The position numbers were made by a program, and so were the translations under genes. The notes under the pieces are model-generated. The model saw only the letters and a program-made list of their open reading frames with translations. It ran no database searches and was not told where the DNA came from. DNA of 39,025 bases from Frankiaceae bacterium (GTDB taxonomy: Bacteria; Actinomycetota; Actinomycetes; JADGOV01). Numbering within the stretch: the stretch's first letter is position 1; each line of letters starts with the position of its first letter. Location: positions 1 through 39,025 of the forward strand of contig JADGOV010000017.1 of the NCBI GenBank assembly GCA_017882785.1, in the 5' to 3' direction. Below, in pieces: positions 1-39,025 of this stretch.

Positions 1-1143
1 GTAGGCCCGTTCCATGAGCTCGCGCAACCGGACATTGACCTGGTCCTCGGTCCAGAAGTACGCCTGCAGGTCCTGTACCCACTCGAAATAGGACACCGCG
101 ACACCGCCGGAGTTGGCCAGCACATCCGGCACGACGACCGTTCCCCGATCCTCCAGGACTGCATCGCCGTCCGGGGTGACCGGCCCGTTCGCCCCCTCGA
201 CGATGAGCCGGGCCCGCACTCGGTCGGCGTTGTCGTCGCTGATCACCCCCTCCAGCGCGGCCGGCACCAGGATGTCGACGTCAAGTTCCAGCAACTCGGC
301 ATTGGTGATCGCGTCCGTGCCGGGATAGCCGACGACCGACTCCGCACCGGAGCGGATGTGGCGCAGCAGGGCCACCGGATTGAGACCCTGCGGGTTGTAC
401 ACCCCGCCCTTGACGTCGCTGACCGCGACCACCTGGCACCCGGCGTCGTGCAGGAACTGCGCGGCCAGGCCACCCACCTTGCCGAAGCCCTGGACGGCCA
501 CGGTGCAGTCCCTCGGGTCCACCCGCCGCTCCCGCAACGCGGCGAAGGCAGCGAACATCACCCCCCTCGACGTCGCGCCGCCCCGGCCCTCCGAGCCGCC
601 GATCGACACCGGCTTGCCGGTGACCACGCCCGTCGTGGTGTACCCGCGGTTGACCGAATAGGTGTCCATGAACCAGGCCATGGTCTGTTCGTCGGTCCCG
701 ACATCCGGCGCCGGGATGTCCCGCTCCGGCCCGATGATCGGCAGAATCTCGCTGGCGTAGCGCCGGGTGACCCGTTCCAGTTCGTTGCGGGAGTAAAGCC
801 GGGGGTCGATCGTGACACCCCCCTTTGCCCCGCCGTAGGGAATCCCGACCAGGGCGCATTTCCAGGTCATCCACATGGCCAGCGCCTTGACCTCGTCGAG
901 GTCCGTGGAGGGGTGGTATCGGATGCCGCCCTTGGCCGGGCCCCGGGAGAAGTTGTGCTGTACGCGGTAACCCTGCAGTACCTCGACGTGGCCGTCGTCA
1001 CGATGCAGCGGGATGCTCACGGTCAACGAACGCCGGGGGGTGGCAAGCAGGGCGTGGGTGCCATCGTCGAGTCCCAGTTGCTTCACCGCTTCGGCCAGCT
1101 GGATGAGCGCTGAGTCCCAGGCCGACTGCCGAGCCATCGACAC
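1..1143 (-). CDS. Glu/Leu/Phe/Val dehydrogenase (NAD(P)-dependent amino acid dehydrogenase), C-terminus cut by window edge
   Basis: Oxidative deamination or reductive amination of an amino acid, most likely glutamate. Counting from the ATG at 1137, the substrate-domain motif PAKGGIRYHP is at about residues 67-76, the GGAKGG motif with the catalytic lysine at 102-107, and PAPDVGT with the catalytic aspartate at 142-148. A Rossmann segment VAVQGFGKVGG follows, and near the window edge the family signature SGGVAVSYFEWVQ. The frame is still open at base 1, so only the last few dozen residues are missing. I prefer the GTG at 1143 because a G-run lies 7 bases upstream of it; the ATG at 1137 is the alternative. 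Substrate choice between glutamate and a branched-chain or aromatic amino acid cannot be settled from the visible residues. It is transcribed divergently from the DUF349 gene, with about 150 bp between them. Confidence 0.93.
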   Translation of the reverse strand, partial: MSMARQSAWDSALIQLAEAVKQLGLDDGTHALLATPRRSLTVSIPLHRDDGHVEVLQGYRVQHNFSRGPAKGGIRYHPSTDLDEVKALAMWMTWKCALVGIPYGGAKGGVTIDPRLYSRNELERVTRRYASEILPIIGPERDIPAPDVGTDEQTMAWFMDTYSVNRGYTTTGVVTGKPVSIGGSEGRGGATSRGVMFAAFAALRERRVDPRDCTVAVQGFGKVGGLAAQFLHDAGCQVVAVSDVKGGVYNPQGLNPVALLRHIRSGAESVVGYPGTDAITNAELLELDVDILVPAALEGVISDDNADRVRARLIVEGANGPVTPDGDAVLEDRGTVVVPDVLANSGGVAVSYFEWVQDLQAYFWTEDQVNVRLRELMERAY

Positions 1144-1295
1144 AACCGTGCCCCCCTCGCCCAACCTGCGGTCGGCGGTAACCGCATCGTGTGGTAGAGG
1201 ATGCCAGATCGGTTTGGGTCGATTCAGCCGCAGTGTGCGCGTAGCTGGCCTCGACGTCGAGACCGCTCCAGCCCGGCCTGCGAGAATGCCCAGCC

Positions 1296-2582
1296 ATGGG
1301 CGCGGGAATGAACGCAGAGACGAACGCAGAAGTAGACGCGGGAATGAGCTCAGACCTGCCTGCGGACATGACCACGAACACGTCCGCGAACATATCCGGC
1401 CGGATCGCGGCCGACGGCACCGTCTATCTGCGCACCCGGGACGGCGAGCGAGTGATCGGCTCCTGGCACGCCGGCACGCCGGCGGAGGGCATCGCCTTCT
1501 ACAGCCTGCGTTATGCCGACCTGGCAGCGGAAGTGGCGATTCTCGAGCGGCGCCTGGCGACCGACGCAGCCCACGCGCGGGCGGTCTCTGAGGCAGCCGG
1601 GCGGATCCGGGCCGGTCTGCCCGAGGCGAAGGTGCTCGGGGACCTGGACGCCCTGGACGAGCGGCTGGCCGCGCTGGGGGAACGGGCGCAGGGGCGGCTG
1701 GCCGAGCTGCGGGCGGCCCGCCTGGAGAGCCGGGCAGCGGCCACGGCAGCGAAGCAGGCACTGGTCGAGGAGGCGGAGCAGATCGCGGCCGGCAGCGACT
1801 GGAAGGCAACCGGGGAACGGCTACGGGCCATCGTCGAGGAGTGGCGGCGGATTCGGGGGGCGGACAAGGCCACCGACAACGAGCTGTGGCGCCGCTACGG
1901 CGCAGCCCGCGACTCCTTCGCCCGCCGGCGCAGCACCCACTTCGCGGCCTTGGACAAGCAGCGGAAGGCAGCGGTGAGCCGCAAGGAGGAACTCATCGTG
2001 GAGGCGGAGTCCCTCGCCGAGTCGACCGACTGGGCGGCCACCAGCGCCCAGTACCGGGACCTGCTCGCCCAGTGGAAGGCCGCCGGGCGCGGCTCGAAGG
2101 ACGTCGACGATGCGCTCTGGGCCCGTTTCCGAGCTGCCCAGGACGCGTTCTTCACCCGGCGGTCCGCCATGCACGCGGAGAAGGACGCCGGGCTGCGGAA
2201 GAACCAGGTGCGAAAAGAGGAGTTGCTGGTTTCGGCGGAGGGGCTCGACCCGGCCCATGACCTCGCCGCGGCCCAACGTCGGTTGCGTGACGTCGTCGAG
2301 GCGTGGGGCAAGGTCGGGCGGGCGCCCAGGGACGCCGAGCCGGACCTGGATCGCCGGTTGGAGTCTGTTCAGAGCCGGGTCCGCGACGCGGCGGATGCCC
2401 GGTGGCGCTCCGGCAGGTCGGTGGAGGCCTCGCCGCTGGTGATCCGGTTGCGCGAGTCGATCGGCAAGTTGGAGGCCCGAGCTGCCCGGGCCCGCGACCG
2501 CGGCGACGCGGCGGGTGCCGCCGAGGCGGAGGCGGCGCTGGAGACGCAGCGCGGCTGGCTGGCCCAGGCCCAGCGCAGCTGA
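1296..2582 (+). CDS. DUF349 domain-containing protein
   Basis: A soluble, strongly charged, largely helical protein of 428 residues. At least three DUF349 repeats are visible. Each has the pattern of a helix, a tryptophan-containing W-x-A/K-T segment, then LW-x-R(F/Y)-x-AA(R/Q)D-x-F-x-RR; clear copies are DNELWRRYGAARDSFARRR and DDALWARFRAAQDAFFTRR. A coiled-coil-like Ala/Arg/Glu region (about residues 75-165) precedes them. The molecular function of the family is not established. Several in-frame ATGs crowd the 5' end (1296, 1311, 1344, 1368) inside a low-complexity stretch with repeated GCGGGAATGA, and none has a strong ribosome binding site, so the true start could be up to 72 bp downstream. 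It converges on mqnE, whose stop is 34 bp away. Confidence 0.85.
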   Translation: MGAGMNAETNAEVDAGMSSDLPADMTTNTSANISGRIAADGTVYLRTRDGERVIGSWHAGTPAEGIAFYSLRYADLAAEVAILERRLATDAAHARAVSEAAGRIRAGLPEAKVLGDLDALDERLAALGERAQGRLAELRAARLESRAAATAAKQALVEEAEQIAAGSDWKATGERLRAIVEEWRRIRGADKATDNELWRRYGAARDSFARRRSTHFAALDKQRKAAVSRKEELIVEAESLAESTDWAATSAQYRDLLAQWKAAGRGSKDVDDALWARFRAAQDAFFTRRSAMHAEKDAGLRKNQVRKEELLVSAEGLDPAHDLAAAQRRLRDVVEAWGKVGRAPRDAEPDLDRRLESVQSRVRDAADARWRSGRSVEASPLVIRLRESIGKLEARAARARDRGDAAGAAEAEAALETQRGWLAQAQRS

Positions 2583-2616
2583 TCCTGGGCGACAGGGCTG
2601 CCGGCGCGGCGCGGCT

Positions 2617-3765
2617 TCAGGCCATCATCGGCTGGGGGACGTCCCGGCGCACGGGATCCGGGCCGTCGAAGGTCCTTACCACCTCGTAGCGGGTGTTGCG
2701 CTCCACCGGCCGGAAGCCCGCATCCCGGATCATCTCCAGCAGCTGGTCACGGGTCATCTCGTTCGGCGTGCCGAAACCGTCCGCATCGTGAGTGATCTTG
2801 TACTCGACGACCGAGCCGTCCAGGTCGTCCGCACCGAAGGACAGCGACAGTTGCGCGGTCTGCAGTCCGTGCATCACCCAGAAGTTCTTCACGTGCGGCA
2901 CGTTGTCGAACAACAGCCGGGAGACGGCGAAGGTCGTCAGCACCTCCGCGCCCGTGGCCATGGGTTGGGTCATCAGCCGGTTGCGCGGGTCGCCGGCGGC
3001 GTCGTGCTGGAAGCGCAGTGGGATGAAGACCACGAACCCTCCGGTCTCGTCCTGCAGTTGGCGCAACCGCAACACGTGGTCTACCCGGTGGCGAGGCTCC
3101 TCGATGTGCCCGTACAGCATGGTGCACGGCGTTCGCAGGCCCTTGTCGTGGGCCAGCCGGTGGATCCGCGACCAGTCCTCCCAGTGCGTGTCGTGATCGA
3201 CGATGCGGGACCGGATCTCCTCGTCGAAGATCTCCGCCCCGCCGCCAGTGAGCGACTCCAGCCCGGCATCGATGAGCTCATCGAGAATCTCCGTCGCGGG
3301 CAGGCCGGAGATCCGTTCGAACCAGTGGATCTCGGTGGCGGTGAACGCCTTGAGGGCCACCTGCGGCAGCGCCTCCTTGAGCGCCCGCAGCGACCTGGGG
3401 TAGTACCGCCAGGGCAGCGTGGGATGCAGCCCGTTGACGATGTGCAACTCGGTGATCCCCTGCGGCTCCATCGCTCTCGCCAGTCGGACAGCCTCATCGA
3501 TGCGCATCGTGTACGCATCCTTCTCGCCGGGTTTGCGCTGGAAGGAACAGTAGGCACACGACGCCGAGCACACGTTGGTCATGTTCAGGTGCCGGTTGAC
3601 GTTGAAATACACCACGTCGCCGTTCCGGGCGGTTCGCACCTCGTGCGCCAGCCCGCCCAACCAGGCCAGGTCGTCACAGTCGTAGAGCGCGACGCCGTCG
3701 TCGTAGTCCAGCCGTTCGCCGGCCCGCACCTTGGCTTCGATCTCCCGAGCCCATCCTGCGTCCAT
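2617..3765 (-). CDS. mqnE: Aminofutalosine synthase MqnE (radical SAM)
   Basis: Radical SAM enzyme of the futalosine route to menaquinone; it joins a SAM-derived adenosyl radical to 3-[(1-carboxyvinyl)oxy]benzoate to give aminofutalosine. The 382-residue product carries the iron-sulfur motif CxxxCxxC as CSASCAYC (residues 66-73), followed by SFQRKPGEKDAYTMR, and ITELHIVNGLHPTLPWRYY in the core barrel, all typical of the MqnE/MqnC branch. The frame is open further upstream to 3933, but the ATG at 3765 gives the usual family N-terminus (MDAGWAREIE) and avoids overlapping the Lrp gene. That gene ends 10 bp upstream, so the two are probably co-transcribed. In Streptomyces coelicolor the mqnE homologue (SCO4494) also sits next to an Lrp gene and the UbiD/UbiA/UbiX genes (from memory); here the bldC-like gene lies between the two halves. 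Confidence 0.95.
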   Translation of the reverse strand: MDAGWAREIEAKVRAGERLDYDDGVALYDCDDLAWLGGLAHEVRTARNGDVVYFNVNRHLNMTNVCSASCAYCSFQRKPGEKDAYTMRIDEAVRLARAMEPQGITELHIVNGLHPTLPWRYYPRSLRALKEALPQVALKAFTATEIHWFERISGLPATEILDELIDAGLESLTGGGAEIFDEEIRSRIVDHDTHWEDWSRIHRLAHDKGLRTPCTMLYGHIEEPRHRVDHVLRLRQLQDETGGFVVFIPLRFQHDAAGDPRNRLMTQPMATGAEVLTTFAVSRLLFDNVPHVKNFWVMHGLQTAQLSLSFGADDLDGSVVEYKITHDADGFGTPNEMTRDQLLEMIRDAGFRPVERNTRYEVVRTFDGPDPVRRDVPQPMMA

Positions 3766-3775
3766 GGCGGTCAGC

Positions 3776-4273
3776 CTATGTCGCCCGCCGGCTCCCTTTG
3801 CGGTCGGTGCCGACAACCTCGCAGTGGTCGGGAACGGGCGGCCGCCTGCGCTCCCACCGGGTCGAGAGCACCACCGTGGTCCGGGTCCGGGCGACGCCCG
3901 GGATACGCCAGAGTACGGCCAACAGGTGCTCAAGTGCGTCCACGTCGGCCACCCCCACCTTGATCACGAACGCCTCGTCGCCAGCGACGAACCAACAGCC
4001 CTCGATCTCCGCAACGGCGCGCAGCCCGTCGGCGACGTCGTCGCATTCTGCCGAATCGGTCAGGTAGATGCTGATCAACGCACAGACCCCCAGCCCGAGC
4101 GCCGACGCGGAGACCGTGGCCGTGTATCCGGTGATCGCGCTGCTCTCCTCCAGCCGGCGCACCCGCTCGTGCACCGAGGCCGCGGACAGGCCGACAAGTC
4201 GAGCAAGCTCGGCGTAGGTCGAGCGTGCGTTGTCCTGCAGGGCGGCGACCAGAACGCGATCGACGGAATCCAT
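3776..4273 (-). CDS. Lrp/AsnC family transcriptional regulator
   Basis: A 165-residue DNA-binding regulator. Residues 1-60 form the AsnC-type winged helix: MDSVDRVLVAALQDNARST, then the recognition helix VGLSAASVHERVRRLEESSAITGYTA. The C-terminal RAM/AsnC effector domain runs from about 65 to 140 and includes IEGCWFVAGDEAFVIKVGVADVDALEHLL. The basic tail after about residue 145 is unusual but not unique. An upstream in-frame ATG at 4321 exists; the ATG at 4273 is preferred because AAGG lies about 6 bases ahead of it and the family normally begins with a short D-x-x-D segment there. Being first in the unit with mqnE suggests it regulates itself and menaquinone synthesis, but the ligand is unknown. 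Confidence 0.9.
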   Translation of the reverse strand: MDSVDRVLVAALQDNARSTYAELARLVGLSAASVHERVRRLEESSAITGYTATVSASALGLGVCALISIYLTDSAECDDVADGLRAVAEIEGCWFVAGDEAFVIKVGVADVDALEHLLAVLWRIPGVARTRTTVVLSTRWERRRPPVPDHCEVVGTDRKGSRRAT

Positions 4274-4601
4274 GCCGACCTTCCGTGGGGTCCGGTGCAC
4301 TTTCCCTATGCTTTTCGTCACATCCTATGAACTAGAAATGGCCCGCGCCCGCGCACACGAACTCCGGACCGAAGGCAGGCTGGCCGGTGCTGGGGGCGCG
4401 TCCGCACCTCGGCCGCCGGGCACGATGCGGCAGTCTCTGTGCCGACTCACACACCGTAGTCGTTGATCGACAGGCGGTACGGCATGATGTCTTCCATGCG
4501 GGCCCGCTTTAGGTGATAATCGGCAAGAACGCCCGTGCCGATGTCCCAAGCTGGCCGCTGAGTGCGGCATGATTCAGGCGGTATCAGCCAGGGAGGGCGA
4601 C
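4274..4601. promoter_or_regulatory. Divergent promoter region between lrp-mqnE and the bldC-like gene
   Basis: This 328-bp interval has no convincing gene. It must hold the promoters for the minus-strand lrp-mqnE unit and the plus-strand bldC-like gene. A GATAAT hexamer at 4515-4520, about 80 bp before the bldC-like start, is a candidate -10 box, but I see no good -35 partner at 16-18 bp. The first 60 bases upstream of lrp are noticeably AT-richer than the surroundings, as expected of a promoter. No clear long inverted repeat is visible. Confidence 0.35.
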
Positions 4602-4895
4602 GTGGAAGCACGGGAACGACTACTTACGCCAGGTGAGGTGGCCACTCTCTTCCGCGTTGATCCGAAGACCGTCACCCGGTGGGCGGCCGCGGGGCGGATC
4701 AGCAGCATCCGGACGCCGGGCGGTCACCGCCGCTTCCGGGAGGCCGAGGTGCGGGCGCTCCTGGCCGGCGAACCGGTCACGCCGCGTCCGCTCCCCAACG
4801 AGCCGGCCGGGTCCGATCAGGCGACACCCGAGAACGTGGCACCTGAGCCGAGAACACCGCCGGCCGCCGAGCGGAGCAGCGCGGCTCCCGGCTGA
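4602..4895 (+). CDS. bldC: BldC-like MerR-family/excisionase-type DNA-binding protein
   Basis: A small regulator of 97 residues. Residues 7-54 are an almost textbook BldC helix-turn-helix: LLTPGEVATLFRVDPKTVTR, W, an AAAGRISSIRTPGGHRRFRE stretch, then AEVRALLAG. In Streptomyces BldC binds DNA cooperatively in head-to-tail arrays and holds back sporulation. The family's usual protein is about 68 residues; this one adds a Pro/Ala/Glu-rich tail of about 35 residues. The frame is open from an ATG at 4569, but the GTG at 4602 follows AGGGAGG by 5 bases, a very strong ribosome binding site, so that start is used here. It converges on the UbiX-like gene with 13 bp between stops. In mycobacteria I recall the equivalent gene lying between proC and bS22; here it does not. 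Confidence 0.9.
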   Translation: MEARERLLTPGEVATLFRVDPKTVTRWAAAGRISSIRTPGGHRRFREAEVRALLAGEPVTPRPLPNEPAGSDQATPENVAPEPRTPPAAERSSAAPG

Positions 4896-4908
4896 TCCTC
4901 GGCTCGGC

Positions 4909-5568
4909 TCAGCCAGCCCTTCCTCGGCGGGCCCCGCCGATCTCACCGGACCAGCGGCGGAACAACGTGTGCTCGACGCCGAGAACGTCGAGCACCTTGC
5001 CGGCAACGAAGTCGACGAGGTCACCGACCCTTTCGACCCCCCCGTAGAAGGCGGGACTGGCCGGTAGCACAACCGTGCCGGCGTCGACCAAGGTCAACAG
5101 GTGGCCAAGCGTGGACCGGGTCAACGGCGTCTCACGCGGGACCACCACCAGCGGACGGCGCTCCTTGAGGGTCACATCGGCCGCCCGCTGCAGCAGGTCC
5201 TTGGACAACCCCAGTGCGATTCCGGCCACCGCGGCGGTGCTGGCCGGCACGACGACCATGCCGGCCGAGAGGTAGGAGCCGCTCGAGGGGCCGGCCGCCA
5301 GGTCAACGGGCGCCCAGTGCCGCAGATCACCGAGGTCCTCGCGACCGAGCCAACGGCTGGCGCTGTCCTGCCAGCGGCCGTCGTTCCACGCGAGGCCCGT
5401 CTCATCGAGCAGGGTGAGCCGGGCGGCGCGGGACACCACGACATCCACCGCGAGTCCGGCGTCGAGCAGGCCGCCGATGACCGCTGCCGCGTACGGCGTG
5501 CCGGAGGCCCCCGAGACGCCGACCAACCAGGGTGCCCGAGTTCCGCCGGCCCCCCCGGTCGCCGTCAT
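4909..5568 (-). CDS. UbiX/MqnM-type flavin prenyltransferase (menaquinone, futalosine route)
   Basis: Predicted to prenylate FMN, making the prenyl-FMN cofactor required by the UbiD-family decarboxylase encoded two genes upstream. The 219-residue product has the flavin-binding start GVSGASGTPYAAAVIGGLL at about residue 17, the middle motif VVVPASTAAVAGIALGLSKDLLQRAADVTLKERRPLVVVPRETPL, and the tail signature VLPASPAFYGG, all typical of UbiX/Pad1. Its ATG overlaps the end of the prenyltransferase gene by 4 bp (ATGA), showing translational coupling. It is the last gene of the long minus-strand run. Confidence 0.93.
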   Translation of the reverse strand: MTATGGAGGTRAPWLVGVSGASGTPYAAAVIGGLLDAGLAVDVVVSRAARLTLLDETGLAWNDGRWQDSASRWLGREDLGDLRHWAPVDLAAGPSSGSYLSAGMVVVPASTAAVAGIALGLSKDLLQRAADVTLKERRPLVVVPRETPLTRSTLGHLLTLVDAGTVVLPASPAFYGGVERVGDLVDFVAGKVLDVLGVEHTLFRRWSGEIGGARRGRAG

Positions 5569-6491
5569 AGCCGCAGGCCGCGGGAGAGGAGATCGACCAG
5601 TCCGAAGCCGAAGAGAGCGATGCCGACGAAGCCGTTGGCGGTGAAGAACGCCCGGTTGACCCGGGAGAGGTCATCGGCCTTGACCACGGCGTGCTCATAG
5701 CCGAAGGCCAGGGCGGTGAGCAGCAGGCCCGCGTACCACCATCCGGTGAAGTCCTCCAGGAAGCCGAAGAGCCCGAACAGGGCGAACGTCACGACGTGTG
5801 CCGCGGTGGACACGCGCAGGGCGATTTCGGGCCCGAACCGGACCGGGAGAGAGTGCACGCCGTTGCGGCGGTCGGCGGCCACGTCCTGAAGGGCGTAGAT
5901 CAGGTCGAAACCCCCGATCCAGAGTCCGACGCCGAGCCCGAGAGCGACCGCGGCCCAGGACCACTCGCCGGTCACCGCGATCCAGGCCGCCACCGGCGCG
6001 ACCGCCTGCGCGAGGGCCAGGATGGCATGGCAGCCCCAGGTGAACCGCTTCGCGTAGGGGTACACACACAGCGGTACCAACGCCAGCGGTGCCAGCAGCA
6101 GGCAGAGCGGACCGAGTGCCGCGCAGACACTCAGGAACACCGCCAGCGCCACCGCCGTACCGGTGATCGCTGTGCGCAGCGGCACCGCCCCCGTGACCAG
6201 TTCGCGCTGCGCTGTGCGGGGGTTCTCCGCGTCCAGTCTCCGGTCGACGATCCGGTTGAGCGCCATCGCGAACGTGCGGGCGGCGACCATCGCCACCGTG
6301 ATCAGTCCGAGCGTCCCCCAGCGGACGGTCGGGAACATGGCGGTCAGCGCCGCGAGATAGGCGAACGGCAACGCGAAGACCGAATGCTCGATCATCACCA
6401 GCCGCAGAAAGGCCCGGACCGGCCCGGGACGGGGGCCGCCGTCGGCGGTGCGGCCCGCGGTGTGGCCGCGGGTCGACGTGCCGAGGCTCAC
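5565..6491 (-). CDS. mqnP: UbiA-family prenyltransferase, probable MqnP (menaquinone biosynthesis)
   Basis: Integral membrane enzyme that attaches the polyprenyl tail to the naphthoquinone precursor. About eight hydrophobic helices are evident. The first Asp-rich motif is NRIVDRRLD at residues 79-87 (N79, D83, D87), followed by AENPRTAQRELVTG; the second lies in DLIYALQDVAADRRNG. The frame is open to an ATG at 6509, but the GTG at 6491 overlaps the upstream stop by exactly 4 bp (GTGA), matching the coupling used throughout this operon, so I take the GTG (308 residues). Placement between UbiD-like and UbiX-like genes matches the mqnL-mqnP-mqnM order of the futalosine pathway in Streptomyces. 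Confidence 0.92.
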   Translation of the reverse strand: MSLGTSTRGHTAGRTADGGPRPGPVRAFLRLVMIEHSVFALPFAYLAALTAMFPTVRWGTLGLITVAMVAARTFAMALNRIVDRRLDAENPRTAQRELVTGAVPLRTAITGTAVALAVFLSVCAALGPLCLLLAPLALVPLCVYPYAKRFTWGCHAILALAQAVAPVAAWIAVTGEWSWAAVALGLGVGLWIGGFDLIYALQDVAADRRNGVHSLPVRFGPEIALRVSTAAHVVTFALFGLFGFLEDFTGWWYAGLLLTALAFGYEHAVVKADDLSRVNRAFFTANGFVGIALFGFGLVDLLSRGLRL

Positions 6492-7933
6492 AGCCCGAAC
6501 TCCGACCACCGCCGCGTCACGCGACGCACGATGTCCGGATCCTGGGCGATCTCCGCGGGCCAGCCGCGGGAATAGCCCTCGGTCGGCAGTTTGCGGGTGG
6601 CGTCGATGCCGGCCTTGCCACCCCAGAACTGGGCGTAGGCACCGTGGTCGAGGTGGTCAACAGGCCCGATGGTGGTCAGCAGGTCGTGCGCGTAGTCGAC
6701 GTTGCCCAACGCCCGCCAGGCGACCTCCGCGTAGTTGTGCACGTCACAGTCCGCGTCCACCACCACGATGAGCTTGGACAGCGAGAGCAGCCCGGCGCCC
6801 CAGATCGCGTTCATCACCTTCTGCGCGTGCTTGGGGTAGCGCTTGGCAATGCTGACAATCACGCAGTTGTGGAACACACCGGCAACCGGCAGGTCGTAGT
6901 CCACGATCTCGGGCACGGTCATCTGGATCAGCGGCAGGAAGATCCGCTCGGTCGCTTTGCCGATGGGCCCGTCCTCCTGCGGCGGACGGCCGACGATGAT
7001 GGTCTGGAAGATAGGATCGGACTGCATGGTCATCACATCGACGGTGAGGGCCGGGAACGGCTCGGCGGGGGTATAGAAGCCGGTGTGGTCCCCGAAGGGA
7101 CCCTCTGGGCGCCGGGCGCCGGGCTCCAGCCAGCCTTCCAGCACGATCTGTGCGTTGGCGGGCACCTGCAGTGGCACCGTGAGGCAGTCCACCAGCTCCA
7201 CCCGCTCGCCGCGCAGGAACCCGGCGAAGAGGTACTCGTCGATGCCCGGCAGCGGGGCGCTGGCCGAATACGTCACGGCGGGGTCACAGCCGAACGCGAT
7301 GGCCACCGGCAGCCGCTCCCCGCGCCGCTCGGCCACCGCGTGGTGGGCGTTGGAGTCCTTGTGGATCTGCCAGTGCATGCCGACGGTGGCCCTGTCGTAC
7401 TGCTGGAGTCGGTAGAGCCCGAGATTGCGGACCCCGGTCTCCGGGTGCCTGGTGTGGGTCAGGCCGAGGTTGAGGTAGACGCCGCCGTCCTCCGGCCATG
7501 TGTGCAACCCGGGCAGAAGGTCGAGGTCGACGTCCGGTCCCTTGAGCACGACCTGCTGGCAGGGCGCGGTGCGCACCTTCTTCGGCGGCACCCCGCGCAG
7601 CGACGCCAGCTTGCCGACGACCTCGCGCAGGCCGCGCAGACCCATCGGCATCTCCGGCTGGAGCAACTCAGCGATCCGCTCGCCGATCTCGTCCAGACGT
7701 TCGACCCCGAGGGCCAGGGCCATCCTGGCTTCCGTGCCGAAGACGTTGATCACCAGTGGCATGGCGCTGCCCGCGACGTCGGTGAACAGCAACGCCGGCC
7801 CCCCGTCGCGGACCACCCGACCGACGATCTCGGTGATCTCCAGGTGCGGGTCGACCCGTGCAGTGACCGTCCGCAGTTCGTTGACACGGTCGAGTTGCCG
7901 CAGAAACTCTCGCAGGTCGGCGTACGCGGTCAC
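6488..7933 (-). CDS. UbiD/MqnL-family prenyl-FMN-dependent decarboxylase (menaquinone)
   Basis: Predicted to decarboxylate the 1,4-dihydroxy-6-naphthoate-type intermediate late in the futalosine pathway, using the prenyl-FMN made by the UbiX-like protein. At 481 residues it is full length for UbiD. Recognisable family segments are the N-terminal MTAYADLREFLRQLDRVNEL, the region around GIDEYLFAGFLRGERVELV, EGPFGDHTGFYTP bearing conserved acidic active-site residues, and VVVDADCDVHNYAEVAWRALGN near the C-terminus. The ATG at 7933 lies 6 bp after the ccsB stop. The antisense strand contains a very long open frame, which is only a GC-bias shadow. Confidence 0.94.
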   Translation of the reverse strand: MTAYADLREFLRQLDRVNELRTVTARVDPHLEITEIVGRVVRDGGPALLFTDVAGSAMPLVINVFGTEARMALALGVERLDEIGERIAELLQPEMPMGLRGLREVVGKLASLRGVPPKKVRTAPCQQVVLKGPDVDLDLLPGLHTWPEDGGVYLNLGLTHTRHPETGVRNLGLYRLQQYDRATVGMHWQIHKDSNAHHAVAERRGERLPVAIAFGCDPAVTYSASAPLPGIDEYLFAGFLRGERVELVDCLTVPLQVPANAQIVLEGWLEPGARRPEGPFGDHTGFYTPAEPFPALTVDVMTMQSDPIFQTIIVGRPPQEDGPIGKATERIFLPLIQMTVPEIVDYDLPVAGVFHNCVIVSIAKRYPKHAQKVMNAIWGAGLLSLSKLIVVVDADCDVHNYAEVAWRALGNVDYAHDLLTTIGPVDHLDHGAYAQFWGGKAGIDATRKLPTEGYSRGWPAEIAQDPDIVRRVTRRWSEFGL

Positions 7934-7939
7934 TGCCGG

Positions 7940-9007
7940 TCAGACACCGGCATAGGAGTGCAGGCCGACCAGGAAGATATTCACGATGTAGTAGTCGATG
8001 GTGAGCGCGGTGAACCCAACCAGCGCGATGACCGCCGCCTTCCGGCCGCGCCAGCCGGCTGTTGCCCGGGCATGCAGGTAGCCGGCGTAGATCACCCAGG
8101 TGATGAACGACCACGTCTCCTTCGGGTCCCATCCCCAGTACCGACCCCAGGCCGACTCGGCCCAGATCGCACCGGCGATGACGGCGAAGGTCCAGAGCGG
8201 AAAGGCGAAGGCGTGCACGCGATACGCCACCCGATCCAGGGTCGTCGCCGGCGGCAGCAGCCGGCCCACGGAGGAGACGCGGGGCCGGCCACCGGTCGTG
8301 GTCAGCACGTCGTATTTCGCCCGCAGGAGGTAGAGCACGGTCACGATCGCGCCCAGCGCGAACGTGCCGGAGGCGGTGATCGCGGCCGCGACGTGGATGG
8401 CGATCCAGTAGGACTGGAGGGCCGGGACGAGTGGTCCGGCCGGCACATAGAGGACCGTCCCGGCAAGGCCGAGGAAGAGGACGACGAACAGCAGGACGAA
8501 CGCGCCGAGGAAGCGAACCCGCTCCCGAGTCAGCAACACGAGAAAGGCGGCGACGGCGACCAGCGCGACCATCGAGGAGTACTCGTACATGTTTCCCCAC
8601 GGCACCCGGTGGGCGGCCATCCCACGGGTCACCACGGATCCGGCGTGCAGCAGGAAGGCGAGGCCGGTGAGCACCACCGCGATCCGGCCGAGGTGGTCAC
8701 CTGTCGTGCTGCGGTCCAGCCGGGACCGGAGCGGGGGATGGGGGCCGACAGTCGCCGGCCCCGCACCCGGGGGCGGGCCCGTCGCTATTCCACCCGCGCC
8801 ACCGACGGCGGCCGGCTGCCTGATCCTGGCAGCGGTGGCAGGGGTGGCCGCCCTGGCCGCGTCCGCGCGCGTCAACGCCCGGGCGATGCCGGCGCGGCGG
8901 CTGAAGGAGAACTCCGCGGCGAAGCCGAGCATCGCCAGGGAATACACCACGACGGCCAGGAAGAGCAGCGTGTCCGATCGGTGCGCCAGCGACAGGTCGA
9001 CGGGCAC
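7940..9007 (-). CDS. ccsB: Cytochrome c biogenesis protein CcsB/ResC (heme handling)
   Basis: Membrane partner of ResB in system II cytochrome c maturation; it moves heme to the outside face and attaches it to apocytochrome c. The 355-residue protein starts with one membrane helix, then has a variable Ala/Pro-rich loop (about residues 35-85), then a set of helices. The diagnostic heme-binding WWD segment is clear: GRYWGWDPKETWSFITW. Conserved histidines are in SYWIAIHVAAAI and YLHARATAGW. The start is a GTG, 3 bp after the resB stop, so translation is probably coupled. Order and orientation tlpA-ccdA-resB-ccsB match Mycobacterium and Streptomyces. Confidence 0.95.
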   Translation of the reverse strand: MPVDLSLAHRSDTLLFLAVVVYSLAMLGFAAEFSFSRRAGIARALTRADAARAATPATAARIRQPAAVGGAGGIATGPPPGAGPATVGPHPPLRSRLDRSTTGDHLGRIAVVLTGLAFLLHAGSVVTRGMAAHRVPWGNMYEYSSMVALVAVAAFLVLLTRERVRFLGAFVLLFVVLFLGLAGTVLYVPAGPLVPALQSYWIAIHVAAAITASGTFALGAIVTVLYLLRAKYDVLTTTGGRPRVSSVGRLLPPATTLDRVAYRVHAFAFPLWTFAVIAGAIWAESAWGRYWGWDPKETWSFITWVIYAGYLHARATAGWRGRKAAVIALVGFTALTIDYYIVNIFLVGLHSYAGV

Positions 9008-9010
9008 GTG

Positions 9011-10600
9011 TCAGTCCTCCTCGAGTGCGGCTGGCCGGCTGCGTAGCCGCGTGATGATCGCCCGGAAGTCCTCGTCGAAACTCCCCGAGTCGTTCCGCGA
9101 AAGGCCCGCGGCCTCGACCACGGTACGCCGGCCATCGGGGCGGGCACGCAGCCACAGCCGACGCCGCCGGACCCGCAGGGACACCACCAGACCGATGAGC
9201 AGCAGCACCGCCGCCGCCAGGGCGAGCCGGCTACCCGGGTCGTGGGTGACCTGGAAGGTGGCGAACTCCGAGAAGCCGGCGAAGGTGATGCTGCCCACTC
9301 CCCCCGGCAGGGCGAGCGTCTGACCGGGCCGCAGGGTCGCGGTCGCCGGCCGGCCGCGGGCGTCGAGGACGCGCCGGAGACCCTCGGTCTGCAGCGCGTA
9401 GACCGACTGCGGCCGGCCGTTGTCCAACCCCAGGTCCCCCCGCCACGCCAACAACGTGACCGCCGGGTTGCGGGCGGCCGGGAAACCCGACTCCAGCCCG
9501 TTGGGACCCATCACCGTGGTGGGTGTGAAGAAGCCGGAGAAGCCCAGTTGGCGGGGTGTGCCGCCGGGGCCGGGCGCGATGTCGGGCACTTTCACTACCC
9601 CGTCGGAGGCGAAGGAGGCGTCGCGAGGAAGGAAGGGCTGCGCGCCGTCGTAGGCCACCCGGCCGTCCGGCCCGCGGACGACGAAGTGCATCGCGTAGCC
9701 GTGACCGATGAGGTAGAGCTTCGTGGCGTCGATGTTCAGCGGGTGGTTGACGCGCAGGTGGTAGGAGCGCAGGGCGGCTCCGGGATGCCCGGCGAAACGG
9801 ACGTCCGCCGCGAAGGTGGCCGGCTCGCCGCTGGGCTGGTAGGTGGCCCGGAAACGCTCGAGGATGACGGTGAACGGCGCCAGCCGCCCGGCGGAGAACA
9901 ACCGTCCCGGGGAGATGGAGTCGTAGTAGGCCAGCGTGTTGGAGAAGGCGTCCCCCTGCTTGACCAGCACGTTCCCCTTGTAGCCGAAGAGCCCGCCGAG
10001 GGCCACGCCGGCGAGCAGCACCAGCAGCGAGAAGTGGAACAGCAAATTCCCCACCTCACGGAAATATCCGCGCTCCGCCGCCAGGCTGGCGCCGCCGCCC
10101 GGCTCGGACCGGACGTCGACCCGCCACCCGCGCAGCCGGCCCCTGGCCGCCGCCAGCACCTCCGCCGGTTCCTCGTCGGTGTGCCAGCTCATCGCTACCG
10201 GCAGTCGGGACAGGTGTCGCGGCGCCGCGGGTGGGCGTGCCCGCAGCGCGCTCGTCTGGCGCCACATCCGCGGCAGGACGCAGCCGGCGAGGGAGAGGAA
10301 CAGCGCCAGGTAGATGGCGGCGAACCACGGCGCGCCGAACACGTCGAACGCGGACACCCTGTCCAGGATCGGCGCCAGCCTGGGGTGGTCGCGATAGAAC
10401 TCGATCACCTTGCCGGCGTTGAGGCCGCGCTGTGGCAGCAGCGAACCGGGCACCGCCGCGAGGGCCAACAGGAACAGCAGGATCAACGCCGTCCGCATGC
10501 TCGTCAACTGCCGCCAGCCCGAGATCGCCAGCCCGAGCGGGCCGCGTGAGGGCGGCAGCGCGGGCTGCTGGGTCGGCGGCGCGTACGTGGTGTCGGTCAC
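9011..10600 (-). CDS. resB: Cytochrome c biogenesis protein ResB
   Basis: System II cytochrome c assembly protein that works with CcsB. The 529-residue product has three membrane helices in the first 220 residues (near SMRTALILLFLLALAAVPGS, PWFAAIYLALFLSLAGCVLP and LLFHFSLLVLLAGVALGGLF), a large extracytoplasmic domain, and a last helix LALAAAVLLLIGLVVSLRV before a basic cytoplasmic tail. The segments GSLLPQRGLNAGKVIEFYRDHP and FREVGNLLFHFSLLVLL are typical of ResB. The ATG lies 3 bp after the ccdA stop, within one operon. Confidence 0.95.
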   Translation of the reverse strand: MTDTTYAPPTQQPALPPSRGPLGLAISGWRQLTSMRTALILLFLLALAAVPGSLLPQRGLNAGKVIEFYRDHPRLAPILDRVSAFDVFGAPWFAAIYLALFLSLAGCVLPRMWRQTSALRARPPAAPRHLSRLPVAMSWHTDEEPAEVLAAARGRLRGWRVDVRSEPGGGASLAAERGYFREVGNLLFHFSLLVLLAGVALGGLFGYKGNVLVKQGDAFSNTLAYYDSISPGRLFSAGRLAPFTVILERFRATYQPSGEPATFAADVRFAGHPGAALRSYHLRVNHPLNIDATKLYLIGHGYAMHFVVRGPDGRVAYDGAQPFLPRDASFASDGVVKVPDIAPGPGGTPRQLGFSGFFTPTTVMGPNGLESGFPAARNPAVTLLAWRGDLGLDNGRPQSVYALQTEGLRRVLDARGRPATATLRPGQTLALPGGVGSITFAGFSEFATFQVTHDPGSRLALAAAVLLLIGLVVSLRVRRRRLWLRARPDGRRTVVEAAGLSRNDSGSFDEDFRAIITRLRSRPAALEED

Positions 10601-10603
10601 GGG

Positions 10604-11365
10604 TCACAACACCGTCGTGTAGCCGGCGACGAGGTGTCGCAGCCAGATGGTCACCGAGTCCCACACCCCCGTGACGAGCAGCAGACCGAGCACGACGAGC
10701 ATCAGGCCACCCGCAGCGGTCACTGCTTGCGAGTGCCGGCGGATGAGAGCGAAGGCTCCGAGGGCCCGCCGCAGCGCCACCGCCGCGATCACGAACGGTA
10801 GCCCGAGCCCGACGCAGTACACGAAGGACAGCAGGGCGCCACGTCCCGCACTGGCCGAGGTGAAGGCGAGGGTCTGCACGGCCGCCAACGTCGGACCGAT
10901 GCAGGGCGCCCAGCCCAGGCCGAACAGCACCCCGAGCAGCGGCGCCCCGATCAGGCCCACGGGTGGCAGCCGGTGGAAGCGCAGGTCGCGGGCCAGTCCC
11001 GGGACGAGCCCCATGAAGGCCAGTCCGAGCACGATGGTGACCCCGCCAAGGATGCGGCTGAGGCCGAGCGCGTGCTGCTGCAGCGCGGCGCCGAGCCGAC
11101 CGAAGGCGACGCCGGCGCTGACGAAGACAGCCGAGAAGCCGAGCACGAACAGGCTGGCGCCGACCACGACGCGACCGCGGGGGCCACTCTCGGCCGGCCC
11201 GCGCAGGTCGGCGCCGGAGAGCCCGGTGACATAGGACAGGTATCCGGGAACCAGCGGAAGCACACAGGGTGAGAGGAAGGAGACCAGACCGGCCAGCAGC
11301 GCCACCGGCATCGCCAACAGCAGGGAACCGCTGCTCACGGTGTCGGTGAGCCCGCTCCCGCTCAC
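10604..11365 (-). CDS. ccdA: Thiol:disulfide interchange protein CcdA
   Basis: Membrane protein that carries electrons across the membrane to the extracytoplasmic thioredoxin encoded just upstream, keeping apocytochrome c cysteines reduced. At 253 residues with about six hydrophobic helices it is normal for the family. The two redox cysteines are seen in SFLSPCVLPLVPGYLSY near residue 32 and in GLGWAPCIGPTLAAVQTL in the middle. The start is a GTG overlapping the tlpA stop by 4 bp (GTGA). Confidence 0.95.
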   Translation of the reverse strand: MSGSGLTDTVSSGSLLLAMPVALLAGLVSFLSPCVLPLVPGYLSYVTGLSGADLRGPAESGPRGRVVVGASLFVLGFSAVFVSAGVAFGRLGAALQQHALGLSRILGGVTIVLGLAFMGLVPGLARDLRFHRLPPVGLIGAPLLGVLFGLGWAPCIGPTLAAVQTLAFTSASAGRGALLSFVYCVGLGLPFVIAAVALRRALGAFALIRRHSQAVTAAGGLMLVVLGLLLVTGVWDSVTIWLRHLVAGYTTVL

Positions 11366-11964
11366 GCCGACCGTTCCGCGGCCACCGAGGTGACCAGGGG
11401 GGCGAGCCGGGTGAAGGTCACCGGGCCGTAGATGCTCGCCGCGATGCGGCCCGACCGATCGAGGATCAGCGTGGTCGGGATCGCGGCCGGTGGCACGCTG
11501 GCCGAGAATCGGACCATGATCTGGCCGTACCGGTCGAACAGACTGGGGTAGGGGATCTGGCGCCGTTGGGTGAAGATCCGCGCGTTGGCGACGTCATCCT
11601 TGAAGTTGACCCCGACGAAGCGGACGCCGCGCGCCGCGGTGTCCCGCTCGACCTGGGCCAGGCCGGCGGCCTCGTCCCGGCATGGCGGGCACCACGACGC
11701 CCAGAAGTTGAGCACCACCACGTGGCCACGGTAGGTCGACAGATCCAGGGTCGTGCCCTCCAGGGTGGCGCCGCGCACGGTCGGGGCAGCCCTGCGATGC
11801 CCCTCGGCGTAGCGACGCACGGTCCCGCTCCCGGCGACGTAGCCACTGCCGTCCCCGGTCGCGCTGACCGCGTTCTGCCCGACGCAGCCCGTCGCAGTCA
11901 GCGCCAGGGCGACCAGCCCGGCTGACAGTGCGGAGGCGGCGGAGCGGCCGGGGGACACGAGCAC
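11362..11964 (-). CDS. TlpA/ResA-type extracytoplasmic thioredoxin lipoprotein
   Basis: Reduces the heme-binding cysteines of apocytochrome c outside the membrane, fed by CcdA. The 200-residue product has a signal peptide ending in the lipobox LTATGC (C27), so it is probably a lipid-anchored protein. The thioredoxin active site is FWASWCPPC, with cysteines at about residues 92 and 95, and the cis-proline region PPAAIPTTLILDRSGRI follows, as in ResA/TlpA. The start is a GTG 3 bp after the GNAT stop; a second in-frame GTG 6 bp downstream is possible. Confidence 0.93.
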   Translation of the reverse strand: MLVSPGRSAASALSAGLVALALTATGCVGQNAVSATGDGSGYVAGSGTVRRYAEGHRRAAPTVRGATLEGTTLDLSTYRGHVVVLNFWASWCPPCRDEAAGLAQVERDTAARGVRFVGVNFKDDVANARIFTQRRQIPYPSLFDRYGQIMVRFSASVPPAAIPTTLILDRSGRIAASIYGPVTFTRLAPLVTSVAAERSA

Positions 11965-11967
11965 GCC

Positions 11968-12516
11968 TTATCCTCTCTCGTCCCCGTCTCCCTTGCCGTG
12001 CCACTCCGATGCGAGCAGGCCGAAGACCAGTTCGTCGCAGAAGCCACCGGTGACCCACGCCTTCTCCCGCAGCCGACCCTCCTCGCGGTAGCCGACCGAG
12101 ACGGCTGTACGGATCATCGCCTCGTTCACCGCCAGCGTCTCCAGTTGGAGGCGATTGAGGCCGCGGAGCCGAAACCCATAGTCCGTGATCACCGACAGCG
12201 CGTCCCGACCGGCGCCCTGGCCGCGATGTTCCTCCAGTCCCACCGACATGCCGATGTGCGCGAAGCGGTTGTGCAGGTCGATGCCCCACAGCCCGCACAG
12301 GCCGACCAGCCGGCCCTGCACGTCCATGCCGAACTGGGCGCTGTCCAGCTGCGCACTGGATTCGCGCCACTCTGTGACGTACTGCTCGAAGGTCGGCACG
12401 ACGTAAGGCTCGTCCTCGGTGAGCACCCAGTTGTCCACGTCGAAGCGCCAAGCGTAGACCGTCGGCAGCTCCTCCTGGCGTACCTTGCGCAGCGTCACCT
12501 GCTCGCCCTGCAGCAT
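11968..12516 (-). CDS. GNAT family N-acetyltransferase (RimJ/RimL-like)
   Basis: A 182-residue acetyltransferase. The acetyl-CoA binding region is HIGMSVGLEEHRGQGAGRDAL, containing the R/Q-x-x-G-x-G/A motif, preceded by LVGLCGLWGIDLHNRFA. The C-terminal half, LNRLQLETLAVNEAMIRTAVSVGYREEGRLRE, is the RimL-type pattern (N-x-x-x-I-x-x-x-x-x-x-GY-x-x-E-G). The substrate is unknown. Its ATG overlaps the stop of the histidine phosphatase by 1 bp (TGATG), so it is embedded in the hemL-to-ccs operon, where mycobacteria have no such gene (from memory). Confidence 0.88.
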   Translation of the reverse strand: MLQGEQVTLRKVRQEELPTVYAWRFDVDNWVLTEDEPYVVPTFEQYVTEWRESSAQLDSAQFGMDVQGRLVGLCGLWGIDLHNRFAHIGMSVGLEEHRGQGAGRDALSVITDYGFRLRGLNRLQLETLAVNEAMIRTAVSVGYREEGRLREKAWVTGGFCDELVFGLLASEWHGKGDGDERG

Positions 12517-13142
12517 CAGGCTCCCTTTCCGGGTAGTCGGGACGAAGCTCCAGCTGGTTCCCAGTAGCGGATCGACACCAGCCGCTCACCGCGGTAGGTG
12601 AGCGAGGTCAGACTGGCCAGTCCGCACTGCCGACGCCCCGGATGGTGCCACAACGGCCGGCCCTCGGCCGCCCGCCGGAAGGTCCAGATCGGCAGCTGGT
12701 GGCTGACGCACACCGCCTCGGCACCCTGAGCCCTGCGGCGGGCGTCCGCGACGGCATCAGTCATCCGCTCCGCGATGTGCCGGTACGGTTCACCCCAGGA
12801 CGGCCGGAACGGGTCGTAAAGATACCGCCACGAGCTCGGCTTGCGCAGGACACCGTCACCGATGCCGAAGCGCTGGCCCTGGAAGACGTTGGTCGGCTCG
12901 ATGAGCCGTTCGTCGATCGCGACGGGCAGGCCCAGTCGGGCGGCGATCGGTGCTGCCGTTTCCAGCGCCCGCTGCAGCGGGGAACACACCAGATAGGCAA
13001 CGGAACGTCCGGCCAGCGACTCGGCGGCAGCAGCGGCCATCCGCACGCCCAGCTCGGACAGCCCGAAGTGCGGCAGCCGGCCGTAGAGCAGGCCGTCGGG
13101 GTTGTGCACCTCACCGTGTCGGAGCAGGTGGACCACGGTCAT
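12516..13142 (-). CDS. Histidine phosphatase family protein (phosphoglycerate mutase-like)
   Basis: A 208-residue phosphatase of the histidine branch. The catalytic motif [10 protein letters not shown] is at the N-terminus (H9), with the second conserved region [19 protein letters not shown], the acidic residue in IDERLIEP, and the second histidine in [15 protein letters not shown]. The frame is open to 13235, but the ATG at 13142 gives the standard family start, and it overlaps the hemL stop by 4 bp (ATGA). The physiological substrate is unknown. A gene of this family directly follows hemL in M. tuberculosis (Rv0525, from memory), so the pairing is conserved. Confidence 0.92.
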
Positions 13143-14497
13143 GCGGCAACGCCGGCGGCCGCCCGAGCGCCGTGCGGCAGCGCGTCCGCCACCCGGTCCA
13201 GGACGGACTCGTCGTGCGCGCCGCTGACGAACCATGCCTCGTACCCCGACGGCGGCAGGTAGACGCCACGGCGTAACATGGCGTGGAAGAAGGCGGCGTA
13301 CCTGGCGGTCGACTGCCTGGCCGCGGCGGCAAAGTCGAGGACCGGCCCACCACCGCCGCCGAAGAAGACCGAGAACAGGCTGCCCGCCGTGTTGAGCCGG
13401 AACGGCACCCCGGCGGCGGTGAGCGCATCCGCCACCAGTTCGGCAAGTGCCGCCGAGGTGGCATCGAGGTGGCTATACAGGTCGGCCGTGCAGTGCCGCA
13501 GCGTGCTCAGCCCGGCCGCCACCGAGATCGGGTTTCCAGACAGCGTGCCTGCCTGGTAGACCGATCCCACCGGGGACAGCCGGCTCATCACCTCCGCCCG
13601 ACCGCCGAAGGCCGCTGCGGGCAGGCCGCCGCCCATCACCTTGCCGAAGGTGAACAGGTCCGGCGCCCAGCCCTCGATCGCCCCCTCGAGGCCCCACCAG
13701 CCGGCGGCGGTGACCCGGAAACCCGTCATCACCTCGTCCAGGACGAGCAGCGCGCCGTAGCGCTCGGTGATCTGGCGGAGGCCGGCGTTGAATCCGGGCA
13801 GCGGCGGGACGACCCCCATGTTGGCGGCCGCCGCCTCGGTGATGACGCAGGCGATATCGGGCCCGTGGGCGTCGAAGGCCTGCTGCACGGCGCCGAGGTC
13901 GTTGTAGGGCAGCACTATCGTGTCAGCGGTGGCCGCACCGGTGACTCCGGGGGTGTCCGGATGACCGAAGGTGGCCACCCCGGAGCCGGCGCTGGCCAGC
14001 AGCGCGTCGACGTGCCCGTGGTAGCAGCCGGCGAACTTGATCACCTTAGCCCGACCCGTGAAGCCCCGGGCCAGCCGGATCGCCGACATGGTTGCCTCCG
14101 TACCGGAGTTGACCAAGCGGACCTGGTCCACCGGCGGCACCCTGCGGACGATCTCCTCGGCCAGCTCGACCTCCCCTTCGGTCGGGGTGCCGAAGCTGGT
14201 TCCGCGAGCCACCGCATGGGTGACCGCGGCCACCACTGCCGGGTGAGCGTGCCCGAGGATCATGGGCCCCCAGCCGCAGACCAGGTCCACGTAGCGCTGA
14301 CCGTCGGCATCTTCCAGGTACGCCCCGGTGCCGCTGGCCATGAAACGCGGCGTGCCGCCGACCGCCCGGAAAGCCCGGACCGGTGAGTTGACCCCACCAG
14401 GCACCACCCGAAGTGCCCGAGCGAACAGCGCGTCGCTGGCCGGGGCGTCGGCCTCGACGTCGGCATCGACGTCGGCATCGCGGGGCGGCGGCGGCAT
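13139..14497 (-). CDS. hemL: Glutamate-1-semialdehyde 2,1-aminomutase HemL
   Basis: PLP enzyme that turns glutamate-1-semialdehyde into 5-aminolevulinate, the second step of the C5 heme route begun by HemA. The 452-residue product has the expected [19 protein letters not shown]-terminus, [21 protein letters not shown], and the Schiff-base lysine in [18 protein letters not shown]. The frame is open to 14890, but the upstream part is the out-of-frame reading of the M1 peptidase pseudogene; the ATG at 14497 is the natural start. Residues 6-20 are an odd Asp/Ala-rich tract made by short GTCGATG/CGACGTCG-like nucleotide repeats, ahead of the conserved core. Confidence 0.96.
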
Positions 14498-14541
14498 TCC
14501 GCCATCCTCGCAAAGCCCGTATCGGGACCTGCCCGGCGGTG

Positions 14542-15744
14542 CTACCAGTCGGCCGGTTTTCCCGGGGTGCGCAGCCAGGCGTCGAAGAAGTGTCCGAGCC
14601 GTTTCCCCGAGATCTGCTCCGCGCGCGCCTGGAACTGCTCGATTGTCGCGTTCCCATACCGGTGCTCGCCGGCCCACTGGCGCAGCAGCCGGGTGAAGTC
14701 GGCGGCCCCGATGCGCATCCGCAACGCCTCCAGAGTCATCGCGCCGCGGCTGTAGACCGGAGCCGGCGAACAGGTTCACCGGCCGACCGACCCGAGCAGG
14801 CGGTGCGTTCCAAGAAGCGGGTGTTCGTTGCCGGCGTGGCGTACGCGCGCCGGAACTCCTGCCGCACTGCGGCCACGTGCGCAGCGTCACACTGTCCCCG
14901 AACCACTGGTGGGCCAGTTCGTGGGCCAGGGTGGCCGCTGTGGGTGCCCGGTCGAACAGCGGCCGGCTCTGGTCTCCAGCGCGTAGCCCACCCGGTGGGC
15001 GTGGTCGACCACCGCGCCGACGGAGTCGAAGGGGTAGCGACCGAAGACCGAGCTGTAGTAGTCCACGATCGCCGGCAGCGTGGCCAGCACGCGCCGCGCG
15101 GCGGATTCCCGCGGGTCCACGGCGTCGATGGTCGGCCCGCCGCCACGGGTCCGGCCGCGGGTGAGATCGAAACGGCCGACGGTGAGGGTGGCGAGATAGG
15201 TGGCCATCGGTTGTGCCATCCGCCAGCGGAACGTGCTCCGGCCCCGTGCGCTCGTGTGTCCCACCAGGCCGCCGTTGCCCATCGCGGTCACGCCGGCCGG
15301 CACGGTCGCAACGACGTCGAAGGCCGCCTTGTCCCGGGGGTTGTCATTGCACGGATACCAGCTCGGCGAGCCTTTCGGCTCGGAGGCGACGTGGGCGCCG
15401 TCCGCGGTCGGGATCCACCCGTCCGGTGCCCCGTCCGGATCGATCACCGGACTGGGCACCCCGGCGTAGGACACGACAGTGGTGAAGCGCTGCCCCGGGT
15501 GCAGCCGCAGTGCGGGTCGGATGATCAGCTCCTGGCCGCGTCGGTGCCACGAGGCGGGCCGGCCGTCGACCGTGATCTGCTGGACGGACAGGCCACGCAG
15601 GTCCGGGTCGAACTGGCACAGTGTCGCGGTCGCGGTCGCCGTCACAGCAGCGATAGCGCGCAGGTGGCGGGTGGCGGGGCGTAGCTCACCGAGAGGCCGT
15701 AGTGCGCCACGTCGCCACGTCGCCACCGCGCCGGCCAGCAGCAC
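14542..15744 (-). pseudogene. M1 family metallopeptidase (aminopeptidase N-like), frameshifted and internally deleted
   Basis: Pieces of an M1 aminopeptidase appear in order but in different frames. The N-terminal pieces are DVAHYGLSVSYAP in one frame (to about 15713) and then ATRHLRAIAAV onward in the next. The body [18 protein letters not shown]...[19 protein letters not shown]...[22 protein letters not shown]...YALET runs to about 14975. A base is then missing and [15 protein letters not shown] (zinc motif HExxH) continues in another frame. FRRAYATPA follows, then NLFAG, an extra base, and finally [11 protein letters not shown]... to a TAG stop with the normal C-terminus [20 protein letters not shown]. 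The segment between SVTLR and FRRAYATPA that should hold the third zinc ligand (NEG-type motif) is not there. The N-terminus also lacks a signal peptide. No working protease can be made from this. Confidence 0.85.
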
Positions 15745-15792
15745 CCCGCGCAGCCCACTCGGTGCCAGCTCACATTCGGCACGCGCGGAGGC

Positions 15793-16419
15793 TTACGCCG
15801 CGCTGCCCCGCTGTTGGCGCGTGTCGACCGCGAGTTGGTCGAACGCGTAGTACACCGCGATGAGGAAGAGGACGGCAAGCGTGAGCGGCGCGCTGATGAA
15901 GGCCAGACCTACGGTGGCGAGGTAGACGAAGAAGCCCAGCCCGAAGCGCCTGACCGTAGCCCGCGCGGCGATCAGGTCGACGCCGGGTCGCAGCAGGTGG
16001 CCGTCGCGGACCACATATCGCCACATCGCGGTGAACGCGATGGCCACCAGGACGCTGGTGCCGGCGAAGACCGCAGCCGCGACGTGCGAGGCCGGCGAGT
16101 TCTCATCGAGGTAGGCGGCCATTAATGCGGTCGGGAACGGCACGAACGCGACGACAAGCAGCAGGCTGAGGTTGAGGAACAGCAACTGGCGATCCACCCG
16201 GGCGATGAGTCGGAACATCGCGTGATGGTTGATCCACATGATGCCGATGTTGAAGAAGCTCACGACGTAGGCCGCGAAGGATGGCCACTCCTGGGCGAGT
16301 GCGTGCCACAGGCTCCGCCCGCCGAGATCCGCCGGGACCTTGATCTCGAGAATCAGCAGGGTGATGGCAATGGCGAAGACGCCGTCGCTGAACGCCTCGA
16401 CCCGGCCGGTGTCAGTCAT
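15793..16419 (-). CDS. TMEM175 (DUF1211) family potassium channel-like membrane protein
   Basis: A 208-residue membrane protein with about six hydrophobic helices. The first helix carries the family signature RVEAFSDGVFAIAITLLILEIKVP (R-x-x-x-FSDG). The next helices include FAAYVVSFFNIGIMWINHHAMF, LLFLNLSLLLVVAFVPFPTALMA and a last pair FGLGFFVYLATVGLAF/LTLAVLFLIAVYYAF, as expected for a single six-helix bacterial TMEM175 unit. Bacterial members form potassium-permeable tetramers. The start is an ATG 41 bp from the divergent DUF2277 gene. The stop lies about 50 bp from the M1 pseudogene, so it may have lost its former operon neighbour. Confidence 0.9.
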   Translation of the reverse strand: MTDTGRVEAFSDGVFAIAITLLILEIKVPADLGGRSLWHALAQEWPSFAAYVVSFFNIGIMWINHHAMFRLIARVDRQLLFLNLSLLLVVAFVPFPTALMAAYLDENSPASHVAAAVFAGTSVLVAIAFTAMWRYVVRDGHLLRPGVDLIAARATVRRFGLGFFVYLATVGLAFISAPLTLAVLFLIAVYYAFDQLAVDTRQQRGSAA

Positions 16420-16460
16420 GGGCAGACGGTAGCCGCCATTTGAGTGGGTAGCCTCGCAGC

Positions 16461-16724
16461 ATGTGTCGCAGCATCAAGACCCTGCGCCCTCCGCACGTCG
16501 AGTGGGCCACGGATTCCGACGTCCACGAGGCCGCGCTGCAGTACGTGCGCAAGGTGAGCGGCTACCGCACCCCCGCCCAACACAATGTCGCCGCGTTCGA
16601 CCAGGGGGTCGACGCGGTCGCCGCCGCCACCCGGACGCTCCTCGACGCGCTCCAGGTGGGCCGAGCGGGTGCCGTGCCACCACCCGCGAGCGCCGCTGTC
16701 GGGCACGGCCGCGCCGACAGGTGA
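16461..16724 (+). CDS. DUF2277 domain-containing protein
   Basis: An 87-residue protein that begins with the family hallmark MCRSIKTLR and continues EAALQYVRKVSGYRTPAQHN, AAFDQGVDAVAAATRTLLDAL, a near-perfect DUF2277 match. The function is unknown. The last 20 residues are an extra Ala/Pro-rich tail. The ATG has no clear ribosome binding site; a TAGCCT hexamer ends 6 bases upstream, which would fit a leaderless transcript. The stop overlaps a possible GTG start of the next gene. Confidence 0.88.
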   Translation: MCRSIKTLRPPHVEWATDSDVHEAALQYVRKVSGYRTPAQHNVAAFDQGVDAVAAATRTLLDALQVGRAGAVPPPASAAVGHGRADR

Positions 16725-17038
16725 GGCCCCGCGACACTGGTGCCGTGCGCATCCCCATCCGGGTTCGGCCCGGATCGCCTCGTACGAGCGTCGGTGGTGA
16801 GTTCGGCGGCGCGCTGATCGTCCGGGTGAACGCCCGCGCGGTCGACGGCGCGGCGACGGAGGCCGCTCTCCTTGCGCTCGCCCGAGCCTTCGGCGTCCGG
16901 CGCTCCGCGGTCACGCTGGTCACCGGCGCGACCAGTCGGACGAAGGTCGTCGAGGTGGCGGGCGGCACCGAAGCCACACTGGCCGGGCTACTCGCCGAGC
17001 CGCCCTTGACCGGACCCGGCGGCCCCGTCAGGGACTAG
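16721..17038 (+). CDS. DUF167 (YggU) family protein
   Basis: A small soluble protein of about 105 residues. The core IRVRPGSPRTSVGGEFGGALIVRVNARAVDGAATEAALLALARAFGV, then VTLVTGATSRTKVVEV, is the DUF167 fold pattern, including the ending G-x-x-S-R-x-K. Function is not established. Two starts are possible: a GTG at 16721 overlapping the DUF2277 stop by 4 bp (GTGA), preferred for coupling, and a GTG at 16745 that begins exactly at the conserved core. Its 3' end overlaps the convergent SRPBCC gene by 11 bp. Confidence 0.85.
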   Translation: MRPRDTGAVRIPIRVRPGSPRTSVGGEFGGALIVRVNARAVDGAATEAALLALARAFGVRRSAVTLVTGATSRTKVVEVAGGTEATLAGLLAEPPLTGPGGPVRD

Positions 17039-17426
17039 GCACGTCGCCACTCTCGACGAGGCGCTGGATGTTGGCCAGTGCGCCCTCCAGGTCCGCGTCG
17101 GTGTCCCCGCCCTCGAAACCGGTGTGCAACCGTATGGTCACCGTGCTCGCGGCGTCATCGCCGGACACCTCGAGCTCACCCCGGTAGTCCGTAACACCCT
17201 CGGACCCCCAGGCGATCCGTCGCGTGGCGTCATCCACTCGAAACCATGCATCGCCAGCCTCGTGTCGACCTCCCGGCCCCACTGCCTCGACATGCACGCC
17301 TTCCCCCGCCGGTTCCGCGGACGTCATCCTGGCGAGGTAGCGGGGCAGGTTGCGCACGTCGGAGAGGAAGTCGAACAGCTGCTGCGCCGGCGCATGCACC
17401 AGCCCGGACTTCTCGAAGTCACCCAT
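17028..17426 (-). CDS. SRPBCC family protein (polyketide cyclase/START-like fold)
   Basis: A 132-residue single-domain protein. It has the N-terminal strand MGDFEKSGLVHAPAQQLFDFLSDVRNLPRYLARM, the DAWFRVDD and RIAWGSEG strands, and a C-terminal helix ADLEGALANIQRLVESGD, fitting the SRPBCC ligand-binding fold. Ligand and role are unknown. It starts 30 bp after the hemB stop in the same direction, so it probably shares the heme operon transcript. The 3' ends of this gene and the DUF167 gene overlap by 11 bp on opposite strands. Confidence 0.82.
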   Translation of the reverse strand: MGDFEKSGLVHAPAQQLFDFLSDVRNLPRYLARMTSAEPAGEGVHVEAVGPGGRHEAGDAWFRVDDATRRIAWGSEGVTDYRGELEVSGDDAASTVTIRLHTGFEGGDTDADLEGALANIQRLVESGDVPSP

Positions 17427-17455
17427 ACCCCGCCGTTACCCGCTGCAGGAGCCTG

Positions 17456-18466
17456 TCACGCCACCAGCCGGGCTGCTTCCGTCGCCCAATAGGTGATCAC
17501 CAGGTCGGCGCCGGCCCGGCGAATGCCGGTCAAAGTCTCCAGGATGCTGCGCTCCCGGTCGATCCAACCGCGCTGGGCGGCCGCCTCGACCATCGCGTAC
17601 TCCCCGGACACCGAGTAGGCGGCGACCGGCACAGCGACGGCGTCCGCAACCCGCCGAACGACGTCGAGGTAGGCCAGGGCCGGTTTTACCATCACCGCGT
17701 CGGCACCCTCGGCGAGGTCCTGTGCCACCTCGCGCAGCGCCTCGTCGCCGTTCGCGGAGTCCTGCTGGTAGCCCGCCCGGTCGCCGAACTGTGGCGCACA
17801 CTCCGCGGCGTCCCGGAACGGACCGTAGAACGCGGAGGCGTACTTCGCGGAGTAGCCGAGGATCGCCACCTCGGGAAAGCCGCCGCCGTCCAGGGCGCTC
17901 CGGATCGCGGCCACCTGGCCGTCCATCATCCCGCTCGGCGCGACGACATGGGCGCCCGCCGCCGCCTGGGCGATCGCGATGGCAGCGTAACGCTCCAGCG
18001 TCGCATCGTTGTCCACGTCGCCGGCCGTGGTCAGCAATCCGCAATGCCCTGACTCTGTGTACTCGTCCAGGCAGAGATCCGTCATCAGCACCGTGGCGTC
18101 GCCGACCTCGGCCTCGAGATCAGCGAGCGCCCTCTGCACGACCCCGCCCGGGTCGTCAGCAGCGCTGCCCCGTGCGTCCTTCACCGCCGGGATGCCGAAC
18201 AACAACAGGCCGCCGACCCCGGCCGCCACCGCGTCGACTGCGGCCTTTCGCAGGGACACGATGGTGTGCTGAACGACTCCCGGCATTGAGGCGACCGGCG
18301 CGGGCTCGTCCAGCCCCTCCTTGACGAAGAGTGGAAGCACGAGGTCCGGCGGCGTCAGCCTCGTCTCGGCGACCAGCCTCCGCAGCGCCGGAGTACGGCG
18401 GAGCCGACGTGGCCGGTGCACCGGAAAGCCCGCCATGCCGATAGCCGCCCCGGCCATCAGGGCCAT
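17456..18466 (-). CDS. hemB: Porphobilinogen synthase (5-aminolevulinate dehydratase) HemB
   Basis: Condenses two 5-aminolevulinate molecules into porphobilinogen. The 336-residue product has the N-terminal RPRRLRRTPALRRLVAETRL, the metal-site motif DLCLDEYTESGHCG, the first active-site lysine in GYSAKYASAFYGPFRDAA, and the Schiff-base lysine in AVMVKPALAYLDV. The cysteines in the metal loop suggest a zinc-type enzyme. The ATG at 18466 overlaps the upstream stop by 1 bp (TGATG); a second in-frame ATG 9 bp downstream is possible. Confidence 0.96.
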   Translation of the reverse strand: MALMAGAAIGMAGFPVHRPRRLRRTPALRRLVAETRLTPPDLVLPLFVKEGLDEPAPVASMPGVVQHTIVSLRKAAVDAVAAGVGGLLLFGIPAVKDARGSAADDPGGVVQRALADLEAEVGDATVLMTDLCLDEYTESGHCGLLTTAGDVDNDATLERYAAIAIAQAAAGAHVVAPSGMMDGQVAAIRSALDGGGFPEVAILGYSAKYASAFYGPFRDAAECAPQFGDRAGYQQDSANGDEALREVAQDLAEGADAVMVKPALAYLDVVRRVADAVAVPVAAYSVSGEYAMVEAAAQRGWIDRERSILETLTGIRRAGADLVITYWATEAARLVA

Positions 18467-20076
18467 CAGCGCGCGGCGGGCTTGACGGCCTTGGCCGGTT
18501 TCGCGGCCCGCCCTTTGGCCGAGCGCGCGCTCGGGCGTCCGAGTTCCCCGCTGCGGCGACGCTCCACCGCGAACGTCGCCGTGGCCTCGGCCAGCGCCGA
18601 CACGGTCGCCTCCGGGGCCAGCACGTCCACCCGGAGGCCGAGTTCCTCTGCGGTCCTGGCGGTCTGCGGGCCGATGACCGCGATCACCGTCGATGCATGC
18701 GGCTTACCGGCGATGCCCACCAGGTTCCGGACGGTGGAGGAGGAAGTGAAGAGCACGGCATCGAAGCCCCCACCCTTGATCGCGTCCCGGATCTCCGCGG
18801 CCGGCGGGGCGGCGCGCACGGTGCGGTAGGCCGTGACGTCATCCACCTGCCAGCCCAACTCGGTCAGCCCGGCAACCAGCGTCTCGGTGGCGATATCGGC
18901 CCGCGGCAGCAACACCCGGTCGATGGGATCGAACACGTCGTCATAGGCCGGCCACACCTCGAGCAGACCGGCGCTGCTCTGCTGGTCGGTCGGCACCAGC
19001 TCTGGCTCGATCCCCCAGGAGCGCAACGCGTCGGCGGTGGCCTCCCCTATCGCGGCCAGTCGGATGCCGGCGAAGGCCCGTACGTCCAATCCGAGGATCT
19101 CGAACTTCTCCCGCATGGCACGGACCGCGTTCGTCGAGGTGAAGGCCACCCACAGGTACCGTCCGGAGACAAGTCCCTTCACCGCCCGATCCATCGCGGC
19201 CGGTGTGCGTGGTGGCTCGACAGCGATGGTCGGCACCTCGACCGGTATCCCGCCGTAACAGCGCAGCAGGTCCGACATCGTCGCGGCCTGCTCCTTGGTG
19301 CGGGGCACCAGCAGCTGCCAGGCGAACAGCGGCTTGGTCTCGAACCAGGAGAGCCGGTCCCGGCTGGCCACCGCGTTACCCACGACGGTGACCGCGTCCC
19401 CCACCAACCGATGCGCCGCCAGGTCGGTGGACACCTCGGCGAGCGTACTGATGACTGTCTGCTGGGCCACCGTGGTGCCGGCGACCGTGACCGCGATCCG
19501 TGTTTCAGCCGCCGCGCCGTGCTCGATCAGCGCCGCGGCGGCGGCCGGCACCGCGTCCACCCGGGCGAGCATCGTGACCGGTGCGCGGCCAACGGCCAAG
19601 GAGGTCCAGTCCGGGGTGCCGGCCGCCGGATCCACGATGCGCAGTTCCCCGCCGGCTTTCTCGGCGGGCAAGGCGATGCCGGCGTAGGCCGGGACAGCCA
19701 ACGCCGCGGGGACGCCCGGTACCACCTCGAACGGCACTCTCGCTCGGACGCAGGCCGCCGCCTCCTCCGCGGCGCCGCCGAAACTGAACGGGTCCCCGGC
19801 CACCAGCCGCACGACCTGCCGCCCCGACTTCGCCGCGGCGATCGCGGGTTGCACCCGTTCGGCCGGGGTGCCCTCCGCTGCCGGCAGGACCTCTCCTGCC
19901 GGCAGGCAACACGCCAGCACCTCCGGCGGCACCGCGGTGTCGGATACGACGAGATCGGCGCCCGCCAGCAACTCGGCGGCGCGCACGGTGAGCAGGCCGG
20001 GATCACCCGGCCCGGCGCCGACAAAGGCGACGCTCCCGGCGGGCTGCCGGACAGTCTTGGCAGTCATGGTGGTCAT
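18466..20076 (-). CDS. Bifunctional uroporphyrinogen-III C-methyltransferase / uroporphyrinogen-III synthase (CobA-HemD fusion)
   Basis: Two enzymes in one 536-residue chain. Residues of about 15-255 are a SUMT methyltransferase: VAFVGAGPGDPGLLTVRAAELL, VRLVAGDPFSFGGAAEEAAAC and FEVVPGVPAALAVPAYAGI. Residues of about 265-505 are uroporphyrinogen-III synthase, with LWVAFTSTNAVRAMREKFEILG and AVLFTSSSTVRNLVGIAG. A basic Lys/Ala/Pro tail ends the protein. The HemD half closes the tetrapyrrole ring; the SUMT half would lead toward precorrin-2 for siroheme or cobalamin. The SUMT GxGPGD and GDPFSFG motifs are present, but activity cannot be proven from sequence. The start overlaps the hemC stop by 4 bp (ATGA). 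This fusion is common in actinobacteria. Confidence 0.94.
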   Translation of the reverse strand: MTTMTAKTVRQPAGSVAFVGAGPGDPGLLTVRAAELLAGADLVVSDTAVPPEVLACCLPAGEVLPAAEGTPAERVQPAIAAAKSGRQVVRLVAGDPFSFGGAAEEAAACVRARVPFEVVPGVPAALAVPAYAGIALPAEKAGGELRIVDPAAGTPDWTSLAVGRAPVTMLARVDAVPAAAAALIEHGAAAETRIAVTVAGTTVAQQTVISTLAEVSTDLAAHRLVGDAVTVVGNAVASRDRLSWFETKPLFAWQLLVPRTKEQAATMSDLLRCYGGIPVEVPTIAVEPPRTPAAMDRAVKGLVSGRYLWVAFTSTNAVRAMREKFEILGLDVRAFAGIRLAAIGEATADALRSWGIEPELVPTDQQSSAGLLEVWPAYDDVFDPIDRVLLPRADIATETLVAGLTELGWQVDDVTAYRTVRAAPPAAEIRDAIKGGGFDAVLFTSSSTVRNLVGIAGKPHASTVIAVIGPQTARTAEELGLRVDVLAPEATVSALAEATATFAVERRRSGELGRPSARSAKGRAAKPAKAVKPAAR

Positions 20077-20996
20077 CTCTCTTCCAGGAGTTTCGCCGCC
20101 CCAGCGGCCAGCAGACTTGTGGCGAGGCGGTGTCCCAGTTCCGCAGCGGCGGTTACCGCGCCGGTCAGGGACATCCGCAGCACCCGGGCTCCGTCGTGGG
20201 CCGCGATGACCGCCCGTAGCGTCAGAGAATCGTCACTCAACTCGGCGAGCGCGCCGAGCGGGGCGGTGCAACCGGCAGCCACGGCCGCGAGCAAGGTCCG
20301 CTCGGCGGTCACCGCGGCCCGACTCGAGGAGCAGTCGAGGTGGGCCAGGAGCTCCCGCAGCCCGGTGTCGTCCGCTCGACACTCCACCGCGAGCGCCCCC
20401 TGCGCGGGGGCCGGCAGCATGACCGAGGGGTCCAGCACCTCGGTGACCTCCGAAAGCCGACCCAGGCGCGCCAGGCCGGCCCGGGCCAGAACGATCCCGT
20501 CGAGCCGGCCGGAGGCGACCGCGCCGATCCGGGTGCCCACGTTGCCCCGAAGCGGGGCCACCTGCAGGTCGGGCCGAAACGCCCGAATCTGGGCCGCCCG
20601 TCGCGGGGCTCCCGTCCCGATGCGGGCACCGTGCGGGAGGCGAGCCAGTGACGGACCGACGCCGGACACCAGCACGTCCCGTGGGTCCTCGCGAGGCGGC
20701 ACGGCCGCGATCGTCAGGCCCGGCTGGGGAGCGGTAGGAAGATCCTTGTAGGAGTGCACCGCCAGATCGATCTCACCGGCCAGCAGTCGCTCTCGCAGCG
20801 CGCTGACGAAGACGCCCGTGCCGCCGAGCGAGGCGATCGCGCCCGGCGCAACATCGCCGTACGTGGAGATCCCGACCACCTCCACCGGCTGCCCGCTGAC
20901 GTGCCCCAACGCGGCCGCGACCGCGCCCGACTGAGCCCTGGCCAGGGCGGACCGGCGCGTCCCCACCCGGAGGGTGTCGGCGGATACGGTCATCAC
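20073..20996 (-). CDS. hemC: Hydroxymethylbilane synthase (porphobilinogen deaminase) HemC
   Basis: Polymerises four porphobilinogen units into hydroxymethylbilane. The 307-residue product begins LRVGTRRSALARAQSGAVAAAL, has the DLAVHSYKDLPT motif and the GAPRRAAQIRAFRPDL segment, and carries the dipyrromethane-cofactor cysteine in AAGCTAPLGALAEL. Two ATGs stand together at the start; it lies 4 bp after hemA. Confidence 0.96.
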   Translation of the reverse strand: MMTVSADTLRVGTRRSALARAQSGAVAAALGHVSGQPVEVVGISTYGDVAPGAIASLGGTGVFVSALRERLLAGEIDLAVHSYKDLPTAPQPGLTIAAVPPREDPRDVLVSGVGPSLARLPHGARIGTGAPRRAAQIRAFRPDLQVAPLRGNVGTRIGAVASGRLDGIVLARAGLARLGRLSEVTEVLDPSVMLPAPAQGALAVECRADDTGLRELLAHLDCSSSRAAVTAERTLLAAVAAGCTAPLGALAELSDDSLTLRAVIAAHDGARVLRMSLTGAVTAAAELGHRLATSLLAAGAAKLLEER

Positions 20997-21000
20997 CGGC

Positions 21001-22269
21001 TCACGTCCCCTCCGGGAACAGGTCGAAGAGCGCGCGAAGGGCCTCGGCGTAGGCGTGACCGCCGGGTCGTCCGGCCAATTCCTTCACCCGGACAGTGGGC
21101 GCGTGCAGCAGCTTGTCCACGACCCGGTGGACGGCGTTGGCCACCTCCGCGCGTTCCCGGTCCCCCAGGTCGGGCAGCCGGTTGTTCAGCCGGGCCAGTT
21201 CCGCGGCCACTACCGCCGAGGCCTTGTCCCGAAGAGCCGCGACGGTCGGCCCGACCTGCACCGACCGCTGCCAGCCCAGGAACGCCGCCACCTCCTCGGC
21301 CACGATGTCCCGGGCGGCCGCGATGTCCCGGCCGGCAGAAGCATCGCGCAGCGCCTCGCCGAGGGTGGCGAGATCGACCAGCCTGACCCCCGGCACCCGC
21401 CGGACAGCCGGGTCGACATCGTGCGGCAGGGCCAGGTCCACGATCGCCAGCGGGCGTTGGGTCCGATGCGCCATCGCCGCCGCCACGGCCGGCGCGCGGA
21501 GCACGAGGCCGGTCGAGCCGGTGGAGGAGAGCACGAGGTCGGCGACGGCCACCTCGGCCGGGACGTCGGGCAGCCGCACAGCTCGCCCGTCGTAGGTGTC
21601 GGCCAGCCGCTCGGCCCGCGGCATCGTCCGGTTGGCGATCACCAGCTCAGCCACGCCACCACGGCGCAGCAGGGCCGACGCCAGCGCCCCCATCGACCCG
21701 GCGCCGATCACGACGGCCCGCAGGCCCACCAGCGAGCCGACAGTGAGCGTGGCTTCCTCGAGCGCGGCGGCGACGACGGAGGCTCCTGCCCTGTCGATGC
21801 CGGTTTCGGCGTGCACCCGTTTCCCCACGCGCAGCGCCTGCTGCACCAACTCCCCGATGCCGCGACCGACTGTCCCCTCGGCTCGGGCCAAGCGGTGCGC
21901 GGCTCGCAGTTGGCCCAGGATCTGACTCTCACCGACCACCATCGAATCCAGGCCGGCCGCGACGGCGAACAGGTGCGCGACCGCGCTGTCCTCGTAGTGC
22001 AGGTACAGGTGCGGTGACAACTCGTCGAGAGACAGCCCGCTGGCCCGGGACAGAAGCTCGGAAATCTCCTGCCCACCGGCGTGGAACTTCGACACCTCGG
22101 CATAGACCTCCACCCGGTTGCAGGTGGCAAGGACGACAGCCTCCTCGACGTGCAGGCAGCCGCCTAGGTCGGCAAGCAGCTTGGCGGCCTCGTCGCCGAC
22201 CAGGGCAGCCCGTTCCAGCAGATCCACAGGTGCGGACCGATGGGAGAGGCCGACGGCCACCATGTTCAT
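21001..22269 (-). CDS. hemA: Glutamyl-tRNA reductase HemA
   Basis: First enzyme of the C5 heme route: reduces glutamyl-tRNA(Glu) to glutamate-1-semialdehyde, which HemL uses. The 422-residue protein has VGLSHRSAPVDLLERA, the catalytic cysteine C50 in LATCNRVEVYAEV, VVGESQILGQLRAA, the NADPH-binding VIGAGSMGALASALL, and a C-terminal dimerisation helix region. The start ATG AAC ATG lies inside a series of 14-bp repeats and has no recognisable Shine-Dalgarno sequence; the second ATG, at 22263, is an alternative. It is first in the hemA-hemC-cobA/hemD-hemB unit. Confidence 0.96.
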   Translation of the reverse strand: MNMVAVGLSHRSAPVDLLERAALVGDEAAKLLADLGGCLHVEEAVVLATCNRVEVYAEVSKFHAGGQEISELLSRASGLSLDELSPHLYLHYEDSAVAHLFAVAAGLDSMVVGESQILGQLRAAHRLARAEGTVGRGIGELVQQALRVGKRVHAETGIDRAGASVVAAALEEATLTVGSLVGLRAVVIGAGSMGALASALLRRGGVAELVIANRTMPRAERLADTYDGRAVRLPDVPAEVAVADLVLSSTGSTGLVLRAPAVAAAMAHRTQRPLAIVDLALPHDVDPAVRRVPGVRLVDLATLGEALRDASAGRDIAAARDIVAEEVAAFLGWQRSVQVGPTVAALRDKASAVVAAELARLNNRLPDLGDRERAEVANAVHRVVDKLLHAPTVRVKELAGRPGGHAYAEALRALFDLFPEGT

Positions 22270-22315
22270 GCTGGAATGTTCATGCTGGATGGCTCATCGT
22301 TGAGGGTTCATGCTG
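22260..22315 (-). repeat. Four 14-bp tandem units running into the hemA start codon
   Basis: On the minus strand the units are CAGCATGAACCCTC, AACGATGAGCCATC, CAGCATGAACATTC and CAGCATGAACATGG. Units 1, 3 and 4 share CAGCATGAAC; unit 2 is degenerate but keeps GATGA in register. The hemA ATG is in the last unit, and every unit puts an ATG at the same place, so there are several false starts just upstream of the true one. Confidence 0.85.
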
Positions 22316-22342
22316 AAGAGCCCTGCTCCGGTACTCCCACCC

Positions 22343-22381
22343 GACGGAAGGTGCCGACAGGGTCACAAGCTCACTTCCGTC
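22343..22381 (-). promoter_or_regulatory. Hairpin-forming inverted repeat in the hemA upstream region
   Basis: The arms GACGGAAG (22343-22350) and CTTCCGTC (22374-22381) are perfectly complementary over 8 bp and enclose 23 bases. If transcription starts near the Rex-like site, this would form in the hemA 5' leader. No U-run follows, so it does not look like an intrinsic terminator. Confidence 0.4.
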
Positions 22382-22409
22382 CTCCGACGGCCGAGGGGGT
22401 TATGCGGTC

Positions 22410-22438
22410 AGGTTACGCGGTTGTGAACCGCCGCACAA
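22410..22438 (-). promoter_or_regulatory. Candidate hemA promoter overlapping a Rex-operator-like site
   Basis: On the plus strand 22421-22438 reads TTGTGAACCGCCGCACAA. The known Rex operator consensus is TTGTGAA, four bases, TTCACAA; here the left half is perfect and the right half has two mismatches. On the minus strand a weak -35 TTGTGC (22438-22433) and -10 TAACCT (22415-22410) are 17 bp apart, so the site would cover the -35 box and part of the spacer, a repressor-like position. It lies about 150 bp upstream of hemA, between hemA and the glutaredoxin-like gene. Confidence 0.5.
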
Positions 22439-22466
22439 AGTGAGCGATTGTGACCGGCGTGCCCGC

Positions 22467-22724
22467 TTAGCCCTCCAGCGCTCGACGCAGGCGTTCCTCG
22501 TCCACGGCGAACACCGCGTACTCCTCGCCGTCGAGGAGTGTGACGGGTATCCAGTCCGCCCAGCGACGGTAGTCCACCGGGTCGGCGGTGATGTCCCGTT
22601 CTTCCATCACGACGCCGAACTCGACAGCCAGCCCCCGCAGGGCCGTGCGCGCGTCGTCGCAGAGGTGGCATCCGGGCTTCGTGAGCAGCGTGAGGCGATG
22701 TGGGACATGTGCCACATGTCCCAC
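22467..22724 (-). CDS. Glutaredoxin-like (DUF836-type) small redox protein
   Basis: An 85-residue thioredoxin-fold protein. LTLLTKPGCHLCDDARTAL carries a CxxC redox pair (C19, C22 from the GTG at 22724). The rest, ERDITADPVDYRRWADWIPVTLLDGEEYAVFAVDEERLRRAL, matches the glutaredoxin-like family common beside hemA in actinobacteria. The upstream frame is open to 22880 but is only the overlap with the ligase gene. The only plausible start codons, GTG at 22724 and GTG at 22715, are both within the 25-bp palindrome, and no strong ribosome binding site precedes them. If the first is used, the protein begins MGHVAHVPH, a short His-rich lead. It probably shares a transcript with the ligase, whose stop is 20 bp upstream. 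Confidence 0.85.
   Translation of the reverse strand: MGHVAHVPHRLTLLTKPGCHLCDDARTALRGLAVEFGVVMEERDITADPVDYRRWADWIPVTLLDGEEYAVFAVDEERLRRALEG
22700..22724. promoter_or_regulatory. Perfect 25-bp palindrome at the start of the glutaredoxin-like gene
   Basis: The left arm GTGGGACATGTG (22700-22711) and right arm CACATGTCCCAC (22713-22724) are perfect reverse complements around a single central C. The palindrome starts exactly at the predicted GTG start codon on the minus strand. It could be an operator for a dimeric repressor or an RNA hairpin that hides the start codon. No T-run is adjacent, so a terminator is unlikely. Confidence 0.75.
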
Positions 22725-22744
22725 TTCGACCCCGTCACCGACGC

Positions 22745-24325
22745 TCAGAGGACCCCCGCACCGTCGTCGGCGGCAGCTACCCCCGCCCCGGCTGCCTCCG
22801 CCGCCCGCAACTGGCCCTTCGCCACCCGGCCGGTCGCGGTATGCGGGAACTCGGTGACGAACTGCACGGTCGTCGGGCACTTGAAGCGGGCCAGCGACAG
22901 GGCTCCGTACTCGATGACATCCTCGGCCGAGAGCCGGGCACCTTCCCGCAGCCGCACGAGCGCTTTGACCGACTCGCCGGTGTAGGGGTGCGCGATGCCG
23001 ATGACCGCCACCTCGGCGATGTCCGGATGTTGGCTCAGCGCGTTCTCAACCTCACGCGGGTAGACGTTGAACCCGCTGACCAGGATCAACTCCCGCATCC
23101 GGTCGACGAGGAACAGATCGCCGTCATCATCGGCGTACGCGACATCGCCGGTGCCCAGCCAACCCTCGCCGTCCGGGCCTTCCCGCCCGTCCGGCCAGTA
23201 GCCGGAGAACAGGTTCACCCCGCGCACGACGATCTCGCCGGGGTCGTCCTCCTCCACTTCGGATCGGTCGTCGTTGAGCAGCCGGAGCTCGACCCCGGGG
23301 ATGGGCCGACCGATCGAGCCCGACTTGGGTTCCTCGCTGGTCAACGTCGTTGTAAGCACCGGCGCGGTCTCGGTCAGGCCGTAACCCTCGAAGACGTGGT
23401 GCCCGGTCTGCTCGAGCATCGAGCGGTGCACCGCCGGCGGTAGCGGTGCGGCGCCCGAGACGGCCAGCCGGACGGTCTGGAACGCCTCCCCGACGCCGGG
23501 CAGCATCGACCAGGCGATGAACATCGGCGGCGCGCCCATGACGGTGCTCACGCTGTGTCGGCTGATGTCCGCGAGGGTCTCCACCGGGTCGAACCGCTCG
23601 ACCAGGACGCCGGTGGCACCGTGGAAGGCAACTTCGCCGAGGCCACCGTTGAGACCGTAAATGTGGAACAGCGGCAGCACGAGCAACACGATGTCGTCGG
23701 CGTCGATCGTCCGCGGCCGGATCCGGGCGGTCTGTTCGAGGTTCCCGATCAAGGCACGGTGGCTCAGCATGGCGCCCTTGGGTCGCCCGGAGGTTCCAGA
23801 CGTGTACATCAACACCGCCAGGTCCTCACCGCCCGTCACCGGCTCTACGGGACGGTCTGGCAGTAGCAACTCGTCGTAGGTCGCGGTGCCCGACACCGCG
23901 GCGGTGTCGGTGACCAGCACGGTCTCCAGGCTCGACAAGATCTCGCTCAAGGCGGTGACCACGGGAGCGGCGGCCCGCCCACACAGCGCCATTCGGGTGC
24001 CGGAGTCGCTGAGGAGGTAGGTCAACTCGTCAGCGGTGTAGGCGGTGTTGATCGGCACCGCGACCAGGCCAGCGCGCAGGATGCCGAAATAGGCCGCCAC
24101 GTAGTCGGGTGTGTTGCCCAGGAGCAGGGCGACACGGTCTCCCCGGTTGAGCGGGCGGGACTGCAAGCCGGCGGCTACCGCGTCCACGCGCCGATCCAGC
24201 TCAGCCCAACTCACGGCATCCTCACGGAAGAGCAGGGCCACCTTGTCCGGAAACACATGGGCGGCGCGCCGGACGAGATCAGAGAGGTTGCCGACTCCGC
24301 CCTCGCCCGTGCCGGGAAGACCCAT
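22745..24325 (-). CDS. Long-chain acyl-CoA synthetase / AMP-dependent ligase
   Basis: Activates a carboxylic acid, probably a fatty acid, as acyl-AMP and then acyl-CoA. All adenylation-family motifs are in order over 526 residues: YTSGTSGRPKGAMLSH, the core GYGLTETAP, GWLGTGDVAYADDDG, VDRMRELILVSGFNVYPREVE, and the C-terminal catalytic lysine in TGRVAKGQL. The ATG at 24325 has AGGAGG 10 bases upstream; the later GTG before GNLSDLVRRAA is an alternative. A short Ala/Gly tail ends the protein. It runs divergently from the BldN-like gene. Substrate chain length cannot be read from the sequence. Confidence 0.93.
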   Translation of the reverse strand: MGLPGTGEGGVGNLSDLVRRAAHVFPDKVALLFREDAVSWAELDRRVDAVAAGLQSRPLNRGDRVALLLGNTPDYVAAYFGILRAGLVAVPINTAYTADELTYLLSDSGTRMALCGRAAAPVVTALSEILSSLETVLVTDTAAVSGTATYDELLLPDRPVEPVTGGEDLAVLMYTSGTSGRPKGAMLSHRALIGNLEQTARIRPRTIDADDIVLLVLPLFHIYGLNGGLGEVAFHGATGVLVERFDPVETLADISRHSVSTVMGAPPMFIAWSMLPGVGEAFQTVRLAVSGAAPLPPAVHRSMLEQTGHHVFEGYGLTETAPVLTTTLTSEEPKSGSIGRPIPGVELRLLNDDRSEVEEDDPGEIVVRGVNLFSGYWPDGREGPDGEGWLGTGDVAYADDDGDLFLVDRMRELILVSGFNVYPREVENALSQHPDIAEVAVIGIAHPYTGESVKALVRLREGARLSAEDVIEYGALSLARFKCPTTVQFVTEFPHTATGRVAKGQLRAAEAAGAGVAAADDGAGVL

Positions 24326-24555
24326 ATCGTCCAGACCTCCTCAGGGCACGCTGACCGATCGGCGCCGCTGGCCCGTCGGGCTTTGTCCGTCTGCCGGTAG
24401 TGTTTCACAGTTGCAAGCAGCGGCCCCGCCGGCCCTGCGACCGGCCGCATCGAGCGTTCGGCGTTCCTGCAGGCACAATAGGCGGGTTCGACCTCATCCC
24501 CGGGCTCGATCGCGATCCTTTGACCCGGACCCTCAACCGGACTCCCGGAGACACG
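24326..24555. promoter_or_regulatory. Divergent promoter region between the acyl-CoA ligase and bldN-like genes
   Basis: A 230-bp non-coding interval. The frame of the sigma-factor gene is open back to an ATG at 24400, so the segment 24400-24555 could be translated if that start is used, but it has no ribosome binding site and reads as unstructured sequence. I see no strong -35/-10 pair and no clear long palindrome. Confidence 0.3.
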
Positions 24556-25494
24556 ATGTCGCCTCGGCCGGCCAGCCGCCTCACACGGGGGGCGGGACTC
24601 GGCCGACTTCGGCGTGCCCAGCGTGCACGTCGCGAGCTGTTGACGGCCCGGCTACTCGGTCTGTCGACGGCCCTCGCGCACTCCGCACTGGGCACGCGGG
24701 TCCCCGGCGTTCGGGGCCGGCGGCTGACACCGGCATGGGCCGGCGCCGGGGGCGTCAGCTGGCAGCGTCTCGTGTCGTCGGCGACGGAGACACCGGATCG
24801 ACGTCGTCGGCTTCCCTCGGTGGTCGAGGGGTCCCTGACGGTCAACGGCCGGGGCAACGTGGCTGACCTCGACCTCGACCTCGAGGAGGAGGAGGAGGAG
24901 GAGGAGGACACCGAGCTCGCCGCGGACAGGGACCAGGACAGGGAGACTGTCAGGACGCTCCTCGCCGAAGCCCAGCAGGGCCAGGCCGAGGCCTTCGGTC
25001 AGCTCTACGACCGGTACGTCACGCTCATCTATCGCTACACCTACTACCGGGTGGGGAGCGTCGCACTCGCCGAGGACCTCACGAGTGAGACGTTCCTGCG
25101 GGCGCTGCGGCGGATCTCATCCTTCACCTGGCAGGGGCGGGACTTCGGGGCCTGGCTGATCACGATCGCCCGCAATCTCGTGGCCGACCACTACAAGTCA
25201 GCGCGCTTCCGACTCGAACTGCCCACCGCCGACATGCTGCAGGCCGACGCCGAGGAGCTCGCGGCCGGACCGGAGGGACAGGTGATCGGGGGCCTGACGA
25301 ACGCCGCGCTCCTCGACGCTGTCCGCGAACTTGGGTCCGAGCAGCAGGAGTGCATCGTCCTGCGCTTCTTCGAGGGTCTCTCGTTGACCGAGACCGCGCT
25401 CGCCATGGACAAGAGCGCCGGCGCGGTGAAGGCCCTGCAGTACCGAGCCGTACGCTCCCTCGCACGGCTATTGCCAGCGGACTTCCACCGGTGA
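24556..25494 (+). CDS. BldN/AdsA-type ECF RNA polymerase sigma factor with long N-terminal extension
   Basis: Alternative sigma factor related to Streptomyces BldN, which directs aerial-mycelium genes. The start ATG has GGAG 5 bases upstream, giving 312 residues. Region 2 is at about 146-213 (AFGQLYDRYVTLIYRYTYYR, AEDLTSETFLRALRRISSF, then TWQGRDFGAWLITIARNLVA) and region 4 at about 250-305 (QQECIVLRFFEGLSLTETAL, then KALQYRAVRSLARLLP). These are close to BldN as I remember it. The first 125 residues are basic and then acidic, ending in LDLDLE and a run of eight Glu (110-117) encoded by consecutive GAG codons. Streptomyces BldN also has an N-terminal prosequence of about 86 residues that is removed by proteolysis, so this extension may be an equivalent. 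The anti-sigma factor gene follows. Confidence 0.92.
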   Translation: MSPRPASRLTRGAGLGRLRRAQRARRELLTARLLGLSTALAHSALGTRVPGVRGRRLTPAWAGAGGVSWQRLVSSATETPDRRRRLPSVVEGSLTVNGRGNVADLDLDLEEEEEEEEDTELAADRDQDRETVRTLLAEAQQGQAEAFGQLYDRYVTLIYRYTYYRVGSVALAEDLTSETFLRALRRISSFTWQGRDFGAWLITIARNLVADHYKSARFRLELPTADMLQADAEELAAGPEGQVIGGLTNAALLDAVRELGSEQQECIVLRFFEGLSLTETALAMDKSAGAVKALQYRAVRSLARLLPADFHR

Positions 25495-25681
25495 CCCCCT
25501 CGGTGCAGCCCGAGCACCGGCCCTGGCATCGGCTTGGCCTCGGCCAAACGGTGGATTCCGGGGCGCTGCGCGTAACTCCCGCCCGGTATGCCTCGTTGTC
25601 CCGATCGGAAGGCACGTGTGGCCGGAGTAACCCTTGTCGCACACGTCAGGCAGCGCACACACCTGAAGGGAGGCGGCGCCG
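25495..25681 (+). other. Interval between sigma and anti-sigma genes
   Basis: 187 bp on the plus strand with no supported gene. A strong GGGAGG ribosome binding site stands just before the anti-sigma GTG. No clear terminator hairpin is seen, so read-through from the sigma gene is possible. Confidence 0.3.
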
Positions 25682-27166
25682 GTGATCCAGTCCCCGCACA
25701 CCCGTCGGCGCGCCGAAGCCTTCGCGCGTGCGCTGGACGGCGGGGCCGAGCCCGACGCCGCATCCCGATCGCTGGTGACCCTGGCGCGTGCTCTGCCACA
25801 ACCCCCGGTGACGATGTCCACCGCCTCCCGGGAGCGGGTGCGCCGACGCCTGCTGGCGGTCGCCGCGGTGCAGTCGCCCGGAAATCCCCAGGGCGCACCA
25901 ACCGCGCGGTCGGAGATGGGGCAGCACCGGAAGTCTCGAGGACAGAGTCGACTGGCGTTGGTCACCGGGATGGTGACCGTCGTGCTGCTCGTGTTCGCCC
26001 TGGTGGCCATCGGCGGTAACCGCGCGCTGCCAGGCGAGCCGCTCTACCGGGTGAAGTCCCTCGCTGAGGCGGTTCAGCTGGCAGCGACCTTCGGCGACGT
26101 CGACCGAGGCAAGCGACACTTGGCCTTCGCCGCCACCCGGGTGCGCGAGGTCGACGCGCTCGTCACCCAGGACAGAGCGGGCGCGGCCGGGCCCAACGCA
26201 GTCGCGCCGCTGCCCAGACAGCCGGTGGCGGCGTCCCTCGAGGCCGACGGCCCACCCAGCGCGCTCGTCGTGGATACCCTGAGGCGGATGGCCGAGCAGA
26301 CTGTCGCCGGCACCAAGGACCTGACCGAGGCGTGGCGGTCCTCCGGCGACGAGGGGCCGCTGCGGTACCTCAACGGCTACTCCCGCCAGCAGTTCTCTGA
26401 CCTTCGCGCCATCCTGACGATGCTGCCCGTCGGTGCTAAGCCCGTGGCTGCCCGTTCGATGGCCCTGCTCGTCATTGTCAACAACCGAGCGGACTGGCTC
26501 CAGAAGGTCAGCTGCACCGTCCGCTGCCGCCACGGGTCGCGCGCCGGCGGGAGCGGGGTGACTATCGCCTCGGACCCGCTGGGGGCGATACCGTGCTTGG
26601 GGACATGCACGCTGGCGACGTCCGTCGCGGAGTTGACGATGCCGGCCGAGCCTGTCACCTCGGCGACCGAGACGATGGGGAACCAGCTCGACGCGATCCT
26701 CGAGACCATCCCACCCACGTCGGCGACGACCGCCTCACCGGACGCGGGCGCCACTCTCCCGCTGCTGCCGCCCACGACGTCCCCGCCTGCCGTGGGAGGC
26801 CCAACACCGCCGGGCGACACCAAGCCGGACCCCGGCTCATCGCCGACGACCGAGGTTCCGCTGCCGCCGGACACCTCGACGTCCGCTCCGAGCGGCAGTA
26901 CACCAGCGCCGAGCACGCTTCCCCCATCGACCTCCGCGCCGACCCCTGCGCCGACCTCCGCGCCGACTTTCATCCCTTCACCCGCGCCGTCCCCCACACC
27001 GAGCACCTCAGACCCACCCCCTGTCCGGCACAGCGACCACCGCCGCCCCCCCGATTCGGGAGCGGCAACCCCGTCCCAGAGCAAGGCCATCGCGGGGTCC
27101 GCCGCAACCTACGCCGGGCCGGCACCACAGCAGTCCCCGGTCTCGACCGTCGCGTCAGGGAGTTAG
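25682..27166 (+). CDS. RsbN-like membrane anti-sigma factor (DUF5667 domain)
   Basis: Predicted partner of the BldN-like sigma factor; in Streptomyces, RsbN next to bldN holds BldN at the membrane. The GTG start follows GGGAGG by about 7 bases, giving 494 residues. The cytoplasmic part (1-90) has the helical AFARALDGGAEPDAASRSLVTLA sigma-binding-like segment. One membrane helix spans about 91-111 (LALVTGMVTVVLLVFALVAI). The outer DUF5667 part includes ALPGEPLYRVKSLAEAVQLA and RGKRHLAFAATRVREVDALV. The last 140 residues are a Pro/Thr/Ser-rich spacer (PAPTSAPTF and similar) that looks like a cell-wall-spanning stalk. Confidence 0.88.
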   Translation: MIQSPHTRRRAEAFARALDGGAEPDAASRSLVTLARALPQPPVTMSTASRERVRRRLLAVAAVQSPGNPQGAPTARSEMGQHRKSRGQSRLALVTGMVTVVLLVFALVAIGGNRALPGEPLYRVKSLAEAVQLAATFGDVDRGKRHLAFAATRVREVDALVTQDRAGAAGPNAVAPLPRQPVAASLEADGPPSALVVDTLRRMAEQTVAGTKDLTEAWRSSGDEGPLRYLNGYSRQQFSDLRAILTMLPVGAKPVAARSMALLVIVNNRADWLQKVSCTVRCRHGSRAGGSGVTIASDPLGAIPCLGTCTLATSVAELTMPAEPVTSATETMGNQLDAILETIPPTSATTASPDAGATLPLLPPTTSPPAVGGPTPPGDTKPDPGSSPTTEVPLPPDTSTSAPSGSTPAPSTLPPSTSAPTPAPTSAPTFIPSPAPSPTPSTSDPPPVRHSDHRRPPDSGAATPSQSKAIAGSAATYAGPAPQQSPVSTVASGS

Positions 27167-27204
27167 TCGCCGCTGGCGGCCTGCTTCGGCGCCCGGCCCC
27201 CGGG

Positions 27205-27440
27205 CGCTCTCGGGCAAGCCGACGAGGAGCCGGTCCCACACGCCGCGGCGTGTCCAGCGCGTGAACATTAGAAGATGGCGTCGAGGTACTCGCGCAGCCG
27301 CCGGCGCCGATCGGCCGCCCGAGCTGATCGTGGTCTCGCGGCACCAGCGGAACCCACGCTGCGTCGGGCAGGTCGGACTGGTACCAGCTTCGGTGAGATC
27401 TGCGCCTGGTCAAGACCGTGCTGAGCATTAAGCGTCCCAT
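27205..27440 (-). mobile_element. IS5-like transposase remnant
   Basis: Broken minus-strand transposase pieces in different frames: WYQSDLPDAAWVPL (compare the IS5-type start SYPSDLTDAQWALLEP), LREYLDAIF, and FTRWTRRGVWDRLL (compare FNRWAERGVWQRL). The pieces are in the right order but with deletions and frameshifts and no open frame. I saw no terminal inverted repeats. Confidence 0.6.
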
Positions 27441-27443
27441 CCC

Positions 27444-27720
27444 GGTGGCAAGCGACAGTCCGGGTTCGACCTGATCAACCAGTTCAACGCGAGGAGGGAC
27501 CTCGCGGGACGGGGCTTCGCCTGGACGCTGCCGGGAACGCCGAGGTGAGCGTGACGGGCTTGCGTGACAGGCTTGGCGTGGCGGGCCGAGGTGTGGCGGT
27601 GGTGACGCTGCCCGGCATCGGGACCCTGCGGGTGCACGACTACACCCGCCGCGTGCGGTGCATGCTGGCGAAGGCCGGGGAAGGTCCTGTTCGCCACCGT
27701 CACGCTGCAGCGTGACCAAG
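27444..27720 (+). mobile_element. TnpB (IS200/IS605/IS607-type) remnant
   Basis: Plus-strand fragments GGKRQSGFDLINQFNA (TnpB-like FDLINxFNA), then VTGLR, then LPGIGTLRVHDYTRRVRCMLAK, and after a one-base shift GKVLFATVTLQRDQ. These fit the middle of TnpB nucleases. Both ends and the RuvC catalytic residues are missing, with internal deletion and at least one frameshift, so it is inactive. Confidence 0.65.
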
Positions 27721-27806
27721 GGACGCCCGAGAAGGACGCTGCCGACACTTGTCGGCAGCCTTTAGGCTGAGGAGCCCTGACCCCCCAGGCGGTAGAGGAG
27801 TGCGGC

Positions 27807-28784
27807 ATGGAGCGGCTGCGACGCCACCGGCGAGGCGCCGACAGCGCCATCCGGGCTGGTGCGGCCGCCGCGGCGGCGGCCGAGGTGGAGGCGGCAGGGA
27901 GCCCGCCCGCCGCTGCCGATGCGCGCAGTGCGGCGTTCTTCGACGTGGACAACACCATGATGATGGGCGCGTCGATCTACCACTTCGCCAGGGGGATGGC
28001 GGCGCGGAAGTACTTCACGACCCGGGACCTGGCCAGGTTCGCCTGGCAGCAGATCGCCTTTCGCCTCAGCGGGGAGAGGCCCGAGGACATGGCGCAGACC
28101 AAGGAGGCGGCGCTCAGCTTCGTCGCCGGCATGGAGGTCAGTGAGATCGTCCGGCTCGGTGAGGAAATCTACGACGAGTTGATGGCGGAACGAATCTGGC
28201 CCGGTACACGGGCCCTAGCCCAGCAGCACCTCGACGCCGGCCAACGCGTGTGGCTCGTCACGGCGACGCCCGTCGAACTGGCACAGGTGATCGCCAACCG
28301 GCTCGGACTCACCGGTGCGCTCGGTACCGTCGCTGAGAGTGAGGATGGTGCCTATACCGGACATCTCGTCGGGGAGCCGCTGCACGGCCCGGCGAAGGCG
28401 GAGGCCGTCAAGGCGTTGGCCGAGCGGGAAGGGCTGGACCTCGCCCGCTGCTCCGCCTACAGCGACTCGGCCAACGACCTACCGATGTTGTCCCTGGTCG
28501 GGCATGCGGTCGCCGTCAACCCGGATAGCGAGTTGCGGCGCGAGGCACGGACGCGCGGCTGGGAGATTCGCGACTTCCGCACGGGTCGCAAGGCTGCGTT
28601 GTACGCCATCCCGACCGCTGCCGGGGTCGGCGCTTTCACCGGCGGTGTGATCGCCGGCGTGGCTCTGCAGCGCCGGCACAATCGAGGCTCCCCGACACCT
28701 CCGGCACGTCGCGCCGATGGTCACGGTGCTCTGGCTGGTGCGCTGGGAGCAGCGCTGAGCGGCACCCTGAGAAGAACGCGCTGA
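27807..28784 (+). CDS. HAD-IB family phosphatase (SerB-like)
   Basis: A 325-residue HAD hydrolase. The nucleophile motif is [11 protein letters not shown] (D46, D48), motif II is in [21 protein letters not shown], and motif III/IV is [37 protein letters not shown] hydrophobic C-terminal segment, [24 protein letters not shown], suggests a membrane anchor, common in this actinobacterial subgroup. The ATG follows GAGGAG by 7 bases. M. tuberculosis has a SerB-like gene between its acyltransferase and hemA genes, as here (from memory). The substrate is unknown. IS debris lies on both sides, but the gene itself looks intact. Confidence 0.92.
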
Positions 28785-29360
28785 GCCGGACCGGCAGAGC
28801 ATGACCGCCGGGGGTGAAAAGAAGGGTGACGGGGTCACTTGAGGGCGTGCAGGTCCGGCTGGAGCGGGGCGCCAGGCTGAGGATGGGCGATGGGCGGAAG
28901 CTCGGGCGGCTCGGGGTGGCCCGCAGGTGACGCTGTCGGGGTTCTCTGGGACGGTCCAGCCGATGGCCTTGAGGTCGCTGAAATTCTCGCGGGCGCGGCG
29001 GGCGGGCTGTTGCGCTTGAGGTAGTAGTCACCGCCCAAGTCCTCGTAGGGCACGCCGCCTGCCACCGCCCGGCGCGGGAACCCGGACACAGGCCACCACC
29101 GTGTCCTTGTGCACGTCCAACCCGGCGCAGCGCTCCACCACCACATCCATCGAGGCCTCCTACCGATCGTCGTCGAAGACCGGACCGGAGCCTCGCGATG
29201 TGAACTCTGGGGTACGTGCTCTGGGCAACAATCCTGGGTGCTCGAAACTCCTGCGTCATATTCAGACACGGGCTCGCGGCACCAATCGGACCCGACGTCA
29301 CCGGCCGGCCACCTACTTTTCCCGTCCCCGGGGTTGCCCGCAAGGGCCCGGACGGACTAC
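28785..29360. other. Non-coding, IS-derived interval between HAD and acyltransferase genes
   Basis: 576 bp without an intact gene. It contains the IS110-type remnant at about 28985-29150. Between 29170 and 29360 I found no gene, tRNA or clear repeat. At 28800-28850 there is no convincing terminator, although two genes converge on this region. Confidence 0.4.
28985..29150 (-). mobile_element. IS110-type transposase N-terminal remnant
   Basis: On the minus strand from an ATG at 29150 the translation MDVVVERCAGLDVHKDTVVACVR is very close to the start of actinobacterial IS110 transposases, including the first catalytic Asp in LDVHKDT. It then shifts frame into VPYEDLGGDYYLKR, which resembles the tail of some transposases but which I cannot assign to a family. 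More than 300 residues are missing, so this is a dead fragment. Confidence 0.65.
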
Positions 29361-30419
29361 TCAGAAGAACACTGAGCGACGCTGCATCAGGAGCTTGTAG
29401 AGCGTCGACTGGATAGTCTCGCGCACCTGGTCGGTGAGGTTGAAAACCAGCATCGGGTCCTCGGCGGCCACCGGGCCGCCGAGATTCGCTGTCTCGATCG
29501 GCTCTGAGAATTCGATGATCCATTTCGACGGCAGCGGCACCATCCCGAGGGCCCCCAGCAACGGGAAGGTCGGCGTCACCGGCACGTACGGTAGGCCGAG
29601 CAACCGGGCCAGCCAGTTGGCATTGCCGATGATCGGATAGATTTCCTCCGCGCCGATGATGCTGCACGGAATGATCGGTTTGCCGGTGCGCAGCGCCGCC
29701 GAGACAAAGCCGCCGCGACCGAATCGCTGCAACTTGTACCGCTCGGAAAACGGCTTTCCGATGCCCTTGAAGCCTTCTGGCCAGACACCGACCAGATGGC
29801 CGCTGGCCAACAGTCGCTCGGCGTCGGCGTTGCAGGCCAGGGTGGCACCTCCCTTGCGCGCCAACGAGGAGACGATGGGCAGCCGGAAGACGAGGTCAGC
29901 GCCGAGCATCCGCAGGTGACGGTGCGCCGGATGGTAGTCCAGCAGCGCCAACTGGGTCATTACCGCGTCCAACGGAATCGTGCCGGAGTGGTTGGCGACC
30001 AAGAGGGCCGAACCAACGTCCGGCACGTGTTCCATGCCGCGGGTCTCGACCCTGAAGTAGTGCTCGTAGAGCGGCCGCGCCGGCGCGAGGAGCACGGAGG
30101 AGGTCAGCTCCGGGTCGAACCCGAAGTCATCGACCGGGTAGTCCCCGGTGAACCGACGGCGAAGAAAACCCAAAGCGCTCCCGACCGCGCTCGGCAGCGG
30201 ATCGGTCCCGGCGGTGCCCGCCCGGCCCGCCGCTCTGTCCGCACCCGGCTCGCCGGCGACCCGGCCGGTCTCCGGTTCGCTAGCCTGCTCTTCCCGCCCC
30301 GGTGCTGCCGAAACCTGCTCGGGCTCTGTGGCGGCGGTCGCGCCGGCACCGTTGTGGGCGGCGGTGGAGGGCGCGGAGCGTCCGCCGCCACCGAGTTGTA
30401 TCACCCGGGCGTCAGGCAT
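29361..30419 (-). CDS. Lysophospholipid acyltransferase family protein (PlsC-like)
   Basis: Predicted glycerolipid acyltransferase of 352 residues. The first 75 residues are a low-complexity Ala/Gly/Glu-rich stretch. The catalytic block is ALLVANHSGTIPLDAVM (the His-containing motif, with the Asp spaced as in this actinobacterial subgroup), followed by LVGVWPEGFKGIGKPFSERYKLQRFGRGGF (the acyl-acceptor EG motif) and PIIPCSIIGAEEIYP. In M. tuberculosis a similar protein follows the epimerase (Rv0502, from memory), the same order as here. The start ATG lies 3 bp after the epimerase stop, so the pair is co-transcribed. Confidence 0.9.
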   Translation of the reverse strand: MPDARVIQLGGGGRSAPSTAAHNGAGATAATEPEQVSAAPGREEQASEPETGRVAGEPGADRAAGRAGTAGTDPLPSAVGSALGFLRRRFTGDYPVDDFGFDPELTSSVLLAPARPLYEHYFRVETRGMEHVPDVGSALLVANHSGTIPLDAVMTQLALLDYHPAHRHLRMLGADLVFRLPIVSSLARKGGATLACNADAERLLASGHLVGVWPEGFKGIGKPFSERYKLQRFGRGGFVSAALRTGKPIIPCSIIGAEEIYPIIGNANWLARLLGLPYVPVTPTFPLLGALGMVPLPSKWIIEFSEPIETANLGGPVAAEDPMLVFNLTDQVRETIQSTLYKLLMQRRSVFF

Positions 30420-30422
30420 GGG

Positions 30423-31589
30423 TCATCCTCCCGCCGGAACCGGCATGGGTAGGTCGGCGTCGAGATCCTGGGCGCTTCCCGTGTCGATGTCCGACGACAT
30501 GCCGGGCAGTCGTCGGGCCGCTCGTTCCACGCGCTCCACGACGGCCGGTGGAATGACGGGCGCGATCCGGGCGGAGACGAAGTCATCGTAGGCCTCGACT
30601 GTGGTGTAAGCCGGCTGGTAGCCGAAGACATTGTGCAACTGGCCGTAGTCGACGGCCCGCCCATGGAGCAGGAAGCGCATCTGTTCCGGGGAGAAGTCAA
30701 CCAGCCCGGCCCGGCGGAGCACCTGACCGACGACGGTCACGGCAGGCGTCAGCACCGGCAGCGACAACCGGCCGGCCCGCCGGATGGCCTGCGAAAGCAG
30801 CAGGACACCGTCGCCGCCGACGTTGAACGTGCCGGGGTGCTCCTCCAGCGTCGCCCGGCGCAACACCTCCAGCCCATCGGTCTCGTGGCAGAACTGCAGC
30901 CGCGGGTCGAACCCGAGGACAGTGGGCACGACGGGAAGGGAGAAGTAGCGGGTGAGCGGGGTGTCCACCAACGGACCGATGAAGTTGGTGAAGCGCAGGA
31001 CGGTCAGCGTGACGTCCGGCCGACGCCGCCCGAAGCCACGGACGTACCCCTCCACCTCCACGGCGTCGCGGGCGAAGCCAGCACGCGGCAACGCTCGCGG
31101 CTCCAGGTCCTCGGTGAACAGTGCCGGATCGCGTGGTGAGGAGCCGTATACCGCGGTCGTGGACTTGACCACGAGATGACGCACGGTGGGCGCCTTCTGA
31201 CAGGCGGCGAGAAGTTGCATCGTGCCGATCACGTTGATCTCTTTCATCGCCGTCCGGCCGCCGGCATCCAGCGGGGTGGCGATGACGTTCATGTGCACCA
31301 CGGTGTCCACGGCGGCGGACGCAATGACCTTCGCGATGATCGGGTTGCGGATGTCGGCTCGGACGAACTCAGTGCGGCCGAGGCCGGCCGCCAGCGCCGG
31401 CGCCGGCGGCACCATGTCGACCCCGATGATCCGGTCGATGGTCGGGTCAGCCTGCAGAATCGCTGCCAGTCGGGCGCCGAAATACCTGGCGACGCCGGTC
31501 ACCAGCACAACCCGCGGCGTCTCGTTGGGTGGCGCCTCAGATCCTGCTGTCCGGGCGGTTCTCGACTTCCTTGCCGGCGACGTCGGCAT
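30423..31589 (-). CDS. NAD-dependent epimerase/dehydratase family protein
   Basis: An extended short-chain dehydrogenase of 388 residues with the nucleotide-binding start PRVVLVTGVARYFGARLA, a GIDxVDMVPP-like second strand (IIGVDMVPPAP), VVHMNVIATPL, and a conserved VVKSTTAVYGSSPRDPALFTED. The usual catalytic YxxxK is not obvious in its standard form, so the enzymatic activity is uncertain. The frame is open to 31679, but the ATG at 31589 has GGGAG 10 bases upstream. The order bS22-epimerase-acyltransferase parallels M. tuberculosis Rv0500B-galE2-Rv0502 (from memory), though here a SAM hydrolase-like gene is inserted. Confidence 0.88.
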   Translation of the reverse strand: MPTSPARKSRTARTAGSEAPPNETPRVVLVTGVARYFGARLAAILQADPTIDRIIGVDMVPPAPALAAGLGRTEFVRADIRNPIIAKVIASAAVDTVVHMNVIATPLDAGGRTAMKEINVIGTMQLLAACQKAPTVRHLVVKSTTAVYGSSPRDPALFTEDLEPRALPRAGFARDAVEVEGYVRGFGRRRPDVTLTVLRFTNFIGPLVDTPLTRYFSLPVVPTVLGFDPRLQFCHETDGLEVLRRATLEEHPGTFNVGGDGVLLLSQAIRRAGRLSLPVLTPAVTVVGQVLRRAGLVDFSPEQMRFLLHGRAVDYGQLHNVFGYQPAYTTVEAYDDFVSARIAPVIPPAVVERVERAARRLPGMSSDIDTGSAQDLDADLPMPVPAGG

Positions 31590-31694
31590 GAAGGGCACGC
31601 TCCCTTCTCCCGGGCCCTCATCGCCGGAGCCCATCGACGCAACGCACCGGACCGGGCAGCGGTCCGAGGTGATGCGCACCTAGTCTAGGCGCAC

Positions 31695-32567
31695 TCAGTC
31701 GCCGGTCCGGTCCGAGGCCCGGGGGCGCAACGGCCGCTGGGCCATCCGGGAGATGACCACGGGGTCGCCGCGACCGACACACAGCGCAGCCGTGGCACTA
31801 CCCAGGTTGGCCGCGATCATGACAGCTCGGAAGGAATCTTCGCACAGGGCGAGCCGCCCGGGTGGGACCTCGCCGTGGGTTAGCCGGAAGGGCACAGCCT
31901 TCGTCCGACCCGAACACCGGAGTTCGACGGTGTCACCCAGCGTCATTCCGGCGGCTTCCAGGTCAGATCGGACGACGTTGAGTGAGAGATTGCCGAAGTG
32001 GTCGACGTTGACCACCTCGCCGTGCACGTGGTCGTCATCCACACTCGGCGGCCGCACTCGGATGCGGACGAGCTCGGCCGGATCAAGAACCGGGCCGAGC
32101 TCATCCAACGACCGCCCGTTGGCGACATGGGCGACCACGGGTGAGAAGACGTCCCGGCCGCGGAAGGTGCCAGTGTGCCGGGGCAGCCACAGCTCCGCGT
32201 TCGTCACCGCACGCGCGGTGCGCGCACCGCCGAGTGCCTCCCAGGCCAGGGACAGCACCCCGTTGTCCGGACCGACAAGCACCGACCCGTCGCCGGTGGA
32301 GACCGCCACACCGCGCACCGTCTCGGCTGACAGCGGATCGACCATGGCGAGGTGGACAGCCCTCGGCAGGTAGGCCACCGCGGAGGCGAAGACCGCGGCC
32401 CCCTGGTGGACGTCCTGCGGCTCGATGAGGTGGCAGATATCCAGGATGCGCAGATGGGGCGCCCGCTGGGCCATCACGCCCTTGCATACCCCGACAAAGA
32501 CGTCGTCCAACCCGTAGTCGGACAGAAACGTCACCCAGGAGTAGCCAGCCTGCGCCGTGTCGGCCAC
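31695..32567 (-). CDS. SAM hydroxide adenosyltransferase / DUF62 family protein
   Basis: Relative of the family that includes SAM-dependent fluorinase/chlorinase and SAM hydrolases that make adenosine and methionine. The 290-residue product has FLSDYGLDDVFVGVCKGVM, ILDICHLIEPQDVHQGA, VLVGPDNGVLSLAWEALGG, TFRGRDVFSPVVAHVANG and VNVDHFGNLSLNV. Oddly, the usual VDPGVGxxRRAVAV segment is here VDPLSAETVRGVAV. It is 6 bp downstream of the bS22 stop, so it is co-transcribed. A SAM hydrolase role is more likely than halogenase, since the halogenase-specific features are not evident. Confidence 0.88.
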   Translation of the reverse strand: MADTAQAGYSWVTFLSDYGLDDVFVGVCKGVMAQRAPHLRILDICHLIEPQDVHQGAAVFASAVAYLPRAVHLAMVDPLSAETVRGVAVSTGDGSVLVGPDNGVLSLAWEALGGARTARAVTNAELWLPRHTGTFRGRDVFSPVVAHVANGRSLDELGPVLDPAELVRIRVRPPSVDDDHVHGEVVNVDHFGNLSLNVVRSDLEAAGMTLGDTVELRCSGRTKAVPFRLTHGEVPPGRLALCEDSFRAVMIAANLGSATAALCVGRGDPVVISRMAQRPLRPRASDRTGD

Positions 32568-32573
32568 GGCAAG

Positions 32574-32672
32574 CTACTTCTTGTTGCGCCGCTGAACTCG
32601 GGTCTTCTTCAGCAGCTTGCGGTGCTTCTTCTTCGCCATCCGCTTCCGGCGCTTCTTGATGACCGAACCCAC
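32574..32672 (-). CDS. Ribosomal protein bS22 (AURKAIP1/COX24-like, 32 residues)
   Basis: A tiny, extremely basic protein: it starts [19 protein letters not shown] and ends TRVQRRNKK. This is the well-conserved actinobacterial bS22, first seen in mycobacterial ribosomes. The start is a GTG with AAGGG 7 bases upstream; an internal ATG at codon 12 is a possible later start. It lies directly ahead of the SAM hydroxide adenosyltransferase and epimerase genes. Confidence 0.93.
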
Positions 32673-32756
32673 AACTGACCCTTCTGCATGTGACGGAGAA
32701 ACCGGCGCCGGAAAGACCGGGCGGCATGTCGACCATACTGCCCCGGACCGGGCGAC

Positions 32757-33569
32757 TCAGCGGTCGGTCAGCAGACCGGCCAGGAGGTAGGCGGTCAGGG
32801 GCGCGTAGAGGTGCGGTGCCACGTTGTCATCCAGCGGGACGGCCACCCGCACCCTGCCCAGCGCCTCGCCGATGAACAGTGCCGGATCATTGCAGTCGGC
32901 GTACCCAACGGTGTCCAGCCCGGCCTGGGCCGCTGCGCCGGCGAAGCCGTGGTCGGCGACAACCAGGTCCGGCGCGGGGTGACCGTCGGCCGCCAGCGCG
33001 GCCAGCATGGTGCGCATCGGGCGAGGTGAATGGGTGTGGTCCGGGCCACCGGCGCTGACCACGACCGCGACCCCGCCGAGGTAGGTGATCCGCCGCCGCC
33101 AGCCAGGCTCGCTGTCATCTGGCGCTCCGACCGCCGGGGTGAGCACAGTGGCGCCGCTGCGGGCGAGGGCGGCGGCCACCTCGGTGTGGATGGCGAAGAT
33201 CCCCTCGGGATGGCCGGTGGCCACCAGCACCCGCTGCCGGCGGGTCGCCGCGACCCGCAGCCGTTGGGCCATCCGGTCCAGCGCGTCCAGCGTCAGGTCC
33301 GGGTCGATGGTGTCCACCCCCGCGGTGAACCTCGGGTCAGCCGACACGCCCACCCGCTCGGCCATCATCGCCAGGATGGCCGGGGCGGACCACTCGGGAC
33401 CGTAGTCGAGGCCGAACGTGTAGCCCGGATAGCGGGCACTGCACCGGGCGAAGTTCGCCAGATTGTTCTGCCGGGAGGTGGCGACCCGCCCGGCGATGCG
33501 GCCGCGGAGGAGGTGCGCGCGCAGGTCCTCGCGCCCGGGCACGCTCGGCCCGGTAGCTGCGGACACCAT
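32757..33569 (-). CDS. Phosphatase-like family protein of unknown function
   Basis: A 270-residue protein I recognise only as the actinobacterial family often labelled phosphatase. Features: an N-terminal LRAHLLRGRIAGRVATSRQNNLANFARC, then VATGHPEGIFAIHTEVAAALARSGATVL with a histidine-glycine turn, GGVAVVVSAGGPDHTHSPRPMRTML with several histidines, LVVADHGFAGAAAQAGL and VAVPLDDNVAPHLYAPL. The Asp/His-rich motifs suggest a metal-binding site. Its start overlaps the acuC stop by 1 bp (TGATG), so it acts in the same operon as AcuC. The enzymatic activity is my inference only. Confidence 0.75.
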   Translation of the reverse strand: MVSAATGPSVPGREDLRAHLLRGRIAGRVATSRQNNLANFARCSARYPGYTFGLDYGPEWSAPAILAMMAERVGVSADPRFTAGVDTIDPDLTLDALDRMAQRLRVAATRRQRVLVATGHPEGIFAIHTEVAAALARSGATVLTPAVGAPDDSEPGWRRRITYLGGVAVVVSAGGPDHTHSPRPMRTMLAALAADGHPAPDLVVADHGFAGAAAQAGLDTVGYADCNDPALFIGEALGRVRVAVPLDDNVAPHLYAPLTAYLLAGLLTDR

Positions 33570-34717
33570 CAGGCGTCCAGGCCGTGGAAGGGGAAGACCG
33601 CCTGCCGGGTCCGCACCACGGCCTCGTCGACCCGGTCCCCGGGTCGCTCGTCGTCCCAGGGGTCGTGCGCCGGGTGCCGGCCGTCGGTCATGTGCAGCGG
33701 TGGCACCTCGCCGGTCCGTAGCTGTGCGAGCTCACGCCACTCGGCCGGCACCTCGGCCGCCGGGTCGATCGGCGCGCCGGCCACGATGGCGAGCAGGTGC
33801 GTCCAGGCCCGAGGTACCACCTGTACCAGCTCATAGCCCCCCCCACCGGTTGCCACCCACCGGCCGTCGCAGACTTCGTGGGCCAGCACGTGCAGGGCCG
33901 AATAGGACGCCCGCTGACCGTCGACACTCAGCGACAGATGCGCCAGGGGATCCAGCGCGTGACTGTCGCAGCCATGCTGGGTGACCAGCACGTCGGGGGC
34001 GAAGGCGTGCACCAGCGGCGGCACGACCCCGGAGTACGCCCGCAACCACCCGGAGTCCGTGGTGCCGATGGGAAGTGCCACGTTCACCGACGTGCCCGCG
34101 ACACCGGTGTCCTCCGGGAAGCCGGTGCCAGGAAAGAGGAAACGGCCGGTCTCGTGCAGGCTGATCGTCATCACCCGCGAATCGTCGGCGAACGCGGCCT
34201 CCACGCCGTCGCCGTGGTGGACGTCGACGTCGACGTAGGCCACCCGGCGGGCGCCCGAGGCCAGCAGCCAGGCGATGGCGATGGCCGGGTCGTTGTACAG
34301 GCAGAAGCCCGAGGCGTAGTCCCGCATCGCGTGGTGCAGCCCGCCGGCGACGTTGACCGCGTGCTGCGCGCGACCCTCCCAGACCTCGCGGGCGGCCGCG
34401 ACCGTGGCCCCGGCGACCAGCGCGGAGGCCTCGTGCATATGCGGAAAGACGGGGTCGTCCGGTGTACCGAGCCCGTGCCGGCTGCTGGCCTCGTTGCGTC
34501 GCACCGCGGCGATGTAGTCCGCGGTGTGCACCAGCCTCAGCAGGGCGTCATCCGCCGGCGCCGGCTTGAGCTCGGAGACGTTCGGCGCGTCGAGCACGCC
34601 CAGAGCCCGGGCCAAGGCCATGGTCAACTCGACCCTGACCGGAGCCAGCGGATGGCTCGGCCCGAAGTCGTATCCGGCCAGAGCCTCGTCCCACATCACA
34701 GCCACCGAATCGCTCAC
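33569..34717 (-). CDS. acuC: Acetoin utilization protein AcuC (class I/II-like deacetylase)
   Basis: Zinc-dependent protein deacetylase; in Bacillus AcuC deacetylates acetyl-CoA synthetase. The 382-residue product has the double-His active site GLHHAMRDYASGFCLYNDPAIAI, the zinc-binding YVDVDVHHGDGVEAAF, and the last zinc ligand in VTQHGCDSHALDPLAHLSL. The frame is open far upstream, but a GTG at 34717 has AGGA 8 bases upstream; an ATG at 34747 is the alternative. It is divergent from ppk2, with about 58 bp between starts. Confidence 0.92.
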   Translation of the reverse strand: MSDSVAVMWDEALAGYDFGPSHPLAPVRVELTMALARALGVLDAPNVSELKPAPADDALLRLVHTADYIAAVRRNEASSRHGLGTPDDPVFPHMHEASALVAGATVAAAREVWEGRAQHAVNVAGGLHHAMRDYASGFCLYNDPAIAIAWLLASGARRVAYVDVDVHHGDGVEAAFADDSRVMTISLHETGRFLFPGTGFPEDTGVAGTSVNVALPIGTTDSGWLRAYSGVVPPLVHAFAPDVLVTQHGCDSHALDPLAHLSLSVDGQRASYSALHVLAHEVCDGRWVATGGGGYELVQVVPRAWTHLLAIVAGAPIDPAAEVPAEWRELAQLRTGEVPPLHMTDGRHPAHDPWDDERPGDRVDEAVVRTRQAVFPFHGLDA

Positions 34718-34775
34718 GGCGCCATCCTGCCCCAGGTCTGTACGCATATCGGCCGGGAGGTGAAACGCTGGCCGC

Positions 34776-35606
34776 GTGACGTCATCTTCCAAGCCTGTCC
34801 GGAGCTCGGCGGCATCCCGCAAGTCGGTGCTGTCCGCCCTTGACCTGTCCGTTCGGTTGACCGCGAAGGAAGAGGGGGCGCGGCTCGTCCGGGTGCAGGC
34901 GCAGCTGCTGCAGCTGCGCCTGGTGCTGGGCGGCCTGATGGGTGAGCAACAGATCGGGCCACCGGTCTGCGTGCTCTTCGAAGGCTGGGACGCGTCCGGC
35001 AAGGGCGGTTGCATCAAGCGGCTGGTGGCCCCGATGGACCCCCGGCACGTCCGCGTCGCGCAGTTCGCGGCGCCAACCTATGACGAGAAGCGCCATCACT
35101 TCCTGTGGCGGTTCTGGCCCGCGCTGCCCGGGTGGGGAGGAATGGCCGTGTTGGACCGGTCCTGGTATGGACGGGTCCTGGTCGAGCGGGTGGAAGGCTT
35201 CGCCTCTGAAGAGTCCTGGTCCCGGGCGTACCAGGAGATCGCCGAGTTCGAGTCGACCCTCATCGCCGAGGGCATGATCGTGATCAAGTTCTGGCTGCAC
35301 CTGTCCAGCGCGGAACAGCTGCGTCGGTTCGAGGCGCGCCAGAAGGACCCGCTGAAGGCATGGAAGCTCACTGCTGAGGACTGGCGCAACCGCAAGAAGC
35401 GCAAGGCGTACAGCGCAGCGGTGGACACGATGGTCGAGCGAACGTCCACCCCGCAGGCCCCATGGCACCTCATCGAGGCCGAGGACAAACGGTGGGCGCG
35501 GGTCAAGGTGCTGGAGACTGTCTGTAGAGCGATCGAGGAGGGACTCGTTCAGCGGGGCATGTTCGTGCCCACGCCGCCGAAGGACGTCCGCCACAAGCGA
35601 TGGTGA
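34776..35606 (+). CDS. ppk2: Polyphosphate kinase 2 (PPK2) family protein
   Basis: Transfers phosphate between polyphosphate and nucleotides. The 276-residue protein has the Walker A GWDASGKGG at 70-78, the PTYDEKRHHFLWRFW lid-like region, and the Walker B/active site LDRSWYGRVLVERV (D127, R128). C-terminal WKLTAEDWRNRKKRKAYSAAVDTMVERT and PWHLIEAEDKRWARVKVLE are standard PPK2. The start is a GTG. Whether it prefers ADP, GDP or AMP cannot be told from these motifs. It converges on proC, leaving 17 bp. Confidence 0.93.
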   Translation: MTSSSKPVRSSAASRKSVLSALDLSVRLTAKEEGARLVRVQAQLLQLRLVLGGLMGEQQIGPPVCVLFEGWDASGKGGCIKRLVAPMDPRHVRVAQFAAPTYDEKRHHFLWRFWPALPGWGGMAVLDRSWYGRVLVERVEGFASEESWSRAYQEIAEFESTLIAEGMIVIKFWLHLSSAEQLRRFEARQKDPLKAWKLTAEDWRNRKKRKAYSAAVDTMVERTSTPQAPWHLIEAEDKRWARVKVLETVCRAIEEGLVQRGMFVPTPPKDVRHKRW

Positions 35607-35623
35607 CCGGGGACACTACGCGT

Positions 35624-36427
35624 TCAGTCGGCGCCCGTTGCCAGCTCCCGGCTACGGTCGCGTGCGGCCTCCAGCGCAGTGAGGAAGGCGGCCCGGACCC
35701 GGTGGTTCTCCAGCTCCCGGATGGCATTGATGGTCGTGCCGCCCGGTGAGGTGACCGCCTCCCGCAAGGTGACCGGATGCTCGCCGGAGTCACGGAGCAT
35801 GACGGCCGCGCCGATTGCTGTCTGCACGATCAGGTCGTGCGCCACGGCCCGAGGTAACCCGAGCAGGATGCCGGCGTCGATCATCGCCTCGACCAGATAG
35901 AAGAAGTACGCCGGTCCGCTCCCGGACAGCGCGGTGACCGCGTCCTGTTGGGACTCCGGCACGCGCACCGTACGACCGACAGGTCGCAGCAGCGCCTCGG
36001 CCCGCTCCAAGTGCTCCTCGGTCGCATGCCGGCCGGCTGAGATCGCGGACATTGCCTCATCGACCAGGACCGGGGTGTTGCTCATCACCCGGATGACCGG
36101 CACGCCCGGCGGCAGCCTGCGCTCCACGCTGCCAGTCGGGATGCCGGCGGCCATCGAAACGACGAGCCGATCGACGGACACCACCTCGGCGAGTTCGTCG
36201 AGCAGCGCCGGCATGTCCTGCGGCTTGACGCACAGCAGCAGCGTGCCCGCCCGGGATGCGGCTTGGGCGTTGGTCACCGCCTCGACGCCGTAGCGCTCGG
36301 TCAACAACTGCCGACGATCCTCGCGCCGGGCGGTGACGAGCAGGTCGTCGGCGGATCGCCCGGCACGCAGCATGCCCGACAGCAGCGCCGCGCCCATTTT
36401 CCCGGCGCCGAGGACCGCGACGGTCAC
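35624..36427 (-). CDS. proC: Pyrroline-5-carboxylate reductase ProC
   Basis: Makes proline from pyrroline-5-carboxylate with NAD(P)H. The 267-residue product begins with the GTG-initiated Rossmann motif VAVLGAGKMGAALLSGML, then VIRVMSNTPVLVDEAMSAI, the signature SGSGPAYFFYLVEAMIDAGILLG and the C-terminal SPGGTTINAIRELE. The frame continues upstream to 36613, but that overlaps proline dehydrogenase and is not conserved. It starts 4 bp after proline dehydrogenase, so the proline-degrading and proline-forming enzymes share a transcript. Confidence 0.94.
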   Translation of the reverse strand: MTVAVLGAGKMGAALLSGMLRAGRSADDLLVTARREDRRQLLTERYGVEAVTNAQAASRAGTLLLCVKPQDMPALLDELAEVVSVDRLVVSMAAGIPTGSVERRLPPGVPVIRVMSNTPVLVDEAMSAISAGRHATEEHLERAEALLRPVGRTVRVPESQQDAVTALSGSGPAYFFYLVEAMIDAGILLGLPRAVAHDLIVQTAIGAAVMLRDSGEHPVTLREAVTSPGGTTINAIRELENHRVRAAFLTALEAARDRSRELATGAD

Positions 36428-36431
36428 GACG

Positions 36432-37352
36432 TCAGCTTCGGGTGAGCAGCGCGCGCAGGAAGAATCCCACGTTGGCCGGCCGTTCGGCCAGCCGACGCAT
36501 GAGATAGCCGTACCACTCGCCTCCGTAGGGGACGTAGACCCGCACGTGCTCACCGGCCAGGGCCAGTCGGCGCTGCTCGCCGGGACGAATCCCGAAGAGG
36601 AACTGGTACTCATAACTCCCCTTGGCCCGGTGCCCCCGCTCGGCCAGCCAGCTCGTAATGGCGAGCAGGCGCGGGTCGTGGGAGGCCACCATCGGATAGC
36701 CCGGGCCGGACATCAGCACGCGCAGGCAGCGGACGTAGCTGCGATCCACCTCGTCCCGGCTCTGGAAGGCCACTGACTCCGGCTCGGAGTAGGCACCCTT
36801 GCACAGGCGCACCCGGGACCCGGCGTAGGCCAGGTCCCGGCAGTCCGCCTCGGTCCGGCGAAGATAGGCCTGCAGCACAGCGCCGGTCTGCGGGAAGTCC
36901 CGGCGCAACTCACGCAGGATTGACAACGTCGAGTCCGTGGTGGTGTGGTCCTCCATGTCCAGGGTCACCCGGGTGCCGACAGCGGCCGCCGCCTCGCACA
37001 CCGTGCCCGCGTTGTCGACGGCGAGCTGCTGATCCACCTGCTGGCCGACGGCGCTGCACTTCAGCGACACCTCCGCACCGGAGGTCAGCCCCTCGTCCGC
37101 AAGTCGGGTCAGCAGCGTGAGATAGGCCTTCGTGGTGGCCTCGGCCATGCCTGCGTCCTTGGTGTCCTCCCCCAGATGGTCCAGGGTGACCAGGAGCCCC
37201 CTGCCGACGAGGGCCCGGGTGGCTCGGACCGCGTCCTCGACGGACTCGCCGGCGACGAAGCGGTGCACGACGTTGCGCGACACCGGGGCATTGACCACTG
37301 CCCGCTTGACCATGGGGGTGCGCGACGCCAGCAGGATGGTGGATCGGAGCAT
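36432..37352 (-). CDS. Proline dehydrogenase (PRODH, monofunctional)
   Basis: FAD enzyme that oxidises proline to pyrroline-5-carboxylate. The 306-residue protein has the beta/alpha barrel signatures LVTLDHLGEDTKDAGMAEA, LDMEDHTTTDSTL, VLQAYLRRTEADCRDLA, RLCKGAYSEPESVAF, YEYQFLFGIR, and the substrate-binding C-terminal YVPYGGEWYGYLMRRLAERPAN. There is no fused P5C dehydrogenase domain; that enzyme would be elsewhere. It lies 36 bp after the ABC permease stop and directly upstream of proC. Confidence 0.94.
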   Translation of the reverse strand: MLRSTILLASRTPMVKRAVVNAPVSRNVVHRFVAGESVEDAVRATRALVGRGLLVTLDHLGEDTKDAGMAEATTKAYLTLLTRLADEGLTSGAEVSLKCSAVGQQVDQQLAVDNAGTVCEAAAAVGTRVTLDMEDHTTTDSTLSILRELRRDFPQTGAVLQAYLRRTEADCRDLAYAGSRVRLCKGAYSEPESVAFQSRDEVDRSYVRCLRVLMSGPGYPMVASHDPRLLAITSWLAERGHRAKGSYEYQFLFGIRPGEQRRLALAGEHVRVYVPYGGEWYGYLMRRLAERPANVGFFLRALLTRS

Positions 37353-37388
37353 GCGGTCAGATTACGAGGTGCGGTGCGGAGATGTGCG

Positions 37389-38126
37389 CTAGGCGGTGCG
37401 TCGTCTGAGCGTGGCGGCGCCGAGAGCCAGCGCAGCGAGTGACCAGCCGGCGATGACCACCAGATCCAGCACCAAGGTCCCGGTCACACGCGCCGAGGCG
37501 GTCACCGCTGTCATAGCGTCCACCGCGTAGGACAACGGCAGCACGTCGGAGACGGAACGCAAGACGGCGGGCATCTGCGGCCGGGGCAGGAAGAGCCCGC
37601 AGAGGAGCAATTGGGGTAGCACGAAGGCCGGCAGAAACTGGACTGCCTGGAACTCGGTAGCCGCGAACGCGCTGACGAACAGGCCGAGCGCCATCCCGAG
37701 CAGGCCGTCCAGCACGGCGATGAGGATCACCAGGGCACCGCTGCCCTGCACGCTCAGCCCGAGCGGCCCCAGTGCCAGCCCGGAGGCCACGAGAGCCTGC
37801 ACGACGGCGAGCAGGCCGAACGCGCAGGCATAACCGAGCAGGAGGTCGATCTTGGCCATCGGCATGGTGAGCAGCCGCTCCAGGGTGCCACTCGTCCGTT
37901 CCCGCAGGGTCGCCACCGAGGTCACAACGAACATCACGGTGAAGGGGAAGATGCCCAGCAGCGGCGCACCGATCCGGTCGAACGTCGCCGGCGTACGGTC
38001 GAAGACGTAGCGGAGCAGGGCGAGCAGCACGCAGGGCACCACGAGCAGTAGCGCTATCGTCCGCGGGTCGTGGCGAAGCTGGGTGAGGACGCGCAGCGCG
38101 GTGGCCAGCGTGCGGCGGAGGCTCAC
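37389..38126 (-). CDS. ABC-2 type exporter permease
   Basis: A 245-residue membrane subunit with about six hydrophobic helices, for example GAPLLGIFPFTVMFVVTSVATL and VQFLPAFVLPQLLLCGLFLP. The conserved FVVTSVATLRERTSGTLERLLTMPM segment is the ABC-2 family signature. It starts with a GTG that overlaps the ATPase stop by 4 bp (GTGA), forming a two-gene exporter. The substrate is unknown; antibiotic-resistance-like or lipid exporters have this layout. Confidence 0.9.
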   Translation of the reverse strand: MSLRRTLATALRVLTQLRHDPRTIALLLVVPCVLLALLRYVFDRTPATFDRIGAPLLGIFPFTVMFVVTSVATLRERTSGTLERLLTMPMAKIDLLLGYACAFGLLAVVQALVASGLALGPLGLSVQGSGALVILIAVLDGLLGMALGLFVSAFAATEFQAVQFLPAFVLPQLLLCGLFLPRPQMPAVLRSVSDVLPLSYAVDAMTAVTASARVTGTLVLDLVVIAGWSLAALALGAATLRRRTA

Positions 38127-38845
38127 GGCGTGCTCCCGGCCTCGACAAGGCGCAGGAAGGCGCCTTCCACGTCGGTCGCCCCGGTGCGCCGCAGCAGCGC
38201 TGCCGGTGTGTCGTCGGCGAGCAGCGCGCCATCACGCAGCAACAGCAGGCGGCTGCAGCGCTCCGCCTCGTCCATGACGTGGCTGGACACGACGAGCGTG
38301 GTACCGGCCGCGGCCAGCATCGCGAAGTGCCCCCACAGGTCGCGCCGGAGCACCGGGTCCAGTCCGACCGTGGGCTCGTCCAGGATCAGCAGCTCGGGTT
38401 CGCCGAGGAGCGCCGTGGCGAGCGATACGCGCGCTCGCTGACCACCGGAAAGCTCTCCGACGAGTCCGTCCACGGCGTCGCCGAGACCCACCTCGTCGAC
38501 CACCGACTTCACTCGAGCCCCTGAGGCGCCGAGCACGGCGGCGAAATACCGGAGATTCTCCCGAATGGTGAGGTCTGCGTACACCGACGGAGCCTGGGTG
38601 ACATAGCCGACCAGCGACCGCAGGGCGGCATCGCCAGCCGGGCGGCCGAGCACCCGGACCTCGCCGCCGGCGATTCGCTGCACGCCCACCAGGGCCCGCA
38701 GCAGTGTCGTCTTGCCACAACCGCTCGGCCCGAGCAGGCCCACGACCTCACCGGCCGGCACGGTGGTATCCAAGCCCGGGAGGACGACCCGGCCCCCACG
38801 CACCACCCGCAGCCCGACCGTCCGAATCGCCTCATCCGCTGGCAC
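38123..38845 (-). CDS. ABC transporter ATP-binding protein
   Basis: The 240-residue ATPase partner of the permease. Walker A is GPSGCGKTTLL, the Q-loop VGYVTQAPSVYADLTIRENL, the signature LSGGQRARVSLATALLG, Walker B LLILDEPTVGLDP, and the switch histidine in VVSSHVMDEAERCSRLLLL. All catalytic residues are present. The start is a GTG. It belongs to the DrrA/CcmA-like exporter ATPase group. Confidence 0.93.
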   Translation of the reverse strand: MPADEAIRTVGLRVVRGGRVVLPGLDTTVPAGEVVGLLGPSGCGKTTLLRALVGVQRIAGGEVRVLGRPAGDAALRSLVGYVTQAPSVYADLTIRENLRYFAAVLGASGARVKSVVDEVGLGDAVDGLVGELSGGQRARVSLATALLGEPELLILDEPTVGLDPVLRRDLWGHFAMLAAAGTTLVVSSHVMDEAERCSRLLLLRDGALLADDTPAALLRRTGATDVEGAFLRLVEAGSTP

Positions 38846-39025
38846 AGCGAAAGTCTACGTTCGATGAATTCCGCCGTCCAGAGCGATCCCGTCAGCGGGC
38901 CTCTGGCTCTTCCGGCAGCAGTTCGTACGCCGGTCAGCGGCAGCAGCAGCGTGAACGCGGCCACCCCGAAGGCCGGCAGCAGGACGAGCAGCATCTCCTC
39001 CGACCCGTAGGCCGACGAGGAGATG
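38846..39025. other. Window-edge segment with a possible partial membrane-protein reading
   Basis: 180 bases with no supported gene. One minus-strand frame reads SAYGSEEMLLVLLPAFGVAAFTLLLPLTGVR, a possible membrane helix, but the frame then runs on into the ABC ATPase as a shadow, so a real gene here is doubtful. The sequence beyond the window would be needed. Confidence 0.25.

Follow-up and report, generated by a model that had tools for sequence, protein, structure and literature searches.

Mycobacterial interspersed repetitive units (MIRUs) occur as tandem copies in senX3-regX3, with unit lengths of 77 and 53 bp, both of the form 3k+2. As described in a review that draws on Supply et al. 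1997 (PMC12548453), the MIRU repeat lies at a start codon, where it provides a small ORF whose coupling to the gene runs through a -4 nt overlap, and gene expression is thought to be little changed by the insertion. Shell et al. 2015 (PMC4633059) described mycobacterial short ORFs that precede a gene and share RTGA with it, their position being kept and their peptide sequence changing; small ORFs coupled in this way are over-represented in these bacteria. Termination-reinitiation has been described at ATGA/TGATG gene pairs (Huber et al. 2019, PMC6728339), and AUGA coupling to a uORF without a Shine-Dalgarno (SD) sequence has been demonstrated experimentally for PPE2 of M. tuberculosis, which depends on that uORF (PMC11260477). 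In an E. coli study, the boost given by an upstream ORF required a strong RBS and a length of at least 8-10 codons (PMC13255528). Repeats of constant size, 20-21 and 52 nt, are reported from Bacillus, the available text of that source describing no role for ATGA (PMC8161180). No description of a tandem ATGA ladder was found in the available text of the open-access literature searched, MIRUs and the constant-size Bacillus repeats being the nearest.

The window analysed here is a stretch of 39,025 nucleotides from a Frankiaceae bacterium (contig JADGOV010000017.1), in which hemA is preceded by such a ladder. As in MIRUs, a small ORF is joined to the gene start through a -4 nt overlap. However, MIRUs form a mobile family of homologous repeats, tens of bp long and with a family consensus, whereas the hemA ladder unit is 14 bp; the 14- or 17-bp units of ladders are unrelated between loci, are sometimes like the first bases of the gene, and show no sign of mobility. 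A nucleotide search with 22180-22800 against its own genome found no dispersed homologous copies, only the region itself and a self-complementary palindrome. For these reasons (no dispersed copies, short units, unrelated sequences) the hemA ladder is not a MIRU, and it is best read as a very short cousin of the mycobacterial MIRUs. With the coupled small-protein ORFs it shares the RTGA stop-start arrangement, since stop and start lie in a shared RTGA at 22269-22266 and at every rung, but those are single ORFs, and the available text of Shell et al. describes no tandem repeat, multi-rung chain or period rule. The ribosome step that we propose for each overlap is the same as at ATGA/TGATG pairs and at uORF-PPE2, which, as far as those two sources describe them, have one overlap each and no ladder.

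A ladder of ATGA overlaps upstream of hemA

TRF reports two perfect 14-bp copies at 22262-22289 and 3.7 copies at 22264-22315. Four ATGA at an exact 14-bp period occur once in the window, never in 100 shuffles, and once in the whole 3.2-Mb genome, confirming the preliminary description of a 14-bp tandem array that ends at the hemA start. On the minus strand the units are, in order, TTCAGCATGAACCC / TCAACGATGAGCCA / TCCAGCATGAACAT / TCCAGCATGAACAT. As had been noted, three of the four share CAGCATGAAC, which has three matches in the window, a number reached in 0 of 100 shuffles; the account of the units needs correcting for the second, which is much diverged. Homology, with 127 other loci aligned, places the hemA start at 22269, so that the last ATG was rightly taken as the real start, and the reported lack of an SD sequence also holds, the anti-SD duplex at this start being +0.4 kcal/mol.

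Each of the three upstream ATGs, which had been described as lying in false frames or stopping soon, opens a frame of five codons whose TGA and the next start share ATGA (Table 1). Because 14 is 2 mod 3, these chained stop-start overlaps are automatic in any ATGA array with a period of 3k+2; the pattern of the array alone is therefore no proof, and function needs evidence from outside it. The automatic overlap, like the strong divergence of one unit, suits a neutral tandem duplication, by which slippage copied the ATG start, the arithmetic of 14 bp made the overlaps, and hemA initiates alone or leaderless. A hemA without an SD sequence speaks against this account, which we think rather unlikely in view also of the comparisons given below.

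Table 1. Features of the hemA locus in the window (all on the minus strand)
Feature	Coordinates	Strand	Remarks
hemA, glutamyl-tRNA reductase, 422 aa	21001..22269	-	Pfam GlutR_N, Shikimate_DH, GlutR_dimer; start ATGA at 22269
ATGA ladder	22266..22311	-	four ATGA (22311, 22297, 22283, 22269), 14-bp steps, 46 bases
Mini-ORF 3	22266..22283	-	MNIPA*, TGA overlaps hemA ATG
Mini-ORF 2	22280..22297	-	MSHPA*, TGA overlaps next ATG
Mini-ORF 1	22294..22311	-	ATG AAC CCT CAA CGA TGA (MNPQR*), TGA overlaps next ATG
28-codon uORF from GTG22366	22280..22366	-	TGA overlaps ATG22283 (mini-ORF 3)
10-codon uORF from GTG22340	22308..22340	-	TGA overlaps ATG22311
uORF GTG AGC TTG TGA	22363..22374	-	TGA overlaps GTG22366
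GGAGG, the leader's only strong Shine-Dalgarno	22381..22385	-	6 nt before GTG22374; duplex -9.5 kcal/mol
Putative promoter TTGTGC-17-TAACCT	22410..22438	-	read by eye; promoter tool found none; -35 under operator as in PMC5355995
Rex-operator-like site TTGTGCGGCGGTTCACAA	22421..22438	-	same motif and geometry as rex promoter in PMC5355995

The putative leader of hemA, read from 22403, is 134 nt long. All of its ATG/GTG codons (6/6) reach hemA via RTGA links, in two chains: GTG22374, GTG22366, ATG22283 and hemA (chain A), and GTG22340, ATG22311, ATG22297, ATG22283 and hemA (chain B). At ATG22311 the anti-SD duplex is -5.8 kcal/mol in a 20-nt window and -3.4 in a tighter one, while GTG22374 has the best value of the starts compared. 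In 2000 dinucleotide shuffles of the leader, six or more chained starts were seen in 0.2%, a chain of at least three links in 0.65%, and a chained start with an SD of -8 or lower in 4.5%, it being understood that shuffling destroys the 14-bp repeat, which alone supplies half of the starts. At least one chained start was present in 53% of the shuffles, a frequency that favours neutral duplication and is counted against a relay.

An 8-bp hairpin, GACGGAAG/CTTCCGTC, is predicted at 22343-22383, over GTG22374 and part of its SD sequence, and might act as a gate on entry to the ladder. Taken whole, the leader is not predicted to fold better than its shuffles (z 0.48), an Rfam scan of it gave no match, and a scan for consensus promoters and terminators found none.

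Probable loss of rex and a leftover Rex-operator-like site

In S. avermitilis the promoter of rex carries a Rex-protected site, TTGTGCACGCGTTCACAA, over the -35 region (PMC5355995). The corresponding site of the present locus matches at 11 of 14 scored positions; it is the top-scoring site of the window and the only one of its kind there. In relatives, a motif score of at least 10 was found close to the start of rex at 115 of 121 loci (duplicates kept), as against 0 of 121 shuffled regions. Of the features of a Rex-regulated rex-hemA operon, the operator at the promoter is thus present here, and rex upstream is not: the gap between the glutaredoxin-like gene and hemA is about 200 bp with no rex in between, a Pfam PF06971 search of the genome gave no match, and a search with Rex protein gave 0 matches in this genome, whereas 54 of 60 genomes match. 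The operator-like site is either a relic or is read by another regulator. The promoter with the Rex operator, itself putative, now faces hemA, and the ladder occupies the place of rex. The simplest history would be a deletion that removed rex from between its promoter and hemA, and hemA, formerly dependent on its coupling to rex, would have passed to coupling with mini-ORFs.

The preliminary description had also raised binding sites spaced 14 bp apart. That the ladder is a set of such protein binding sites, or else a regulatory RNA element, seems to us very improbable: the CAGCATGAAC common to three units would suit it, but the recognisable operator sits elsewhere (22421-22438), the Rfam and folding results above give no sign of an RNA element, and ladders in other genomes share ATGA and period only, their unit sequences being unrelated.

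Two further repeats were seen in the window. A perfect 25-bp palindrome, GTGGGACATGTGCCACATGTCCCAC, lies at 22700-22724 between the gene for an AMP-binding enzyme and the glutaredoxin-like gene, which may start there; the region has a 33-nt self-match, and the palindrome looks like an operator. At 24883-24908, within a 364-codon ORF (24400-25494), there is a perfect GAG trinucleotide repeat of 8.7 copies that encodes a run of glutamate.

The rex-hemA junction in the class

The collection contains no second genome of the source organism's genus, family or order, and the comparison was therefore made at the level of the class; it covers 127 other hemA loci, 124 of them unique. The aligned hemA start is RTGA in 127 of 127, perhaps in part because bacterial genes in general favour A as their fourth base (PMC5850271). 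The TGA of rex lies inside the hemA RTGA at 91 of the 124 unique loci, and at one more (L021) an open frame of 267 codons ends there. At 27 loci rex stops earlier, and at 25 of these gapped loci overlapping starts and stops still chain rex to hemA, nearly always through one mini-ORF of 10 to 46 codons, with a direct TGATG link at L100; no such chain was found at the other two (L046 and L064). At the remaining 5 of 124, rex was not found (L090, which has 49 nt to the contig end, L095, L121, L123 and L126). In total, rex and hemA are linked by a shared stop-start or a bridging mini-ORF at 117 of the 119 unique loci with rex. Since 25 of 27 gapped loci are still chained, the link is kept even where rex and hemA have moved apart, and its survival of such insertions argues against neutral duplication.

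In several Nocardia (L038, L045, L051-L061 and others), upstream of 2501, a rex-hemA mini-ORF of 23 to 46 codons starting ATGAGTGAGCG was observed, which is missing in sister species and resembles an inserted, MIRU-type coupling element.

ATGA ladders across the class

The class was searched for four ATGA at a fixed period, in 393 or 355 genomes, comparisons being made on the same first 355. Period 14 was found in 36 of 355 genomes (40/393), period 17 in 27, period 16 in 16 (three of them truly period 8), period 13 in 10 (11/393) and period 11 in 7. Reversed patterns were found in 4/355 genomes at period 11, 2/393 at period 13, 5/393 at period 14, 14/355 at period 16 and 5/355 at period 17. 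Period 14 exceeds period 13 (Fisher's test, p 9e-5), period 16 (p 0.006) and period 11 (p 5e-6). Period 17 exceeds period 13 (p 0.006), and its excess over period 16 is weak (p 0.11, or 0.03 without the three period-8 arrays). As genomes of one genus are not independent, the figures by genus are 26/137 for period 14, 20/127 for period 17, 10/137 for period 13, 12/127 for period 16 and 7/127 for period 11. The prediction made beforehand, that periods 11 and 17 would be above 13 and 16, held for 17 versus 13, was weak versus 16, and failed for 11; a mod-3 rule for all periods fails on the low count of period 11 (7/355), which is also counted against a relay. With that exception noted, the repeat lengths of ladders mostly look fixed by reading frame.

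The three period-8 arrays (L192, L203 and L205, found in the period-16 search) consist of repeated ATGACGGG, ATGACCGC and ATGAGGCC and would be ladders of 3-codon ORFs, 8 also being of the form 3k+2. Three congeneric genomes (L155, L156 and L157) share a conserved four-rung ATGA array whose last rung opens only 7 codons; the arrays of L155 and L157 gave no Rfam match.

Location of ladders at gene junctions

An array was scored as junctional when open frames of 100 or more codons lie on both sides, one ending at its first TGA and the other beginning at its last ATG. The samples were 46 arrays at period 14 (31 from 30 loci and 15 fetched later) and 36 at period 17 (31 and 5), arrays of identical sequence being counted once; for periods 13, 16 and 11 the loci from their searches gave 12, 17 and 7 arrays. 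Both flanks are present for 14 of 46 arrays at period 14 (downstream 25, upstream 22), 14 of 36 at period 17 (20 and 21), 1 of 12 at period 13 (2 and 3), 1 of 17 at period 16 (4 and 4) and 1 of 7 at period 11 (3 and 3). An exact junction position is thus seen in 28 of 82 arrays of periods 14 and 17, the 82 including the window's own, versus 2 of 29 of periods 13 and 16 (p 0.004). Random ATGA in the same loci (n=1097) have both flanks in 1.1%, the downstream one in 16% and the upstream one in 13%. This direct statistic replaced a forward one, whether a chain reaches a long ORF, which was discarded because random ATGA score 47% by it. Neutral duplication would make periods 13 and 16 as common and as junctional as 14 and 17, contrary to what is observed.

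Pfam matches above the family cut-off were obtained for 12 of 19 downstream frames at period 14 (hemA excluded), 10 of 10 at period 17, and 8 of 11 upstream frames, the scan having covered 29 of 44 downstream and 11 of 43 upstream frames; judged by these domains, the flanks of the ladders are real genes. Examples are response regulator and histidine kinase (L134), alaS and ruvX (L149 and L150), ABC permease and ATPase (L140), and PIG-L and WbqC (L151), and further flanking genes include pyrF, ksgA and recG. In viral contigs, the junction position was found, among the matches listed, in 2 of 81 arrays at period 14, and in 1 of 64 at period 13, the null being 2.2%. At least 119 viral ATGA stretches have period 14 and 109 have period 13, two counts that are not comparable. 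With no junction signal in viral contigs, the junction effect is no general property of such repeats; that viral arrays lie off junctions is at the same time counted against a relay.

Copy number in the class ranges from 4 to 11. In two species of one genus (L491 and L492), the ladder that joins the same gene pair differs by one rung, 4 against 5, the upstream sequences being 96% and the downstream ones 94% identical. The suggestion that the repeat is prone to slippage is thereby supported in part. Both the range and the one-unit difference would fit a copy-number rheostat, in which each rung passes on a share of ribosomes and slippage in 14-bp steps sets HemA output heritably. We regard this as improbable, the alaS-ruvX ladder having 4 rungs in both of two species, its ATGA unchanged while its units changed. 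Linkage is in this way conserved despite sequence change at alaS-ruvX as it is at rex-hemA. On average, units are no more than 55% identical to the bases with which the gene opens, and therefore a duplication of the start fits some ladders but not all.

A proposed ribosome relay at hemA and in the class

On balance, we think it probable that the array is a stop-start ladder, a relay that hands ribosomes down to hemA. The proposal in the preliminary description that the array could tune initiation thus points in the right direction, but the mechanism indicated is translational coupling rather than competition by false starts. In favour of a relay stand the chaining of all six leader starts, the stop-start link to rex in relatives, the absence of rex here with its operator at the hemA promoter, the excess of periods 14 and 17 in the class and their position at junctions of real genes, and the coupling demonstrated for PPE2. 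Ribosomes would enter upstream, GTG22374 with its GGAGG being the best entry and ATG22311 a weak one; at each rung a ribosome would terminate, step back one base and reinitiate, and so proceed to hemA. Lacking its own SD sequence, hemA would have kept a coupled start after the loss of rex, with the ladder in its stead. Against a relay, besides the points counted above, the automatic overlaps, the weak excess of period 17 over period 16 and a leader fold that does not beat its shuffles, 5-codon frames may be poor relays, by analogy with the codon requirement in E. coli, and the good SD sequence lies partly inside the predicted hairpin.

The array probably originated by tandem duplication around an RTGA start. 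Duplications of 3k+2 bp would keep the coupling and both proteins, those of 3k+1 bp would break the chain for a single copy, and those of 3k bp would lengthen the protein. Among non-triplet duplications, those of 3k+2 bp would survive purifying selection because both proteins and the coupling stay intact, and such survival would account for the period bias with no special function needed.

More tentatively, the ladders may form a class of actinobacterial repeats in which translation sets the length of the unit, an idea that is possible but that we would still bet against. Units of 3k+2 bp around RTGA would be minimal-ORF relays between genes; a change in the number of rungs would leave both proteins as they are and step the downstream output, acting as a heritable translational rheostat; and at hemA the relay would have replaced a lost upstream gene.

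These findings suggest that, in dense operons, what filters tandem repeats is the frame in which stop and start overlap, not their sequence, and 3k+2 provides a simple rule for finding such repeats. Natural ladders with 4 to 11 rungs offer material to measure the frequency of AUGA reinitiation in actinobacteria, and the hemA locus is an example of how an operon may survive the loss of its first gene, here the redox regulator rex.

Follow-up and report, generated by a model that had tools for sequence, protein, structure and literature searches.

A perfect palindrome over the start of a glutaredoxin-like gene in a Frankiaceae bacterium, and its possible action as an mRNA hairpin

The glutaredoxin-like gene (grx) on contig JADGOV010000017.1 of a Frankiaceae bacterium begins within a perfect 25-base palindrome. 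We tentatively read this element, with a probability of about 0.4, as a lineage-specific inverted repeat at a stretched ligase-grx operon junction that would act, if at all, in the mRNA, as a hairpin occluding the start of the gene. The original prediction, made from the letters of the window (the whole analysed stretch of 39,025 nucleotides), had offered an operator or an RNA hairpin as interpretations. The hairpin has proved physically plausible in view of its stable predicted fold, though it lacks conservation, whereas the operator is unsupported.

The palindrome and the ligase-grx junction

The features on which the argument turns are as follows.

22700-22724: perfect palindrome GTGGGACATGTG-C-CACATGTCCCAC, 25 bases, two arms of 12 around one central base
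22696-22728: longer, imperfect form of the inverted repeat, with 15 of 16 positions paired
22705-22724: period-9 tandem repeat ACATGTGCC, 2.2 copies, within the palindrome (Tandem Repeats Finder)
22690-22740, minus strand: mRNA hairpin predicted at -28.7 kcal/mol, its 18 pairs interrupted twice
22467-22724, minus strand: glutaredoxin-like gene (PF05768, DUF836), candidate GTG starts 22724 and 22715, stop codon 22467-22469
22745-24325, minus strand: acyl-CoA ligase (AMP-binding) gene, directly upstream of grx
21001-22269, minus strand: hemA, glutamyl-tRNA reductase, downstream of grx in the same direction
22421-22438, minus strand: Rex-operator-like site TTGTGCGGCGGTTCACAA, upstream of hemA and separate from the palindrome

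The palindrome was predicted exactly, in its letters as in its coordinates, and its pairing reaches further than was claimed, the extended arms (22696-22711 and 22713-22728, 16 nt each) being 94% complementary. Its central base is C on the plus strand and G on the coding strand. About half of the symmetry is owed to the self-palindromic hexamer ACATGT, which recurs within the palindrome at a 9-bp period. The encoded protein matches PF05768 at 54 bits, against a curated cut-off of 26, and carries the CxxC motif as CHLC. Both candidate GTG starts, 22724 and 22715, sit within the palindrome, and a scan of in-frame start codons bore out the placement of the first possible start at its outer edge: GTG 22724 is the earliest in-frame ATG, GTG or TTG past the ligase stop, and the nearest one further upstream, at 22880, lies within the ligase gene. 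The N-terminal residues of the protein, some nine in number, are not conserved among homologues, and the DNA that encodes them is therefore free to vary.

The TGA stop of the ligase is separated from GTG 22724 by 20 nt. In most relatives that carry the ligase-grx pair, the two genes instead overlap at this stop and start, usually by 4 or 8 nt. Moreover, the C-terminus of the ligase is about 18 residues longer than that of its close homologue L014, and because the ligase end is longer and the junction stretched to 20 nt, the palindrome appears to occupy sequence peculiar to this lineage. The two genes are co-oriented and closely spaced, as coupled pairs are, and their order is conserved among relatives, in support of coupling. 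Since relatives keep the ligase stop and grx start overlapping, the arrangement points to an operon with translational coupling; the earlier suggestion that the redox gene is independently controlled is contradicted by this overlap. The pair is presumably co-transcribed in the present organism.

Folding of the mRNA was predicted to yield -17.1 kcal/mol over 25 nt (z -3.8) and -28.7 kcal/mol over 51 nt (z -4.3), with an 11-bp stem closed by a 3-nt GGC loop and extended by CGA/UCG and GGGG/CCUC pairs. In this predicted fold, the unpaired probability of the start codon is near 0, and a weak GGGG stretch resembling a Shine-Dalgarno sequence is paired about half the time. The hairpin would thus bury the GUG start, whichever of the two candidates is used, together with part of the Shine-Dalgarno-like stretch, so that few ribosomes would initiate on grx independently and glutaredoxin translation would rely on ribosomes arriving from the ligase. 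The element itself probably goes back to the duplication of a 9-bp unit containing ACATGT in sequence without protein constraint. Structures that occlude a start codon and keep the downstream gene silent when its upstream neighbour is not translated have been documented, and coupling is known to weaken with distance and with structure just past the stop codon (PMC12548453). The present junction resembles that RNA-unfolding model in its co-oriented genes, short distance and predicted structure over the downstream start; it differs in that the predicted structure is not conserved and the genes are spaced by +20 nt without overlap.

Copies, conservation and chance

Searching the entire 3.2-Mb genome for the full palindrome with up to 3 mismatches returned a single copy. 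The 21-mer core has two extra sites at 3 mismatches, against one for its reversed control (3 against 1 in total), and the ACATGT-N3-ACATGT core occurs in 35 places against 45 for its reversed control; neither core is commoner than its control beyond chance. Copies preceding other genes, which the original prediction had proposed looking for, were accordingly not found at up to 3 mismatches. Among the 297 genomes of the class, the 296 other than the window's own lack the palindrome at up to 2 mismatches; six of them match at exactly 3, and more genomes match the reversed control. Nothing relevant was found in viral contigs or plasmids, and Rfam gave no match over 20000-26000. In the parts of the literature available for comparison, the 12-mer arms match no bacterial operator, the matches being stray ones.

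Protein homologues of grx are present in 59 of 60 relatives, and their first residues and upstream DNA have nothing in common with the palindrome. These relatives are related at the level of the class, the best HemA match in GTDB having 59% identity, and at that level the comparison of grx upstream regions went against conservation: the palindrome is absent from the orthologous start at about 100 homologous loci. A perfect repeat longer than 9 lies within 120 nt of only 3 of 104 homologous starts, a set that includes the window's own; the three are the window, L003 and L010. The perfect hairpin arms of L003 and L010 measure 19 bp and 16 bp, and the hairpin of L005, from the same family, is imperfect.

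The expected frequency of such elements was estimated under a first-order Markov model of this 70% GC genome, counting perfect inverted repeats whose arms reach 12 or more and whose loops do not exceed 8. About 7 are expected per genome and about 0.09 per 39-kb window. Two sets of stretches amounting to 403 kb, masked Ns skipped, contained 11 against an expectation of about 0.9, three of them in the window, and this density implies roughly 90 genome-wide; related actinobacterial loci (867 kb) contain 38 repeats whose arms are 12 or longer. The claim that such a match is very unlikely by chance therefore stands for a given 39-kb window but not for the genome, where several are expected and the sample implies more. 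It is overstated, and the position on the start codon was spotted after the fact. Two more perfect inverted repeats lie at 34896-34922 and 19878-19905, with arms of 13 and 12, the latter within the cobA-hemD coding frame. A tRNA-Tyr call at 19324-19414 also falls within that frame and was taken as a false positive.

Weighing the explanations

A neutral origin, by chance or slippage, is nearly as likely as the hairpin mechanism. It would have the 9-bp duplication containing ACATGT, with its GTGGG/CCCAC flanks, arise at an unconstrained junction and remain functionless, and it agrees with the genome-wide abundance of such repeats, the period-9 repeat inside the palindrome, the variable glutaredoxin N-terminus, and an element that is single-copy and unconserved. 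It sits less easily with the low expectation for a single window, with pairing that extends to 15 of 16 positions and coincides exactly with the start, and with the selection that might be expected to remove a strong hairpin from a start codon. The hairpin reading faces difficulties of its own: the hairpin is conserved in no relative examined, the 20-nt spacing exceeds the optimum for coupling, and the folding energy over 70 nt is ordinary among the junctions of relatives. Moreover, the unpaired probability at the start codon is at most 0.02 in 11 of 91 homologues, and start codons within predicted stems are common in these genomes. On balance, we rank a hairpin with a modest occluding effect on the start just above a neutral origin; a terminator and an operator both come far behind these two.

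We consider it improbable that the palindrome, which lacks a U-tract, terminates the ligase transcript in a non-canonical way or stabilises its 3' end, possibly with attenuation into grx. Its location 20 nt past the ligase stop codon would fit, and in three homologues from one family (L003, L005 and L010) a terminator-like, G+C-rich hairpin separates grx from the stop codon of the gene before it, which is not the ligase. Those hairpins share with the palindrome their G+C-rich, intergenic character and their position just ahead of grx; they differ in sequence, in upstream gene, and in lying before the start rather than on it. An intrinsic terminator has a U-rich tract after its G+C-rich stem, but a terminator scan gave no terminator-like site and there is no T-run on either strand. 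Both candidate grx starts lie within the stem, so that termination would eliminate the gene, and the overlapping genes of most ligase-grx relatives leave no space for a terminator. Less probable still is that an unknown dimeric regulator binds the palindrome as an operator of grx, a reading suggested by the perfect twofold symmetry at the gene start. Neither recurrence in a regulon nor conservation upstream of orthologues was found with class-level relatives compared, the searches described above having returned one genomic copy, no excess of either core, no counterpart within 2 mismatches in other genomes of the class and none in viral contigs, and a scan for sigma-70 promoters, the one type covered, found no promoter-like site nearby. 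Least probable of all, we believe, is that, after Rex was lost from this lineage, redox control of the grx-hem operon passed to an unknown regulator or an RNA-binding protein whose one dedicated site lies at the grx start.

A Rex-operator-like site ahead of hemA

The sequence TTGTGAACCGCCGCACAA at 22421-22438 agrees with the consensus of the Rex operator (ROP), TTGTGAANNNNTTCACAA (PMC5355995), at 12 of 14 positions. The palindrome at 22700 shares with ROP a place in the grx-hemA neighbourhood but is otherwise unlike it, and the ROP-like site is a distinct one. In L014, a site upstream of rex-hemA has the equivalent location and an identical downstream GTAACCT. Rex is present in 18 of 20 genomes searched, yet it was not detected in the window's own genome, which is 99% complete. 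The rex gene that relatives carry between grx and hemA is missing at this locus, and the grx-hemA gap measures 201 bp, compared with roughly 800-1300 bp in most relatives. The genome held no second good match to the Rex operator. Unless Rex sits in unassembled sequence, the operator-like site has apparently persisted after its repressor was lost.

Other features of this neighbourhood deserve mention. A 14-bp tandem repeat (ATGTTCATGCTGGA) at 22262-22315 overlaps the hemA start; its unit in coding orientation, CAGCATGA, places several ATG codons at or before that start. The frame at 24400-25494 encodes an ECF sigma factor near the BldN family, scoring 184.6 bits and thus below the curated cut-off of 206; it has a long extension ahead of the sigma domain and an acidic codon run, with a GAG repeat at 24883-24908.

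As it stands, the palindrome matters little; if the hairpin works, it would join the structures that occlude start codons in actinobacterial operons. The orphan Rex-operator-like site is the more promising of the two, since it bears on what becomes of redox control over heme synthesis once Rex is lost.
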